Assembly (NCBI GenBank): GCA_903828145.1
Contig: CAIKKY010000019.1
Coordinates: 124,001-188,000, forward strand
DNA length: 64,000 nucleotides
DNA from: an uncultured Hyphomicrobiales bacterium
GTDB taxonomy: Bacteria > Pseudomonadota > Alphaproteobacteria > Rhizobiales > Devosiaceae
Direction of reading: 5' to 3'
Below the pieces are notes generated by a model. The model did no database searches, was not told where the DNA came from, and saw nothing but the letters and a program-made list of their open reading frames with translations. Position numbers and translations under genes: made by a program. Each line of letters begins with the position of its first letter. The stretch's first letter is position 1. Below are positions 1-64,000 of the stretch, piece by piece.

Positions 1-750
1 CAGATCGTAGCGCTCGAAATCGCGCGCGGCCTCTTCCTGGTCGACCGTGGCGGCGACGGTCAGCGCATCGCGCGTCATCAGGTCTTCGATGCGCAGCTCG
101 CGCTTGGCGCGCAGGAATTTGTCGAGCGGAATCAGCCCCAGGACGCGATAGCCGGGATCGACCACATAAAGCTGGAAGAAGTCTTCGGGCAGGTCATCTT
201 CGCCGCGCAGATAGTCGATGGTCTGGCCCACCGTCCAGAACGGCGGAATGGCGATGAAATCCGTCTGCATCCGGCGGCCTGCCGAATCCTCGGGGAAATC
301 AAGGCTGCGGCGCAGCGACAGGCGCTCGAAGGCGGGCAGCTGCGCAAGAATTTCCTCGCGCTCTTTGGCCTCGATGTCTTCAAGGATGTAAACCGCGTCG
401 TCGTTCTCGAGCGCGGCAACGCCGCGGGCCACATCAGCCGACGGCAGCTCGTCGATAAGGTCCGAGCGGATGGTGTCATCGACTTCGGTCAGCGCCAGAT
501 AGTCGAACCGGTCGCCGAGGAGCTGCACCAGTTGCACACGCTCATCGGCCTCAAGGGCTTCGAGCACGTCACCGGCATCGGAGGCGTGGAGCGGCTCCAT
601 CATGTCGGCGAGGTCGCCAACGTCTTCGGCCCCGAGCGCTGTCCGCAGGCGGTCGATCCAGAGCGGATTCAGGTGGTCATCCACGCCGCGCAGGGCGAAG
701 GGGTCCGGGCGAAACTCGCCGCTCTCGCTGATGTCGGGTTCAATGGTCAT
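1..750 (-). CDS. mgtE: Magnesium transporter MgtE (N-terminal part, cut by window edge)
   Basis: Minus-strand frame open from the ATG at 750 to the window edge (250 codons, no stop). The protein begins MTIEPDISESGEF. Residues about 30-135 are an acidic helical repeat region typical of the MgtE N domain (runs such as LEALEADERVQLVQLLG). From about residue 140 a CBS pair starts: FFQLYVVDPGYRVLGLIPL, then LMTRDALTV. In this family the N and CBS domains sense cytoplasmic Mg2+ and gate a five-helix membrane channel. The channel part lies outside the window, so transport is inferred from the cytosolic domains. folD lies 99 nt upstream on the same strand. Confidence 0.9.
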   Translation of the reverse strand, partial: MTIEPDISESGEFRPDPFALRGVDDHLNPLWIDRLRTALGAEDVGDLADMMEPLHASDAGDVLEALEADERVQLVQLLGDRFDYLALTEVDDTIRSDLIDELPSADVARGVAALENDDAVYILEDIEAKEREEILAQLPAFERLSLRRSLDFPEDSAGRRMQTDFIAIPPFWTVGQTIDYLRGEDDLPEDFFQLYVVDPGYRVLGLIPLDKFLRAKRELRIEDLMTRDALTVAATVDQEEAARDFERYDL

Positions 751-849
751 GGAGACCCTCAAGGCAGCGGCTTCGGGTTCGCTTTCGGTTTAGCCGCTTC
801 ATCGGGGGGACGCCACCCCCAATGCTTTGGTCCGAGAGCGATTTTGGCC

Positions 850-1752
850 TCAGGGGGTTAAATCGGACGGCGGCACGAGCCCATGGATCAACGAGGCGGT
901 GGTGACGGTGTTGGCGAGCAGGCAGGCGATGGTCATGGGCCCGACACCGCCGGGCACCGGGGTAATGGCCCCTGCCCGCTCAACGGCCCCGGCAAACTCG
1001 ACATCGCCGACGAGCCGTGTCTTGCCTTCACCCTTGTCCGGCGCCGGAACGCGGTTGATGCCCACATCAATCACTGTCGCGCCGGGCTTGATCCATTCGC
1101 CGCGGATCATGCTGGGCCGCCCCACCGCCGCCACGACGATATCGGCCATGCCGACAAGTTCGGGCAGGTTGGTGGTGCGGGAATGGGCCATGGTGACCGT
1201 GCAGTCATCGCGCAGCAGCAGCTGCGCCATGGGCTTGCCCACGAGGTTTGAGCGGCCGATGACGATGGCATGTTTGCCCGACAACGACCCAAGCGTATCG
1301 CGCAGCAGCATGAGGCAGCCGAGGGGTGTACAGGACACCGGACCGGGGAGCCCGATGGTCAGCCGCCCGACGCTTTCGGGGGTGAAGCAATCGACATCCT
1401 TGTGCGGCGCGATGGTGGCGATGATGCGGTTGGCATCGATGTGCTTCGGCACCGGCATCTGCACGAGAATACCATGGATTTTGGGGTCGGCGTTGAGCTT
1501 TTCGATGAGCGCCAGCACCTCGGCCTCGGGCACGGTCTCGGCCAGCTCGTATTTTTCCGAATGCATACCCACTTCAAGCGTCTGCCTGGCTTTGTTGGTG
1601 ACATAGACCTGGCTGGCGGGATCGTGTCCGATAATCACCACAGCGAGGCCGGGCGTGATGCCGTGGTCGCGTTTGAGCCGCTCAACATGGGTGCCAATCC
1701 GGATCCTGAGACCCTCGGCAAAGGACTTTCCATCGATCAGACGAGCGGTCAT
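850..1752 (-). CDS. folD: Bifunctional methylenetetrahydrofolate dehydrogenase / methenyltetrahydrofolate cyclohydrolase FolD
   Basis: 300 residues, the normal FolD length. It interconverts 5,10-methylene-, 5,10-methenyl- and 10-formyl-tetrahydrofolate in the cytosol using NADP. The catalytic residues fall at the same numbers as in the E. coli enzyme: Tyr50, Lys54 ([11 protein letters not shown]), Gln98 (ILVQMP) and Asp121 (KDVDCF). The nucleotide-binding stretch is [13 protein letters not shown], and the C-terminal signature PGGVGPMT is present. It starts at the ATG at 1752. pxpA ends 51 nt upstream on the same strand, so the two could share a transcript. Confidence 0.97.
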
Positions 1753-1803
1753 CGGCGCCTCCCTTGGTGATGGTGCCCCTATGGCTGATGACGATCGGCT
1801 TGT

Positions 1804-2550
1804 CTACGCTTGATCCGATGCCGAAACGGCGATCCCCGCCTCTGCCAGCCCGCGCCGCAGCGCGTGGAGCAGTGCCACGGCAGCGGCATTGTCGCCATGA
1901 ACGCAGAGCGAGGTGGCGCGGCTCGGGAGCACCTCTCCAGTGATGGAGACGAGCCCCCGGCCCTCGGCGAGCCGGATGGCGCGCGCCAGTACCAGCGCCG
2001 GATCATGAAGCAGGGCGCCGGGCTGGTCGCGGGGCACCAGCAGGCCGATGTCGGTATAGGCCCGGTCGGCATAGGCTTCGCGAATGGTTGCAAGCCCCAG
2101 CGCTTCGGCGGCGCGCACCTGCGCCGTGCCATCCATGGCGAGGATCGCCACGGGCCCGAGCACCGCGCGCGACGCCCGGAACGCCGTTTTCGCCACAGCC
2201 TCATCCTCAGCCGCCATGTTGGCGAGGGCCCCATGGAGCTTCACATAGGCGACGGTGACCCCGGCGGCATCGGCCAGTCGGGCAAAGAGGCTGAGCTGGG
2301 CCTCAATCTCGGCTGTCAGCTCGGCCGGTGTCCGCACCAGCCGACGCCGGCCGAAATGGGCCGGATCGGCAAAGCCGGGATGCGCGCCGACACGCACGGC
2401 ATTGGCCTTGGCCCGCACGAGAGATAGCCTGATCGTCTCGGCATCTCCGGCATGGGCGCCGCAGGCAATCGAGGCCGAGGAGACGAGTTGAATCACCTCG
2501 GCTTCGGCGCCAATGCCCTCACCCAGATCGGCATTGAGATCGAGCCTCAT
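1804..2550 (-). CDS. pxpA: 5-oxoprolinase subunit A (LamB/YcsF family)
   Basis: 248 residues with the family's N-terminal signature LDLNADLGEG and the stretch IACGAHAGD. PxpA works with PxpB and PxpC to open 5-oxoproline (pyroglutamate) to glutamate with ATP, removing a product of spontaneous glutamine cyclisation. The ATG at 2550 overlaps the pxpC stop by 4 nt (ATGA), so the genes are translationally coupled in the order pxpB-pxpC-pxpA. Older annotations call this family lactam utilization protein LamB. Confidence 0.95.
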   Translation of the reverse strand: MRLDLNADLGEGIGAEAEVIQLVSSASIACGAHAGDAETIRLSLVRAKANAVRVGAHPGFADPAHFGRRRLVRTPAELTAEIEAQLSLFARLADAAGVTVAYVKLHGALANMAAEDEAVAKTAFRASRAVLGPVAILAMDGTAQVRAAEALGLATIREAYADRAYTDIGLLVPRDQPGALLHDPALVLARAIRLAEGRGLVSITGEVLPSRATSLCVHGDNAAAVALLHALRRGLAEAGIAVSASDQA

Positions 2551-3431
2551 GTCAAAAGCGCCGCTGCATGCTGCACCGAGATTGTCTGGAAGCGGATCGT
2601 TTCGCCCGGTCGGGTCTGGGCGAACCGATCAAGATCCGCCGTGATGATGGTCGCGAGCCGCGGGTAGCCCCCGAGCGGCTGGTGGTCACGCATCAGCACA
2701 ATGGGCGTGCCATGGCCCAGAATCTGGATATCTCCAGCAACGACCGGCTCTGAGATCAGCGATAGCAGGGCCACGCCCCCAAAGACCTGCTCGGGATCAG
2801 CAAGGCGCACCCCCATGCGGTCGCGCCGGTTGGTGATGGTGAAGGGGCTCGCCAGAAAGCGCGCGCGCCGCTCGGGTTCGAACAGCGCCCAGTGGAGCCC
2901 GGGTATGACGCGGATCGGCCCATCCGTCGGCAGGGCCGCGCCCTCGGGAGTAATACCCGGCCCGCTCTCGCCCGGCGGCTCAAGCCGAAGCGTGTCACCG
3001 GCGCGTAACAGCGCGCCGCCGAGCCCGGCAATGGTGTTGGTGGCGGTACTGCCCAGCACCGGGGTCGTGGCAATCTCGCCCGAAAAGGCCAGAACCCCGT
3101 AGGTGCCCGCTGGGCCGGGCGCAATTTTCAGCCGATCACCCGCCGTGAGGGTGAAAAGGAGCGGCCAGTCAGCCGCTTTGCCATTGATCCGCACGGAAAA
3201 CTGGCCGCCCTCGCCGGCAAGCTCAAGGGGGCCTTCACGCAGCTCAAGCTCAAGCCCGGCGGTGAATTCAACAAGTGTCCGGCCCGGCCGGGCGAGGCGG
3301 CCAAGGGCCCGGCGTGCTGCGCCCCAATCCATCGGCCCCGATGCGGACAGCCCGGCGGCAAGGAGGCCGAACCGGCCCTGATCCTGAAGGCTGGTGAGCG
3401 GCCCCGCCGCGATGATGACAACAAGAGCCAT
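2547..3431 (-). CDS. pxpC: 5-oxoprolinase subunit C (biotin-dependent carboxyltransferase family)
   Basis: 294 residues from MALVVIIAAGPLTSLQDQG, matching PxpC/KipA, the second half of the allophanate-hydrolase-like carboxyltransferase fold. Other family landmarks are SGPMDWGAARRALGRL and RDHQPLGGYPRLATI. I chose the ATG at 3431 because it overlaps the pxpB stop (TGATG) and because this is where homology begins. The frame is open 77 codons further upstream, but that stretch is the antisense of pxpB in another frame. Together with PxpA and PxpB it forms the ATP-dependent 5-oxoprolinase. Confidence 0.94.
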   Translation of the reverse strand: MALVVIIAAGPLTSLQDQGRFGLLAAGLSASGPMDWGAARRALGRLARPGRTLVEFTAGLELELREGPLELAGEGGQFSVRINGKAADWPLLFTLTAGDRLKIAPGPAGTYGVLAFSGEIATTPVLGSTATNTIAGLGGALLRAGDTLRLEPPGESGPGITPEGAALPTDGPIRVIPGLHWALFEPERRARFLASPFTITNRRDRMGVRLADPEQVFGGVALLSLISEPVVAGDIQILGHGTPIVLMRDHQPLGGYPRLATIITADLDRFAQTRPGETIRFQTISVQHAAALLT

Positions 3432-4081
3432 CACGCTGCCTCGGTGAAGCGGATGCGATCGCCCGCGTGCAGCGTCAACGGGTCGGCCCGCGTGGGATCG
3501 AAATTCGTGAAGCTCGTGGTGCCGATCACCGACCAGCCGGTGGGAATTGTCGTAGCGGTGACAGCGGTCTGCCCGGCAGCAAAGAGCACGGTACCGGCGG
3601 GCACGCTCGGCCGCACCGTTGAGCGCCGGGGCATATGGAGCGCCTCGGGGTGGAGACCGCAATAGATAAAGCCCGGCGCAAAGCCGGTGGCGAGCACGGT
3701 CAATTCCGCCCTGTTGTGCAGCCCAATGAAGGTTGCCTGGTCAAGCCCAAGAGCGCTGAGGACCGCTGGCAGGTCCGGGCCATCAAATCGGATGGCCGCG
3801 CTTAGCTGGCGCGGCTCGGGGAGCGCCACGCGCTCTGCCCCACTCAGCCGCAGCCGCACTTCCCCGGCCAGCCGATCAAACCCGATGGTGCGGGGCTCAT
3901 AGCGGAGCAGCACCGAGGCCAGCCCGGGGGCAATTTCGGCAACCCCGGCGATGGGATCGGTGTTGAGGACGCGCGCGAGGCCAAGCGCCTGGCTGTTGGC
4001 GGCGAGCGACAGCACCTCGGCAAAACGCACCACCATAGCCCGGTCGCCGAGCGGCAGGATCAGCGGGGTATCGTTGCGCAT
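3431..4081 (-). CDS. pxpB: 5-oxoprolinase subunit B (KipI-like)
   Basis: 216 residues. The family pattern is clear: PLGDRAMVVRF near the start, then ATGFAPGFIYCG and a C-terminal GWSVIGTTSF region. PxpB is the KipI-type half of the carboxyltransferase-like pair with PxpC. It is the first gene of the pxpBCA operon, and the promoter should lie between 4082 and 4175, where a plus-strand gene diverges. It ends one base into pxpC (TGATG). Confidence 0.93.
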   Translation of the reverse strand: MRNDTPLILPLGDRAMVVRFAEVLSLAANSQALGLARVLNTDPIAGVAEIAPGLASVLLRYEPRTIGFDRLAGEVRLRLSGAERVALPEPRQLSAAIRFDGPDLPAVLSALGLDQATFIGLHNRAELTVLATGFAPGFIYCGLHPEALHMPRRSTVRPSVPAGTVLFAAGQTAVTATTIPTGWSVIGTTSFTNFDPTRADPLTLHAGDRIRFTEAA

Positions 4082-4175
4082 GGGTACTCCTCAGCAGCCT
4101 TAAGGATACAGCGTGTCGCTGCCTCTATCCATCCTTTCGCAGCGCGCGTAGAAAGCAAAAAAGTGGAGTGTGATC

Positions 4176-4751
4176 ATGCCCCTTGCCTCAACGGCGCTCA
4201 GCTTTGACGGCCATGCCATTATTTCGGCTGATGGCATGATTGCCGATGCCGAGGGCCTGATCCCGGACGCCCTGCGGGTTGAGGCCGACTTCAAGCGCTT
4301 TCAGGCAGCGCTCGATGACGCCGTGCTGGTGGTCATGGGGCGCGAGGGGCACAAGAAGCACCCCAACCCGGGCCGCAGACGGCTGGTGTTCACCGCGCAG
4401 GTCGCAGCGCTCGAGCCTGATCCGTCGGACAGCCATGCCTATTTCTATAACCCGGACGGCCTGTCGCTTGCGGCCATGCTGGCCGAGCTGGGGCTGACGT
4501 CCGGTACGGTGGCCGTGACCGGCGGCACCCGCGTGTTTGATTTCTTCCTGCCCTATTATGACCGGTTCCTGCTCTCGGAAGTGCGGACCTTCACCCTGCC
4601 GACCGGCCGTCCGGCCTTTTCTGGCGGGCATCCCCGCTTTGTCCTCGCGGGCGCAGGCTTTTCGCCGACCGACATGGAGACCATCGCACCGGGGGTGGTG
4701 TCGACGCTCTGGGTCAAGGGTCGCCCGGCGGGGCTTGCCGGCGTTTGTTGA
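4176..4751 (+). CDS. Dihydrofolate reductase / RibD C-terminal-like protein, substrate unknown
   Basis: 191 residues. Segments such as [26 protein letters not shown] and [23 protein letters not shown] resemble the DHFR/RibD-C reductase fold, where a Gly-Gly motif binds the nucleotide. I use the ATG at 4176 because GGAG at 4165-4168 is 7 nt upstream; the GTG at 4170 is only one base from that site. The canonical folA residues are not all evident, so reduction of dihydrofolate itself should not be assumed. It diverges from pxpB and runs into moaA 38 nt later, suggesting co-transcription with moaA. Confidence 0.75.
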
Positions 4752-4789
4752 GTGGCCCCCGGCCCGCGTTTTTGGTAAAAGCCCGCCGT

Positions 4790-5821
4790 ATGGATCAGCC
4801 TCACTCCCCCAGCGCCCTGCCCCCCACAGCCCGCCCGCTGATCGACAGCTTTGGACGGCAGATCAGCTATGTGCGGATTTCGGTCACGGACCGATGCGAT
4901 TACCGCTGCGTCTACTGCATGGGCGAAGACATGCAGTTCCTGCCGAAAAAAGAGGTGCTGAGCTACGCCGAAATCGACGCGATTGCGGCCGCTTTCATCG
5001 CCCGGGGGACAACGCGCATCCGGCTGACCGGCGGTGAGCCGCTCGTCAGGCGCGACATTCTCACGCTGGTTGAAGCGTTAGGGCGACGGATCGGTCATGG
5101 GCTTAAGGAACTGACCCTCACCACCAATGGCAGCCAGTTGTCGCGGCTCGCGCCGGGCCTGTTCGCGGCCGGGGTGCGGCGGATCAATGTGTCCCTTGAT
5201 TCGCTTGATGCCGAGCGCTTTGCCGCCATTACCCGGCGCGGACGGCTGACCGATGTGCTTGAGGGCATGGAGGCCGCCCGGGACGCCGGGCTTCAGGTCA
5301 AAATCAACATGGTGCCCCTGCGCGGCATCAATGATGATGAAATCGAGGCCATGCTGGCCTTCGCCCACGCCCGGGGAATGGACCTGACGCTGATCGAGGG
5401 CATGCCGCTTGGCGATGTGGCGCTCGATCGCGCCGAAGCGCACCTGCCGCTTCGCGCCGTGCGCGACGCGCTGGCTACCCGCTACCACCTGACCCCGATC
5501 CCGACGATGACCGGCGGTCCCGCCCGCTATGTGCGGGTTGAAGAGACCGGTGGGCGGCTCGGCTTCATCACCCCGCTGACCCATAATTTCTGCGAAAGCT
5601 GCAACCGGGTGCGGCTCACCGCCTCCGGGCAGCTCTATCTCTGTCTCGGGCAGGAGGACAGCGTGAACCTGCGCGACGCGTGGCGCGACGGCGGGGCCGA
5701 TGCCCTTGACCGGGCGCTGGACCACGCCATGCGGATCAAGCCCAAGGGGCATGATTTCGTGCTCGGGCGCGCCCATGCCGCCCCGGCGGTCGAGCGCCAC
5801 ATGTCGGTGACGGGCGGGTAA
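4790..5821 (+). CDS. moaA: GTP 3',8-cyclase MoaA (molybdenum cofactor synthesis)
   Basis: 343 residues. It is a radical-SAM enzyme that makes 3',8-cyclo-7,8-dihydro-GTP, the first step to molybdopterin. The SAM-cluster cysteines are Cys36, Cys40 and Cys43 (CDYRCVYC). The C-terminal second Fe-S cluster uses Cys268, Cys271 and Cys285, with the family spacing. TGGEP follows the first cluster, and the protein ends in the Gly-Gly tail that MoaA needs for activity. The start is the ATG at 4790; the frame extends 15 codons further but without family similarity. moaC and moeA lie about 33 kb away behind trpC, so the Moco genes are split. Confidence 0.97.
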
Positions 5822-6090
5822 GCGACGCCGCCATCAGGGCGCGCTCGGACACGGTAAAATCCTGCCACGCACCGGGCGTGCCTGACGTAACGGCGCTCAG
5901 CGTGACATCGGCATAGGTGGTGTTTCGATAAGCAAACCGCATGACCATGTGGTCGCCCAGCGCCTGCTCTATGCCCGCACTCAGCGTCAACCCGATCAGA
6001 CTGGTTTCCGTGGTCACACTCTGCGGCTCTGAGGCCCCAAAATCGGTAAATGTGCCGGTTAAAGCGGCCGGAGTCGGGGTATGATGAGCG
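5820..6090 (-). pseudogene. Fragment resembling the C-terminal strands of an outer-membrane beta-barrel protein
   Basis: The 275 nt between moaA and the methyltransferase carry a minus-strand frame reading about 85 residues, with alternating-strand segments such as LTLSAGIEQALGDHMVMRF and AYRNTTYADVTL. The pattern resembles the last hairpins of small Opa/OmpA-like porins (sentence form: TLGAGVEYALTDNLSLRAEYRYT in many porins, given here only as a loose analogy). There is no start codon with a ribosome site, no signal peptide and no proper barrel terminus. The frame runs on into the antisense of moaA. I read it as decayed remains; it could be chance. Confidence 0.3.
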
Positions 6091-6096
6091 ATCCCG

Positions 6097-6861
6097 TCAA
6101 ACAGCCTCGAACACCGCGAAATAGTAGCGCCGACTTCCGTTAAGCCAGGTTTCGTAGCGCCTGGTCCCTTTCAGCGACAGCGTTTCGCGGAAACGAGCGC
6201 GAAAATAGGACGGCACTTTACGGTGAAAGAGGTCGCGTTGCGGCTCGCCGTCCACGATTGAGCGGCGGGCATCGGCCGTCTGGTCCACCATCCCCACCAG
6301 CCGCAATCCGCTGGCGGCAGCCTTGGCGGTTATGTCGTGCCGGATGTCGTCGAGCGCCCCAAGCGCAAATTCGGCTGAGATCAGACGTCCGCCAGTTTTG
6401 AGGACGCGGCGAATCTCCGCCAGCGCAGTCTCGGGATTTTCAAAGATAAACAGCGATTCGATGGAGAAAACGCTGTCGAAGGCTTCGCTATCAAAGGGCA
6501 ACTTCTGACTGCGACCATGGCGGGCGTCGGCGCCGGAAAGGCGGGCAAAAATACAGGCGGCGCGTGACAGGTCCAGCCCGATGAACCGTATGCCAGGATT
6601 CGCCCTGGCCAGTCGTGTCAGTCCAATCCCCTGCCCGCAGCCAATTTCAAGCACGTCGAGCGGAGAAACGCCGCCTCCGGATGCAATCGCATAGGCCCAA
6701 AGTTGATCATAAACCGAGATGCACCAGTGTTGCAGATCTGCCCATTGGTAGGGACGATTTCGCGTTTCCGTCTTTGAAAGAAGGCCTACATTCACGATCC
6801 TGAGCCCGCGAAGCCTCCCCCAGACATGGATCAGTTCGTAGCGCAGTTCAGGCGAAATCAC
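6097..6861 (-). CDS. Class I SAM-dependent methyltransferase, substrate unknown
   Basis: 254 residues. Motif I of the Rossmann methyltransferase fold is at residues 69-80 (DVLEIGCGQGIG). Motif II carries the acidic residue in FIGLDLS, and the post-motif region ALAEIRRVLKTGGRLI matches the Methyltransf_11 family. The N-terminal 60 residues contain aromatic helices, and the C-terminal third is Arg-rich and aromatic (RRYETWLNGSRRYYF). Codon use is visibly less GC-biased than in its neighbours. It is isolated: a 198-nt gap upstream shows no recognisable feature. The substrate cannot be told from the sequence; small-molecule or lipid methylation is possible. Confidence 0.85.
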   Translation of the reverse strand: MISPELRYELIHVWGRLRGLRIVNVGLLSKTETRNRPYQWADLQHWCISVYDQLWAYAIASGGGVSPLDVLEIGCGQGIGLTRLARANPGIRFIGLDLSRAACIFARLSGADARHGRSQKLPFDSEAFDSVFSIESLFIFENPETALAEIRRVLKTGGRLISAEFALGALDDIRHDITAKAAASGLRLVGMVDQTADARRSIVDGEPQRDLFHRKVPSYFRARFRETLSLKGTRRYETWLNGSRRYYFAVFEAV

Positions 6862-7059
6862 GTGATGGCTTTCTAACGGGGCGACCGGAATTGAGGGACC
6901 AGCAATCGGTCACAGTCCCATACAAGACGAGGCACAATCAGTGCAACGCCAGCGACAACGGGCAGCCTGGCTCCTCTGCATGGAGGGGGCGCTGACCGAT
7001 TAGGCACTGCGGGACGGTAGTTCCGGCGCGATGCGCTGCCCTGCCGACCACAGGCGCAC

Positions 7060-8274
7060 TCAGCTGCCGGGCTGAGCCCTGAGGTGTCGACCAGCGAGGA
7101 GCAGCGCCCCGAGCGATAGCGCGGCAAACACGGCGCCCATGGTAAAGGTCAGGCTCGACCCGGCCCCATCCCACAGCGCCCCCGCCACAAGGCTGGCGAG
7201 CAGCATGGCGATGCCGCTGACGAGGTTGAACAGGCCATAGGCCGTGCCGCGCAACTCGGCCGGGGCACTATCGGCGATCATGGCGGCGAACAGACCCTGC
7301 GTCAGCCCCATATGCAGCCCCCAGAGGGCAATGCCGAGCCCGAGGCCGACAAGGCCCGGCAGCACGCCGAGCGCCAGGTCTGCGAGTATGAGCACGATCA
7401 TGCCGAGCCCCAGAAGCTGGGTGCGCTCCATCCTGTCCGACAGGGCCCCCGCCGGATAGGCCGACAGCGCATAGACGACATTCATCACCACAAGCACCAG
7501 TGGCACGAGGGCCATCGGTGTGCCGAGTTCGGCGGCTCGAAGGGTGAGGAAGGCCTCCGAAAAGCGTGCGAGCGTGAACAGCGCTGCAATGGCCACCACC
7601 AGCCAATAGGTCCGCCCCAGCCGCCGCAATTCACTGAGGCCAAGCGGCATTTTGACCACACGCTGCCCGTCGGGGCGCTGCGGTTCTTTTACCGCAAACA
7701 CAATGAGCAGGAACGAGAGGAAGGCCGGGATCACCGCCACCCAGAAGACCAGCTGCACCGACCCCCAAACCGCCATCAACCCCACCGCAACAAACGGGCC
7801 GACAAAGGCGCCCACCGTATCGAGCGCCTGCCGAAGCCCGAAACTGGCGCCCCGGTGCGCTGGCGGCGCGAGATCGGCCACCAGAGCATCGCGCGGGGCG
7901 CCGCGTATGCCCTTGCCCACCCGATCAATGAACCGCGCCGCAATCACCGCCGCAAGGCTGGTGGCGAGCGGAAACACCGGCTTGGTGAAAGCGGCGAGCC
8001 CGTAGCCGAGCGCGGCGAGCGCCTTGCGGCGGCCGAGCCAATCCGACAGCGCGCCGGAGAAAATCTTGGTGATCGACGCGGTCGCTTCGGCAATGCCTTC
8101 AATCACCCCCACGGTCAGCGCCGATGCGCCGAAGGCGGTGACGAGGTAGATCGGCAAAAGCGCGTGGATCATTTCAGACGAGATATCCATGAGCATGGAC
8201 ACAAAGCCCAAAACCCACACAGTGCGCGGTATGGTGCCGAGTAGCGACAGGGGGCGCTTTTGATCCTCAGCCAT
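7060..8274 (-). CDS. MFS transporter
   Basis: 404 residues with about twelve hydrophobic segments. The first-loop motif of the major facilitator superfamily is present (SDWLGRRKALAALGYGL), and a second copy occurs at the start of the second half (SDRMERTQLLGLGM). RFIDRVGKGIRGAPRDALV is a conserved feature of a bacterial MFS subgroup of unknown substrate. I start at the ATG at 8274, with GAGG 9 nt upstream; the TTG seven codons earlier lacks a site. The gene diverges from the LysE-type exporter across 138 nt. Substrate is unknown; drug or metabolite efflux is a guess. Confidence 0.88.
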   Translation of the reverse strand: MAEDQKRPLSLLGTIPRTVWVLGFVSMLMDISSEMIHALLPIYLVTAFGASALTVGVIEGIAEATASITKIFSGALSDWLGRRKALAALGYGLAAFTKPVFPLATSLAAVIAARFIDRVGKGIRGAPRDALVADLAPPAHRGASFGLRQALDTVGAFVGPFVAVGLMAVWGSVQLVFWVAVIPAFLSFLLIVFAVKEPQRPDGQRVVKMPLGLSELRRLGRTYWLVVAIAALFTLARFSEAFLTLRAAELGTPMALVPLVLVVMNVVYALSAYPAGALSDRMERTQLLGLGMIVLILADLALGVLPGLVGLGLGIALWGLHMGLTQGLFAAMIADSAPAELRGTAYGLFNLVSGIAMLLASLVAGALWDGAGSSLTFTMGAVFAALSLGALLLAGRHLRAQPGS

Positions 8275-8412
8275 GGTCTGGCCCTCGCCTTGCAATCTCC
8301 TGTCCTAGCCCAAGCCAGGCGGCGCTGAAAGGGCGGGGTCACGCCCCGCGCTCAACGCTCTTTCCACCCTCAGCCGGCCCCGCTAGAAGACGGCAGCGTT
8401 TTGGGGACTGAT

Positions 8413-9024
8413 ATGAGCCTGTTGCTGACCGTGGCCCTCGTGCAGATGCTGGCCGTTGTCAGCCCCGGCCCCAGTTTTCTGATCACGGCCCGCATGGCCG
8501 TGGCGCGCTCGCGGCTTGATGGTGTGAAGGTCGCGCTCGGGCTCGGCGCGGGCACGGTGCTGTGGTCGACGGCGGCCGTATTGGGCCTCCACACGATTTT
8601 CGCGCAGGTGCCGTGGCTCTATCTCGCGATGAAACTCGGCGGGGCGCTGTTTCTGATCTATATCGCCATTGAAATCCTGCGGCACGCACAGGCCCCGCTG
8701 GATCTCGCCGATGCCGCCGCTGTCACCGCGCGGCCGTTCACCACCGGGTTCCTCACGCAGATCACCAACCCTAAGGTGGTGGTGTTTTTCGGATCGATCT
8801 TCATTGCCCTCCTCCCCGCCGAGGTGCCGCTGTGGCTCAGCCTCAGCCTGATTGCGCTCGTGAGTTTCAATGAGGTCTGGTGGTATTCGGCGGTGGCGGT
8901 GTTTTTCTCGATCCCCGCCGTGCGGCAGCGCTATATCGCCCTTAAGGCGCTCATTGACCGGATTGTGGGGGTGTTTCTCGCGGCCCTCGCGCTCAAGCTG
9001 ATTTGGGATGCACTGGTGACGTGA
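8413..9024 (+). CDS. LysE/RhtB family amino-acid exporter
   Basis: 203 residues, typical of LysE/RhtB exporters, with five to six membrane segments. The N-terminal signature is VSPGPSFLITARMAVARSR, and the conserved central QITNPKVVVFFGSI is present. These inner-membrane proteins export amino acids such as homoserine, threonine or lysine; the specific substrate cannot be read from the sequence. The ATG at 8413 is preceded by GGGG at 8403-8406; an upstream in-frame TTG at 8401 is rejected. The tRNA-Ser gene follows 44 nt later. Confidence 0.9.
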   Translation: MSLLLTVALVQMLAVVSPGPSFLITARMAVARSRLDGVKVALGLGAGTVLWSTAAVLGLHTIFAQVPWLYLAMKLGGALFLIYIAIEILRHAQAPLDLADAAAVTARPFTTGFLTQITNPKVVVFFGSIFIALLPAEVPLWLSLSLIALVSFNEVWWYSAVAVFFSIPAVRQRYIALKALIDRIVGVFLAALALKLIWDALVT

Positions 9025-9068
9025 AGGGTCTTGCCGCCGCCTTGAGGGCCAGCTAAACGCTCGGTGTC

Positions 9069-9158
9069 GGGCAGGTGGCAGAGCGGTTGATTGCTCCGGT
9101 CTTGAAAACCGGCGAACGTGCAAGCGTTCCGGGGGTTCGAATCCCTCCCTGCCCGCCA
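9069..9158 (+). tRNA. tRNA-Ser (anticodon UGA)
   Basis: 90 nt including an encoded CCA at 9156-9158. The acceptor arms 9069-9075 (GGGCAGG) and 9148-9154 (CCTGCCC) pair perfectly. The anticodon loop CTTGAAA sits on a CCGGT/ACCGG stem and reads UCA codons. A long variable arm, as class II serine tRNAs have, lies before the T arm, whose loop TTCGAAT is at 9136-9142. It stands directly upstream of the polysaccharide genes; tRNA genes are common integration sites, but no integrase or repeated 3' end was seen here. Confidence 0.97.
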
Positions 9159-9220
9159 TTGTGCGCCCCCCAACACGGCGCAGACGTCCCCGCTGCGTTT
9201 ACCGACATCCGGGTTTATTG

Positions 9221-9249
9221 TTGTTTTCGTAAACCCCCGCTTCTAAGTA
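9221..9249 (+). promoter_or_regulatory. Possible sigma-70 promoter of the polysaccharide operon
   Basis: TTGTTT at 9221-9226, a 17-nt spacer, then TAAGTA at 9244-9249, in the 124-nt gap between tRNA-Ser and the WecG-like gene. Local AT content is higher than on either side. This would drive the five downstream genes, which overlap one another. The call rests on pattern only. Confidence 0.35.
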
Positions 9250-9282
9250 TAGTCCCGTACCTTGTGCGGGAGTCGGTCAGCT

Positions 9283-10053
9283 TTGGGCGCGCGGAACCAG
9301 TGGGTGGACTTTGAAACGGTGACGCTTGGCGGGCACCGCATTGCGGCGGCCTCGCGGGCCGACCTCGCTGCGGCCATGGCCGCCGACTGCCGGGGCGCCC
9401 GCACGGGGGCCAATTGGCCTCGGCTGGTGTTTGATGTGAATGGCCAGGGCGTCTCGCTTTACCACAGCGATCCGGTCTATCGCGCTGCGGTGGATGCGGC
9501 TGATCTCATTCATGCCGATGGCGGATTTCTGGTGGGGCTCTCGCGCTTTGGGCGCGGCCGCCGCCTGCCCGAGCGGACCGCCACCACCGATCTTATTCAC
9601 GATTGCGCCCGCGTTGCCGAAGCCGAAGGACTGCGCTTTTACCTGTTGGGCGGCGAGGAAGACGTGAACGCCGGCGCCGCGCGCGAGTTGCAGCGGCTTT
9701 ATCCGCGCCTCGTCATTGCCGGCCGCCGCCACGGCTTTTTCTCGCCCGATGACGAGCTGGAGATCATTGCCGAGATCAACCGGACCAAGGCCGATGTGCT
9801 GTTTGTGGGCCTCGGCAAGCCAAAAGAACAGGTGTTCAGCATCAAGTGGCGGCCGCTGTTGACCTGCGGATGGATTGTGACCTGCGGGGGCTGTTACAAC
9901 TACATCACCGGTGCCTATGCGCGCGCGCCCCAGCTGATGCAGCGGCTTGGCTTTGAATGGCTGTTCCGCGCCTTCACCAGCCGCCGCCTGTTCTGGCGCT
10001 ACCTGACCACCAACCCGCACGCGCTCTGGGTGACGTTGCGGGGGCTCTTGTGA
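9283..10053 (+). CDS. WecG/TagA/CpsF family glycosyltransferase
   Basis: About 256 residues matching the GT26 (WecG/TagA/CpsF) family. Signatures are VDFETVTLGGHRI near the start, the conserved Asp region IHADGGFLV, TATTDLIHD, and FVGLGKPKEQVF towards the end. Such enzymes transfer ManNAc(A)-type or other sugars to a lipid-linked acceptor on the inner face of the membrane. The start is uncertain: TTG at 9283 has GGGAG at 9268-9272; TTG at 9262 and GTG at 9304 are alternatives. It overlaps the flippase gene by 4 nt (GTGA), so it is coupled to the locus. Confidence 0.9.
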   Translation: MGARNQWVDFETVTLGGHRIAAASRADLAAAMAADCRGARTGANWPRLVFDVNGQGVSLYHSDPVYRAAVDAADLIHADGGFLVGLSRFGRGRRLPERTATTDLIHDCARVAEAEGLRFYLLGGEEDVNAGAARELQRLYPRLVIAGRRHGFFSPDDELEIIAEINRTKADVLFVGLGKPKEQVFSIKWRPLLTCGWIVTCGGCYNYITGAYARAPQLMQRLGFEWLFRAFTSRRLFWRYLTTNPHALWVTLRGLL

Positions 10054-11312
10054 CGGATCAGGCCGTGCGGGGGCGACATCTGGTTACCCAGGGCATTGCC
10101 ACGGCGGGGCCCGTTCTGGTGTCCGTGGCCCATCTTTCAGCCCAACTCGTTTTGATGCATCGGCTTTCGCCCAATGATTTCGGCGTTCTTGCGCTGGTTC
10201 TGGTGGCTGTTCAGCTGGGCTTCGGCGTGTCCAATGCGCTGTTGGGTACACCTTTTACTGTAACGTCCAACCGGACGGATGCGCCTCAGCGTCTTACCTC
10301 TGTGTTCGTGACACTGAATTTGGGTTTCTCTCTCGTCTGCGGGGCCGCAGTGGCGCTACTGGCCATAGTCCTCAGCAGCGTCTGGGTTGGTCTCGGCTTC
10401 GGCCTGTTCACGGCGTTGACCCAGTTGCGCTGGTTTGGGCGCAGCTATGCCTATGCGCTGCATCGGCCCCAGGATGCGGCGATCAGCGATTTTGCCTATG
10501 CCTTGGCGTTTGGGGCGGCGCTTGCAGTCCTCCTGACAACAGAGGCCACGCTGGTTGCCGTGTCCAGCATGTTCACCCTCGCGGCGCTTGCCGGTCTCTT
10601 GGGTCAACCCCGGTTTGCCCACCTATGCCTCATGGTGCGCTCGAGCGGCCTATCCGACTACCGCGCCATCTGGCGTGACCAATCGCGCTGGACCTTGACC
10701 GGGGTGATCAGTACCGAATTGACGGCCAATGCGCATTCCTGGCTGGTCGGGCTGATTGCCGGTCCGGCCGCGCTCGCCCCCATCGCGGCAGCAGCCCTGC
10801 TTTTCCGTCCTGTGATGCTCGTAGCAACCTCGTTGACGCAATTGGAGCGGCCAATTCTCACCCGAGCTCTCGTCGCGGGAAACGAAACTCTGGCGCAGAG
10901 CCATGTCCGGCTTTTCCGCAGTGTGCTGGCTGTGGCCCTGCTCGTGACGATTGCGGGGGGCGCGGTGATCCTGCTTGTCCAGCCGCACCTACTTATTCCC
11001 GACACCTACGCGCTGGCTGATGCGCGGCTGGCGTTCGTGTTGATCGGGTCAAGCGTCGCACTCTCCGTGCTTCGCACCCCAGACAGCGTGGTGTTGCAGG
11101 CGATGGGGCAATTTCGATCCCTCGCCCTGGCCAGCGTGACATCGGGGGTGGTGGCCCTGGCCGTTGCGGTGGTGGCGCTGTTCAGCTTGGCGCCGGTGTT
11201 CTCCATCATCGGGCCGGTTGCCGGGCAAGTGGTTCTGGGCACGCTGATCGCCAGCACAGCAAAGCGGGCCTGGGCAAACGCAAAAAAGGACGAGCCATGT
11301 CAAAAGTCGTGA
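10050..11312 (+). CDS. Wzx-like polysaccharide flippase / MATE-fold membrane protein
   Basis: 420 residues, almost entirely hydrophobic, with about twelve predicted helices. The overall shape and the stretch LSPNDFGVLALVLVAVQLG match the oligosaccharide flippase superfamily (MVF/PST), which moves lipid-linked sugars across the inner membrane. Translation starts at the GTG at 10050, overlapping the stop of the preceding gene; the frame is open 31 codons earlier but inside that gene. The 3' end overlaps the next glycosyltransferase by 16 nt. Family assignment rests on topology and context more than on exact motifs. Confidence 0.78.
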   Translation: MTDQAVRGRHLVTQGIATAGPVLVSVAHLSAQLVLMHRLSPNDFGVLALVLVAVQLGFGVSNALLGTPFTVTSNRTDAPQRLTSVFVTLNLGFSLVCGAAVALLAIVLSSVWVGLGFGLFTALTQLRWFGRSYAYALHRPQDAAISDFAYALAFGAALAVLLTTEATLVAVSSMFTLAALAGLLGQPRFAHLCLMVRSSGLSDYRAIWRDQSRWTLTGVISTELTANAHSWLVGLIAGPAALAPIAAAALLFRPVMLVATSLTQLERPILTRALVAGNETLAQSHVRLFRSVLAVALLVTIAGGAVILLVQPHLLIPDTYALADARLAFVLIGSSVALSVLRTPDSVVLQAMGQFRSLALASVTSGVVALAVAVVALFSLAPVFSIIGPVAGQVVLGTLIASTAKRAWANAKKDEPCQKS

Positions 11313-12214
11313 TCTGCATCCCCACTTTTCGCCGGCCGGAAATGCTGAAGCAAACATTGGACGCCTTGGCGCTTATGGTGTGTTCGCATTCAGTGGCACT
11401 TCTGGTTGGAGACAACGATACTGAAGGGCAACAAGGCGTAGCGCTTGTTGCAAGTCTTTCAGAAAGCTATCGATTCCCCATTAAGTGCATGGTCATCGAA
11501 CGGCGCGGACATCCGGCAGCGCGGAATGGTCTTTTGATCGCCGCCCTGGCCCGCGACCCGGATTTCATTGTCTTTCTGGACGATGATCAAATCGTCGACC
11601 CTAACTATTTGGAGGCGTTAGTAGATACAGCCGAGCGCGACAGTTCCGATCTCGTTGGCCCCGCGGTGTGGCCACAATTTGAGGAACCTGCGCCGCAATG
11701 GGTTCGAGAGTGTAAGATCTACCGTCGCGACACGGACAGCAATGGCCCTGTACCGATTTTAACTGGTGACGGCGGAATTCTCGTGCGGCCAGCCTGCTTA
11801 GCGCTCCTTAAGGGGCGCTACTATGACGAATCTTTCGGACTTAGCGGGGGGGCAGACACAGAGCTATTTCAACGCCTTAAGGAGGTAGGCGCAACCTTTT
11901 CTCGTTGCAGCGAAGCTAAGGTTCTCGAAGTCTATCCCCTAAGCAGGCTAACGGTCCGGTGGGCCATATCTCGTGCATACAGGCTTGGGAATACCGCGTT
12001 TCGGTTACGCCGCATTGCGGGCTCGCCGCTAGACATCATTGACTACGCCAAGATACCGGCGGGCATAGCCAAGGCAGCTCTTGACCTAGTTTTCAACCTC
12101 GCCCGACCTCACAAGCAGGTGGACGCCTTATGCATGGCAGCGCGCGCTATGGGTAAGCTCGCATTCATGCTTGGCTCGGTGCACGAAGACTATAGGCGAA
12201 CACATGGTCGGTGA
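11297..12214 (+). CDS. Glycosyltransferase family 2 (ExoM-like)
   Basis: 305 residues. A GT-A fold begins at residue 3 (VVICIPTFRRPEMLKQTL). The metal/UDP-binding acidic motif is IVFLDDDQIVDP at about residues 95-105, and the acceptor region GDGGILVRP precedes GGADTELFQRL. The arrangement resembles ExoM-type transferases of succinoglycan synthesis. The C-terminal part carries hydrophobic helices that may touch the membrane. The sugar and acceptor are not deducible. It overlaps the flippase by 16 nt and the ligase gene by 11 nt. The base composition begins to fall in this gene. Confidence 0.9.
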   Translation: MSKVVICIPTFRRPEMLKQTLDALALMVCSHSVALLVGDNDTEGQQGVALVASLSESYRFPIKCMVIERRGHPAARNGLLIAALARDPDFIVFLDDDQIVDPNYLEALVDTAERDSSDLVGPAVWPQFEEPAPQWVRECKIYRRDTDSNGPVPILTGDGGILVRPACLALLKGRYYDESFGLSGGADTELFQRLKEVGATFSRCSEAKVLEVYPLSRLTVRWAISRAYRLGNTAFRLRRIAGSPLDIIDYAKIPAGIAKAALDLVFNLARPHKQVDALCMAARAMGKLAFMLGSVHEDYRRTHGR

Positions 12215-13497
12215 CGTTGCCAGCTTTGACACAAAGTCCAAGGTGCGTTCGGGATGGGGATTTGACGAGTTCATGCTCGCCCTGTTTCTCATCATGGTAC
12301 TTGTAGGCTTTGAACCTTTTCGACCGCGCGACCCAGCTAGTATTGCGATCCAATCTGCGAGCAACGGGGATTTCGTGAGGCAGATTTCCTTTTTAGGGAC
12401 ATTTGTCCTCATTGTCCTACGCACAGCGTCCGCAACGGGACTTTCCGGGTTGTTGAGTATCCCAAAAACGCTTTTCGCTTTGCTCGCCTGGGTCCTGTTA
12501 AGCACACTATGGTCGTTGACTCCTGACGCAACCCTTCGTCGTGCTATTTTACTGTGCACAGTTACGCTTCCCCCGTTTCTATTTGTCCAAATCCTCGGAC
12601 CGAGCCGAATGTGGTCGGTATTGGGACGTGTATGCGCTGCACTAGTCGTTGCTGACTTGACTGCCGTTGCGCTTGTCCCAGCAGCTACTCACCTACCGTC
12701 CGATGCAGAGCAACTAATTGTTGGTTCGTGGCGTGGCTTGCACTTCCATAAGAATGATGTAGGACCGCTTGCAGCTTTGATCGCACTTTATTTCGGTTTC
12801 GAATTCATTGAAAAAAAGAAGTTGGGTTATCTTATAATAACTATTTCTTCTATAACTCTATTGATCGGATCAAGATCAAAGTCTGCAATCGGTTTTACTT
12901 TAATTACAGTGTCGATATCTTATTTTTTTGTCGATATATTTAAAATCTATAAATACAAAAAGAAAATTAATATCAATGGTAGTGATTTCTTTACTATTTT
13001 CTATATCCTTCATTTCACTTATTTTCCCATTTTTATTCGAGATACTGTCAGATCGAGATTCTATATCCGGGCGAGGAGCAATTTGGAGGGTCGCATTTAC
13101 ATATATAACCGACCACCCCTGGCTGGGCGCCGGATACACTGCATTCTGGAGATCCGGTCCAGAATCGCCAATACGACTAATAGCTACAAGCTGGGAAGTC
13201 TTTGCGGCGCATTCTCATAACGGCTACATTGAGTCTGTACTGGGATTAGGCATACTAGGAATAGTACTGGTATTATTTTCTCTATTCATAATTCCATTTT
13301 ACGCAATAATTAAGTCAGAATTTTCCTTTAGGGGAAGAATACTATTATCATGGATTGTTTTTCATTTCCTTCAGAACCTGATCGAAGCCGAAATTTTGCA
13401 GCGTCAAAACGAAAGTTGGGCGATGCACGCCGTCGCGCTAGCATTGATTTTTCATCGACCAGTCACCTCTCAAATTCGGACTACTGGCAATGACTGA
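12204..13497 (+). pseudogene. O-antigen ligase / polymerase (WaaL/Wzy family), split by a frameshift
   Basis: Reading from the ATG at 12204, the protein shows successive membrane segments and the ligase-family motif LHFHKNDVGPLAA. The first frame stays open only to 13220, but after about residue 250 it loses sense. The continuation lies in the +1 frame: LISMVVISLLFSI, then GRGAIWRVAFTYITDHPWLG and HSHNGYIESVLGLG, ending at 13497. The shift lies between 12904 and about 12975, which contains T7 at 12923-12929 and A5 at 12957-12961. The merged protein would be about 430 residues. This is a broken gene, an assembly error, or a slippage-corrected gene. The stretch is extremely AT-rich (11 G+C in 12901-12960). 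Confidence 0.85.
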
Positions 13498-14407
13498 TCC
13501 GTTTTTTACCGTCGTTATTCCCGTGTTCAACCGCGCTACGAGCATTGCGCCAACCCTCCGCTCGGTGGCGGGGCAATCGTTCAATAGCTTTGAATGTATT
13601 GTGGTCGATGACGGCTCTTCTGACGACAAGGACCTTCGGAGCGTTGTACAAAATCTCGGCGATACTCGTTTTCGATACATAAGACGTGAGAATGGCGGAG
13701 GCAGTGCGGCCAGGAACACTGGAATCGATGCAGCAATAGGAGGACATATTGCTTTCCTGGACAGCGATGATCTTTTTATGCCCGAGAAGCTTGCGTATTT
13801 TGCAGCGTATTTAAAGAAGAGTGGCGTACCGGCGGCCTATTCTCGCGCCTATGTCGATCGCGGCGTAAACCGCAAGTGGATTCGTCCCAGCCGAGGTATC
13901 GGTGCCACGGAGCCTGTTAGTGAGTATCTATTTTGCGCTAATGAGTTCATGCAAACGTCGACACTGGTTGTACGGCGCGACATTGCCGCAAGAGTGCGCT
14001 TCGACGAGACCCTCCGTAAGTTTCAGGACTATGATTTCTGCTTGAGGCTTGAGGCGGACGAAGGTGTAAAGCCGGTCTTACTGGATGAGCCGCTGGTGAT
14101 TTGGTCGGATCAGTCCGATGCCAACCGCACTTCGAAGCAGAGAGGTCTTGAGGACACGGACCGTTGGATCGCCAAATCGGGACGACTTTTCACGGCAAAG
14201 GCCGCTGCAGGATTCCGGGCAACTGCATATGCTTATCTACTATCGCCAAAAGCTCCCCTAGTAGCTCTTTGGTATATCGGGGTGGCTCTGCTGACGCGTT
14301 CAGTTCCGGTTCGGGTCGGGACCAGGCAACTTTTGCGTTGCTTCCTACCTCGAAAGTTTTATCGCCGACTCGCTAATGCGCTAGTGACAAGGCTTGGCCA
14401 TCCCTAA
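13490..14407 (+). CDS. Glycosyltransferase family 2
   Basis: 305 residues. The GT2 core is FFTVVIPVFNRATSI, then the nucleotide-binding VVDDGSSDD and the DXD-type IAFLDSDDLFMPE. The acceptor-side signature FQDYDFCLRLEADEG with its conserved Asp pair is present near residue 185. It would add one sugar to the lipid-linked repeat assembled by this locus. The ATG at 13490 overlaps the end of the frameshifted ligase by 8 nt. Its stop (TAA) overlaps the stop of the convergent quinone oxidoreductase by 4 nt, so the locus ends abruptly against a housekeeping gene. Confidence 0.9.
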   Translation: MTDPFFTVVIPVFNRATSIAPTLRSVAGQSFNSFECIVVDDGSSDDKDLRSVVQNLGDTRFRYIRRENGGGSAARNTGIDAAIGGHIAFLDSDDLFMPEKLAYFAAYLKKSGVPAAYSRAYVDRGVNRKWIRPSRGIGATEPVSEYLFCANEFMQTSTLVVRRDIAARVRFDETLRKFQDYDFCLRLEADEGVKPVLLDEPLVIWSDQSDANRTSKQRGLEDTDRWIAKSGRLFTAKAAAGFRATAYAYLLSPKAPLVALWYIGVALLTRSVPVRVGTRQLLRCFLPRKFYRRLANALVTRLGHP

Positions 14408-15375
14408 ACCAGCAGCACCCCTGCCCCGGTCGTCTCCCGGGCTTCGAGGCCGCGGTGGGCTTCGGCGGCGGCTTCGAGGGGGTAGCGGTGGCCGATCGGC
14501 ACACTCAGCGTGCCGGAGGCGATGGCTGCAAACAGCGCGGCGGCGGCGGTGCGCAGGGCTTCGGGCGTGCCGAGATAGGCAGCCGAGGTGGGCCGGGTGA
14601 GATAGAGCGAGCCTTTTTCCGCCAGAACCATGAGGCGCGGTATGCTGACCGGCCCGGAGGCATTGCCGAAGCTGACCATCAGCCCGCGCGGGCGGAGGCA
14701 ATCGAGTGAGCCCTCGAAGGTTGATTGCCCTACACCATCATAGACCACATCCACCCCCCGGCCGTTGGTGGCTGCGCGCACGGCGTCAACAAAGCCGCCC
14801 GCGCGGTAGTCGATCATCAGGTCAGCGCCCGCCGCGCGGCCGAGGGCAACTTTTTCTGGCCCGCCAGCCGTGCCGATCACACGGGCGCCGAGCGCTTTGG
14901 CCCATTGTACCAGCAGGTGCCCCGTTCCGCCGGCGGCGGCGTGGATCAACACCGTATCGCCGGGCTTGATCCGGTGGGTTTCATGCAGCAGGTACCAGGC
15001 CGTTGTGCCCTTGAGGAGCGCTGCGGCAGCAGTCTCATCGGCAATGCTATCGGGCACGGGCACCACCCGGGCGGCCGGCAGAAGGCGTTCGTCGGCATAG
15101 GCGCCCACCGGGCCCTGATAGGCCACACGCTGGCCGAGGTGAAACCCAGTCACCTCGGGGCCCAGCGCGGTAATGGTGCCCATGCCCTCGTTGCCCGCCA
15201 CAAAGGGCAGCGGCACGGGGTAGAGGCCGCTGCGCTGATAGGTATCGACAAAGTTGATGCCGATAGCGTGGTTCTTCACCCGGATTTCACCGGGGCCGGG
15301 CGCACCGACCGCGACGGTTTCAAGCGTGAGGACCTCGGGGCCGCCATGAGCCCGGACAAGAATGGCTCGGGTCAT
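14404..15375 (-). CDS. qor: NADPH:quinone oxidoreductase (zinc-independent MDR family)
   Basis: 323 residues. It shows the quinone oxidoreductase pattern of the medium-chain dehydrogenase family: VGAPGPGEIRVKNHAIGIN, FVDTYQRSGLYPVPLPF and the NADPH-binding AAAGGTGHLLVQWAKALGA. The zinc-ligand cysteines of alcohol dehydrogenases are missing, as expected for Qor. It reduces quinones by one or two electrons in the cytosol. It lies 15 nt downstream of terC on the same strand, so both are probably one transcript. Confidence 0.92.
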   Translation of the reverse strand: MTRAILVRAHGGPEVLTLETVAVGAPGPGEIRVKNHAIGINFVDTYQRSGLYPVPLPFVAGNEGMGTITALGPEVTGFHLGQRVAYQGPVGAYADERLLPAARVVPVPDSIADETAAAALLKGTTAWYLLHETHRIKPGDTVLIHAAAGGTGHLLVQWAKALGARVIGTAGGPEKVALGRAAGADLMIDYRAGGFVDAVRAATNGRGVDVVYDGVGQSTFEGSLDCLRPRGLMVSFGNASGPVSIPRLMVLAEKGSLYLTRPTSAAYLGTPEALRTAAAALFAAIASGTLSVPIGHRYPLEAAAEAHRGLEARETTGAGVLLV

Positions 15376-15390
15376 GGGGCGGACCTCCGG

Positions 15391-16236
15391 TTACTTTTTG
15401 CGCGGTGCAGATTTCGGCCGGGCCTGCGCCCGCGCCTTGGGGGTCGTACGCGGCGCTGCGACGGGCACCGGCTCGGCATGGGCGGTCTGAGCGGCATGGG
15501 CGGGCGCCGCAACCGCCCTGCGGGCCAGACGGCGCTGCTTGGCGATGATATTCACCGCCTCAACCAGTACCGAGAAGCCCATGGCGGCGTAGATATAGCC
15601 CTTGGGAATGTGGAAGCCGAAGCCATCGGCCACGAGCGACAGGCCGATCATCAGCAAGAAGGCAAGCGCCAGCATCTTGGTGGTGGGATGTTCGGACACG
15701 AATTTCGCCACCGGGCCCGAGGCGACGAACATGATGCCCACCGCCACGATGACGGCGGCGATCATCACTTCGACATGTTCGGCCATGCCGACGGCGGTGA
15801 TGATCGAATCAATCGAAAACACCATGTCGATGACGATGATCTGGCTGATGATGGCGGCAAAGGCCATGCTGGCCTGCCGCTTGAGATCGGCACCATGGGG
15901 CTCTTCGATCTCGGCATGCATTTCATGGGTGGCCTTGTAGATGAGGAAGCCGCCGCCCAGGATAAGGATCAGGTCTTTCCAGCTCAGCTCGAGCCCCGCA
16001 ATGCTGAGCGCAGGGGCGGTGAGCCCGATGATCCAGGAAATCACCAGCAGCAGTGCGATGCGGAAAATCAGCGCAAGCGCGAGGCCAATGCGCCGGGCGC
16101 GGTCGGCCTGCTCTTTGGGCAGGCGCGAGACCAACACAGAGATGAACACGATATTGTCGATACCGAGGACAATTTCCATCACCGTGAGGGTGGCAAACGC
16201 CGCCCAGACGGCGGGATCATTCAACAGGGTCAGCAT
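15391..16236 (-). CDS. TerC family integral membrane protein
   Basis: 281 residues. Family landmarks are MEIVLGIDNIVFISVL with its acidic residues inside helix 1-2, and VFSIDSIITAVGMAEH with a second Asp pair. Seven or so hydrophobic helices follow, then a basic Ala/Pro/Lys tail from about residue 235 that is probably cytosolic. TerC proteins are linked to tellurite resistance, and several relatives export Mn2+ or help metalate secreted enzymes; which applies here is not visible. It diverges from the YeeE gene over 201 nt, in which I see no recognisable riboswitch. Confidence 0.9.
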   Translation of the reverse strand: MLTLLNDPAVWAAFATLTVMEIVLGIDNIVFISVLVSRLPKEQADRARRIGLALALIFRIALLLVISWIIGLTAPALSIAGLELSWKDLILILGGGFLIYKATHEMHAEIEEPHGADLKRQASMAFAAIISQIIVIDMVFSIDSIITAVGMAEHVEVMIAAVIVAVGIMFVASGPVAKFVSEHPTTKMLALAFLLMIGLSLVADGFGFHIPKGYIYAAMGFSVLVEAVNIIAKQRRLARRAVAAPAHAAQTAHAEPVPVAAPRTTPKARAQARPKSAPRKK

Positions 16237-16437
16237 GGTGTCTCCTACACTTTCGCCTATGCGATCATGGCCGTGCGCTTAAGGCAAGGTGCGAAGACAC
16301 GCTCACACGCGTCAATGCGGCAGTTGTTTTTTTCCTCACCTGTCACAAATGTAAACGAATGTGTTGCTGGTTCGCTTTCACCGCGTGCGGGCCGCTGTTA
16401 GTCTGGCCGTGATCTGGTTTTTCTCCGTGAGAACTCA

Positions 16438-16899
16438 ATGAATTCGTTTAATCCGCTGCCGGCGACCCTCGGCGGGCTGTTGATCGGGCTGGCCTCGGCA
16501 GTCTTGTGGCTCGGCAATGGCCGCATTGCTGGCATTTCTGGCATTTTCGGGCACCTGCTGCCGCCTGGGCGCGACTGGACCTGGCGCGTGCTGTTCGTAC
16601 TCGCGCTGGTGGGCGGCACGGCGCTCACCGCCCTGCTCGTTCCCGGCCTCGGCGTTGGTGGGCCCGGCGGCGCGCCCGCCGTGCTGGTTTCGGCCCCGCA
16701 GGGGTCTGGTGTGCCAGGCTGGCTGTGGATCAGTCTCGCCGGGCTATTGACCGGGGTGGGCACGCAGCTCGCCAATGGCTGCACCTCGGGCCATGGGGTG
16801 TGCGGTATCGCGCGGCTCTCGATGCGCTCCTTTGTTTCGGTCGGCATCTTTTTCGCTGTCGCCATTCTGACGGTAACCCTGACGGGCGTCGTGTCATGA
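16438..16899 (+). CDS. YeeE/YedE family sulfur-compound transporter, first subunit
   Basis: 153 residues, hydrophobic, with four helices. The family Cys motif is ANGCTSGHGVCGIARLS at about residues 117-133. In the YeeE/TsuA family such cysteines pass thiosulfate or related sulfur species through the membrane. Two small YeeE halves side by side are common; the second starts at 16896 with a 4-nt ATGA overlap. The ATG at 16438 follows GAGAA. No rhodanese, ArsR-type regulator or persulfide dioxygenase is next to it, unlike many loci of this kind. Confidence 0.88.
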   Translation: MNSFNPLPATLGGLLIGLASAVLWLGNGRIAGISGIFGHLLPPGRDWTWRVLFVLALVGGTALTALLVPGLGVGGPGGAPAVLVSAPQGSGVPGWLWISLAGLLTGVGTQLANGCTSGHGVCGIARLSMRSFVSVGIFFAVAILTVTLTGVVS

Positions 16900-17366
16900 C
16901 CACAACCACACGCCCCAGCAATCTCGTCGTCGCCCTTATCAGCGGGTTGCTGTTTGGGGCCGGGCTTTATATTTCGCAGATGGTTGATCCGCTGAAGGTG
17001 CTGCGCTTCCTTGATTTCGGCGCCATCCCCACGGGCGGCTGGGATCCCAGCCTCGCTTTTGTGATCGTTGCCGCCATTGCCGTGATGTTTGTTGCGGTGC
17101 GCTTGGGCGACACCCGGGCGACACCCCTGTTCGAGGATCATTTTCACCATCCGGCGCGCAAACAGATTGACGCGCCGCTGGTGGTTGGGTCAGTGCTGTT
17201 CGGCATTGGTTGGGGCATGTCCGGCATCTGCCCGGGCCCTGCGCTCTCCCTCATCGCCTTCTGGCCGAGTGATCTGTGGCTGTTTATCCTGTTTCTGCTT
17301 GTGGGTTCGGCGCTCGGACGGCTCATTATGCGCCGGCCGGTGAAGGGCAGAGCGGTCGCGGCGTGA
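16896..17366 (+). CDS. YeeE/YedE family (DUF6691-type) transporter, second subunit
   Basis: 156 residues. It carries the partner motif GWGMSGICPGPALSL with one Cys, and LYISQMVDPLKVLRFLDF, typical of the DUF6691 half of split YeeE/YedE transporters. Four to five membrane helices are visible. It starts at the ATG at 16896 overlapping its partner's stop; the same frame is open 130 codons upstream but only as a shadow of the partner. It ends in a GTGA overlap with the FAD hydroxylase gene, so all three genes are translationally coupled. Confidence 0.87.
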   Translation: MTTTTRPSNLVVALISGLLFGAGLYISQMVDPLKVLRFLDFGAIPTGGWDPSLAFVIVAAIAVMFVAVRLGDTRATPLFEDHFHHPARKQIDAPLVVGSVLFGIGWGMSGICPGPALSLIAFWPSDLWLFILFLLVGSALGRLIMRRPVKGRAVAA

Positions 17367-18538
17367 GCCGTTTCGCTGATGTTGTCGTGGTGGGCGGCGG
17401 GCTTGCGGGCACGGCCGCTGTCGTTGCGCTGGCGCGGCGCGGCCACAGTGTCATCCATATAGCGCCCGAGGGCCCGAGTGATCGGCGAACCTCGGCGCTG
17501 ATGATGCCAAGCGTTGATTTTCTCAGGGCCGAGGGCCTTGTTGCCGATCCCGAGACCCTCGGTCACCGGCTCTCAGCCATTCGCCTGATCGATGCGACCG
17601 GCCGCCTGATCCGCGCGCCGGAAACCCTGTTCGAAGCCCGCGAGGCCGGGCTGCAGAGCTTTGGCTGGAATTTTCCCAATGCGGGGCTCCTGGCGCACTT
17701 TGCCGAAGTCCGGGCGGCCCTGCCCCCGGTTGAGACCCTCCATGCCGCCGTGACTGACCTTGAGCGGGTGGGCGCAGGGTGGCGCCTGACCCTCACCGAT
17801 GGACAGACCGTCGTTGCGCGGCTGGTGGTGGGCGCTGACGGCAAGAAGTCTCTCATCCGTGCGGCCGGTGGCTTCCGGGGACGCGAAACCGGCTTTGCCG
17901 AGGCCGCATTGGTCGCCGATCTCGAGCTTGAGCGCCCCTTGGGCGAAACCAGTGTCGAGTTTCACTACCGGCGCGGGCCCTTCACCCTGGTGCCGGCAGG
18001 CGGCACGCGGGCCAATCTCGTCTATATCGATGACCGGGCGGTGCTCCGCAGCCTGCAGGAACAGGGCCGCGAGGCGCTGATGGCGGCGTTTTATGACAAG
18101 AGCCAGCATCTTTTTGGCCGTCTGAGCCTGCTCACCCCCGCCCATATGTTCATGCTGAGTGCGCTCAGCGTGCCGATGGCGGGCAAGGACGGGCTGGTGC
18201 TGGTGGGCGAAGCCGCCCATGCCTTTCCGCCGATTGGGGCGCAGGGGCTTAACCTTGGGCTGCGCGATGTGGCCGATCTCGTGGCGGCGCTCGATCATGC
18301 GGAAAGTCTCGGCGCGGGTCGGGGTGACCCGGACTGGGCCGACGCTGTGTCGGCACGCTATGGCGAGACGCGCGGCAGCGATATCGAGCGGACTGGCGGC
18401 ATGGTGGATGCTTTGTTCCGATCGCTCACCGTCGGCTTTCTGCCGGCGCAGGCGGTGCGGGCGGGCGGCATCTGGGCGCTCAAGCTCTCCAAGACGCTGC
18501 GCCATGTCGCGTTCGATGCGGGCATGGGTTTGCGCTAA
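17363..18538 (+). CDS. UbiH/UbiF/COQ6-family FAD-dependent hydroxylase
   Basis: 391 residues. The FAD-binding dinucleotide motif is VVVGGGLAGTAAVVALARRG at the very start. The second motif is VVGADGKKSLIR, and the third, GEAAHAFPPIGAQGLNLGLRD, matches UbiH-type aromatic hydroxylases. Such enzymes hydroxylate the ubiquinone ring at the membrane; whether this is UbiH, UbiF or UbiI cannot be told by eye. The GTG at 17363 overlaps the preceding YeeE stop. A strong bidirectional terminator follows at 18575-18600. The link to a sulfur transporter pair is unusual. Confidence 0.9.
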   Translation: MSRFADVVVVGGGLAGTAAVVALARRGHSVIHIAPEGPSDRRTSALMMPSVDFLRAEGLVADPETLGHRLSAIRLIDATGRLIRAPETLFEAREAGLQSFGWNFPNAGLLAHFAEVRAALPPVETLHAAVTDLERVGAGWRLTLTDGQTVVARLVVGADGKKSLIRAAGGFRGRETGFAEAALVADLELERPLGETSVEFHYRRGPFTLVPAGGTRANLVYIDDRAVLRSLQEQGREALMAAFYDKSQHLFGRLSLLTPAHMFMLSALSVPMAGKDGLVLVGEAAHAFPPIGAQGLNLGLRDVADLVAALDHAESLGAGRGDPDWADAVSARYGETRGSDIERTGGMVDALFRSLTVGFLPAQAVRAGGIWALKLSKTLRHVAFDAGMGLR

Positions 18539-18574
18539 CCCCGGTCTCGCCCAGCTCACGGGAAAACGGCATAA

Positions 18575-18600
18575 AAAAGGGCGCCCGGAGGCGCCCTTTT
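18575..18600. terminator. Bidirectional intrinsic terminator between the hydroxylase gene and ialB
   Basis: An 11-bp perfect stem with a CGGA loop (18586-18589): arms AAAAGGGCGCC and GGCGCCCTTTT. The A run on one side and T run on the other let it end transcription from both directions. It sits between two convergent genes. Confidence 0.85.
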
Positions 18601-18622
18601 CCTGTCAGGGTCGGCGCGCGGC

Positions 18623-19300
18623 TTATTGCGCCGGTGCCGGGGTATCAAGCTGCTTGCGCAGTTCTTCAGCCCGATCCTGCAGCTGCTTTTCGAGCGCCGA
18701 CGGATCAGAGTTCTGCTTGTTGAATTCTTCGAAGGTCATGGCGCTTTCGGCATCATAGACCGTGGTGAAGCCGGCGAGATTGATCTCGATGACCAGATCC
18801 TTGTTCTGCCGGTTCTTGGCGGTCAGCTTCAGCACGCTGCCCTTCTTGAGGCTGTTGATATAGGCCTCATTGATCACGAGCTGCGTTGCGCAGGAGGTGG
18901 GGTCGCACAGCATGAAGGGCACGCGGATCGGCTTCGAGCCGTCGATCTGCCAGGTGAGCCCGAAGGGCAGCAGCACCCCGAGCGGCACCGCGGCCACGGC
19001 GAGCAGGCGGCTTTCCTGGCCCGGATCATCGCGCAACAGGAACGAGCCGAGGAACTGGCCATTGGCCACCACGACCTGGCGCATGATGCAGACCTTCTTG
19101 CCATCGGCGAGCGGATCGCAAACCTTCAGCCAATTCTTCGTGGGGTCTTCACTGGCGGCCGCATTCGGATCGACCGCCGGAGCCGCCTGTCCATCGGCCG
19201 CCGGGGCCGGCTGGGCTGCATCCTGAGCGAAGGCCGCGTAGGTCGGCATCATCAGCGCCGCCACGGCAAGACCGGCTGCAATGAGCTTCTTGAAGGTCAT
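18623..19300 (-). CDS. Invasion-associated locus B (IalB) family exported protein
   Basis: 225 residues. A Sec signal peptide is plain: MTFKK, a hydrophobic Ala/Leu stretch, and cleavage probably after AFAQ (residue 26). An Ala/Pro-rich linker leads to the IalB domain, with NWLKVCDPLADGKKVCIMRQ and the Cys-containing VPFMLCDPTSCATQLVI. The ATG at 19300 has AAGGAAA 8 nt upstream; the frame continues further without purpose. IalB homologues are widespread in alphaproteobacteria, including non-pathogens, so the name does not imply invasion. It is periplasmic, with unknown biochemistry. Confidence 0.9.
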   Translation of the reverse strand: MTFKKLIAAGLAVAALMMPTYAAFAQDAAQPAPAADGQAAPAVDPNAAASEDPTKNWLKVCDPLADGKKVCIMRQVVVANGQFLGSFLLRDDPGQESRLLAVAAVPLGVLLPFGLTWQIDGSKPIRVPFMLCDPTSCATQLVINEAYINSLKKGSVLKLTAKNRQNKDLVIEINLAGFTTVYDAESAMTFEEFNKQNSDPSALEKQLQDRAEELRKQLDTPAPAQ

Positions 19301-19412
19301 GGACTTTCCTTGTGTTCCCTTTAGGCGACGGCGTTGCCACCACCGCAATTTCCCGCGCTCTTCAAGGCACGAAATCAGGCAATAACATGACCGCCCATTA
19401 AGGCATCGCGCT

Positions 19413-22400
19413 TTATCCGGCAAGTGTTGCCACCACACCCTGGTTTGCTGCAATTTTAGCCATTCTGGAGAGGATGGCAGCCGTGCCCTTGAGCCGCGCC
19501 TCGGGGGTCGGCCAGTCGCGCGCGAACACCAGTTTCTGGTCGGGTTTGATTCGCACCTGCATGGCAGGGTCGGAAACCATCTTCACGAGACCCGCCGGAT
19601 TGGCGAATTCATTGTTGCGCAGCGTGACCACCGCGCCCTTCGGGCCGGCATCAACTTTTTCGACATTGGCCGCGCGGCAGAGCGCCTTGACGAGGATGGT
19701 TTTGAGCAGTGCTTCGACTTCCTCAGGCATGGGCCCGAAGCGGTCGATCAGTTCGCCCCCCGCCGAATCGATTTCGCGCGGCTCGGTGAGGCCGCCGAGG
19801 CGCCGGTAGAGCTGCATGCGCACCTGAAGGTCGGGTACATAATGCTCGGGGATCATCACCGGCATGCCGATGGAGATCGAGGGGCTCCATTCGCCCTCAT
19901 CCTCGTAGCTGTCGGACCCGTCTTTCAGCGCGGCAACGGCTTCTTCCAGCATGGACTGGTAGAGTTCGAACCCTACCTCGCGGATATGGCCCGATTGCTC
20001 GTCGCCCAAAAGGTTGCCTGCCCCGCGAATATCGAGGTCATGGCTCGCCAGCTGGAACCCGGCGCCGAGGGTTTCGAGCGATTGCAGCACCGCGAGGCGG
20101 CGCTCGGCGGTATCGTTGAGCTTGCGATCAGCCGGTACGGTGAAAAGCGCATAGGCGCGCTGCTTGGCCCGGCCGATGCGGCCCCGGATCTGGTAGAGCT
20201 GCGCAAGGCCGAAATTATCGGCGCGATGCACGATCAGCGTATTGGCATTGGGAATATCGAGGCCGGATTCCACGATGGTGGTGGCCACGAGCACATCGAA
20301 TTTGCCATCGTAAAATGTGTTCATGATGTCGTCGAGTTCACCCGGCGGCATCTGGCCATTGGCGACGACAAAGCTGACCTCCGGCACCTGAGTGCGCAGG
20401 AATTCGGCGATATCGGGCTGGTCGGCGATTTTCGGCACGACATAGAAGGCCTGCCCGCCCCGGTATTTCTCGCGCAGCAGCGCCTCGCGGATGCTGAGCG
20501 GATCAAAGGGCGTGACAAAGGTGCGGACGGCCAGCCGGTCCACCGGCGGGGTGGCGAGCAGCGACAGGTCGCGCACGCCGGTCAGCGCCAGTTGCAGGGT
20601 GCGCGGAATGGGAGTCGCGGTCAGGGTGAGGACATGCACATTGCCCTTCATCTCCTTCAGCCGCTCCTTGTGGCCGACGCCGAAATGCTGCTCCTCATCG
20701 ATGATGAGCAGTCCGAGATCTTTGAACTCGATGGATTTGCCGAGGAGCGCGTGCGTGCCGATGACGATATCGAGACGGCCATCCGCGAGGCCGTCTTTCG
20801 TCGCTTTCAACTCGGTTGAGGACACGAGGCGGCTCGCCTGCCCGATGCGGAGCGGCAGGCCCGAAAAGCGCTCGCGGAAGGTTTTGAAATGCTGACGGGC
20901 AAGCAATGTTGTCGGCACGACGACGGCCACCTGGCGGCCGGCCATGGCGACGGCAAAGGCCGCGCGCAGGGCAACCTCGGTCTTGCCGAAACCGACATCA
21001 CCGCACACCAGCCGGTCCATCACCTTGCCCGTGCTCAAATCCTCAAAGATCGCCTCAATGGCGGTCAGCTGATCCTCGGTTTCCTCATAGGGGAAGCGGG
21101 CCGCGAATTCATCATAGGCCCCGGCGGGCACATCAATGGGGTCGACCTTGGTCAGCAGCCGCTGCGCGGCAATCTTGATGAGCTGTTCCGCCATTTCGCG
21201 GATGCGCTTTTTCAGCCGGCTCTTTTTGGCCTGCCAGGCGACACCGCCGAGCTTGTCGAGTTCGATTTCAGCGTCGGACCCATAGCGCGAGAGCAGTTCG
21301 ATGTTCTCGACCGGCAGATAGAGCTTGGTATTGCCCGCATATTCGATTTCGACGCAATCGTGCGGGGCGCCGGATACCTCGATGGTCTTGAGCCCGAGGA
21401 ATCGGCCGATACCGTGATCGACATGCACAACGAGATCGCCCGCGGCGAGGCTCGCCGCTTCGGTCAGGGCGTCGGATGCCTTGCGGCGCTTCTGCGGGCG
21501 CAACAGCCGTTCGCCCAGAATATCCTGTTCGGAGAGGACGAGGAGATCATCGGTCTGGAACCCGGCCTCAAGGCTCAAAACCACCAACGCCGTGGTATCG
21601 GGCGCGGTGGTTTCCGCATCGCGCCAGTTTTCGGCCATGCGCGGATGCTCAAGACCATGGTCCTTCAGCACCTGCGCCATGCGGTCGCGCGAGCCTTCCG
21701 ACCAGCAGGCAATAATGGTGCGGCGGCGCTTCCGGCGCTCGGCCTTGAGCAGCGACACCACGGCTTCGAAAAGATTGACGTCCTGGGCCTGACGTTCAGC
21801 GGCAAAGCTGGGTGCCATGCGGCCGCCGCCGCTTTCGGCGCGCTCGTTCGGGGTAAAGGCGGTGAGCTGGACCACCTGCTGGGCCGGCCCGAGCGCATAC
21901 AGCCCCTCAGCGGTCTCGTAGAGCTCTTCGGGCTTTGCCGGCTTATAGGGGGCGGCCGCATTGGCGCCGGGCTTTTGCAGCCGGGCCTCTTCACGCGCCT
22001 CGTAATAGTCGCGGATCTGCACCTGACGATCGGCATAGGCTTCCTTGGCCTGATCGTCGAAGATGAACGGGGCATCGCCCGTATAGGCGCGCAGCGGGTC
22101 AAGGTGATCGTAAAAGAACCCAAGCCAGTGCTCGACTCCGGGGAAGCGTTGTCCGGCGCTCACGGCGGTATAGAGTGGGTCATCGACCGTATTGCCGCCG
22201 AACGCTGCGGTATAGCGGGCGCGGAAGCGCCTGATCGTCTCATCGGTGAGCAGCACTTCGCTCATCGGGGCGAGCGCCACGCGCTTGATGGACCCGGTGG
22301 TGCGCTGGGAATCAGCATCAAACGTGCGGATGGTTTCGAGCTGACGCCCGAAAAAGTCAAAGCGGAGCGGCTGGTCGGCCCCGGCGGGGAAAAGGTCAAT

Positions 22401-22907
22401 CAACCCGCCACGGACGGCGAATTCGCCGGTTTCACGCACCGTGGGCACGCGAACATAGCCATTGCCCGCGGCCCATTGAATCAGTTTCTCGCTCTCCACC
22501 ACCTGCCCGGCGGCGGCGGCAAAGCTCATGATTTCAACCGCGTCGCGCGGCGGCAGTTTCTGAACCAGCGCATTGACCGAGGTCAGCACCACAAGGCCTT
22601 GCTCAGCACTTGTCGCGAGGGTGGAGAGCGTTGTCATCCGCGCTGCGATGGTGACGCCATTGGGCGAGACGCGATCATAGGGCAGACAATCCCACGCGGG
22701 GATGCTGAGCACCGGGTGGCCGGGCAGAAGCTGGCCCAGCACATCGGCCATGCGTTGCAGGCGGCGGCTGTCACGCGCGACGAACACGGCTGCCACCGGG
22801 CGTGATGGCGCCTTGCCCAATTCGGCCTCAATCAGCCGCGCCAGCGCAATGGGCTGCATCCCATCGGGCACGTTCGAGAGGATACGGGTGGGCAGGAGAT
22901 CAGTCAT
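19413..22907 (-). CDS. mfd: Transcription-repair coupling factor Mfd
   Basis: 1164 residues, full length. Mfd removes RNA polymerase stalled at DNA lesions and recruits UvrA. Visible domains: UvrB-like N-terminal modules (about 1-340), the RNA-polymerase-interacting CarD-like part (about 480-560, LVVHVDHGIGRFLGL), and the SF2 translocase with Walker A near residue 640 (DVGFGKTEVALRAAF) and IIDEEQHFGV near 737. The TRCF domain is C-terminal. I begin at the ATG at 22907, which overlaps the sdhE stop (ATGA); earlier codons in frame lie inside sdhE. Co-expression with sdhE is implied. Confidence 0.97.
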   Translation of the reverse strand: MTDLLPTRILSNVPDGMQPIALARLIEAELGKAPSRPVAAVFVARDSRRLQRMADVLGQLLPGHPVLSIPAWDCLPYDRVSPNGVTIAARMTTLSTLATSAEQGLVVLTSVNALVQKLPPRDAVEIMSFAAAAGQVVESEKLIQWAAGNGYVRVPTVRETGEFAVRGGLIDLFPAGADQPLRFDFFGRQLETIRTFDADSQRTTGSIKRVALAPMSEVLLTDETIRRFRARYTAAFGGNTVDDPLYTAVSAGQRFPGVEHWLGFFYDHLDPLRAYTGDAPFIFDDQAKEAYADRQVQIRDYYEAREEARLQKPGANAAAPYKPAKPEELYETAEGLYALGPAQQVVQLTAFTPNERAESGGGRMAPSFAAERQAQDVNLFEAVVSLLKAERRKRRRTIIACWSEGSRDRMAQVLKDHGLEHPRMAENWRDAETTAPDTTALVVLSLEAGFQTDDLLVLSEQDILGERLLRPQKRRKASDALTEAASLAAGDLVVHVDHGIGRFLGLKTIEVSGAPHDCVEIEYAGNTKLYLPVENIELLSRYGSDAEIELDKLGGVAWQAKKSRLKKRIREMAEQLIKIAAQRLLTKVDPIDVPAGAYDEFAARFPYEETEDQLTAIEAIFEDLSTGKVMDRLVCGDVGFGKTEVALRAAFAVAMAGRQVAVVVPTTLLARQHFKTFRERFSGLPLRIGQASRLVSSTELKATKDGLADGRLDIVIGTHALLGKSIEFKDLGLLIIDEEQHFGVGHKERLKEMKGNVHVLTLTATPIPRTLQLALTGVRDLSLLATPPVDRLAVRTFVTPFDPLSIREALLREKYRGGQAFYVVPKIADQPDIAEFLRTQVPEVSFVVANGQMPPGELDDIMNTFYDGKFDVLVATTIVESGLDIPNANTLIVHRADNFGLAQLYQIRGRIGRAKQRAYALFTVPADRKLNDTAERRLAVLQSLETLGAGFQLASHDLDIRGAGNLLGDEQSGHIREVGFELYQSMLEEAVAALKDGSDSYEDEGEWSPSISIGMPVMIPEHYVPDLQVRMQLYRRLGGLTEPREIDSAGGELIDRFGPMPEEVEALLKTILVKALCRAANVEKVDAGPKGAVVTLRNNEFANPAGLVKMVSDPAMQVRIKPDQKLVFARDWPTPEARLKGTAAILSRMAKIAANQGVVATLAG

Positions 22908-23236
22908 GAGGTGCGGAACGCGAGGAGATCGGCAATAAGCGCATGGTCGGCATCGTCGGGCATGGGCTCCTGCCCGAGAATCCATTTCAACAGATCGGTA
23001 TCGGCCTCATCAAGGACGCGCTCGAAGCGGTCGAGTTCCTCCGCTGACATGCCACCAAGATGGGCATCGGCATAGGGCCCGAGCATCAGGTCCATTTCCT
23101 TGGTGCCCCGATGCCAGGCCCGGTATTTGAGACGCTTGAGCCGATTGGCCCGATCCTCGATAAGCACGTTTGCCGCCTTTGCCGAAACGGGCCGCATCGG
23201 GCCCGGCCGGGCTAATACGCCTTCAGGACCGGCCAT
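22904..23236 (-). CDS. sdhE: FAD assembly factor SdhE (succinate dehydrogenase flavinylation)
   Basis: 110 residues. The SdhE core reads LKRLKYRAWHRGTKEMDLML, with the essential RGxxE motif as RGTKE. The protein helps attach FAD covalently to SdhA. Family members are usually about 90 residues, so the true start may be the ATG at 23197 rather than 23236; neither has a convincing ribosome site. It forms an ATGA overlap with mfd and diverges from recG over 66 nt, an arrangement common in alphaproteobacteria. Confidence 0.9.
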   Translation of the reverse strand: MAGPEGVLARPGPMRPVSAKAANVLIEDRANRLKRLKYRAWHRGTKEMDLMLGPYADAHLGGMSAEELDRFERVLDEADTDLLKWILGQEPMPDDADHALIADLLAFRTS

Positions 23237-23302
23237 GCAATTGCGGGGACGGCCAGAGACGCATAGCTTGAGCGCAATCCGTCCCTTGGCCCCCAGTTCT
23301 TC

Positions 23303-25411
23303 ATGTCCCGCCCCAGTTCGCTTGATCCGCTCTTTGCTTCGCTTTCGGGCATGAAGGGCGTCGGTCCGCAGATTTCAAAACTGTTCAACCGCTTCCTCGC
23401 CTCGGGCGAGGGGCAGGATGCGCTGGTGCTCGATCTCTTGATGCATATGCCGAGCCAGATGGTGGACCGGCGGCGCATGGATGGTGTGGCAGCAGCCGAG
23501 CCTGGTGAGATCGCGACGCTGCGGCTCCATATCGATGCGCATCGTCCGCCGCCGCGCGGCAAGCCGCAGGTGCCGCACCGGGTGCTGGCGCATGACGAGA
23601 CCGGCGACATCGACCTCGTGTTTTTCCGCGCGGAAGGCGGCTGGGTGGAAAAAAGCCTGCCGGTGGGCGAGGTGCGCTTTGTGTCGGGGCGCATCGCCGC
23701 CTTCAACGGCGGCCGCCAGATGGCGCATCCCGATTACATCGTGGCCGAAGACCGGCTTGAGACCCTGCCGCTCGTGGAGCCGGTCTATCCGGTGACACAC
23801 GGGCTGAGTTCAAAGCTGGTGCTGAAACTCATCCGGCAGGCGGTCGGCCGGATTCCGGCGCTCCCCGAGTGGATACCGCCCGCGCGACTGAGCGGCTCGG
23901 GCTGGCCCGGCTTTCCCGAAGCCCTGCGCCGGGCGCATCTGCCCACCGAGCCCGGTGAGGCCGATCTTGCGGCCCCGGCGCGCATGCGGCTTGCCTATGA
24001 TGAATATCTTGCCGGGCAATTGGCGCTGCTGATTGTCCGCTCAGAACTGGCGGGCCCGCGCGGCAAAGCCCGGCAGCTGACCGGCCTTATCAGCGCCAAG
24101 GTTGAAGCCGCCCTCCCCTTCGACCTGACGGCGGGGCAGCGGGCGGCCATTGCCGATATCTTTGCTGATCTGCACAAGCCCGAGCGTATGTCGCGGCTGG
24201 TGCAGGGCGATGTGGGGGCGGGCAAGACCGTGGTGGCGCTCATGGCCATGGCGGCCGTGGCCGAGACCGGGGCGCAATCAGCGCTGATGGCGCCGACCGA
24301 AATCCTGGCCACCCAGCATTACCGCTCGCTCGAGCCTTCGGCGCGGGCGGCCGGGCTCAGTATCCGGCTGGTGACGGGGAAGATGCCCGCCGCCGAAAAG
24401 CGCGCGGCACTGGCCGCCATCGAAAGCGGGGACGCGCAGATCATCGTGGGCACGCATGCCCTGTTTCAGCAGCAGGTCGCTTTCCATGACCTGGCGCTTG
24501 CGGTGGTCGATGAACAGCACCGGTTCGGGGTGCACCAGCGCCTCGCGCTCAACGCCAAAAGCGCCCATGCCGACCTCCTCGTCATGACGGCTACGCCCAT
24601 TCCGCGCTCGCTGGTGCTGACGCATTTTGGCGACATGGCCGTGAGCATTCTCAAGGAAAAGCCGAAGGGGCGGCAGCCGATTGAAACCGCCACCATCGCC
24701 GCCGACGATGTTGACCGCCTGGTCGCGCGGGTTAAAGCCCAGCTCGATCAGGGGGCGCAGGCCTTCTGGATCTGCCCTTTGGTCGAAGAGAGCGAGGTCG
24801 TGGACCTCGTGTCGGCGGAAGACCGGTTCAATGCGCTCAAGCCGATTTTCGGGGACCGGATCGCGCTGGTGCATGGTCGAATGAGCGCGGCTGACAAGGA
24901 CGCGGCCATGGGCCGGTTCCAATCGGGCGACGCGCAGCTTCTGGTCGCCACCACCGTGGTTGAAGTCGGCGTCGACGTGCCGAAAGCCACAATCATCGTC
25001 ATCGAACATGCCGAACGCTTTGGGCTAGCGCAATTGCACCAGCTCCGGGGCCGCGTGGGACGGGGGCGGGATAAATCCTTCTGCGTGCTGCTCTACGCCG
25101 AGCCGCTCAGCCTGTTGGCGCGCGAGCGGCTCAAGACCATTCGCGGCACCGACGATGGCTTTGTGATCGCGGAAAAAGACCTCGAATTGCGCGGCCCCGG
25201 CGATGTGCTGGGCACGCGGCAATCGGGCATGCCCGGATACCGGCTGGCGGTGCCCGATGTGCATCGGCACCTGCTTGAACTGGCCCATGAGGATGCCCTC
25301 GCCATCATGGCGCACAACCCCGGCCTTACAGGGCCGGAGGGACTGGCGCTGCGGGGTCTATTGTATGTTTTCCGCAAGGATCTCGCGATTCCGCTCATTC
25401 ACGCGGGCTAA
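23303..25411 (+). CDS. recG: ATP-dependent DNA helicase RecG
   Basis: 702 residues, usual RecG length. It remodels stalled forks and branched DNA. The N-terminal wedge/OB region starts LFASLSGMKGVGPQISKLF. Walker A is near residue 300-310 (GDVGAGKTVVALMAM), the DEQH box is VVDEQHRFGVHQR, and motif VI is QLHQLRGRVGRGRD. The C-terminal TRG-type region ELRGPGDVLGTRQSGMPG is intact. Its stop overlaps by 4 nt the stop of the convergent gene at 25408-25785. Confidence 0.97.
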   Translation: MSRPSSLDPLFASLSGMKGVGPQISKLFNRFLASGEGQDALVLDLLMHMPSQMVDRRRMDGVAAAEPGEIATLRLHIDAHRPPPRGKPQVPHRVLAHDETGDIDLVFFRAEGGWVEKSLPVGEVRFVSGRIAAFNGGRQMAHPDYIVAEDRLETLPLVEPVYPVTHGLSSKLVLKLIRQAVGRIPALPEWIPPARLSGSGWPGFPEALRRAHLPTEPGEADLAAPARMRLAYDEYLAGQLALLIVRSELAGPRGKARQLTGLISAKVEAALPFDLTAGQRAAIADIFADLHKPERMSRLVQGDVGAGKTVVALMAMAAVAETGAQSALMAPTEILATQHYRSLEPSARAAGLSIRLVTGKMPAAEKRAALAAIESGDAQIIVGTHALFQQQVAFHDLALAVVDEQHRFGVHQRLALNAKSAHADLLVMTATPIPRSLVLTHFGDMAVSILKEKPKGRQPIETATIAADDVDRLVARVKAQLDQGAQAFWICPLVEESEVVDLVSAEDRFNALKPIFGDRIALVHGRMSAADKDAAMGRFQSGDAQLLVATTVVEVGVDVPKATIIVIEHAERFGLAQLHQLRGRVGRGRDKSFCVLLYAEPLSLLARERLKTIRGTDDGFVIAEKDLELRGPGDVLGTRQSGMPGYRLAVPDVHRHLLELAHEDALAIMAHNPGLTGPEGLALRGLLYVFRKDLAIPLIHAG

Positions 25412-25785
25412 TGGGTGGTTTCCCCGCGCTGGCCGGGCGAGAGCAGGCTCACCGCCTTCGCCGCGCTCTGGTGGACGCTATCGAGGGCCCGGATCGTATC
25501 GAGCAGGCGGCTGTGATTGGCGATCTCGGGGGGCAGGTTCTGCGCCTGATCGTGCAGCCCCTCGCGCTGGCGGGCAATGTCGCGCTCAAGCTGTTCGGCC
25601 TCGGCGAGCAGATGCGGCTCATAGCCGCCCGTGGTTTTGAGCTTGGTGCCAAAGCCCGTCAGGCGGGCCGCCTGAGCCTGCCAGATGCTGATCTGCCGGT
25701 TGATGGGCAAAACGAGCTTCTGGGCCTCGCGGGCCTGCTGCACGTCCTGCCGTTCCGCGCGTTGCCGTCGGGGCGTTTCGTTCAC
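25408..25785 (-). CDS. Hypothetical coiled-coil protein of the DUF3618 module
   Basis: 125 residues, not recognised. It is strongly charged and helical (LLAEAEQLERDIARQREGL), with no signal peptide or membrane segment. The GTG at 25785 is preceded by AGGAGGG 7 nt away, a strong site, which is why I prefer it to the codon at 25806. It lies 58 nt downstream of the DUF3618 gene on the same strand, so it is probably the last gene of that module. Function is not inferable beyond a helical cytosolic protein. Confidence 0.65.
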   Translation of the reverse strand: MNETPRRQRAERQDVQQAREAQKLVLPINRQISIWQAQAARLTGFGTKLKTTGGYEPHLLAEAEQLERDIARQREGLHDQAQNLPPEIANHSRLLDTIRALDSVHQSAAKAVSLLSPGQRGETTH

Positions 25786-25843
25786 GCTCGACCCTCCTGC
25801 CCCCACGGGGCGGACGGGGCCCCGGAAGGCCCCGTCGCTTCAG

Positions 25844-26833
25844 TTAATGAAGATTCGATCCCGTACCGCTGCCGGGGGTGCCGGTCACGTCGCGATAGGC
25901 GCGATCGACCTGCTCCTTGCCTTTGTCGTAGATCTCGCCGGCTTTCGCCTTCCCCTCTTCGTAGAGCTTGTCAGCGGCATCGAAGGCGCGGTCGCGCAGG
26001 CTATCGCCGAGCTTACCGACCATCATGTCTTCCTCGCGGGTGCGCGGCAGGGTCGCGCCCAGCGCTGCGCCCATGGCAAAGGCCAGTGCGCCACCCACAA
26101 GGGGCAGATCGGTGTAGAGGTCACCCACCCGCTGGCGGGCCGCAGAGGCGCCCGACCCCATCTGGCTGGACAGATGCTGGCCCCGGCCCGTAAGATCGTG
26201 GGCTGCCTGACCAATGCCCGACGTCAGATCCTGCCAGCGATGGGTGGCCCAGCCGGCCGCATCAGCAAAGCGGTTCCCGGCTTCGTCGCTAAAATCGCGG
26301 ATTCGATGGCCGGCCTCATCGATGAACGCGCCGATCATCCGGCCGGTATTGTCGATGAAATGGCCCCGGCGGTGGCCTTCTGCATTGGACTTCGCCCGAT
26401 AGCGGCCCCCGGCGGTGTCCTCAAATTCCGAGGTCCACTCGCCCGATGCGTCCGCACTATGGCTCACCCGGCGCAGTCCGCCCGAGATGGTGGCATAGGG
26501 AAAATCGGTTTCTGCCCAATCCATGCCCGACTCCTCAGCGCGGGAAGTGCTGCGGCGCTGGGTGGGCTCGCCCATCAGCCGCACCCCCTGCCCGGACATC
26601 AGCCAGACGAGGCTGACCCCCAGGAGGGCCGTCGGCATGGGGTTATGGGCAATGGTATTGCCCAGATTGGTGAGGAAGCTCTGGCCGCCGTTCCTGGTAT
26701 AGCTCAGCAGCTCATCGACCAATTGGCCGGGCGACAGACGATCGCGCAATTCATCGATGCGGCTTTCCACCCGCTGGCGCTGCGCTTCGACTTCGCTCTC
26801 GAGTTCGGCGGAGTTTTTGCCATAGTCGGTCAT
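25844..26833 (-). CDS. DUF3618 domain protein, envelope-associated
   Basis: 329 residues. The N-terminal DUF3618 signature is ELESEVEAQRQRVESRIDEL followed by RDRLSPGQLVDELLSY and a hydrophobic segment around 66-83 (MPTALLGVSLVWLMSG). The middle is hydrophilic with repeated His/Arg/Asp helices. A second hydrophobic stretch at about 246-264 (GGALAFAMGAALGATLP) is followed by a lysine-rich helical tail. It is likely membrane-anchored. The ATG overlaps the holin-like gene's stop (TGATG). DUF3618 genes are often next to DUF1469 genes, as here; the role may be envelope stress, but that is inference. Confidence 0.82.
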   Translation of the reverse strand: MTDYGKNSAELESEVEAQRQRVESRIDELRDRLSPGQLVDELLSYTRNGGQSFLTNLGNTIAHNPMPTALLGVSLVWLMSGQGVRLMGEPTQRRSTSRAEESGMDWAETDFPYATISGGLRRVSHSADASGEWTSEFEDTAGGRYRAKSNAEGHRRGHFIDNTGRMIGAFIDEAGHRIRDFSDEAGNRFADAAGWATHRWQDLTSGIGQAAHDLTGRGQHLSSQMGSGASAARQRVGDLYTDLPLVGGALAFAMGAALGATLPRTREEDMMVGKLGDSLRDRAFDAADKLYEEGKAKAGEIYDKGKEQVDRAYRDVTGTPGSGTGSNLH

Positions 26834-27249
26834 CAGAAGCTCTCCTTCACAACCTTGGCGTCGCGGGCCAGCGAATGCGTGGTCCGGTCGAGATTCAGGC
26901 GACTGGATTTCCAGGCGCCGAGGCTTTTTGACATGAAGCTCCAGGCGACGCCGCCCACCACCACCGCCACAACCAGCGCGGCGATGAAATCAGCGACCTT
27001 TTCGGCGATACCAAAGGGCACCATCAGGGCCGACAGACCCGCTACCAGCGCCGCGAGCAACACGCCCACAGCCCCGATGGCAAGCACTGCCCCGATTATC
27101 AGACCGCGCGAGGCCCCCACGAGGCCCTCGAGCTTTTCGCCGGCCTCGGTCTTGGCCAGTTCGATTTCCTTGCGAAACAGCGAGGAGATGTCGCTGACGA
27201 GGCTTCCCAGCAGATCGGTCAGGGAGCGGGAGGGTTCAAATTCCGGCAT
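26833..27249 (-). CDS. Phage holin family / YqjE-like membrane protein (DUF1469)
   Basis: 138 residues. It has a conserved N-terminal LTDLLGSLVSDISSLFRKEI amphipathic region and two hydrophobic hairpins: GLIIGAVLAIGAVGVLLAAL and FIAALVVAVVVGGVAWSF. This is the DUF1469 (Phage_holin_3_6, YqjE) architecture. Despite the family name, chromosomal copies are not known to be phage lysis genes. The start overlaps the upstream YqjD-like gene by 14 nt, and the stop overlaps the DUF3618 start. Confidence 0.88.
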   Translation of the reverse strand: MPEFEPSRSLTDLLGSLVSDISSLFRKEIELAKTEAGEKLEGLVGASRGLIIGAVLAIGAVGVLLAALVAGLSALMVPFGIAEKVADFIAALVVAVVVGGVAWSFMSKSLGAWKSSRLNLDRTTHSLARDAKVVKESF

Positions 27250-27820
27250 TGTCGCCTCCGTTCCCCAAGCCTCCAGCCCGCTGTGTCATGCCGTCCTCGG
27301 CACCATTGGGGGCGGAATAGCCATTGGACGGCACCGGCTGCATCTGGTCTTCGGCGCGGCGGGCGGCGCTAGCGCGGAGGAACCGGCTCGCGGCAAACCC
27401 TAAAATGGCGGCGATGCCCAGGAAGGCGACCGGCTGGCGGCGTCCGAAATCCTCAGTCATTGACACCATGGTGTCGACATCATTGTCGCGGATCGCGGCC
27501 GTGAGGCTTTCGGCACGGTCAGCCACCATGCGCAGATAGGGCGCGGCGGCCTCATCGCTGCTTTCGAGGTCAGCGGCAACTTTATCGAGTGCGTCCGTCA
27601 GGCCGCCCAACTGTTCGGCGATCAGGTCTTTCTGCTCGCTGGCCATACTTTTGGCCTTTTCGGCCATATGGCCAACCTGCGCTGTGGCTTCCTCGCCCAT
27701 GGCCGCCACCTGGTCTTTCACATCCTGACCGAGATCAGCGAGGTCCTGATGGACCTTGCCCTCGTCCCTGGTGTTGCTCGTCTTGCTGGTGGAACCCGGC
27801 GTCTCATTCGAGGCACTCAT
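27236..27820 (-). CDS. YqjD/ElaB (DUF883)-like membrane-anchored helical protein
   Basis: 194 residues. A long charged helical region (about 30-120, e.g. QDVKDQVAAMGEEATAQVGH) is followed by one hydrophobic segment, PVAFLGIAAILGFAASRFL, the layout of DUF883 proteins such as YqjD that tether ribosomes or other partners to the inner membrane. The C-terminus is Gly/Asn-rich. I start at the ATG at 27820, which has GAGGAG about 8 nt upstream; the GTG at 27829 is too close to that site. It is the first gene of the four-gene module. Confidence 0.78.
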   Translation of the reverse strand: MSASNETPGSTSKTSNTRDEGKVHQDLADLGQDVKDQVAAMGEEATAQVGHMAEKAKSMASEQKDLIAEQLGGLTDALDKVAADLESSDEAAAPYLRMVADRAESLTAAIRDNDVDTMVSMTEDFGRRQPVAFLGIAAILGFAASRFLRASAARRAEDQMQPVPSNGYSAPNGAEDGMTQRAGGLGNGGDNAGI

Positions 27821-27912
27821 CGCGCACACTCCTCATGGGGGTTGATCATCGTCCTGATGACCCAATGTTCATGAGGCGTGAGGGTTCCCGACAAAGCGGC
27901 GGGGGGGCGGAA

Positions 27913-28428
27913 TCAGGACCCGGGGCGGCGGCGGTCGCGGAGCGCGCAGTACAGCGCATAGTCGCGCCGGGCATCGGGGAGCGCGCGGTGAACGACCGGC
28001 GCGGCATTGAGACTGGCGCGAACCTCGGCAATCAGCGCGTCCGCCTCGGGCCCGGGAGCGAGCCCGGCGGCTTCAGCATGCGCGATATCGCTATCGGAAA
28101 GCCTCACCAGGTGCCGGGGCAGACCGGCGGCGCGCAGGAGCATGCTGAGCCAATGGCCATCCCAGCTCGGCGCGCTCGCAAAGACCCGATCAGCGGCAAA
28201 AAGCGGCAGGAGGTTCGCGACCACGGCTTGGGGCGACAGGCCCTCGTTGAAAAGCCGCGTCCGGCTCAGGCCATGGAGGCGCTCGGCGGCGCTATCCCAA
28301 TCGGTCCAGTCGGGTGGAGGCGCAATGAGATAGGCCTCGCCCGTGCCATCGGCGCGCACGAAGCCGACCTCGATGGGGTAGCTGGCCTTGTTGAGCGATG
28401 ACGCTTCGAAATCCAGAAACACCGGCAT
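27913..28428 (-). CDS. DnaQ-like 3'-5' exonuclease
   Basis: 171 residues. The DEDDh exonuclease motif I is VFLDFEASSL at residues 3-12; the motif III segment HRALPDARRDYALY carries the His and Asp. It is about the size of an oligoribonuclease or a free-standing exonuclease. It does not look like the polymerase III epsilon subunit, because no beta-binding motif was recognised. The ATG at 28428 begins the similarity; the frame stays open upstream only as a shadow of the peroxidase. The substrate (RNA or DNA) is unknown. Confidence 0.8.
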   Translation of the reverse strand: MPVFLDFEASSLNKASYPIEVGFVRADGTGEAYLIAPPPDWTDWDSAAERLHGLSRTRLFNEGLSPQAVVANLLPLFAADRVFASAPSWDGHWLSMLLRAAGLPRHLVRLSDSDIAHAEAAGLAPGPEADALIAEVRASLNAAPVVHRALPDARRDYALYCALRDRRRPGS

Positions 28429-28469
28429 GGGGCCAGTCTGCCCCCGCCGGTCTGTTTGAACAAGGGTGC

Positions 28470-28973
28470 TTAAAGCGCCTGGGCCGGTTGCGCGGCGAGC
28501 AGCGATTCGATCATCGGCACCATGGCCTCGGGCTCGATCGTGCTGGCGAACCGCTTCACTTTGCGGCCGTCGCGGCTCACGAGGAATTTGGTGAAGTTCC
28601 ATTTGACGGCGCGTGTCCCGAAAACGCCGCGTCCCTTGGCTTTCAGCCAACCAATGACCGGATCGGTGCCGCGACCATTGACCAGCACTTTTTTGAAAAG
28701 GGGGAAGGTCACGCCAAAATTGAGGTCGCAAAACCTGGCGATTTCGGTCTCGGTGCCGGGTTCCTGCGCGCCAAACTGGTTGCAGGGGAAGCCGACGATG
28801 ACGAGACCCCGATCCTTGTAGCGCTCGTGCAACTGCTGCAGCCCGGCATACTGCGGGGTGAAGCCGCAAGCGCTCGCAACATTGACGGCCAGCACCACTT
28901 TGCCGCGGCAGGACGCAAAGTCAAAAAGGCGCCCGTCAGCGAGGGGCGCCTTGAAATCATATAAGTCGGACAT
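28470..28973 (-). CDS. Glutathione peroxidase family thiol peroxidase
   Basis: 167 residues. The peroxidatic Cys36 lies in VASACGFTPQY, with NQFGAQEPG and the KWNFTKFLV tetrad segment supplying Gln, Trp and Asn. It lacks a selenocysteine codon at this position, so it is the Cys type, which in bacteria often uses thioredoxin rather than glutathione. It removes hydroperoxides in the cytosol. A DUF4169 gene ends 3 nt upstream, so pyrG, DUF4169 and this gene are packed as one unit. Confidence 0.94.
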   Translation of the reverse strand: MSDLYDFKAPLADGRLFDFASCRGKVVLAVNVASACGFTPQYAGLQQLHERYKDRGLVIVGFPCNQFGAQEPGTETEIARFCDLNFGVTFPLFKKVLVNGRGTDPVIGWLKAKGRGVFGTRAVKWNFTKFLVSRDGRKVKRFASTIEPEAMVPMIESLLAAQPAQAL

Positions 28974-28976
28974 AGG

Positions 28977-29155
28977 TCAGTCGCTTTCTCGTTTCATCGC
29001 ATCAAGGCGACGCGCGGCGAGGTCGGCGATGGACTGGTCCCGCTGTTTTTCGGCCTTGGTTCGGCCGAACTTTGCCCGGTTCTCGTCCGCAGTCTGCTCT
29101 TTGGCAGCCTTCGCTTTACTCTTACGCGCCTTTGATAACGAGACGAGGTTGCCCA

Positions 29156-29156
<1 letters not shown>
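28977..29156 (-). CDS. DUF4169 family small basic protein
   Basis: 59 residues, beginning MGNLVSLSKARKSKAKAAK and ending in Asp. The stretch ENRAKFGRTKAEKQRD is the hallmark of DUF4169, a short Lys/Ala-rich family of alphaproteobacteria with no known function. The ATG at 29156 overlaps the pyrG stop by one base (TGATG), which argues for real, coupled translation. It is helical, cytosolic and positively charged, and might bind nucleic acid; that is only a guess. Confidence 0.85.
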
Positions 29157-30790
<1,634 letters not shown>

Positions 30791-30864
30791 TCACCTAAGA
30801 GGGCTGTCGATTGATTCGAAAGAGGAAAGCCGCGTAGAAAATGCAGCGCTCCCCACCAAAAGAT

Positions 30865-30888
30865 AAAGGGGATGTTGCCATCCCCTTT
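30865..30888 (-). terminator. Intrinsic terminator after secG
   Basis: A 10-bp stem (30865-30874 with 30879-30888) and a 4-nt loop, followed on the minus strand by a T-rich tract. It ends the secG transcript before pyrG. A T run on the other strand would also stop plus-strand transcription. Confidence 0.8.
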
Positions 30889-30912
30889 TTGCTGATCCGG
30901 ACCCGGACCTGA

Positions 30913-31347
30913 TCACTTCGTCTCTGCTGGCGTGGTCGCAGCGCCGGCATCGGTTGCGGCCGGGGCGGCGGGCACCGGCACGCCCGGATCGGCAGCCGGG
31001 GCGGCCGGGGTCGCTGGGGTGGTCGCATCGGTGCCGCTGCGTTCGGTCTGCAGCTGCTGGATGGCGTCGAGCACGGTCTTGTCGCCCGACTGCTGCTCCA
31101 CCACCTTGTCGATCACCGCCGGCTTGTCGAGGCGCGCCAGAATGGTGAGCCCGATGGCAGTGGCGAAAAACAGCGCCGCGAGAATCGTGGTGGTGCGGGT
31201 CAAGAGGTTCGCCGAGCCGCGCACCGAAATCAGCCCGTTCGAGCTTGATCCCATGCCGAGCCCGCCGCCTTCGGAGCGCTGCAACAAAATGACAGCGATC
31301 AGCGCGAGCACGATCAACAGATAGGCAACGATCAGAACATTGGCCAT
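30913..31347 (-). CDS. secG: Preprotein translocase subunit SecG
   Basis: 144 residues. SecG assists the SecYE channel during protein export. The two-helix core is clear: LIVAYLLIVLALIAVILLQ, the conserved QRSEGGGLGMG loop, and a second helix TTILAALFFATAIGLTILA. The remaining 65 residues form an Ala/Pro/Thr-rich tail that is longer than in E. coli SecG (110 residues) but common in alphaproteobacteria. A terminator follows. tpiA lies 119 nt upstream on the same strand, the usual tpiA-secG-pyrG order. Confidence 0.95.
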   Translation of the reverse strand: MANVLIVAYLLIVLALIAVILLQRSEGGGLGMGSSSNGLISVRGSANLLTRTTTILAALFFATAIGLTILARLDKPAVIDKVVEQQSGDKTVLDAIQQLQTERSGTDATTPATPAAPAADPGVPVPAAPAATDAGAATTPAETK

Positions 31348-31466
31348 GGGTGGCTACTTCTCAACTAGGGTTAGCGGCGCCTCTTACACAAGCGGGGCGG
31401 CAATTGCCAGCCCCCCGTGAACGCGCGCGATACCAAACAGATGCGGTCTTGCGGCCCAACCGGGCC

Positions 31467-32222
31467 TCACAGGGCCGAGATAATAGCGTAAAAGTCGCTT
31501 GCCAAGAGCGAAGCCCCACCAACGAGCCCGCCATTCACGTGCTCAATCGCCAGAATTTCGCGCGCATTGGCCGGTTTCATGGACCCGCCATAAAGGATCC
31601 GCACGCCCGCGCCGCGCGCCCCGAACCGGGCCTCGAGCGTCATGCGCACCGCCCGATGCATGTCGATGATATCCTGAGTGGTGGGCGTGAGCCCGGTGCC
31701 GATGGCCCAGACCGGCTCATAGGCAATGACAATGCTGTGCCCGGCCCAATCCTCGGGAATAGACGCGGCAAGTTGCGCCGTGACGACCGCGACAGCCTGA
31801 CCGGCGCGGCGTTCGGCCTCGGTTTCCCCGACGCAGATGATGGGCACAAGCCCGGATGCCAGCGCGGCGCGGGCCTTGTCGGCGACCAGGGCGCTGGTTT
31901 CGCCATGGTCGGCGCGGCGTTCGGAATGGCCGACAATAACATATTGTGCGCCAAGGTCGGCCAGCATGGGGGCCGAAATATCGCCCGTATGCGCCCCACT
32001 GAGGGCCGGATGGCAATCCTGCCCGCCCGAAACAATGCCCGCAGGGGCGGCGATGCGATTGAGGTCCGCCAGCAGCGTGGCCGGCGGGCAGATCAGCACG
32101 GTGGCGCGCGGCGGCGCTCCGGCGCGCAGGCGCTCGGCGAGCCGGCCGACTTCGGCCAGCGCCACGCTCGTGCCGTTCATCTTCCAGTTCCCTGCGATGA
32201 GGGGTGTGATGGCTGTGGTCAC
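31467..32222 (-). CDS. tpiA: Triose-phosphate isomerase
   Basis: 251 residues. It interconverts dihydroxyacetone phosphate and glyceraldehyde 3-phosphate. Catalytic residues: Lys14 in AGNWKMNG, His in IVGHSERR, and Glu in [11 protein letters not shown]. The phosphate-binding [11 protein letters not shown] is present. I prefer the GTG at 32222, with GGGAG about 10 nt upstream; the ATG nine codons earlier would add an unusual charged leader. It diverges from ppiD across 138 nt, which must hold both promoters. Confidence 0.95.
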
Positions 32223-32360
32223 TCTTTCTGTCTCCCGCTCTCTTGCCATTCCGGGGCGTTTGCCCTACCCCCGAGTTTGGACGTGTGCCTTGCGGCCAAA
32301 GTCTTAATCTCTGTACTATCCGCCGCCCAATCCTTTGACGACATACCCGGAAGTGTTCTG

Positions 32361-34244
32361 ATGCTCGATGGCCTGCGCAAGATTTCCAGCACCTGGTTCG
32401 GCAAGATCCTGGGCCTGTTCCTCATTGTCGGTCTTGCAGGCTTTGGCATCTCGAACGTCATCCTGCAACTGGGCACCGAGACGGTGGCGAGTGTCTCAGG
32501 GGTGGATATATCGACCCGCGATTTCCAGCGGGCTTATAATGCGCAGTTAAATTCTCTCGGCCAGCAGATCGGTCGGACCCCCTCGGCAGAGGAGGCTGTG
32601 TCGTTCGGCATCCCTGGCCTGGTTCTGGCGCGGCTGACCGCTGAGAACGCCATCAGCGTCTATGGCCAGACCCTCGGCCTGGGCGTATCCGAGGAGCGTC
32701 TCGCCAAGATGATCCAGGGCGATACGAGCTTTCAGGGCACGCTGGGCAGTTTCGATCCGGCCATGTTCCGGCAGGTGTTGAACCAGCAGGGCTATACAGA
32801 GGCCGAATATCTCGACCTGCAGACGCGTACCGCCCGTCGCCAGCAGCTGGCCACAGGGCTTTTCGCTGGCTCGCCGGTGCCCCAGGCAGCCGACGAGCTG
32901 ACCGCGCGCTATATCGGCGACAAGCGCAATGTGGATTATTTCGTGCTGTCGGCAGCGGCCCTGCCGCCGGTTGCCGTGCCGACCGATGCCGAGCTTGAGA
33001 CCTATCTCAAGGACAACCAGAAGTCGTTCCGCACCGAAGAAACCCGCACCATCGATGTGCTGGTGCTCTCGGCCGACGCCATTGCCGCGACCAAGACGGT
33101 CGCCGATGCCGATGTCGCTGCCGAATACGAGCGGACCAAGGCCAGCCTGACCAAGGTTGAAAAGCGCACCATCAAGCAGGTGGCGCTCGCGACGGCCGAC
33201 CAGATCAAGGCGTTTGAGGATGGCAAGGCCGGGGGCAAGAAGATCGGCCAGATGCTGGCCGAAACTGCCCTGCCCTTCCAGGACCTCGGCACCCTGGCCA
33301 AGACCGATGTTCCCGACAGCGCGCTCGCTGATGCCGCCTTCGGCCTAGCGGTCGATGATTTCGTCATCATTGACGGGGTAGCCGGGGCCAAACGCGCCAT
33401 CACCGTTTCGGCCATCGAGCCGGGCGGTGTGCTGTCGCTCGAAGAAGCCACCCCCGATATCCGCAAGGCGCTGGCGCTCAAGGCGGCACGCGCCGATTAC
33501 GGCGATCTGCAGGACCAGATCGAAGAGCTGCGGGCGGCCTTCAAGCCGCTCGCCGACATTGGCACGCGCTTCGGGCTCGTGCCCCAGACGCTGACGGTGA
33601 AGGATGATGTCGCCACACTGGCTCCCCTCGGCGCGCTGGCTGAAGCTGATCTCACCAAGATCAAAACCACGGTGATGGGCGCCAAGGAAGGCGACCTGAC
33701 CCCGGCGGTGCCGCTCGCGGGCAATAGCTATCTGTGGTTTGACCTCAAGGCGATTGAGCCGGCCCGCGACCAGACCCTTGCCGAAGTGAAGGACGCTGTG
33801 ACCAAGGCCTGGACCGACCAGCAGACCGCCGATGCGCTCAGCGCCAAGGTGACGGCGCTCCTCGAGCAGCTGAAGGCCGGAACGGCGTTTGCCGATGTGG
33901 CGACCAGCGTCAACCAGGTGCCGCAACTGAGCCCGCCGCTTGGGCGCAATGGTGATGGCACCGCCGTGCTCAACACCCAGGTCGCCGAGGCGATCTTTGC
34001 CGGCGGCGAAGGCTATTTCGGCTCGGCGATGAATGGCGATGGCGATCATGTGCTGTTCCAGGTCACGGGCATCGTGCCCGGCAGCGTCGATGCGCTGACC
34101 AGTGAGAACAAGACTTTCGTCGAGAATTCGTTGCGTGACACTCTTTATGCCGATTTCGTCACGGGGGTCCGCGACGAGGCCGGTATCCGTATCAACCAGC
34201 AGGCGCTCAGCAAAGTGCTGGGGCTCGATCAGACGGGTCAGTAA
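32361..34244 (+). CDS. ppiD: Membrane-anchored periplasmic peptidyl-prolyl isomerase / chaperone PpiD
   Basis: 627 residues, full-length PpiD. It has a short cytosolic N-terminus, one membrane helix (about 15-34, GKILGLFLIVGLAGFGIS), then the SurA-like N-terminal chaperone domain starting VASVSGVDISTRDFQRAYN. A parvulin-type rotamase domain lies in the middle, and a weaker repeat towards the end. It helps proteins leaving the Sec translocon to fold. The ATG at 32361 is chosen because the anchor begins there; the frame continues 337 codons upstream over tpiA and secG and is a shadow. It overlaps trpE by one base (TAATG). Confidence 0.92.
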   Translation: MLDGLRKISSTWFGKILGLFLIVGLAGFGISNVILQLGTETVASVSGVDISTRDFQRAYNAQLNSLGQQIGRTPSAEEAVSFGIPGLVLARLTAENAISVYGQTLGLGVSEERLAKMIQGDTSFQGTLGSFDPAMFRQVLNQQGYTEAEYLDLQTRTARRQQLATGLFAGSPVPQAADELTARYIGDKRNVDYFVLSAAALPPVAVPTDAELETYLKDNQKSFRTEETRTIDVLVLSADAIAATKTVADADVAAEYERTKASLTKVEKRTIKQVALATADQIKAFEDGKAGGKKIGQMLAETALPFQDLGTLAKTDVPDSALADAAFGLAVDDFVIIDGVAGAKRAITVSAIEPGGVLSLEEATPDIRKALALKAARADYGDLQDQIEELRAAFKPLADIGTRFGLVPQTLTVKDDVATLAPLGALAEADLTKIKTTVMGAKEGDLTPAVPLAGNSYLWFDLKAIEPARDQTLAEVKDAVTKAWTDQQTADALSAKVTALLEQLKAGTAFADVATSVNQVPQLSPPLGRNGDGTAVLNTQVAEAIFAGGEGYFGSAMNGDGDHVLFQVTGIVPGSVDALTSENKTFVENSLRDTLYADFVTGVRDEAGIRINQQALSKVLGLDQTGQ

Positions 34245-35752
34245 TGGCACAGGACGGGTTTTCGGCCTTTGCTGCGGCCTATGATCAGGGTCGCGCGCAG
34301 ATTGTGTTCCGCCGTGTGGTCGCAGACCTCGAGACGCCGGTCGGCGCCTATCTGAAGCTCGCCGAGGGCCGGAAGAACACCTTCCTGTTTGAAAGCGTGC
34401 AGGATGGCGCAACGCGCGGCCGCTACTCCATGATCGGGATCGAACCCGATGTGCTGCTGAAGGTGGAAAACGGCCGCGCCGGGATCAACCGCCAAGTGGC
34501 CTCGGCGCCAGACCAGTTTGAACCGGTGAGCGTGCCGCCGCTTGAGGCGCTGCGCGCACTCGTCGCTGAAAGCCAGGCTGATGTGCCGCAGGGCCTGCCT
34601 TCGACCGCGGCCGGTGTGTATGGCTATCTCGGCTACGAGATGGTGCGTTTCATGGAAGACTTGCCCGACCGGCATGATGCCGGGCTCGGGCTGCCCGACG
34701 CGCTGTTGATGCGGCCCAGTCTTCTGGCTGTGTTCGACACCTTGAAAGACGAACTCTATCTCACTGCGCCGGTCTATATCCGGTCAGGCGTCAGCGCCCG
34801 GCAGGCCTATGAAGGCGCCGAGGCGCGCATAGACGATGCCATCGCGCGGCTCGGCCGCACCCTGCCCTATGCCGCCCTGGCGCCGCAAATGGACAAGGTT
34901 GCGGTCACGTCCAATACGGCGCCAGCGCTTTATGCCGACATGGTCGAGCGGGCGAAGGATTATATCCGGGCCGGGGACATTTTTCAGGTCGTGCTATCGC
35001 AGCGGTTTGAAAGTGCCTTCACGCTGCCGCCAACCGCGCTCTACCGGGCGCTGCGGCGCACCAACCCGTCGCCCTATATGTTCTTTCTCGATTTCGGCGG
35101 CTTTGCCGTGTGCGGGTCGAGCCCGGAAATTCTGGTGAAGCTGGAAAAGGGTCAGGTGACGATCCGTCCCATCGCCGGTACGCGCAAGCGCGGCGCTACG
35201 CCCACGCGTGACAAGGAACTGGCTGACGAACTGTTGAGCGATCCCAAGGAACTGGCCGAGCACCTGATGCTGCTCGACCTCGGGCGCAATGACGTGGGCC
35301 GTGTTGCCAAGATCGGCTCGGTGAAGGTCACCGACAAGTTCTTCCTCGAATATTATTCCCATGTCATGCACATCGTTTCCAATGTCGTGGGCACGCTGGC
35401 CGATGGCAAGGATTTCGTCGATGCGCTGTCGGCGGGCTTCCCGGCCGGTACGGTATCGGGCGCGCCCAAGGTACGGGCCATGGAAATCATCGACGAACTG
35501 GAAGTGTCGCGGCGCGGCATCTATGGCGGCGCGGTGGGCTATTTCGGGGCCGATGGCACCATGGACACCTGCATCGTGCTGCGCACCGCGATTGTGCGCG
35601 ACAACCGCATCTATGTGCAGGCAGGCGCCGGGATCGTGGCGGATTCACAGCCCGAGCTTGAACAGCTCGAATGCGAAAACAAGGCCCGCGCGCTGTTCAG
35701 CGCCGCCGAGGAAGCGCTCCGCTATGCCGGCGAAGCGCAGGTTGGCCAATAG
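34244..35752 (+). CDS. trpE: Anthranilate synthase component I TrpE
   Basis: 502 residues. It converts chorismate and ammonia to anthranilate. The feedback site appears as FLFESVQ near residue 45, where the family has LLES and tryptophan binds. The chorismate-binding core has PSPYMFFLDFGGFAVCGSSP and IAGTRKRG near the middle, and AGAGIVADSQPE at the end. It starts one base inside the ppiD stop, so there is no space for a trp leader peptide. It is a separate polypeptide from TrpG, unlike the fused enzyme of Rhizobiaceae. Confidence 0.97.
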   Translation: MAQDGFSAFAAAYDQGRAQIVFRRVVADLETPVGAYLKLAEGRKNTFLFESVQDGATRGRYSMIGIEPDVLLKVENGRAGINRQVASAPDQFEPVSVPPLEALRALVAESQADVPQGLPSTAAGVYGYLGYEMVRFMEDLPDRHDAGLGLPDALLMRPSLLAVFDTLKDELYLTAPVYIRSGVSARQAYEGAEARIDDAIARLGRTLPYAALAPQMDKVAVTSNTAPALYADMVERAKDYIRAGDIFQVVLSQRFESAFTLPPTALYRALRRTNPSPYMFFLDFGGFAVCGSSPEILVKLEKGQVTIRPIAGTRKRGATPTRDKELADELLSDPKELAEHLMLLDLGRNDVGRVAKIGSVKVTDKFFLEYYSHVMHIVSNVVGTLADGKDFVDALSAGFPAGTVSGAPKVRAMEIIDELEVSRRGIYGGAVGYFGADGTMDTCIVLRTAIVRDNRIYVQAGAGIVADSQPELEQLECENKARALFSAAEEALRYAGEAQVGQ

Positions 35753-35763
35753 GAGAGCCGCCC

Positions 35764-36360
35764 ATGCGCCTTCTCGTGATCGATAATTACGACAGCTTCA
35801 CCTACAACCTCGTGCACTATCTGGGCGAGCTGGGGGCTGAGCCCACCGTGATCCGGAACGACAGGATTACGCTTAGGGGCGTTGCCGAGTTTGCCGCTGA
35901 GGCCATTGTGCTGTCGCCCGGGCCCTGTACGCCCAATGAGGCCGGCATCTGCCTGTCGCTGATTGCTGAATTCGCGCCCACCGTGCCCATCCTCGGGGTC
36001 TGCCTTGGCCACCAGGCCATGGGGCAGGCCTTTGGCGGCGATGTGGTGCGGGCCCCCGACCTGATGCATGGCAAGACCTGCCCCATCACCCATACGGGCA
36101 AGGGCCTGTTCCGGGGACTGAACGCGCATTTTCTGGCGACGCGCTACCATTCGCTGGTGGTGAAGCGCGACACGCTGCCCGCGGCGCTTGAGATCACCGC
36201 CACGAGCGATGACGGGCTGATCATGGGCATGCAGCACAAGACCTATCCGAGCCACGGGGTGCAGTTTCACCCCGAAAGCATCGCCTCCGAAAACGGTCAT
36301 GCCCTGCTTCAGAATTTTCTCAATATCGCCCGCGACTTCAACCTCAGGACAGCCGCGTGA
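35764..36360 (+). CDS. trpG: Anthranilate synthase component II (glutamine amidotransferase) TrpG
   Basis: 198 residues. It supplies ammonia from glutamine to TrpE. The class I amidotransferase triad is Cys80 (GVCLGHQAMGQ), His169 and Glu171 (FHPESI). The start is the ATG at 35764, 11 nt after trpE, preceded by GGAG; MRLLVIDNYDSFTYN is the normal N-terminus. It ends in a TGATG overlap with trpD. Confidence 0.97.
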   Translation: MRLLVIDNYDSFTYNLVHYLGELGAEPTVIRNDRITLRGVAEFAAEAIVLSPGPCTPNEAGICLSLIAEFAPTVPILGVCLGHQAMGQAFGGDVVRAPDLMHGKTCPITHTGKGLFRGLNAHFLATRYHSLVVKRDTLPAALEITATSDDGLIMGMQHKTYPSHGVQFHPESIASENGHALLQNFLNIARDFNLRTAA

Positions 36361-37370
36361 TGGATATCAAAAAAGCGCTCCAGAAGATCGCCCAGCGCGA
36401 AGACCTCACCGGCGAGGAAATGCGCGCCGTGATCACGCTCATCATGAACGGGGAAGCGACCTCCGGCCAGATCGGCGCGTTTCTCATGGGGATGCGGGTG
36501 AAGGGCGAAACCGTGGGCGAGATTGCTGCGGCGGTCTCGATCCTGCGGGAAAAAATGGTGAAGGTCGACGCCCCCGACGATGTGATCGACATTGTGGGCA
36601 CGGGCGGTGATGGGGCCGAGACGCTGAACATCTCCACCGCCGCCGCGCTGGTGGTGGCGGCGCTGGGCGTGCCGGTCGCGAAACACGGCAACCGCGCGCT
36701 GTCGTCGAAATCCGGCGCGTCGGATGTGCTTCAGGCGCTCGGCATCAAGATCGACCTGCCGCCGGAAAAAATCACCCAGTGCATCGGCACTGCCGGGATC
36801 GGCTTCATGTTTGCCCCGGCGCATCACCCGGCGCTGAAGCATGTGGGCCCCACCCGGGTGGAACTGGGCGTGCGCACGCTGTTCAACCTGTTGGGGCCAC
36901 AGGCGAACCCGGCGGGCGCGCGGCGCTATATGATGGGCGTTTACGCCAAGAGCTGGGTCGAACCGGTGGCGGCAGCGCTCCTCGCCAACCGCGCGATAGC
37001 GGCCTGGGTGGTGCATGGGGCCGACGGGCTCGATGAACTCTCGACCACCGGCCCGAGCTTTGTCGCCTCGGTGAAAAACGGCGACCTGCGCAGCTTTGAA
37101 GTTGTGCCTGAAGAGGCTGGGCTCAAGCGTGCAACCCTTGCGGACCTGAAAGGGGCCGATCCGGCGTATAATGCCAGCCGGCTCAGGGCGCTTTTACAGG
37201 GCCAGCACGATGCCTATCGTGATATTGTGCTGTTCAATGCCGGGGCGGCGCTGATTGTGGCGGACCGGGCCGACACTCTTGCCGAGGGCGTACGCCTTGC
37301 GGCCGAAGCCGTGGATAGCGGCAAGGCGCAGGCGGTCCTCGATACCCTCATCTCCATTTCGAATAGTTGA
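36360..37370 (+). CDS. trpD: Anthranilate phosphoribosyltransferase TrpD
   Basis: 336 residues. It transfers phosphoribose to anthranilate. The PRPP-binding glycine loop is [18 protein letters not shown], followed by [17 protein letters not shown]. The ATG at 36360 overlaps the trpG stop by one base; a GTG immediately before it (36357) is the only other candidate. It is a separate protein rather than fused to TrpG, and is followed by trpC after 4 nt. Confidence 0.97.
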
Positions 37371-37374
37371 GTTC

Positions 37375-38169
37375 ATGGTCGATATTCTGTCGCAGATCGC
37401 CAAGTACAAGCGCGTTGAGATTGCCGAGGCCAAGAAGGCCCATCCGCTCCCTGAGGTCGAGGCACAGGCCAAGGCCGCGAGCCCGGTGCGGCCCTTCCTC
37501 AAGTCGCTCGCCGACAAGCGCAGCAAAGGGGCATTTGCGCTTATTGCCGAAGTAAAAAAGGCGAGCCCGTCGAAAGGGTTGATCCGCGATGATTTCGACC
37601 CGGCCGCCATTGCTGCCGCCTATGAAGTGGGCGGCGCGGCCTGTCTTTCGGTGTTGACTGATGGGCCGAGCTTTCAGGGCCACGCGGACTATCTGAAAGC
37701 GGCGCGTGGGGCGTGTTCGCTGCCGGTGCTGCGCAAGGATTTCCTGTTTGACACCTATCAGGTGGCCGAAAGCCGGGCGATGGGTGCCGATTGCATCCTC
37801 GTGATCCTCGCTGAAATGGACGATGCGCTGGCGCGCGATCTGGTGGCCGCCGCGAAAGCCTGGGGCATGGATGCGCTCATTGAAGTGCACGACCGGATCG
37901 AACTCGACCGGGCGCTGGGGCTCAATGTGAACCTCATCGGCATCAATAACCGGAACCTGCGGACCTTTGAGACCACGATCCGCACCTCGATCAATCTCGC
38001 AGGCGGTATCCCCCCGGGCATTCATCTCGTCTCCGAAAGCGGTATTGGCTCGCATGACGATCTGGTGCGGCTCGAAACCGAGGCCGCGATTGGCACCTTC
38101 CTTGTGGGGGAAAGCCTGATGCGGCAAGCCGACGTGGCCGGGGCCACCCGGACCCTGCTCAACGGCTGA
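37375..38169 (+). CDS. trpC: Indole-3-glycerol phosphate synthase TrpC
   Basis: 264 residues. It closes the indole ring from carboxyphenylamino-deoxyribulose phosphate. TIM-barrel landmarks are [16 protein letters not shown] with the catalytic lysine, [23 protein letters not shown] and the phosphate-binding [11 protein letters not shown]. It lacks the TrpF domain found in some fusions; trpF and trpAB are not in this window. The ATG at 37375 has a weak ribosome site, as expected in a tightly packed operon. Confidence 0.96.
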
Positions 38170-38179
38170 AAGGGTGGCC

Positions 38180-38644
38180 ATGGCGCTCACGCATCTCAAC
38201 GACAAGGGCGAAGCGCATATCGTTGATATTGGCGACAAGCCCGCGACCCGGCGGCGCGCGGTCGCCGAAGCGCAGCTCATCGCGACGCGCGGCACCATCG
38301 ATCTCATCATGGGCGGCACGCTCCAAAAAGGCGATGCCCTCGCCACCGCCCGAATCGCCGGGATCATGGCGGCCAAAAAGACCGCCGATCTGATTCCCCT
38401 CTGCCACCCGATCAGCCTCAGCAGCGTCGGTGTCGAGATCAGCGATCAGGAGAGCCATATCCTCATTTCCGCCAGCGCCGAAACCACGGGCCAGACCGGG
38501 GTTGAAATGGAAGCCATGACAGCGGCCAGCGTGGCGGCGCTGACGCTCTATGACATGGCCAAATCGCACGAGCGCGGCATGACCATCGGCGCGGTGCGGC
38601 TGGTGTTCAAGTCCGGCGGCCGATCCGGCGACTACACCCGATGA
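38180..38644 (+). CDS. moaC: Cyclic pyranopterin monophosphate synthase MoaC
   Basis: 154 residues. MoaC converts the MoaA product to cyclic pyranopterin monophosphate. Conserved segments are LTHLNDKGEAHIVDIGDKP at the start, LIPLCHPISLSSV in the middle and MTAASVAALTLYDM near the end. The ATG at 38180 follows AAAGGG at 38169-38174; a GTG two codons earlier is possible. It is the sixth gene of the ppiD-trp operon and overlaps moeA by 4 nt. moaA lies far away at 4790-5821. Confidence 0.97.
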   Translation: MALTHLNDKGEAHIVDIGDKPATRRRAVAEAQLIATRGTIDLIMGGTLQKGDALATARIAGIMAAKKTADLIPLCHPISLSSVGVEISDQESHILISASAETTGQTGVEMEAMTAASVAALTLYDMAKSHERGMTIGAVRLVFKSGGRSGDYTR

Positions 38645-39849
38645 TCAGCGTTGATGAGGCCCTTGGCCGGATTTTTGCGGCCCTGCCCCGGCTCGGCACC
38701 GAGACGGTGGCGCTGAGTGCGGCACGCGGCCGGGTACTCGCCGAGCCTTTACGCGCCAACCACACCCAGCCCCCGTTCGACGCCTCGGCGATGGACGGCT
38801 ATGCGGTGCGAGCGGCTGATGTGGACCCGGCCAGGGCACTGACGCTTGCCGGAACATCGCAGGCGGGCGCCCGCTTCGTGGGGCTGATGGATCGCGGCCA
38901 ATGCGTGCGGATTTTCACCGGCGCGCCGCTGCCCATCGGGGCCGATGCCGTCATCATGCAGGAAGAGGCCACGGCAAAGGGCAACCGGATCACCTTTTCC
39001 ACCCTGCCCAAGCCGGGCCAGAACATTCGCCGGCAGGGCCATGATTATGCGCGCGGCGATGCGCTGATCGCGGCCGGCACCGCCCTGACGCCGGCCATGT
39101 TGGCCCTCGCCGCGAGCGCCAATAACCCCACCCTCACCGTTTTTCGCCGCCCACGGATTGCAGTACTCGCCACTGGCGATGAATTGCTGCCGCCCGGGTC
39201 GGTTCTCGGGCCCGACCAGATTATCGCGTCAAATTCCTTCGGGCTGATCGCGCTGGTTTCGCCCTATGCCGACAGCGTGCTCGACCTCGGGATCGCCCCC
39301 GATGTGCCCGCAATGATTGAAAGCAAGGTGCTGAGCGCGATTGATGCGGGCGTCGATGTGATCATCACCTCGGGCGGCGCCAGTGTTGGCGACCGCGACT
39401 ATGTGCAGGAGGTACTGAAGGACCTGGGCGTCACGCTCGAGTTCTGGGCCCTGAGGATGCGGCCGGGCAAGCCGCTCATGTTCGGCACGCGCGGCAACAC
39501 GCTGGTGTTCGGACTCCCGGGCAATCCGGTGTCGGCGCTCGTGACTGCGAGCGTCATCCTCAAACCGGCGCTGAGGGCGCTCACCGGCCATGCCGACCCG
39601 TTCTGGCCGGTCATTGGTGTGCCGATCCTCACGGGCCTGCCGCCCAATGGGCCGCGCCGCCATTACATCCGGGGTGTGATGAGCCGCAACGACATCGGCT
39701 TTTTGCAGGTAACGCCGCTCAGCGAAACCGACAGCAGCCATGCCTCCTCGCTGGCCCGCGCCGACGCGCTGATCGTGCAGGCCGAAAACGATCCGGGCCT
39801 GCCGCCGGGCGAAATCGTGACGGTCATTCCGCTCACCTGGAGCGCCTGA
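38641..39849 (+). CDS. moeA: Molybdopterin molybdenumtransferase MoeA
   Basis: 402 residues. MoeA inserts molybdate into adenylylated molybdopterin. The N-terminal segment [18 protein letters not shown], the middle domain [20 protein letters not shown] and [13 protein letters not shown] are family signatures. The start overlaps the moaC stop (ATGA). It is the last gene of the operon; lexA follows after 100 nt with its own promoter. Confidence 0.97.
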
Positions 39850-39880
39850 GACCGCTTTTCAGCGAAAATGCGCCTGGGGA

Positions 39881-39909
39881 TTGCAGAACAGAACTGGAAC
39901 AGCTATCAC
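39881..39909 (+). promoter_or_regulatory. Probable lexA promoter
   Basis: TTGCAG at 39881-39886, a 17-nt spacer and TATCAC at 39904-39909. The two LexA boxes at 39886-39900 and 39912-39926 cover the end of the -35 hexamer and the start-site region, which would let LexA block its own transcription. Pattern only, but the fit to the operators is good. Confidence 0.6.
39886..39900 (+). promoter_or_regulatory. LexA (SOS) box 1, GAAC-N7-GAAC
   Basis: GAACAGAACTGGAAC: two GAAC half-sites separated by exactly 7 nt, the direct-repeat SOS box known in alphaproteobacteria. It overlaps the last base of the -35 hexamer and lies in the spacer of the lexA promoter, 50 nt before the start codon. Confidence 0.85.
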
Positions 39910-39911
39910 AT

Positions 39912-39926
39912 GTTCAGCCTTTGTTC
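39912..39926 (-). promoter_or_regulatory. LexA (SOS) box 2, inverted copy
   Basis: GTTCAGCCTTTGTTC reads as GAAC-N7-GAAC on the minus strand, so it is an inverted second copy of box 1. The two boxes are 11 nt apart and flank the -10 element. Such a pair could form a higher-affinity double operator. Confidence 0.8.
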
Positions 39927-39949
39927 CGATTCCGCTGGGGGACCCCGGG

Positions 39950-40675
39950 ATGCTGACGCGCAAGCAGCACGAATTGCTCATGTTCATTCATGAGCGCATG
40001 AAGGAGGCGGGGATTCCGCCCTCTTTCGACGAAATGAAAGACGCGCTCGACCTGAAATCCAAATCCGGAATTCATCGGTTGATCACGGCGCTGGAGGAGC
40101 GCGGCTTCATTCGCCGCCTGCCCAACCGCGCCCGGGCGCTTGAAGTCATCCGCCTGCCGGATTCGATGAACCCGTCGCTCGGTGGGCGCAAAGCCAAGTT
40201 CGAACCCTCGGTTATCGCGGGCACGCTGGGCAAGGTGGCAGCGCCACCCGCCCGCAGCGCGGCTGTTCCGCCGCCTGTGGTGGATATGAGCCGCGCCGTG
40301 CATGTGCCGGTGATGGGGCGCATTGCGGCCGGTGTGCCGATTGAGGCGATCCAGACCCATTCGCACACGATCATTGTGCCGCCCGAAATGCTGGGGCCGG
40401 GCGAACATTTCGCGCTCGAAGTGCGCGGCGATTCGATGATCGAAGCCGGGATTTTCGATGGCGACACCGTGCTCATCAAAAAGCAGGATGCGGCCGGTAC
40501 GGGCGATATTGTCGTGGCGCTCGTCGATAATGAAGAGGCCACGCTGAAGCGGCTGCGCCGCCGGGGCAATGCCATCGCGCTTGAAGCGGCCAATCCGGCC
40601 TATGAAACGCGCATTTTCCCGCCTGAGCGGGTCAAGGTGCAGGGCCGCCTCGTGGGGCTGATGCGCAAATATTGA
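39950..40675 (+). CDS. lexA: SOS repressor LexA
   Basis: 241 residues. The winged-helix DNA-binding domain begins [17 protein letters not shown]. The self-cleavage site is Ala127-Gly128 ([11 protein letters not shown]). The Ser-Lys dyad is Ser162 (RGDSMIEAG) and Lys200 (ATLKRL), with family spacing. The linker at 70-118 is longer and Pro-rich compared with E. coli, as usual in alphaproteobacteria. The ATG at 39950 begins the similarity; the frame is open 23 codons earlier through the SOS boxes. It is autoregulated through those boxes and ends in a strong terminator. Confidence 0.97.
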
Positions 40676-40696
40676 TGCGCCGTGAAAACGCTGAAC

Positions 40697-40722
40697 GGGC
40701 CGGTCACTGACCGGCCCTTTTT
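40697..40722 (+). terminator. Intrinsic terminator after lexA
   Basis: Stem GGGCCGGT (40697-40704) pairs with ACCGGCCC (40710-40717) around a 5-nt loop and is followed by TTTTT. It insulates lexA from the galactoside gene cluster that follows. Confidence 0.85.
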
Positions 40723-40820
40723 CTTTGAATATCGAAGCTTTGATGGTGAAATTGCGCTAGGGCGCCACGGCCCGATTGGATAGGGTCCCTTGCGTGTTTC
40801 GCGAGGGGGTCTTAGGCACC

Positions 40821-41723
40821 ATGCAGGGTCCGGTGGATTGGGTGGCGGTCGATTGGGGCACGTCAAACCTCAGGCTGTTCGGCATGGACCCGACGGGCGC
40901 CATCGCCTTTTCGCGCAGCTCGCCCGATGGCATGGGCAAACTGTCCCGCGAACAATATCCCGGCATTCTCACCGCGTTGCTGGGCGATATCGAGGGGCCG
41001 ATCGACGTTCTGGTCTGCGGCATGGCCGGGGCGCGGCAGGGCTGGATGGAAGCCCCCTATCTCGATGCCCCGGCGGACCTGTCGCGGCTGATCGACGGGG
41101 CGGTCAGCCCCGAGATGAACAATGACATTTCGGTCTCGATCCTGCCCGGCGTCTGCCAGCGCGATATTGGCGCCGAGGATGTGATGCGGGGCGAGGAAAC
41201 GCAGATTTTAGGGCTCTCGGCCCTTGATCCGGGGTTTTCCGGGCTCGTGGTCATGCCCGGCACCCACAGCAAGTGGGCGCTGGTTGATGGCCCGGTGCTC
41301 AAGCGCTTTTCCTCGGCCATGACGGGCGAACTCTTCGATGTGCTGCGCACTCATTCGGTGCTGCGCCATTCTTTTGTCGGTGAGCTGGAGGGCGAGGACC
41401 GCGATATCGGGGTCGATGCCGGGCTCGATCAGGGGCTGGCGCACCCCGAGCGGCTGACCGCCACGCTGTTTAAGGTACGGGCCGGGGCCCTGCTCTCGGG
41501 CCGCTCGCCGGCCTATTGCGCGGGGTTCCTGTCGGGGCTGTTGATCGGCGCTGAAATCGGCGGCCAGCGCGACTGGATCGGCGCGGGCGATATCCCGCTT
41601 ATCGGCAGCGTGTCGCTCTCGGCGCTGTACCAGCGCGGCTTCGCGCGTCTGGGCCAGAAAACCCGCATCATCGATGCCACTGATGCGACGCTCGCCGGCC
41701 TTAAGGCCGCGCGGAAAGGATAA
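40821..41723 (+). CDS. dgoK: 2-dehydro-3-deoxygalactonokinase
   Basis: 300 residues. The DgoK pattern is present: VDWGTSNLRLFGMD (the phosphate-binding motif of sugar kinases), VCGMAGARQGW and VVMPGTHSKWA. It phosphorylates 2-dehydro-3-deoxygalactonate at the 6 position, the third step of De Ley-Doudoroff galactose catabolism. The ATG at 40821 follows a GAGGGGGT region. dgoA starts 2 nt after its stop, so the two are an operon. Confidence 0.94.
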   Translation: MQGPVDWVAVDWGTSNLRLFGMDPTGAIAFSRSSPDGMGKLSREQYPGILTALLGDIEGPIDVLVCGMAGARQGWMEAPYLDAPADLSRLIDGAVSPEMNNDISVSILPGVCQRDIGAEDVMRGEETQILGLSALDPGFSGLVVMPGTHSKWALVDGPVLKRFSSAMTGELFDVLRTHSVLRHSFVGELEGEDRDIGVDAGLDQGLAHPERLTATLFKVRAGALLSGRSPAYCAGFLSGLLIGAEIGGQRDWIGAGDIPLIGSVSLSALYQRGFARLGQKTRIIDATDATLAGLKAARKG

Positions 41724-41725
41724 TC

Positions 41726-42334
41726 ATGCACCGCCATCTGATCGCGATCCTCCGCGGCATCACGCCGCCTGAAACTGTCGATGTCTGCCAGGCACTTGTT
41801 GAGGCGGGCATTACCCTCATTGAGGTGCCGCTGAATTCGCCCGATGCGCTCCGCTCCATTGAGATGGCGGCCAAGCTGTTTTCGAGGCGCGCCGCGATTG
41901 GGGCCGGGACGGTTCTGAGCGTCACCGATGTCCGTGATGTGGCCGCAGCGGGCGGCGAATTCATTGTGTCGCCCGACACCAATGAGGCCGTGATCGCCGA
42001 GACAAGGCAGCGCGGCATGGCGTCCTATCCCGGCGTATTTTCGCCCACCGAGGCGTTCAGCGCCATCCGCGCGGGGGCAACGGGGCTCAAGTTCTTTCCC
42101 GCCGAAATCCTGGGGCCCAAGGGCATCAAAGCCATGAAGGCGGTGCTGCCCAAGACCATGCCGCTTTATGCGGTGGGCGGCGCGAACCCGGATAATTTTG
42201 GCGAGTATTTCGCCGCAGGCTGTGCCGGGTTTGGACTCGGCACCTATTTTTACACGCCCGGCATGAGCGCCAGCGCCGTTTTGGCGCGTGCGGTCACCGC
42301 CGTTAACGCCTATGACAAGGGGAAACCGGCATGA
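41726..42334 (+). CDS. dgoA: 2-dehydro-3-deoxy-6-phosphogalactonate aldolase
   Basis: 202 residues of the KDPG/KDPGal aldolase family. Catalytic residues: Glu33 (TLIEVPL) and the Schiff-base Lys122 (GLKFFPAE). It splits 2-dehydro-3-deoxy-6-phosphogalactonate into pyruvate and glyceraldehyde 3-phosphate. KDPG and KDPGal enzymes look alike; the neighbouring dgoK makes the galactose branch more likely. It overlaps the lactonase by 4 nt. Confidence 0.92.
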   Translation: MHRHLIAILRGITPPETVDVCQALVEAGITLIEVPLNSPDALRSIEMAAKLFSRRAAIGAGTVLSVTDVRDVAAAGGEFIVSPDTNEAVIAETRQRGMASYPGVFSPTEAFSAIRAGATGLKFFPAEILGPKGIKAMKAVLPKTMPLYAVGGANPDNFGEYFAAGCAGFGLGTYFYTPGMSASAVLARAVTAVNAYDKGKPA

Positions 42335-43203
42335 CCACCAAGGCCGAGCTTTTTTGCGATAGCCGCTGCGAATTGGGTGAAGGCCCGTTCTGGCACCCGC
42401 TGAAGCAGCGGATTTTCTGGTTCGACATTCTCAACCGCACGCTGCTGAGCGCCGATGCGGCGGGCCATGTGGTCGACCGGATCACCTTCCAGGATACGGT
42501 CAGCTTTGCCGGGGTGATTGACGAGCATCAACTGGCCGTTACCCAGTCGCACATGCTGATGCGCTATGATTTCCGTACCGATGCGCAAACGCCCATCGTG
42601 CCCATCGAGGCCGACATCAAAACCAACCGCACCAATGACAGCCGGGTCGACCGGGCCGGCAATTTCTGGATCGGCACCATGAGCCGCACGGCCGAGCAGG
42701 GTGCGGGCGCCGTGTACCATTACCGTCGGGGTGCGGTGCAGAAGATCATTGCCGATATCACCATTCCCAACGCGATCTGTTTTTCGCCCGATGGCCGCTG
42801 GGCCTATTTCACCGACGCCGGGGCGATGATCCGGAAATGCGCTCTTGACCCGGAAACCGGCACGCCGATTGGCGCCTGGCAGGATTTCTTTGCCTCGACC
42901 GAAGGGCTCGGCTGGGCCGATGGCGCGGTCACTGATTCCGAAGGTTTTGTGTGGAGCGCGCGCTGGGGCGGCGGCAAGGTGCTGCGCATTTCGCCCGACG
43001 GCAAGCTCGACCGCGTTATCGAGGTGCCCGTGTCCAATGTCTCCTGCCCGGCCTTTGGCGGCAAGGACATGAAGACCCTGTTCCTCACCACGGCGCGTGA
43101 ACATCTGACGCCCGAGCAGCTCGAGGAGCAACCGACGGCCGGCAGCCTTTATGCCGTCGAGGTCGATGTGCCCGGTCTGCCCGAGCCCATGCTTACGCTT
43201 TAA
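42331..43203 (+). CDS. SMP-30/gluconolactonase family sugar lactonase
   Basis: 290 residues of the SMP-30 six-bladed propeller family. Typical segments are CELGEGPFWHP with the metal-binding Glu, RVDRAGNFWIGTMS and IPNAICFSPDGRWAYFTD. Members hydrolyse aldonolactones. In this cluster the substrate would be galactono- or galactose-derived lactone from beta-galactosidase and galactose dehydrogenase, but the dehydrogenase is not in this window. It overlaps dgoA by 4 nt. Confidence 0.88.
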   Translation: MTTKAELFCDSRCELGEGPFWHPLKQRIFWFDILNRTLLSADAAGHVVDRITFQDTVSFAGVIDEHQLAVTQSHMLMRYDFRTDAQTPIVPIEADIKTNRTNDSRVDRAGNFWIGTMSRTAEQGAGAVYHYRRGAVQKIIADITIPNAICFSPDGRWAYFTDAGAMIRKCALDPETGTPIGAWQDFFASTEGLGWADGAVTDSEGFVWSARWGGGKVLRISPDGKLDRVIEVPVSNVSCPAFGGKDMKTLFLTTAREHLTPEQLEEQPTAGSLYAVEVDVPGLPEPMLTL

Positions 43204-43228
43204 GTCACGATTTCGGGGGGAATGCGCT

Positions 43229-45190
43229 GTGACATCACCGGTTTTAGGCGTCTGCTACTATCCCGAACACTGGCCGGAAGCGTGGTGGGCCAAAGACGCG
43301 GCGCGCATGGCCGACGTGGGCATTGTCTATGTGCGGATCGGTGAATTCGCCTGGTCAAAGCTCGAGCCGACCCCCGGTGATCTGCAGTTTGATTGGCTCG
43401 TGCGCGCCATGGATGTGCTTGGCCAGCATGGGCTCAAGGTCATTGTCGGCACACCGACGGCAACCCCGCCGCGCTGGATGCTCGACCGGCATCCGGACAT
43501 GCTGGCGTATGACGAATTGGGGCACCCGCGCGGCTTTGGCTCGCGGCGGCACTATTGTTTCTCCCATGAGGGCTATCGGCAAGAGAGCGCGCGGATTACG
43601 CGGCTCCTCGCCGACCGGGTGGGGCAGCACCCTGCCCTCGCGGGCTGGCAGACCGATAATGAATATGGCTGCCACGCCACCACGGTCTCCTATTCTCCGG
43701 CGGCCCGGCTGGGGTTCCAGCGCTGGCTCAAGGATCGGTACGGCACGATTGCGGCGCTGAATGAGGCCTGGGGCGCGGTGTTCTGGTCGATGGAGTACAC
43801 CCGTTTCGAGCAGATCGACCTGCCCAACCTGACGGTCACTGAGGCGGCTCCCGCGGCGCGGCTCGATTTCCGGCGGTTCTCATCCGATCAGATCGTCGCC
43901 TATAACCGCATTCAATCCGACATTCTGCGGGCCGCGCGGCCAGACCTGCCGGTGATCCATAATTTCATGGGGCGGTTCACCGATTTCGATCACTACGCGG
44001 TGGGGCGCGATCTCGATGTCGCGAGCTGGGACAGCTATCCCATCGGCCATCTGGCCGTATCCACGGCCAGCGCCGAAACCAAGGACCGCTACCTGCGCCA
44101 GGGCGATCTGGATTCGCAGGGGCTGCAGCACGATATCTATCGCGCCGTAGGCCCCAAGGGTCGGTGGTGGGTGATGGAGCAGCAGCCCGGCCCGGTGAAC
44201 TGGGCGCGTTACAATCCCGATCCCCTGCCCGGCATGGCGCGGCTCTGGGCCTGGGAGGCCTTCGCCCACGGGGCGGAAGTGGTCTCGTATTTCCGCTGGC
44301 GGCAGGCACCCTTTGCGCAGGAGCAGATGCATGCCGGGCTGTTGCGGCCCGACAGCGAGCCGGCCCCGGGTTATTTCGAGGCCGAACAGGTGGCGGCCGA
44401 ACTCAAGGCTCTGGGGTTCGGCGGCGTTTTTGCCAAAGCGCGCGTCGGCATTGTCTATGATTATGAAAGCGAATGGGCGTGGGAGGTGCAGCCGCAGGCG
44501 GCGGGCTTCACGCATCACGATCAGGTGCGGGCGGCCTATGGTCCGCTGCGGAAGCGCGGCATTGATGTCGACATGCTGCCGCCCGACACGGCCGATCTTT
44601 CGGGGTATGATCTTGTCATCATTCCGGCCCTGTTTACGTGGTCGGAGGCGCTCAAAAGCGCGGTTGCGGACTTCAGGGGGCATCTGCTCATCGGGCCGCG
44701 CACCGGGTCGAAAACCGCCAATTTCGCCATTCCGGGTGGGCTCGGGCCGGATCTGCCGCGCAATGTGCTCGATCTCAAGGTCACCCGCGTCGATGCCAGC
44801 CGCCCCACCGATCAGGTTGCAGTTGTGGGCGGCGGGTCAGTGTCCCTCTGGCGTGAACGGGTGGAAACCCGGGGCGAAACCAAACTGCGCGATACCGAGG
44901 GTTTCCCGGTTCTCGTGGCGCAAGGCAAGCTCAACTATCTCGCCGCCTGCGGCGATGCGGTGCTGATGCAGCGGATCATCGACGGGCTGCTCGCCGATGC
45001 CGGGCTGACCCCGCTCGATCTGCCTGAGGATGTTCGGGCCCGGGTCCACGGGCAATGGCGCGTCTATTTCAACTATGGTCTTGAAGCGCGCCGGCTCACC
45101 CCCGCAGCGGACGAACGCGGTTACGCGCTCGGTGGGGCCGAAATTCCGGCCGCCGGGGTTACGGTGGCACGGCTCGCCACGGGCGGCTAA
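43229..45190 (+). CDS. Beta-galactosidase, glycoside hydrolase family 42
   Basis: 653 residues. The GH42 N-terminus is VCYYPEHWPEAWWAKDA. The acid/base is Glu145 (QTDNEYGCH) and the nucleophile Glu317 (WVMEQQPGPVNW). A trimerisation-type domain follows, with a flavodoxin-like part at about 430-620. No signal peptide is seen, so lactose or galactosides must be imported first; no transporter is in the window. The GTG at 43229 has GGGGGGAA about 7 nt upstream. Its last 32 nt overlap the end of the convergent comEC. Confidence 0.93.
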   Translation: MTSPVLGVCYYPEHWPEAWWAKDAARMADVGIVYVRIGEFAWSKLEPTPGDLQFDWLVRAMDVLGQHGLKVIVGTPTATPPRWMLDRHPDMLAYDELGHPRGFGSRRHYCFSHEGYRQESARITRLLADRVGQHPALAGWQTDNEYGCHATTVSYSPAARLGFQRWLKDRYGTIAALNEAWGAVFWSMEYTRFEQIDLPNLTVTEAAPAARLDFRRFSSDQIVAYNRIQSDILRAARPDLPVIHNFMGRFTDFDHYAVGRDLDVASWDSYPIGHLAVSTASAETKDRYLRQGDLDSQGLQHDIYRAVGPKGRWWVMEQQPGPVNWARYNPDPLPGMARLWAWEAFAHGAEVVSYFRWRQAPFAQEQMHAGLLRPDSEPAPGYFEAEQVAAELKALGFGGVFAKARVGIVYDYESEWAWEVQPQAAGFTHHDQVRAAYGPLRKRGIDVDMLPPDTADLSGYDLVIIPALFTWSEALKSAVADFRGHLLIGPRTGSKTANFAIPGGLGPDLPRNVLDLKVTRVDASRPTDQVAVVGGGSVSLWRERVETRGETKLRDTEGFPVLVAQGKLNYLAACGDAVLMQRIIDGLLADAGLTPLDLPEDVRARVHGQWRVYFNYGLEARRLTPAADERGYALGGAEIPAAGVTVARLATGG

Positions 45191-47252
45191 CGGGCGGAAC
45201 AGCGGCGCGCAGCGTAAAGCTGCGGCTGGCCGGGTGCCAGAAGAGGGCGTGTGTTCCGCCGTGCCGTAAGCGGTAGGGGTTGACCACGGTCGGCGCTGTG
45301 CAGCCCTTGGGCAAAGGGCGGCGGGTCACGATCAGATCGACGGCCGGACAGGTGAGGCTGTCGGCCGCCCTGCGCCCGATCACCAGATAGCGAAAGCCGA
45401 GGGTGCTCTCGCCCGCACAGAGCGCCTTCTCGCACGACAGCGGGGGCGCATCGGGGATGGGTTCGAGAAAGGCCTCGCGCCACACCCGCACGGCAAAGCT
45501 GGTGGGTTTGCCCTCAACCAGCGTGAGCCCATCGGCCCCGCGCACGGCAAGCGCCAGCGTGGTATCGGCAATCACCACATCGGGCGGGGTCGCGAGGGCG
45601 AGGAGCGGTACGCCGAGCACCACCAGGACCGGCCCCCAGAGCCGGTGCGCGGTTTCGACGATGGCAAACAGCGCCAGCCCCGCACTGGCAATACCGAGCG
45701 CGACCGGGCTCAACAGCGGACTGGCGACAAAGCCGGCGCTCAGGGCGCTGATGAGGTGAGCGAGGGCCAGCATGACATCAATAGACCAACCGAGAACGAC
45801 GAGCGGCAGCGCCTCCCAGTTGAGCGGCATCAGGAGCGCGGCCAGCGCGGCCATCGGCATGGTGACGAGCCCGACGAGCGGCAGCACAAGGAGGTTGGCC
45901 AAAATCCCTAAGGGCGCCGTCTGCCGGAAATGCACCATGGTGAACACCAGGGTCGATAGACCCGCGACGAGGCTGGAGAGGCTGAGGTCGCGGAAGTAGA
46001 GCAGCACCCGGTCAATGAGGCTCCGCCCAGGCTTGGGCGGCCAGAGTTCAACGGCCCCGACGAGCCCGGTCACCGCCGCAAAGGAGAGCTGAAAGCTGGC
46101 GCGGAAGACACTCGCCGGATCGGTGAGGATGATGATGATCGCGGCAAAGGCGACATTGCGGAGCGTCATGGCGCGCCGACCGAGCACCACGGCGCCCAGC
46201 ACCAGCACGATCATGAGCGTGGAGCGGAGGGCCGCGACATTGCCGCCCGACAGGCCAAAATAGATCAAGGACGCAAAAAGTGCCGCGATTGCCCCGAGCG
46301 CCTTGACCGAAAACGGCAGGCTGAGCGGGGAAAACGCATAGCGCACCGCCCCCATGGCGAGGAGCGCCACCAGCGTGAGGTGCAGCCCCGAAACCGACAG
46401 CACATGGGCAAGCCCCGCGTTAGCCAGCACATCGCGCGTCTCGTCGCTCACGGCACTCTGATCGCCATTGATCAGCGAGCGGGCAACACCGGCCTCGGGT
46501 TCAGCCAGCGTTTCATCAATGCTGTCGGCTATGGCGCTCCGCACGCGGTGGATGATCGCAGCGGGCGAATTCTCGGGTCCGGGTGCAATCAGCACGGGTG
46601 GCCGGGTGCTAGTGGCATAGGCACCTATGCCATCAAAAAACGCATGGAACGGGGTATCGAAGCCATTAGGCAGAATCGGCGCAGGCACAGGCGCAAAGCG
46701 GATGGGCCCTTCGATGACATCGCCGGGATTGACGGCCATGGGCGCGGACAGGGTGAGGCGCGCGCGGTGGATCGCCAGCGGCTTGGCCCCCTCAAGGGGC
46801 GTGATGGCCGACACCACCAGCCGGGGTCCCTCGCCTGCTGCATCGAGAATGTCATCGACCGTGACGCGGTAGCGGCCATAGCTCGGCCAATCGAGCATCG
46901 GTGTGCCAAACAGCGCGGCATGCACCGTAAGGAGCGAGAAGCCGCACCAGAGCGTCAGCGCCATGAGCCCGAGGCGCGGCCTGATGGTGCCGCGATCGGG
47001 CCAGAGCGTGAGTGCCAGAAACCCGATGAGCCCGGCGCCAACCAGCCACAGCGCTGGCAGGCGCGGGACCATAACCGACAGCACTTCGCCGAGGATCAGC
47101 AGAAACGGCAGCGCCACAACCAGACGGCGGCCCATGAGAGCCGTTCCAAGGGCCGCAGGCAAGGCGCGCATCCCCAGAAACAGCCGCCGCACTGGCGCGC
47201 GCCAGCCAAGAGTTCCCGGTCGTCTCGGCGCAATAAGCGTGGCCTCACTCAT
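45159..47252 (-). CDS. comEC: ComEC/Rec2 family DNA-uptake channel protein
   Basis: 697 residues. The N-terminal third has several helices and a DUF4131-like soluble part; the Competence domain spans about residues 230-510 (LAHVLSVSGLHLTLVALLAMG is diagnostic). The C-terminal part ends without the usual metallo-beta-lactamase metal ligands, as in many alphaproteobacterial ComEC proteins. The protein forms the inner-membrane channel for single-stranded DNA in natural transformation. The ATG at 47252 lies only six bases after a candidate -10 box, so the mRNA may be leaderless. The 3' end overlaps the beta-galactosidase gene. Confidence 0.92.
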   Translation of the reverse strand: MSEATLIAPRRPGTLGWRAPVRRLFLGMRALPAALGTALMGRRLVVALPFLLILGEVLSVMVPRLPALWLVGAGLIGFLALTLWPDRGTIRPRLGLMALTLWCGFSLLTVHAALFGTPMLDWPSYGRYRVTVDDILDAAGEGPRLVVSAITPLEGAKPLAIHRARLTLSAPMAVNPGDVIEGPIRFAPVPAPILPNGFDTPFHAFFDGIGAYATSTRPPVLIAPGPENSPAAIIHRVRSAIADSIDETLAEPEAGVARSLINGDQSAVSDETRDVLANAGLAHVLSVSGLHLTLVALLAMGAVRYAFSPLSLPFSVKALGAIAALFASLIYFGLSGGNVAALRSTLMIVLVLGAVVLGRRAMTLRNVAFAAIIIILTDPASVFRASFQLSFAAVTGLVGAVELWPPKPGRSLIDRVLLYFRDLSLSSLVAGLSTLVFTMVHFRQTAPLGILANLLVLPLVGLVTMPMAALAALLMPLNWEALPLVVLGWSIDVMLALAHLISALSAGFVASPLLSPVALGIASAGLALFAIVETAHRLWGPVLVVLGVPLLALATPPDVVIADTTLALAVRGADGLTLVEGKPTSFAVRVWREAFLEPIPDAPPLSCEKALCAGESTLGFRYLVIGRRAADSLTCPAVDLIVTRRPLPKGCTAPTVVNPYRLRHGGTHALFWHPASRSFTLRAAVPPVSRPWRAVPP

Positions 47253-47258
47253 GGGTCT

Positions 47259-47287
47259 ACTATACGCGTTTCACCGCATGAGACCAG
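47259..47287 (-). promoter_or_regulatory. Possible comEC promoter giving a leaderless mRNA
   Basis: On the minus strand, CTGGTC (47282-47287), a 17-nt spacer, TATAGT (47259-47264), then six bases before the ATG at 47252. The predicted first transcribed base would be the A of ATG. The -35 hexamer is weak. Confidence 0.4.
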
Positions 47288-47376
47288 TGCCGCCCTTGCG
47301 TCCCAAGCCCGCTCTCCGCTAAGGAGGCACGACGATTATCCCCTCGCGAACCATCCTGTTGGAGTGCCTTTCGCCC

Positions 47377-48786
47377 ATGGCCCCGGTTGTTACCCGCTTC
47401 GCCCCTTCGCCCACCGGCTACCTGCATATTGGCGGGGCACGCACGGCGCTCTTCAACTGGGCTTTTGCCCGCCACACCGGCGGCAAAATGCTGCTGCGCA
47501 TTGAGGATACCGACCGCGAACGCTCGACCGACGGGGCGGTCCAGGCGATCTTTGAAGGGCTGAAATGGCTCGGGCTCGATTGGGACGACGAGCCCTACAT
47601 GCAGTTTTCGCGCGCCAGGCGCCATGCCGAGGTGGCCGAAGAGCTGCTGCGGCGCGGCCAGGCCTATTATTGCTACTGCTCGCCGGAAGAGCTGGCGCAG
47701 ATGCGCGACGACGCGCGCGCCAATGGCAAGCCGCCCCGCTACAACGGGTTCTGGCGCGACCGCGACCCTGCGGAGGCCCCCAAGGGCGTGGCCCCCGTCA
47801 TCCGCATCAAGGCGCCGCAATCGGGCGAGATCAGGGTGATGGACCATGTGCAGGGCGAAGTGGTGTTCCGCGCCGAAAATCTCGATGATTTCATCATTCT
47901 GCGCTCGGATGGCACGCCGACCTACATGCTGGCGGTCGTGGTGGATGACCATGATATGGGCGTGACCCACATCATCCGCGGCGACGATCACCTGACCAAT
48001 GCGGCGCGTCAGATCATCATCTATCAGGGCATGGATTGGGGCGTGCCCGACATGGCCCATATTCCGCTGATCCATGGTCCGGATGGCGCCAAGCTCTCAA
48101 AGCGCCACGGCGCGCTGGGCGTCGAGGCCTATCGGCAGATGGGCTATCTGCCCGAAGCGCTGCGCAATTATCTCGCGCGGCTCGGCTGGAGCCATGGCGA
48201 CGAAGAACTGTTTTCCACTGCGCAGATGGTGGAGTGGTTCAGCCTTGAGGCGCTGAACAAGGGCGCGGCGCGCTTTGATTTCGCCAAGCTCGAAAATATC
48301 AACGGCCATTATATCCGGCTCAGTGAGCCGGCGCGGCTCTATGCCGTGATGCTCGATACGGCGCGGGAACTTGGCCGCGACCGCGATGCGGCGGGTCTGG
48401 ATGCCAATCGCGACACCGTGCTGCAGGCCCTGCCCGAGTTACAGCCCCGTGCGAAGACTGTGGTTGAACTCATTGATCTTGCGCAGTTTATTTACGCCAC
48501 GCGGCCGATTACAGTTGATCCTGCGGCCGCTGACCTTCTTACGGCGGAAGCCAAGGGCCATATCCAGGCCTTCGCTGCGGAACTTGCCGACCTCACCACA
48601 TGGTCGGTTCCGGCTATTGACGAAGCGGCCCGCGCCTTTGCCGAGGCCCGGGGGCTGAAGCTCGGCAAAGTTGCGCAGCCGCTCCGCGTCGCCCTGACGG
48701 GGCGGACCATCAGCCCGGGTATTTTTGAGGTGATGGTGCTGATCGGGCGGCAGGAAACATTGGATAGACTTTATGATCAGGCGTAA
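47377..48786 (+). CDS. gltX: Glutamate-tRNA ligase
   Basis: 469 residues. It charges tRNA-Glu, a class I synthetase. The HIGH motif reads [12 protein letters not shown] at the start and the KMSKS motif [13 protein letters not shown]. The ATG at 47377 is chosen; GGAG at 47361-47364 is 12 nt upstream, and an earlier TTG is possible. In alphaproteobacteria a GltX may also load tRNA-Gln, but that cannot be read here. comEC diverges from it across 124 nt. Confidence 0.96.
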
Positions 48787-48941
48787 TGAATAGTATAACA
48801 AAGTCTGATTAGGTCAGTGTCGTTCACCCACCTGTTGCGGCGCTGAACAAGATGCGTTACGCCAATTTCGGCCCGCGCGATTACGGCCCGCTGGCCGTGA
48901 TGTTTTCCGCCCGGGAGTCCCGGCCTTAAGGAGAGCCTTCC

Positions 48942-50234
48942 ATGTCCGACACAGTCGCCAAACTCACTATCGGTGACCAGACCTTCGAATTTCCGGTGCT
49001 TGCGGGATCCGTGGGTCCAGATGTGATCGACATCCGATCGCTTTATGCCAAGACCGGCATGTTCACCTATGATCCGGGCTTTACCTCGACCGCCGCGACC
49101 GACAGCGCCATCACCTATATCGATGGCGACAAGGGCGAGCTGATGTATCGGGGCTACCCTATCGAACAGCTGGCGGAACAATCGAACTATCTCGAAGTCT
49201 GCTATCTGCTGCTGTACGGCGAGCTGCCGACGCCGGATAAAATGGCCGATTTTGAAAATCGCATCACGCGCCACACCATGGTGCATGAGCAGATTCACTA
49301 TTTCTATCGCGGCTTCCGGCGCGATGCGCACCCAATGGCCATTGTGTGTGGCGTGGTGGGGGCCATGGCGGCATTCTACCATGACTCGATTGACATCAAT
49401 GATCCGGTGCAGCGCGAGATTGCCTCGATCCGCATGATCGCCAAGATGCCGACCATCGTGGCCATGGCCTACAAATACTCGGTCGGCCAGCCCTTTGTGT
49501 ATCCGCGCAATGATCTCGATTTCGCGTCGAACTTCCTGCGCATGTGCTTCTCGGTTCCGGCTGAGGATTATGTGGTGAATCCGGTCGTGGCGCGCGCCAT
49601 GGACCTGATCTTCACGCTCCACGCCGACCACGAGCAGAATGCCTCGACCTCGACGGTGCGTCTCGCCGGTTCGTCCGATGCCAATCCCTTCGCCTGTATC
49701 GCGGCTGGTGTTGCCTGTCTCTGGGGCCCCGCACATGGTGGCGCCAATGAAGCAGCGCTCAACATGCTTAAGGAAATCGGCACAGTTGACCGCATCCCCG
49801 AATTCATCGCCAAGGCCAAAGACAAGAATTCCGGTTTCCGGCTGATGGGCTTCGGGCACCGCGTCTACAAAAACTATGATCCGCGCGCCACGGTGATGCG
49901 GCAGACCGCGAACGAAGTTCTGGCGCAACTTGGCGCGTCGAACCTCAGCCCCACGCTGCAGGTGGCGCGCGAACTCGAGCGCATTGCGCTGTCTGATCCG
50001 TATTTCGTTGAGCGCAAGCTCTACCCGAATGTCGATTTCTACTCGGGCATCATCCTTGATGCGATTGGCTTCCCAACCTCGATGTTCACCGCCATCTTCG
50101 CGCTCAGCCGCACGGTGGGGTGGATTGCGCAGTGGAAGGAAATGATCGGCGATCCGCAAAAGAAGATCGGCCGTCCGCGCCAGCTGTATAATGGCGCGCC
50201 GGTGCGCGACTACGAGCCGATCAACCGGCGCTGA
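48942..50234 (+). CDS. gltA: Citrate synthase (type II)
   Basis: 430 residues. It condenses acetyl-CoA and oxaloacetate at the head of the citric acid cycle. Active-site residues: His in [19 protein letters not shown], His in [15 protein letters not shown], and Asp in [10 protein letters not shown]. The ATG at 48942 follows a strong AAGGAGAG site (48928-48935). The intrinsic terminator for this gene lies at 50267-50292, inside the convergent lpxB, with which gltA overlaps by 25 nt. Confidence 0.98.
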
Positions 50235-51355
50235 GCCACAGCGCGCACGAGCGGTGCAGCCTGCATAAGGGGCGCTTCGGGCGCCCCTTTTTGCATCAGG
50301 CCGCGCAGGGCCCTGAAGCTCGCAATCTGCGCGGTGCGCGCCTCCGGCTGATCGAGCAGCGCGGTGATCGCTGCACTCAGCCGTGCCGGATCAGGCGGCT
50401 CGAGATAGCGGATTTCGGGAACAAGGGTCGCACCCGAGATGATATTGGGCAGCGCGATGGGCTGGTCGTGCCCCAGGCTCTGGTAGCGCTTGGCCTGCCC
50501 CGGATCGGCGGCATAGGTCACCACCATGGGAATCCCGGCGAGCGCCAGTTCAAGGGTCACCGTGCCGCTGACGGCGAGCGCCGCAATCGCCTCGGCCATG
50601 GGCGCATCGCGATCACGGCCCGTCACGATCCGTACCGGCACGCCCCACCCAGCGACCTCAGCCTCGAGCGCGCCGACCAGCCCGGGCAAGGTGGGCAGCA
50701 CCAGCTCGGTTACGGCGGGGTGACGTGCAAGGCTCGGGGCAAGGGCGCGAAACAGCGGCAGATGACGGCGCAACTCACCCTTGCGGCTGCCTGGCAACAG
50801 CAACAGCGGCCCCTTGGGCGGCGAAACCGCTCGAAAGGGCATGCGCTCGAGCGCCGGGTGGCCGACATAATGGGTGGGCGGTCCGCCCAGTCTTGCCATG
50901 ATGGGCGGCTCGAAGGGCAGCACAGCCAGCACGGCGTCGAACAGTGGCCTCAGCGCCAGGGCGCGCTCGGGGCCCCAGGCCCAGACCGAGGGGGCAACAT
51001 AGAGCAGGCGCGGCACCGGCGAGCCGCGTCGCGCGAGACGGCCCGCAACGACTTTCGAAAACACCTGCGCATCGATGAACACCGCCACATCGGGCTTGAG
51101 CCGCTCGATGGCGCGCCGCGTTTGGTGGGCACGCCAGAGCAGCAGGGGCAGACTTTTCAGCACATCCGACCAGCCCATGACGGCGAGATCGTCCATGGGG
51201 AAGATCGAGTTGAGACCCTGGCCCTGAAGATCGGGCCCGCCAACGCCCATCAGCGCGACCGGTCCATCGCGGCGAAGGGCTTCGACAAGGCTTGCCCCCA
51301 GGCGGTCGCCCGAGGCTTCGCCCGCCAGAATGAAGAGCCGCAGCGGCTCAGACAT
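50210..51355 (-). CDS. lpxB: Lipid-A-disaccharide synthase
   Basis: 381 residues. It joins 2,3-diacylglucosamine-1-phosphate with UDP-2,3-diacylglucosamine to make the lipid A disaccharide at the inner leaflet. The start signature [18 protein letters not shown] is canonical, with VWAWGPERA and [16 protein letters not shown] later. The ATG at 51355 overlaps lpxI by 8 nt; the frame continues 10 codons upstream only. It ends inside the terminator region of gltA. Confidence 0.96.
50267..50292 (+). terminator. gltA terminator lying inside the lpxB coding sequence
   Basis: A 9-bp stem (AAGGGGCGC and GCGCCCCTT, loop TTCGG) followed by TTTTT at 50288-50292 on the plus strand. It is 33 nt after the gltA stop. 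Read on the other strand it codes for residues near the end of LpxB. Confidence 0.8.
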
Positions 51356-52151
51356 GTCCGCCCCAAAGCCTAATGTCGGCAGCATCGGCCGCCCTCAGCA
51401 CCGCGTCGCGGTCAACAATCAGGGTTGTGCCGGCCTCGAGCGCGATGAGTGTAACGCCCGCGGCCACGCAGCCGGCAATGGTTTCTGGACCAATCACCGG
51501 CAGGTCGACGAAGGTCGGCTGCTGGCGCTTTTTGGCCTTGGCAAACGTCAGGGGCGTTCCACCCTGCCCTGCGGCCTGCAACTGGGCCACGCGGCGGAGC
51601 AGCGCATCGGTGCCGCCTGCATCTTCAGCCGCAATGGGGCGGAAGTCCGCGAGCACCACAGATTGCCCGAGATCGAGCGCCCCCACGCCCAGCGCCGCAA
51701 CAAGCGCCGCCTGGCCGCGCGCCTCATCATCAGCGCTGAGGGCGGGCCCGGCAAGCACACCGGCCGTGACAACCAGTTGCGGGGCGATGTCGGGAATGGA
51801 CACAAGCGTTGCGCCTGTGAGCGCCCCAATGCGGGCCGCAAGATTGGAGAGCGGCACATCGCCGGTTTCATGGCCTGACCCCCCGAGCGCGCGCGCGAGC
51901 CCTGTGCGGGCAGTGCGCGGCAGATCAATGGCCCCCGCAAGCACAACATGCGTGGCGCCGAAGGCTTTGATCGCCGCAAAAAGCTCAGGCAGTTGAGACA
52001 GCGCGGCGCGCTCGGTAGGCACGCCAAGATCGGGTGTAGCGGCGTCGAGGGCATAGGCCCGGATTTCGGCAAAGCCCGGGCCCGCTGCCCGAATGAGGGT
52101 GGGGGGCAATTGCCCCCGCCCCGCAATGACGGCGAGCCGCCGCGCGCTCAT
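51348..52151 (-). CDS. lpxI: UDP-2,3-diacylglucosamine pyrophosphatase LpxI
   Basis: 267 residues (formerly DUF1009). LpxI cuts UDP-2,3-diacylglucosamine to lipid X in alphaproteobacteria, which lack LpxH. The N-terminal LAVIAGRGQLPPTLIRAA, the middle ISNLAARIGALTGATLVSI-like stretch and PVIGPETIAGCVAAGVT match the family. It overlaps lpxA by 4 nt upstream and lpxB by 8 nt downstream, so the three lipid A steps are translationally coupled. Confidence 0.93.
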   Translation of the reverse strand: MSARRLAVIAGRGQLPPTLIRAAGPGFAEIRAYALDAATPDLGVPTERAALSQLPELFAAIKAFGATHVVLAGAIDLPRTARTGLARALGGSGHETGDVPLSNLAARIGALTGATLVSIPDIAPQLVVTAGVLAGPALSADDEARGQAALVAALGVGALDLGQSVVLADFRPIAAEDAGGTDALLRRVAQLQAAGQGGTPLTFAKAKKRQQPTFVDLPVIGPETIAGCVAAGVTLIALEAGTTLIVDRDAVLRAADAADIRLWGGHV

Positions 52152-52954
52152 TCTTCCGAATTGACGTTCGCGGGCAGACAGATCGGACGATCCTTGGCCG
52201 AGGTGATGAAATGCACGATGTCCTGCACGCGCGGTTCATCGCGGAACAACTCGGCGGCATCCTCGACACGTTCCTGCAACGTGCCTTCGGATGAAAAGAT
52301 CATGCGATAGGCGGCGCGAAGGCCGTGGATCACTTCGCGGTCGAACTTGCGGCGCTTGAGGCCCACGAGATTGAGCCCGGCGAGGCGCGCGCGGTTGCCG
52401 ACCGCCATGCCGAAGGGGATCACGTCGGCATCGATCATCGAATGCGCGCCGATAAAGGCATGAGCGCCGATGCGCACATATTGATGCACACCGCACAGGC
52501 CGCCAAAGGCGACGTAATCCTCAATGCGGCAATGGCCGGCAATGGCGACATAGGCGGCGATCACCACATTATTGCCGATCTGGCAATCATGGGCGACATG
52601 CGCGCAATTCATCAGCAGGCAATCATCGCCAATGCGGGTTTCAAGCCCGCCGCCCTCGGTGCCGGGGTGGACGGTGACGCTCTCGCGGATCTGGCAGCGC
52701 GCGCCAATGGTGAGGCGGCTTTCCTCGCCGTGAAATTTGAGATCCTGCGGCGGGTGGCCGATGGAGGCAAAGGGGAAAATCCGCGTCGCTTCGCCCACTC
52801 GGGTGTGCCCGGCGACAACGGCGTGCGAAATGAGTTCGACATTGGCGCCCAGTTCAACATGGGGGCCAACATGACAGAACGGGCCGATTTTGACGCCATC
52901 GGCCAGTTTTGCGCCATCGGCGATGATCGCCGTGGGGTGAATGGTGACGCTCAT
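52148..52954 (-). CDS. lpxA: UDP-N-acetylglucosamine acyltransferase LpxA
   Basis: 268 residues. It puts the first 3-hydroxyacyl chain on UDP-GlcNAc. The left-handed beta-helix hexapeptides run from residue 3 to about 190, with the catalytic His in NCAHVAHDCQIGNN. The C-terminal helical domain (RAAYRMIFSSEGTLQERVED) is normal. The ATG at 52954 overlaps the fabZ stop (ATGA). Confidence 0.97.
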   Translation of the reverse strand: MSVTIHPTAIIADGAKLADGVKIGPFCHVGPHVELGANVELISHAVVAGHTRVGEATRIFPFASIGHPPQDLKFHGEESRLTIGARCQIRESVTVHPGTEGGGLETRIGDDCLLMNCAHVAHDCQIGNNVVIAAYVAIAGHCRIEDYVAFGGLCGVHQYVRIGAHAFIGAHSMIDADVIPFGMAVGNRARLAGLNLVGLKRRKFDREVIHGLRAAYRMIFSSEGTLQERVEDAAELFRDEPRVQDIVHFITSAKDRPICLPANVNSEE

Positions 52955-53436
52955 TTTCTATCGGCCGGGTTGACCATGGCCCCAACTTCGGCCTCGGCAA
53001 TGACGGTGCCATCAACAATGGCCCGGGCTTCATACCAGCCCATGTTCATGCGCCGACGCAGCTTTTTGATGTGGTATTCGATCCGGTCGCCGGGGCGCGC
53101 CGGACGGCGGAATTTGCACTTGTCGACGGTCAGCAGATAGACAACGTGCTCCTCGCCCGCATCGACACCTGCCGCAATAGCGATAGCGCCAGCGGTCTGC
53201 GCCATGCCCTCGATGATCAGGACGCCGGGAAACACCGGCTCGTCAGGAAAGTGGCCCTGAAAGATCGGCTCATTGAAGGTGATGTTCTTGATGCCGATGG
53301 CGGAATTGTCGCCGTCGATCTCGATGATGCGGTCAATCATGAGGAATGGATAACGATGCGGCAGCGCCTTTAAAATGTCGCCAATCTGCATCTCGCTAAG
53401 CTGCCGAGCCGCCCCGGTCTCGTTCACTGCCGTCAC
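52951..53436 (-). CDS. fabZ: 3-hydroxyacyl-ACP dehydratase FabZ
   Basis: 161 residues. It dehydrates 3-hydroxyacyl-ACP in fatty acid elongation. Catalytic His is in ALPHRYPFLMIDR and Glu in FPGVLIIEGMAQTAG. The GTG at 53436 overlaps the lpxD stop (GTGA); an internal ATG 15 codons later would give the usual shorter length and is a fair alternative. Confidence 0.95.
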   Translation of the reverse strand: MTAVNETGAARQLSEMQIGDILKALPHRYPFLMIDRIIEIDGDNSAIGIKNITFNEPIFQGHFPDEPVFPGVLIIEGMAQTAGAIAIAAGVDAGEEHVVYLLTVDKCKFRRPARPGDRIEYHIKKLRRRMNMGWYEARAIVDGTVIAEAEVGAMVNPADRK

Positions 53437-54464
53437 TCTTTATCCCTTTCACTAAGGCGGCCGAGTGCCGCCTGCTGGCGCTGATATTGTTTTTGATCGC
53501 GCGCCGGCATGCCACCCCAATGGGCACCGGCGGGCACGTCTTTGGTCACCAGACTGCGGGCCGACAATATGCTGCCATTGCCGATGCGCAAATGCCCAAT
53601 GGTGCCGACCCCGCCACCCAAGAGCACGTTATCCCCGATCACCGTGCCCCCGGCGAGTGCCGATGTGCCCGCAAGGACGGAAAACCGGCCAATCCGGCAA
53701 TTATGCGCAATCTGCACGAGGTTATCGATTTTGCTGCCTTCGCCCAACACCGTGTCGCCCAGTGCGCCACGGTCGACGGTGGTATTGGCCCCGATCTCCA
53801 CATTATCCTGCACGATGACGCGGCCGAGCTGCGGGATGCGGCGGTTGCTGCGCCCTGCCCCGAGCCAGCCAAAGCCTTCCGACCCGATCCGCGCGCCTGG
53901 CTTGATGACCACACCATTGCCCAGATGCGCATGCGAAATCGTAACATTGGCCCCGATCACGGCATTGCGGCCGATGGTAACGCCACGCCCGATCACGCTG
54001 TTGGACCCGATGATGCTGTTACGCCCGATTTCGACATCGTCGCCCAGCACCACATTATTGCCGAGGACCACATCGACTTCGAGCACGGGCGCCGCTCCCC
54101 GCTGCCGATCACGGAGCGCGGCCGCGCGTTGGCCGCCCGGATACAGAAGCTCCAGTGCCGCAACGAACAACGCATGCGCCTCGTCTGACACAAGGCTGAG
54201 ACTGCCTGTCGGCACATGGGCAGCCAGGGCCGGGGTAACAAACACCAGACCTGCCTGGGTTTCCCGCAACGGCGCGCGGTAGTCGGCATGGGCTGCAAGC
54301 GCGATTTCGCTCGCGCCGGCGCGATCGAGGTCATCGGCACCAAGCACCTGGAATCCGGGCGGCAGAGCGGATTGCAGCTGCGGCGCGCCAATGGCGACAA
54401 GGAGGTCGCCCAAAAGGCGCGGACCGGCAAAATCATGAAAACGTGTATCGACCATGCTTGCCAT
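53433..54464 (-). CDS. lpxD: UDP-3-O-acylglucosamine N-acyltransferase LpxD
   Basis: 343 residues. It adds the second acyl chain in lipid A synthesis. The N-terminal uridine-binding part is followed by hexapeptide repeats from about residue 110 (VLGDDVEIGRNSIIGSNS), with the catalytic His in LVQIAHNCRIGRFS. Starts at 54464 or 54455 (MASM...) are equally plausible, as neither has a clear ribosome site. A bamA terminator sits 9 nt upstream. There is no skp/ompH gene between bamA and lpxD. Confidence 0.95.
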   Translation of the reverse strand: MASMVDTRFHDFAGPRLLGDLLVAIGAPQLQSALPPGFQVLGADDLDRAGASEIALAAHADYRAPLRETQAGLVFVTPALAAHVPTGSLSLVSDEAHALFVAALELLYPGGQRAAALRDRQRGAAPVLEVDVVLGNNVVLGDDVEIGRNSIIGSNSVIGRGVTIGRNAVIGANVTISHAHLGNGVVIKPGARIGSEGFGWLGAGRSNRRIPQLGRVIVQDNVEIGANTTVDRGALGDTVLGEGSKIDNLVQIAHNCRIGRFSVLAGTSALAGGTVIGDNVLLGGGVGTIGHLRIGNGSILSARSLVTKDVPAGAHWGGMPARDQKQYQRQQAALGRLSERDKE

Positions 54465-54472
54465 TACACAAC

Positions 54473-54503
54473 AAAAAGGCCGCGGCGCAACTGCACCACG
54501 GCC
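54473..54503 (-). terminator. Intrinsic terminator after bamA
   Basis: On the minus strand, a 10-bp stem (GGCCGTGGTG with CGCCGCGGCC, two G-U pairs) with a 6-nt loop, then TTTTTG. It ends the bamA transcript just before the lpxD start codon, so lpxD must have its own promoter or depend on read-through. Confidence 0.7.
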
Positions 54504-54544
54504 CTAATTTCAGGGATGCGGCACCCCGTAGGGCGCCGACCGCT

Positions 54545-56656
54545 TTAGAGAACCCGCTGCAAGGTCAGCGTGAAGCGCTGTTCTTTGTCGGTGGACGCCT
54601 TGCTCTGGACGAACGAGTAGTCGGCACGCAGCGGACCAAACGGGCTATCCCAGATCAGCGAGAGACCCGCGGAGGACTTCACGTCGTTGTCGACGCTGTT
54701 CGCGTCCGGCGAACCAATCGACGTATCGAAATCGCCATTGCCTGAAATGACGGCCGCGTCAGCCCAGACCGCGGCACGAAGGCCCCAGGTCTCCGGGATC
54801 ATCGGCAGCGGCATTTCGATTTCGGCTGAACCGGCAATATAGCCGGTGAAGCCGAGCGACTCGGAGCCCTTCTTCGGGCCGAACGAACCAGGCTGGAAGC
54901 CGCGAACGATACCCGACGGATTACGGTACGCCTCAAGCGGGCCAACCGGACCGGAGAAGGAATTCAAGTAACCGGCCTGGCCCTTGACGCTGGCAATGAT
55001 GTTGTATTCCGACATCAGCGGCACAAAGTAGCGGGCCTTCGCCTCGGTCTTCAGCAGGTTGTAGTCCCAGCCGATATACTGCTGGGTGAAACTGGCGATC
55101 ATGCCCTCGGTCGGGTGCCTGCCATTATCGAGCGTGTTGTAGTTGAGGCTGTACCCGACCCAGGCCTTGTTGAACTCTTCGCCGTCCGTATAGCGGCTGG
55201 ACGTCGGAGCAGACCGGTCATTGATGACCTTGCTCTCAACACCGGTGAACACCGATGCCGTCACGTCACGGGTCAGGCGGGCACCAAAGCGGATCTGCCC
55301 GCCGGTGGCGGTGGTGCCATAGAGGTTTTCTTTCGTCTCGTCCTGGATGCGATGGTAGACATCGACACCCGCCGAGAGGTCGAGACCCATGAAGCGCGGC
55401 TCGGTGAACGAGAAGTCGACGGTCCGGCCGCCGGTATTGTTCACGCCGAGCGAGGCTTTGAGATACTGGCCACGACCGAGGAAATTGCTCTCGGTAAAGG
55501 ACAGGTCGCCGATGACACCGGCCTCGGTATCGTACCCAAAGGTCGCGCCGTAATCGCCCGATTGACCTTCTTCAATGGCCACATTCAGCACAACCTTATC
55601 GGGCGCCGAACCGGGTTCCATCGAGACATTGACCGAACTGATGTAGCTCAGCGCTTCGACATGAGCCTTGCCGCGCTGCACCATGGAGCGGTTGAAGGCG
55701 TCGCCTTCGCTGAAATCCAGCTCACGGCGGATAACGGCGTCGCGCGTCTTGGTATTGCCGGTGATGTTGATGCGCTCGACATAGAGGCGCGCGCCTTCGT
55801 CCACCAGATAGGTGACGTTGAACACACCGCTGGTCGCATCGCGCTCAACGCGCGGCCGAACGTCGGCGAAGGCAAAGCCCTGCGACGTGGCTTCGGCTGC
55901 CATGTCTTCCTGCGAGCGCTTGAGGTCGCCCTGCGAGTAGATGTCGCCCTTATGGGTCCGCACAATGCTTTCGAGCGCTGACGTGCTGAGACCCGCAATC
56001 GAGCTTTCCACCGTGACGGCGCCAAACCGGTAACGCTCGCCTTCAGCGACCGTGAAGTTCACGAAATAGGCGTTGCGCTTGGTGTCGTACTCGCCAACGG
56101 CGGAGGTCACCTGCGCGTCCGGGAAGCCATGGTCGGCATAGTAATTTTCAATCAGCAGCTTGTCGATCTGCAGCTGGTCGTCGCTGAACGAGTCATCCTT
56201 GGTGAGCCAGCTGAGGAGCCCGGTCTCATGCGAGCGCAGGATCGACTTCAGCGTGCCGGTCGGGATGGCGTGGTTGCCCGTGATGTTGATGGCTGCAATG
56301 CCAGTCCGCGTGCCCTCTTCGATGACGAAGACAATGCGGGTCCGGCCCGCTTCGCCTGTCTCCAGACGCGTCGCGACCTTCACATTGACGTAGCCCTTGG
56401 CAATGTAGGCCTGCCGCACCGACTCGACGTCAGCGGCGAGGGTCGCATCCGTGAACGAGCCGCGGCCCGACACGTTGACCAACAGTGCCAGATCCTTGTC
56501 GGAGATGCCCTGGTTGCCCTCGAACAGCACAGAGGAGATCAGCTTTTCCTCAGCGGCGGTCACGGCCGTGACACCGATCATGGCAGACCCTGCCGGCACG
56601 GTAACAACCGCAAGTGCCAGCAATGCGCCGCTTGTCAGCTTCTTGATATCCGTCAT
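54545..56656 (-). CDS. bamA: Outer-membrane protein assembly factor BamA
   Basis: 703 residues. A signal peptide starts MTDIKKLTSGALLALAV. Five POTRA domains (about 40-390) are followed by the barrel with the RGF-type loop (SGIVRGFQPGSFGP). The ATG at 56656 has AAGGCAG about 10 nt upstream; codons further up lack a site. The protein ends in TLQRVL, with Leu instead of the aromatic residue that usually closes a barrel. BamA inserts beta-barrel proteins into the outer membrane, here next to the lipid A genes. Confidence 0.96.
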   Translation of the reverse strand: MTDIKKLTSGALLALAVVTVPAGSAMIGVTAVTAAEEKLISSVLFEGNQGISDKDLALLVNVSGRGSFTDATLAADVESVRQAYIAKGYVNVKVATRLETGEAGRTRIVFVIEEGTRTGIAAINITGNHAIPTGTLKSILRSHETGLLSWLTKDDSFSDDQLQIDKLLIENYYADHGFPDAQVTSAVGEYDTKRNAYFVNFTVAEGERYRFGAVTVESSIAGLSTSALESIVRTHKGDIYSQGDLKRSQEDMAAEATSQGFAFADVRPRVERDATSGVFNVTYLVDEGARLYVERINITGNTKTRDAVIRRELDFSEGDAFNRSMVQRGKAHVEALSYISSVNVSMEPGSAPDKVVLNVAIEEGQSGDYGATFGYDTEAGVIGDLSFTESNFLGRGQYLKASLGVNNTGGRTVDFSFTEPRFMGLDLSAGVDVYHRIQDETKENLYGTTATGGQIRFGARLTRDVTASVFTGVESKVINDRSAPTSSRYTDGEEFNKAWVGYSLNYNTLDNGRHPTEGMIASFTQQYIGWDYNLLKTEAKARYFVPLMSEYNIIASVKGQAGYLNSFSGPVGPLEAYRNPSGIVRGFQPGSFGPKKGSESLGFTGYIAGSAEIEMPLPMIPETWGLRAAVWADAAVISGNGDFDTSIGSPDANSVDNDVKSSAGLSLIWDSPFGPLRADYSFVQSKASTDKEQRFTLTLQRVL

Positions 56657-56893
56657 GTTTTCACTGCCTTGTCCGACTCGAACCGGGAATCGCAACCCGC
56701 AATACCCCAGCAAACTCCAAGGCTTTGTTTTACTGGTTTTTTACCGCCAAGCAAGCACCACGCCCGGAAAGCCCAGTAAAAGTTTTGCCTCAATGCATTC
56801 GGGCAACACTAGTAATCTCCCCATGAGGCTTGTCTTAAACGCCATGCACGTGGTGGCCCTCTGTCCCCAGGGCAAGCACGGTTAATGCCGCTC

Positions 56894-58030
56894 TCACAGC
56901 CCGACAAGTGTTCTGGCCTGCTGGAAGAGATCATTCACCGTGGTGAAGGCCATGAGCGCCAAAACCACCGCCAACCCGAACCGCATGCCGATTTCCTGCG
57001 CCCGTTCCCCCAGCGGGCGGCCGCGCAGCGCCTCGATGAGGTAGAAAAACAGATGGCCGCCATCGAGGACGGGGATCGGCAACAGGTTCATGATGCCGAT
57101 ATTGAACGACAGGAGCGCGACGAGATTGACCATGGCGACGAAGCCTAGACCGGCCATCTGGTGGCTGACTTCAGCAACTTTAACCGGGCCGCCCAATTGC
57201 TGCAGGTCGCCGCGGCCGACAAAAAAGTCGCCCAGGAACGCCGCCGTGCGATCAATGACGAAGCGCATGTCCTCCAGCGTCATCCCCACGGCCTCAAGCG
57301 GATTGGGGCGATAGTGCACGTAATCTGTGGCGCTGTAGGAATTGCGCACGCCAATCCGCCCAATGCGATGCGGACGGCCAAAGCGGTCAGCAACGGTTTC
57401 AGCGAGCGGCACCACACTGGTGGTCTGGTCCACACCATCGCGCTCAAAGCGGATTGCCACCTGACGCTCGGGCGCGGTGGCGGTCAGGCGCTGCACATCG
57501 TCAAATCCGCGGATGGCAAAGCCGTCGATCGAGATGATCCGGTCCCCAGTCCTGAGACCGGCGGCCTCGGCGGGCGAACCGACAACAATCTCCTGCAGCA
57601 CCGGGGGAGCGACATCACGGCCATAGCCCAAGAGCAGACCATAGAGCAGCACAAAGGCGAGGAGCACGCTGGCAAAGGGACCGGCCGCGACAATGGCGAA
57701 GCGCTGCCACACCGACTTATTGGTGAAGAGGCGCGGCTGCATATCGGGCGGATATTTGGCGAGCGCCTCGGCCTCGCCTTCGGTAGGCGCATTGGTGCCA
57801 CCGGCCATGCGAACGAAGCCGCCGAGCGGGATCGCCGCAAGGCGCCAGCGCGTGCCGTGCCTGTCGGTCAGGCTCAGCAGTTCGGGGCCAAAGCCGACCG
57901 AAAAGGTTTCGATGGCCACGTCATTCCACCGGGCCACCAGATAGTGCCCCAGCTCGTGCACGAACACGATGATCGTGATCACGAGCACAAACGGCACGAC
58001 ATAGCTCAACACAGCCCAGAGTAGATCCAT
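56894..58030 (-). CDS. rseP: Site-2 zinc metalloprotease RseP
   Basis: 378 residues. The zinc motif HELGH is at residues 25-29 in the first membrane helix (IVFVHELGHYLVARW), and the second ligand is in NLLPIPVLDGGHLF. A PDZ domain (about 130-220, VVGSPAEAAGLRTGDRII) lies between. RseP cuts anti-sigma factors within the membrane. The ATG at 58030 has AGGAGG 6 nt upstream; the frame is open 97 codons further but only across cdsA. bamA is 237 nt downstream, with an unexplained gap that must hold its promoter. Confidence 0.95.
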   Translation of the reverse strand: MDLLWAVLSYVVPFVLVITIIVFVHELGHYLVARWNDVAIETFSVGFGPELLSLTDRHGTRWRLAAIPLGGFVRMAGGTNAPTEGEAEALAKYPPDMQPRLFTNKSVWQRFAIVAAGPFASVLLAFVLLYGLLLGYGRDVAPPVLQEIVVGSPAEAAGLRTGDRIISIDGFAIRGFDDVQRLTATAPERQVAIRFERDGVDQTTSVVPLAETVADRFGRPHRIGRIGVRNSYSATDYVHYRPNPLEAVGMTLEDMRFVIDRTAAFLGDFFVGRGDLQQLGGPVKVAEVSHQMAGLGFVAMVNLVALLSFNIGIMNLLPIPVLDGGHLFFYLIEALRGRPLGERAQEIGMRFGLAVVLALMAFTTVNDLFQQARTLVGL

Positions 58031-58056
58031 AATGCCCTCCTGGGGCGATATCCGTC

Positions 58057-58944
58057 TTACCAGACGAGGATGCCCAGCGCAGCCGCATCCAGCCCCTGAT
58101 GTAGGGCGCCAACGGCAAACAGGAAGAGGGCTCCAAAGCTCATTGAATCGAGTCGGTCCATCAAACCGCCGTGGCCGGGGATGATGTCGCCTGAATCCTT
58201 GATGCGGAACCGGCGCTTCAGCGCACTTTCGCACAGATCCCCGACCTGCCCGATGATGCTGATCGCCGCAGCGAGTGACAGCCCGATCCACCAGGGCGAT
58301 TGCGGCACGATGACGAGCCACAGCACCAGACCCGCCAGCGTGCCCATGGCGAAGCCGCCGATGGCGCCAGACCAGGTTTTACCCGGCGAAATATCGGGCG
58401 CCAGCTTTTCACCCCCCACCTGGCGGCCGGTGAAATAGGCGCCTGAATCGGTAATGACGATGACGGTGCCGAGGAAGACCCCGGCCCAGAAGCCGGTATC
58501 GGTCAGGCTCGAGACATTCCAGACGGCGCTGCCCCGCACCCCCACCAGCGCCCCGATGACCAGGGTAAAGAACACAACACCGGCCACGCGCCACAGCCGA
58601 GGCGCGCGCGGACCGAGCGCGGCAAGCACCGACGCGACAAAGCCGGCCCCGAGGACGCCCAAAAGGCCGAAGGCCGGATAAAACAGCCCGCTGATGCCGA
58701 CGACGCCGATAATGGCATAGCCGAGCGGCGAGGTCGGGCGCAGGGTGACCATGCGCTCCCACTCACGAATGCAACCGGCAAAAACGACGCCTACCGTCGC
58801 AGCAAACACATAGCCACCGAGGAACAGCGTGCTGAGCGCCAGGGCGAGGAGCACGGCAGCCGAAACGAGGCGCGGACCGAGGTCGGTCCACGACCGGCGC
58901 GCCCACGGATTGGCAGAAGGACGGGCGCCCGGTGATCCACTCAC
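58057..58944 (-). CDS. cdsA: Phosphatidate cytidylyltransferase CdsA
   Basis: 295 residues, eight hydrophobic helices. The CDP-diglyceride synthase signature SALKRRFRIKDSGDIIPGHGG followed by DRLDSM is near the C-terminus. It makes CDP-diacylglycerol for phospholipid synthesis. It starts with a GTG at 58944, overlapping the uppS stop by 4 nt. Only 26 nt separate its stop from rseP, so the dxr gene usually found between these two is absent here. Confidence 0.95.
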   Translation of the reverse strand: MSGSPGARPSANPWARRSWTDLGPRLVSAAVLLALALSTLFLGGYVFAATVGVVFAGCIREWERMVTLRPTSPLGYAIIGVVGISGLFYPAFGLLGVLGAGFVASVLAALGPRAPRLWRVAGVVFFTLVIGALVGVRGSAVWNVSSLTDTGFWAGVFLGTVIVITDSGAYFTGRQVGGEKLAPDISPGKTWSGAIGGFAMGTLAGLVLWLVIVPQSPWWIGLSLAAAISIIGQVGDLCESALKRRFRIKDSGDIIPGHGGLMDRLDSMSFGALFLFAVGALHQGLDAAALGILVW

Positions 58945-59702
58945 GGCTCCTGAGCCTCCACGTCGCCAAAGCGGCGCTTGCGCCGCGAATATTCGGTCAG
59001 GGCTTTCACAAAGCCGGTTTCGCCGAAGTCCGGCCAGTTTTCTTCAAGGAAAACCAGCTCGGCATAGGCGCCCTGCCACAGCAGGAAGTTCGACAGCCGC
59101 TGCTCGCCACTGGTGCGGATGATGAGATCGGGATCGGGCGTATCAGCCGTCATCAGGTAGCGGGCAAAGCTCGCCTCGTTGATGTCATTGGCGCTGAGGC
59201 GGCCTGCGGCCACGTCGCGGGCAATGCGGCGCGCGGCTTCCACGATCTCGCCCTTGCCGCCATAGTTGAACGCGACAATGAGTTCGAGCCCGGTATTGTG
59301 CAGGGTCTTGAGCTGCACCCCTTCGATCATGCGCGTGAGGCCGGGGTCGAGCCCTTCGGGAGACCCGATGATGCGCACGCGCACATTATTGGCGTGCAGC
59401 GTATCGAGATCGGAAGCCACAAAGCGGCGCAGCAGCGAGAAGATGAAGCTCACCTCCTCGGGCGGACGGCGCCAGTTTTCCGACGAAAAGCTGTAGACGG
59501 TCAAATGGCGCACGCCATAGGCCATCGCGAGGTTCACGAGGCGCCGGAGCGCTTTCACGCCCTCGACATGACCTTCGGTACGGGCCTTGCCGCGCGCCTT
59601 GGCCCAGCGGCCATTGCCATCCATGATCACCGCGATATGCGCCGGAATCTTCAGCGCAGTCTCGGCAATCGGCAGTGCGGCAATGGCAGCATCAGCAGGC
59701 AT
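58941..59702 (-). CDS. uppS: Undecaprenyl diphosphate synthase (isoprenyl transferase)
   Basis: 253 residues. It condenses isopentenyl diphosphate to the C55 lipid carrier. The catalytic Asp28 is in VIMDGNGRWAKARGKAR, and the conserved LIIRTSGEQRLSNFLLWQ is near the C-terminus. It starts at the ATG at 59702 and overlaps cdsA (GTGA). frr lies 48 nt upstream. Confidence 0.97.
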   Translation of the reverse strand: MPADAAIAALPIAETALKIPAHIAVIMDGNGRWAKARGKARTEGHVEGVKALRRLVNLAMAYGVRHLTVYSFSSENWRRPPEEVSFIFSLLRRFVASDLDTLHANNVRVRIIGSPEGLDPGLTRMIEGVQLKTLHNTGLELIVAFNYGGKGEIVEAARRIARDVAAGRLSANDINEASFARYLMTADTPDPDLIIRTSGEQRLSNFLLWQGAYAELVFLEENWPDFGETGFVKALTEYSRRKRRFGDVEAQEP

Positions 59703-59750
59703 GGTCAGCCTTCATGGTTCAGCGCCCGGCATGGCGCGTGCAGCGGGTCG

Positions 59751-60317
59751 TCAGACCTGCATGATTTCCTGTTCCTTGACCGAAAGCACCTTATCGATTT
59801 CGGCCACGGCGCTATCGGTTGCCTTCTGGACTTCATCCGACATCTTGCGGCTTTCGTCCTGGGCCATATCGCCGTCTTTTTCGAGCTTCTTCAACAGATC
59901 CATGCCGTCGCGGCGAATGTGGCGCACGGCGACGCGCGCCTGTTCGGCATAGTTATGCGCAACCTTGGTCAGATCACGGCGGCGCTCTTCATTCAGTTCG
60001 GGCAAGGGCACACGAATGACCTGCCCTTCGCCCGCCGGATTAAGACCGAGGCCCGAATTGCGGATCGCCTTTTCCACCGCCGAGGCGAGCGTCCGGTCCC
60101 AGACCTGCACGCTCAGCATGCGCGGCTCGGGCACGGTGACCGTGGCCACCTGGTTGAGCGGCATCTTGCTGCCATAGGCTTCGACCATCACCGGCTCGAG
60201 CAGACTGGCACTGGCGCGTCCTGTGCGCAGGCCCGCCAGTTCGTCTTTCAGCGAGATGATCGATTTCTGCATGCGGGTTTTAAGCTCATCGAGCTTGAAC
60301 ACCTGAGGCTGTGCCAA
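59751..60317 (-). CDS. frr: Ribosome recycling factor
   Basis: 188 residues. It frees ribosomes after termination. The helical family segments [20 protein letters not shown] and [13 protein letters not shown] are present. The start codon appears to be TTG at 60317, with GGGAG followed by AGGAA upstream; no ATG fits better. Confidence 0.96.
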
Positions 60318-60354
60318 TTCCTGCTCCCTTAGAGTCTTTTTGTGGCGCCCGCGG

Positions 60355-61068
60355 TCAACCGACGCGGGTGCTTCTGACCTTGCCCGACAGAACGCCCTTC
60401 AGGCCTTCCTTATCGTCCAAGGCGTAAACAATTATCGGCAATCCATTATCCCGGGCAAGCGCGAAGGCGGCCGTGTCCATCACCTTCAGGTCGCGCGCGA
60501 TGACTTCTTCATGGCTGATGGTCTCGAAGCGCTCGGCCAGCGGGTTCTTCTTGGGGTCTTCGGAATAGACGCCATCGACCTTGGTGCCCTTCAGCAGCAC
60601 ATCGCACCGCAGCTCGATCGCCTTGAGCGCCGCCGCCGTATCGGTGGTGAAAAACGGGCTGCCGGTGCCTCCGGCGCAAACCACGACATACCCTTCCGAG
60701 AGGGCACGCGTGGCGTCGCGCGCCGTGAACGTATCGGCCACGGTTTCCATCGGCACGTTCGAGTAGACCTTGACCTTGAGGCCCTTCTGCTCGAGCGCAT
60801 CGCCCAGCGCCAGCGAGTTGATCACCGTGCCGAGCATGCCCATGAGGTCGGAGGTCACCCGGTCGCCGCCCTTGGCTGCCACCGCCATGCCGCGGAAGAT
60901 ATTGCCCGCGCCGATCACAATGGCCACTTCAAAGCCCGAGCGCGCCACATCGGCGATCTGATCGGCCACCTGGTGGAGGAATTTGGGTTCGATCCCGAAG
61001 GACTGATCACCGGCCAGCACTTCGCCCGACACCTTGAGCAAAAGCCGTTTGAACGGGGTCTTGGCCAT
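60355..61068 (-). CDS. pyrH: UMP kinase PyrH
   Basis: 237 residues of the amino-acid-kinase fold. It phosphorylates UMP to UDP. The signatures [19 protein letters not shown] at the start, [13 protein letters not shown] and [14 protein letters not shown] are family features. The ATG at 61068 has GGAG about 10 nt upstream; the ATG at 61080 is a second candidate. The frame continues 64 codons further but without similarity. Confidence 0.96.
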
Positions 61069-61143
61069 TGCTGTCTCCATGGTGTTGCGGCCTTGCGGCC
61101 CTCGGCGACCGAATCCGGACGCGTGTCGGTTGCATATGACAAA

Positions 61144-61172
61144 TCGGGCGGGCTGATGACCAGCCCGCCCGA
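61144..61172 (-). terminator. Hairpin between tsf and pyrH, probable terminator or attenuator
   Basis: A 12-bp perfect stem (61144-61155 with 61161-61172) and a 5-nt loop, followed on the minus strand by TTTG only. It is a strong stem with a weak T run. It may reduce transcription of pyrH after the abundant rpsB-tsf message. Confidence 0.55.
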
Positions 61173-61195
61173 CTAAAAAATCAGTGTGAATCAGA

Positions 61196-62122
61196 TCAGC
61201 GGACGCCGGCGGTGGCCGCAACCTCGGCTGCGAAATCTGTTTCGGTCTTTTCGATGCCGTCACCGAGGGCATAGCGCACGAAGCCGGTAACCCGGATCGG
61301 GGCGCCTGCGTCCTTTTCGGTGTTCTTCACCACGTCGCCGACCTTGGTTTCGCCGTCGATGACGAAGATCTGGGCCAGCAGCGTGACTTCCTCGTAGAAC
61401 TTGCGCACCCGGCCTTCGACCATCTTGTCGATGATCTCGGCAGGCTTGCCCGATTCCCGCGCCTGTTCAGCGAAGATCGCGCGTTCACGCGCCACCACGG
61501 TCTGATCGATATCGTCCGGCGATACCGACAGCGGACTGGTGTTGGCAATGTGCATGGCGAGCTGCTTACCGAGGGCTGCGAGCACGGCCTTGTCGCCGGT
61601 CGATTCCAGACCCACGATCACGCCGAGCTTGCCCATGCCGGGCTTCACCGTGTTGTGCACATAAGACGCAACAACGCCGTCCTTGACCTCGATGGAGGCT
61701 GTACGGCGCAGGTTCATGTTTTCGCCGATCTTGGCGATGGCATCGGTGAGTTCGGCCGAGACCGAACGACCAGTGCCCGGATAGGGCATTTCGCTCAGCT
61801 TGGCGACGTCGCCGCCGGCATCGAGGGCCAGCTTCGAGACATTGGCGACGATGGACTGGAACTGCTCGTTGCGACCAACGAAATCGGTTTCCGAGTTCAC
61901 TTCGACAATGGCGCCACGGGTGCCTTCGATGAGGGCGCCCACAAGACCTTCAGCGGCCACGCGGCCTGCCTTTTTCGCGGCCTTGGCAAGGCCACGGGTG
62001 CGCAGCCAATCCACGGCGGCTTCCATGTCGCCATTGGTTTCGGCCAGCGCCTTCTTGCAATCCATCATGCCCACGCCGGTGAGGTCGCGGAGCTCTTTGA
62101 CCTGTAGTGCAGTGACTGACAT
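61196..62122 (-). CDS. tsf: Elongation factor Ts
   Basis: 308 residues. It recycles EF-Tu-GDP. The N-terminal UBA-like domain has the signature [19 protein letters not shown]. The two core subdomains follow, with [15 protein letters not shown] as a further signature. It lies 72 nt downstream of rpsB and is co-transcribed with it in most bacteria. Confidence 0.98.
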
Positions 62123-62194
62123 TTGCTAATCGCTTTCCCGCGAGCCCCGGGATCGGAGCCCGCGCGTTGGAGAATAGGAGGGACGAAACGCCGA

Positions 62195-62950
62195 TCAGGC
62201 GTTCAGCGCGGGCTCGTCGAGGGCTTCAACCGAAGCGCCGAGATCAGAGCCACGGCCAGCGGCCGAGCGCGAAATCCCGTCGATGGCTGCCCGCGAGACG
62301 AGAGCGCAATAGAGTTCAAGCGCGCGCGCCGCGTCGTCATTGCCCGGGATGGCATAATCGACCGTATCGGGATCGGAGTTCGAATCGACAATGGCGATCA
62401 CCGGAATACCGAGACGACGGGCTTCCTTGATGGCGTTCGCTTCCTTGTTGGTGTCGATCACGAACAGCAGGTTAGGCAGGTTGCCCATGTCCTTGATGCC
62501 GCCGAGGTCGAGTTCCAGCCGGTCGCGTTCGCGGCCAAGCAGCAGCAGTTCCTTCTTGGTGAGGCCAGCCTGGCCTTCCGAGAGCTTGCCTTCAAGTTCG
62601 CGCAGGCGCGAAATCGAGTTGGAAATGGTCTGCCAGTTGGTCAGCGTGCCGCCGAGCCAACGCGAGTTGACGAAATACTGGGCGCACTGGCGCGCCGCCT
62701 CGGCCACCACCGGCGCCGCCTGGCGCTTGGTGCCGACAAACAGCACACGGCCGCCATCGGCCACGGTGTCGGAGATGAGCTGCAGCGCGCGCTGCAGCGC
62801 CGGCACGGTCTGGCTCAGGTCGAGGATATGGATATCGTTGCGCACGCCAAAGATGTGACGTTCCATCTTCGGGTTCCAGCGATGCTTCTGGTGGCCAAAG
62901 TGGACACCAGCTTCAAGCAGCTGGCGCATGGAAAATTCGGGCAATGCCAT
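62195..62950 (-). CDS. rpsB: 30S ribosomal protein S2
   Basis: 251 residues. The start [20 protein letters not shown] and the segment [19 protein letters not shown] are S2 signatures. The C-terminal region is a short acidic/Ala tail. The ATG at 62950 follows a strong AAAGGAGC site. A well-formed promoter lies at 63076-63104, just behind the dnaE stop. S2 represses its own mRNA in several bacteria; no leader structure was confirmed here. Confidence 0.98.
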
Positions 62951-63075
62951 TTTTCAGGCTCCTTTCCGGTTCTGCCGCCGCGGGGGAAAGTGAACGGTTA
63001 TCCCGTCACCGGATGGAGCGCCCTAAGGCCCTCATCCCCGCGTGTGAATTGCGCCCCACCACGGGACACGAGCGC

Positions 63076-63104
63076 CCTATAGGCAGTTTCACCGGCTTTG
63101 TCCA
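63076..63104 (-). promoter_or_regulatory. Probable sigma-70 promoter of rpsB-tsf
   Basis: On the minus strand, TGGACA (63099-63104), a 17-nt spacer and TATAGG (63076-63081). Both hexamers are close to consensus. It would give a leader of roughly 120 nt for rpsB. Confidence 0.6.
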
Positions 63105-63127
63105 GCGTAGCGCTCAGCCCGGCGGTC

Positions 63128-64000
63128 TCAGTTCAGCCGCACATCGACCACGCCCTCGAGCGCCTTCACGGCACCAGCAAGCTCAGGAGAGACCCGGAAC
63201 TTGCCCTTCAGCTCGATCTCATATTCGCGCGCCCCATTGTCGCGCGAGACGATGAAGCTCACCTGCCCTTCGCCCCCGGGCTTCAACTGCGCCTGAATGG
63301 GCTGAAGACACGCCTCGGAAGCGGCAAACACCGTGAGACGGCGGCCGATACGTTCGGCGAGGCCCTCGATGGGATCGATGCTCCCGAGCCGCAGGCTGAT
63401 GCCATCGGGCCGTTCATCGGCCTCAACCGTCAGCACCACCGAGCGCCCCGGCACGAGCAGCGCGCTGAATTGCGTCAACTGCTCGGAAAACACCAGCACT
63501 TCATAGCCGCCCGAGGGGTCAGACAGCGCGAGGATCGCCATGGGCGTCCCCTTCTTGGTGCGCCTGTCGGTGCGCGACGCGATGGTGCCCGCAAGCCGCC
63601 CTGCCCGCGCTCCGTCTTCCTTCACGGCATGCTCGAAACTCACGTAGCTTTGCACCCGCAAGCGGTCAAACAGCTCGGCATAGTGATCGAGCGGGTGGCC
63701 GGAGAGGTGGAACCCGATGGCCTGATGCTCGCGCGCCAGGCGTTCCGCCGGTAGCCAATTGGTTACCGATTGGGTCAGGATGATCGGCTCGGGCCTATCC
63801 GAGGCGAACATATCGACAATACCGTCCGCCGCATTGGCATTGGTGCGCTGAGCGGTGGCAATGATGGAGTCGATGGCGGCAAAAGCCTGTTCGCGCTTTT
63901 CCACCAGGAGGTCGAACGCTCCGGCATTGACCAGCGCTTCGAGCGTGCGCCGGTTGATGATCCGCGCATCCACCCGGGCCGCGAAATCGCCGAGGTCGGC
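63128..64000 (-). CDS. dnaE: DNA polymerase III alpha subunit DnaE, C-terminal part (cut by window edge)
   Basis: 290 codons read from the window edge to a stop at 63128. ALVNAGAFDLL and LAREHQAIGFHLSGHPLDHY are typical of the DnaE C-terminal region after the polymerase core. The OB-fold follows (RLAGTIASRTDRRTKKGTPM, AILALSDPSGGYEVLVF), then a short tail. The catalytic PHP and polymerase domains lie outside the window. It is the last gene before the rpsB promoter. Confidence 0.93.
   Translation of the reverse strand, partial: ADLGDFAARVDARIINRRTLEALVNAGAFDLLVEKREQAFAAIDSIIATAQRTNANAADGIVDMFASDRPEPIILTQSVTNWLPAERLAREHQAIGFHLSGHPLDHYAELFDRLRVQSYVSFEHAVKEDGARAGRLAGTIASRTDRRTKKGTPMAILALSDPSGGYEVLVFSEQLTQFSALLVPGRSVVLTVEADERPDGISLRLGSIDPIEGLAERIGRRLTVFAASEACLQPIQAQLKPGGEGQVSFIVSRDNGAREYEIELKGKFRVSPELAGAVKALEGVVDVRLN

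What the first reader, a model, noticed from the sequence alone, without database searches (positions are those of the whole stretch)
12204..13497. O-antigen ligase/polymerase gene broken by a frameshift at a homopolymer
The ligase-family segments before and after 12904-12975 lie in different frames. The region holds T7 (12923-12929) and A5 (12957-12961). Removing one base in either run joins the segments. If real, the cell makes short or unligated polysaccharide, or uses transcriptional slippage to switch the surface polymer on and off.
Basis: partly seen in the sequence, partly recalled or inferred. Interest (0 to 1): 0.72.

Follow-up and report, generated by a model that had tools for sequence, protein, structure and literature searches.

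The report
Frame-broken sugar-chain polymerase gene (wzy)
A gene for joining surface sugar units is split between two reading frames in this one genome, most likely an ordinary recent loss of the gene (or one sequencing slip) and not a switch.

Summary
One Wzy_C-family gene (12204-13497) is spread over two frames: frame A is open from 12204 to the stop at 13218-13220, frame B from 12904 to the stop at 13495-13497. Both parts match one profile of relatives, at 156.5 and 109.0 bits, up to 267.8 read through. Of 43 distinct homologous loci examined, 40 have both halves in one frame and 3 are partial at contig ends; two of those three, in one genome, look like halves of another interrupted gene. 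Homology places the frame change only within about 12908-12977, so neither run is shown to be the cause; runs of this size are expected in DNA this AT-rich. In 445.6 kb of this assembly 8 of 177 same-strand junctions were flagged; on inspection only this one was a broken gene. That speaks against systematic errors, not against a single one. The gene lies in a five-gene polysaccharide cassette not found in the matching stretches of four genus relatives; more likely a Wzy polymerase than a ligase. Inactivating homopolymer indels in wzy are known (PMC10714927). Nothing found supports slippage or switching. Ordinary; low interest.

The parts
12204..13220 (+). Upstream part of the wzy-like gene, read in frame A to the first in-frame stop; the part homologous to relatives ends at about 12908-12977, the rest is out-of-frame tail
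12904..13497 (+). Downstream part of the same gene in frame B (Wzy_C domain, PF04932), open from 12904 to the stop at 13495-13497
12908..12977 (+). Interval in which the reading frame of the gene changes; not resolved further; contains the T7 and A5 runs
   Evidence: (profile scores within 4.5 bits of the best)
9262..10053 (+). WecG/TagA/CpsF-family glycosyltransferase, first gene of the cassette
9957..11312 (+). Membrane protein, weak match to polysaccharide flippases (PF13440, below its cut-off); true start probably later than the first possible one
11297..12214 (+). GT2 glycosyltransferase; overlaps the start of the broken gene
13490..14407 (+). GT2 glycosyltransferase; its start overlaps the end of frame B (ATG at 13490, stop 13495-13497)

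Best explanation
A wzy-type polysaccharide polymerase gene, probably acquired by transfer and fourth in a five-gene cassette, has lost its reading frame by a small indel between about 12908 and 12977 and is now a recent loss-of-function allele. Ribosomes starting at 12204 would make the first half, run on out of frame and stop at 13220, without most of the Wzy_C domain and its conserved HSHNGY.E motif; they would also not reach the natural end that overlaps the next gene's start (inference). The sugar unit made by the cassette would then not be polymerised by this protein. A likely route is strand slippage in replication in AT-rich DNA, possibly under selection by phages that use the polymer as receptor (inference from the P. 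aeruginosa precedent). Shown: the two-frame split, one-frame relatives, the cassette and its patchy presence. Inferred: loss of function, recent origin, transfer, cause.
For: The two parts match one family profile at 156.5 and 109.0 bits, up to 267.8 read through; scanned apart they cover profile positions 37-261 and 257-438 of 457. They align to consecutive columns of two relatives and to consecutive residues 346-565 and 566-744 of a Sphingomonas gei ORF (I had cut the upstream query at residue 239). 40 of 43 distinct homologous loci have both halves in one frame (24, 16 more). Frame B otherwise stays open for its whole length, so any decay is recent. GC falls to 0.41-0.43 over the gene against 0.63 in the sample of this genome, and nothing in the fetched stretches of four genus relatives matches the cassette at E 1e-3. 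Other frame breaks are rare in this assembly: 8 of 177 junctions flagged, the 7 others ordinary on inspection. [quoted passage not shown]
Against: No second strain of this species was available, so the break has been seen once. No reads or transcripts. The composition model put the change of frame later (frame A to 13043, frame B from 13075) than homology does. The sensitivity of the 445.6-kb control was not measured. No selection test was possible, as the closest homologues are about 35-37% identical over the downstream part.
Confidence: 0.62

Rival explanations
1. Assembly or sequencing error: the real gene has one continuous frame and is ordinary.
For: Seen in one assembly only; AT-rich stretch with several A/T runs; 40 of 43 homologous loci are in one frame; the rest of the gene is fully open.
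Against: Among 177 same-strand junctions in 445.6 kb of this genome no other broken gene was found, and 17 runs of 7 nt in coding segments (two of them in this cassette, one of these in this very gene) lie at no flagged junction. A single error cannot be excluded.
Confidence: 0.26
2. Expression across the break: transcriptional slippage or ribosomal frameshifting on the T7 or A5 run makes some full-length protein, perhaps as a tunable or phase-variable switch.
For: A run of seven T lies inside the interval of the frame change. Slippage that rescues an interrupted bacterial gene is known (PMC4256274, abstract). A paper title in a listing says that non-programmed transcriptional frameshifting is common and depends on the polymerase type (PMC6260861, listing only).
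Against: The run is shorter than the 11 A of tssM, the 9 A of Thermus dnaX and the 8-10 A of insertion sequences (PMC1088944, passages). No other locus examined shows this two-frame split. No stable RNA structure just downstream. Runs of this size are expected by composition.
Confidence: 0.08
3. Two-piece protein: the downstream part is started on its own (possible starts at 12928 TTG and 12976 ATG) and pairs in the membrane with the upstream part.
For: Both parts keep long open hydrophobic stretches (reading); in-frame start codons exist.
Against: No good ribosome-binding site is visible before either start (reading); none of the 40 one-frame loci is split this way; frame A runs on for about 240 nt into the downstream part.
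Confidence: 0.04

Closest known systems
Wzy_C / O-antigen ligase-polymerase superfamily (PF04932), probably a Wzy polymerase
   Same: Frame B matches PF04932 at 56.5 bits against a cut-off of 31.7; it keeps the GAGY..FW and HSHNGY.E motifs shared with relatives; cassette context with glycosyltransferases.
   Different: The gene is not in one frame in this genome.
Ligase/polymerase of solved entries 7TPG/7TPJ ('putative cell surface polysaccharide polymerase/ligase'; a WaaL ligase as I recall, not from a call)
   Same: Only solved relative found: E 8e-7 for the downstream part, 1.8e-11 for the profile of A1.
   Different: Distant; the gene context here does not suggest a core-LPS ligase.
wzy loss-of-function frameshifts of phage-resistant P. 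aeruginosa PAO1 (PMC10714927)
   Same: wzy gene inactivated by a small indel, often in homopolymers (passages).
   Different: There the mutants were selected in the laboratory and tested; here the cause and the exact site are unknown.
Transcriptional slippage rescue of an interrupted gene (C. rodentium tssM, PMC4256274)
   Same: An interrupted gene with a homopolymer near the break.
   Different: tssM has a run of 11 A and was shown by experiment (abstract); here the longest run is 7 and nothing was shown.

Membership tests
Wzy_C superfamily (PF04932) | Match above the Pfam gathering score | tested here: met
   56.5 bits against 31.7 for the downstream part; 58.4 bits in the genome search
Wzy_C superfamily (PF04932) | One continuous reading frame through both halves | tested here: not met
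   Two frames
Wzy polymerase (as against WaaL ligase) | Lies with other genes of a Wzx/Wzy-type pathway | tested here: inconclusive
   WecG/TagA/CpsF transferase and two GT2, and a flippase match below its cut-off; Wzz/Wzc-like gene beside the G012 homologue; sequence alone does not separate Wzy from WaaL
Wzy polymerase (as against WaaL ligase) | Polymerises repeat units | not testable with these tools
   needs polysaccharide analysis
Programmed slippage or frameshift gene | Same break kept in relatives | tested here: not met
   40 of 43 distinct loci have both halves in one frame; the 3 others are partial at contig ends and show no two-frame split
Programmed slippage or frameshift gene | Run of about 8-9 or more A/T, or another known stimulator | tested here: not met
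   longest A/T runs in 12780-13480 are 7 nt; fold z -0.55
Phase-variable gene | Run length varies between cells or strains | not testable with these tools
   one genome of the species, no reads

The most novel reading that the evidence does not exclude
The T7 run is a contingency site: a small share of full-length polymerase is made by slippage, or the run length flips in the population, so that one of eight Wzy_C systems of this genome is switched on and off.
Probability: 0.06. Interest if true: 0.4.

Novelty: new member of a known kind. Interest (0 to 1): 0.12.

Why it matters
If the break is real, it is one more example of a polysaccharide cassette losing its polymerase, a change that in other bacteria alters surface sugars and phage sensitivity. 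It would not change any general picture. If it is an artefact, the gene should simply be annotated as a normal wzy.

Tried and rejected
Pinning the frame change to a particular run: rejected, the profile score is flat over about 70 nt. Finding a near-identical copy elsewhere to read the runs: nothing closer than about 35-37% identity in 19 genus genomes, 61 relatives, 397 order genomes and genome contigs (4 loci); none in viral contigs; on plasmids 5 weak protein matches, the highest 39% over a third of the query, and no DNA match. Programmed frameshift: no shared break, no RNA structure. Family searches of TonB receptors and RND pumps as a check of assembly quality gave too few long genes to be useful (one TonB receptor and one full-length RND pump, both uninterrupted, and two weak RND matches below the cut-off). 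Literature: no paper held 'transcriptional slippage', 'O-antigen' and 'wzy' together; 20 held 'wzy', 'frameshift' and 'homopolymer' (listing of 15 seen, one read in passages); one held 'O-antigen polymerase', 'frameshift', 'phase variation' and 'homopolymeric' (listing only); 36 held 'transcriptional slippage', 'homopolymeric', 'frameshift' and 'bacteri' (listing of 12; one read in passages, two as abstract and outline).

Full report
Observation. Frame A from the ATG at 12204 is open to the stop at 13218-13220. Frame B has stops up to 12901-12903, then is open to the stop at 13495-13497. The T7 and A5 runs are at the stated positions. 0 of 2000 Markov sequences of the same composition stay open over 591 nt in a given frame. 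So a long coding stretch really continues in a different frame.

One gene, two frames. Frame B has a Wzy_C match (PF04932, 3.6e-15, profile positions 34-149 of 149); frame A has no Pfam match over a cut-off. Frame A does match relatives: as a query (239 aa, 12204-12920) it finds, in several genomes, the same genes as the frame-B query, for example G012 (602469-603014, then 603138-603563, one open frame of 455 aa) and G059 (one open frame of 474 aa). A profile of 11 of the 24 homologues extracted gives 156.5 bits for frame A alone, 109.0 for frame B alone and up to 267.8 read through. Scanned apart, the two parts cover profile positions 37-261 and 257-438 of 457. In alignment A1 they fall on consecutive columns of both relatives.

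Where the frame changes. The read-through score is within 4.5 bits of its best at every switch point from 12908 to 12977. The composition model kept frame A until 13043 and took up frame B at 13075, which disagrees; I give more weight to homology, since that model is coarse in AT-rich DNA. A/T runs of this size are expected in a 37% GC segment.

Relatives. One search extracted 24 loci: all are closed ORFs of 411-770 aa, 7 of them the other Wzy_C genes of this genome (one search lists eight in all). Searches took the 19 further distinct loci: 16 (L007, L041-L043, L064-L075) have both halves in one frame by profile; 3 are partial. Of these, L008 (294 aa) runs to a contig end. L009 and the second gene of L024, both from genome G043, carry profile positions 219-439 and 37-215, with stop codons on both sides and a contig end close by. 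They look like the two halves of one gene interrupted at about position 215-219, perhaps by a repeat at which the assembly breaks (inference, not followed further). So one more interrupted member exists, at another place and not as a two-frame overlap. In the search tables, 25 of 25 non-self matches among 61 genomes and 13 of 13 at 1e-15 among 397 genomes of the order have no stop inside the matched stretch. No close copy was found in the collections searched, so run lengths could not be compared.

Assembly error or real. I scanned 445,608 bases of this genome (the window plus 381,608 bases in 20 stretches) with a simple codon-usage model: 8 of 177 same-strand junctions looked like frame breaks. 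One is this gene. The other seven, inspected by their ORFs, are ordinary neighbouring genes or spurious short segments. Of 37 runs of 7 or more bases in the same DNA, 17 lie in coding segments (two of them in this cassette, at 11846 and 12811) and none of the 17 is at a flagged junction; the T7 in question was labelled non-coding only because it sits at a segment edge. So errors at runs are not systematic, but one error is possible. The sensitivity of the scan was not measured.

Setting. The gene is the fourth of five overlapping genes, 9262-14407: WecG/TagA/CpsF transferase, weakly flippase-like membrane protein, GT2, this gene, GT2. GC falls to 0.41-0.43 across most of the gene (sample average 0.627). 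In the stretches fetched from four genus relatives no ORF of 90 aa or more matches the cassette at E 1e-3. G011 and G016 match on both flanks, G015 and G012 only on the right flank, so absence at exactly this place is shown for the first two. G059, another family of the order, has a one-frame counterpart between two GT2 genes that match the window's (29.8% and 38.9% identity), with a WecG-like gene (47.8%) nearby. The G012 homologue, at a different place in that genome, stands next to a Wzz/Wzc-like gene. This favours a Wzy polymerase, but sequence alone does not settle polymerase against ligase; the one solved relative is named 'polysaccharide polymerase/ligase'.

Mechanism. Most likely the cassette was acquired, and its polymerase gene later lost its frame. 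Translation from 12204 would end at 13220 without most of the Wzy_C domain. Whether the phenotype changes is unknown, since seven other family members are in open frames. In P. aeruginosa PAO1, wzy loss-of-function mutations that give phage resistance are mainly single-base indels in homopolymers (PMC10714927, passages), so this is a known kind of event.

Slippage or switching. The bacterial cases I saw used longer runs: 11 A in tssM (PMC4256274, abstract), 9 A in Thermus dnaX and 8-10 A in insertion sequences (PMC1088944, passages). One abstract says that T7 RNA polymerase, in contrast to the E. coli enzyme, slips on runs as short as 3 A or 4 T (PMC6149199); a title in a listing calls non-programmed transcriptional frameshifting common (PMC6260861, listing only), which counts mildly for this rival. 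No shared break and no downstream structure (z -0.55) were found. I give this 0.08.

Verdict. Confirmed as a sequence feature, ordinary in kind; interest 0.12.

Noticed in passing
window 9069-9158 and 14404-15375: In three of four genus relatives (L048, L052, L060) tRNA-Ser(TGA) follows the quinone-oxidoreductase-like gene by about 30 nt on the same strand; here the cassette lies between them and the tRNA is in the opposite orientation.
   Followed up: partly
window 4745-9024: MoaA, methyltransferase, MFS and LysE-type genes have no counterpart between the DHFR-like gene and the oxidoreductase of L048 and L060, where these two lie about 0.7-1.6 kb apart (only weak LysE-like matches, 37 and 35 bits, in L050 and L056). 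The whole 4.75-14.4 kb looks inserted or rearranged.
   Followed up: partly
G043: L009 and L024: Two partial Wzy_C-family ORFs at contig ends carry complementary halves (profile 219-439 and 37-215) with stops at the break: possibly one gene interrupted by a repeat element.
   Followed up: partly
G000 (whole genome): Eight Wzy_C genes in a 2.95-Mb genome that is the smallest of the 19 genus genomes listed.
   Followed up: no
window 11846 and 12811: Two more 7-nt runs (G7, A7) in the cassette lie inside open frames without a break.
   Followed up: no
L040:6201-8510: The Sphingomonas gei homologue is a 770-aa ORF with Wzy_C at 538-684; the extra N-terminal stretch may only reflect a start called too early.
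   Followed up: no
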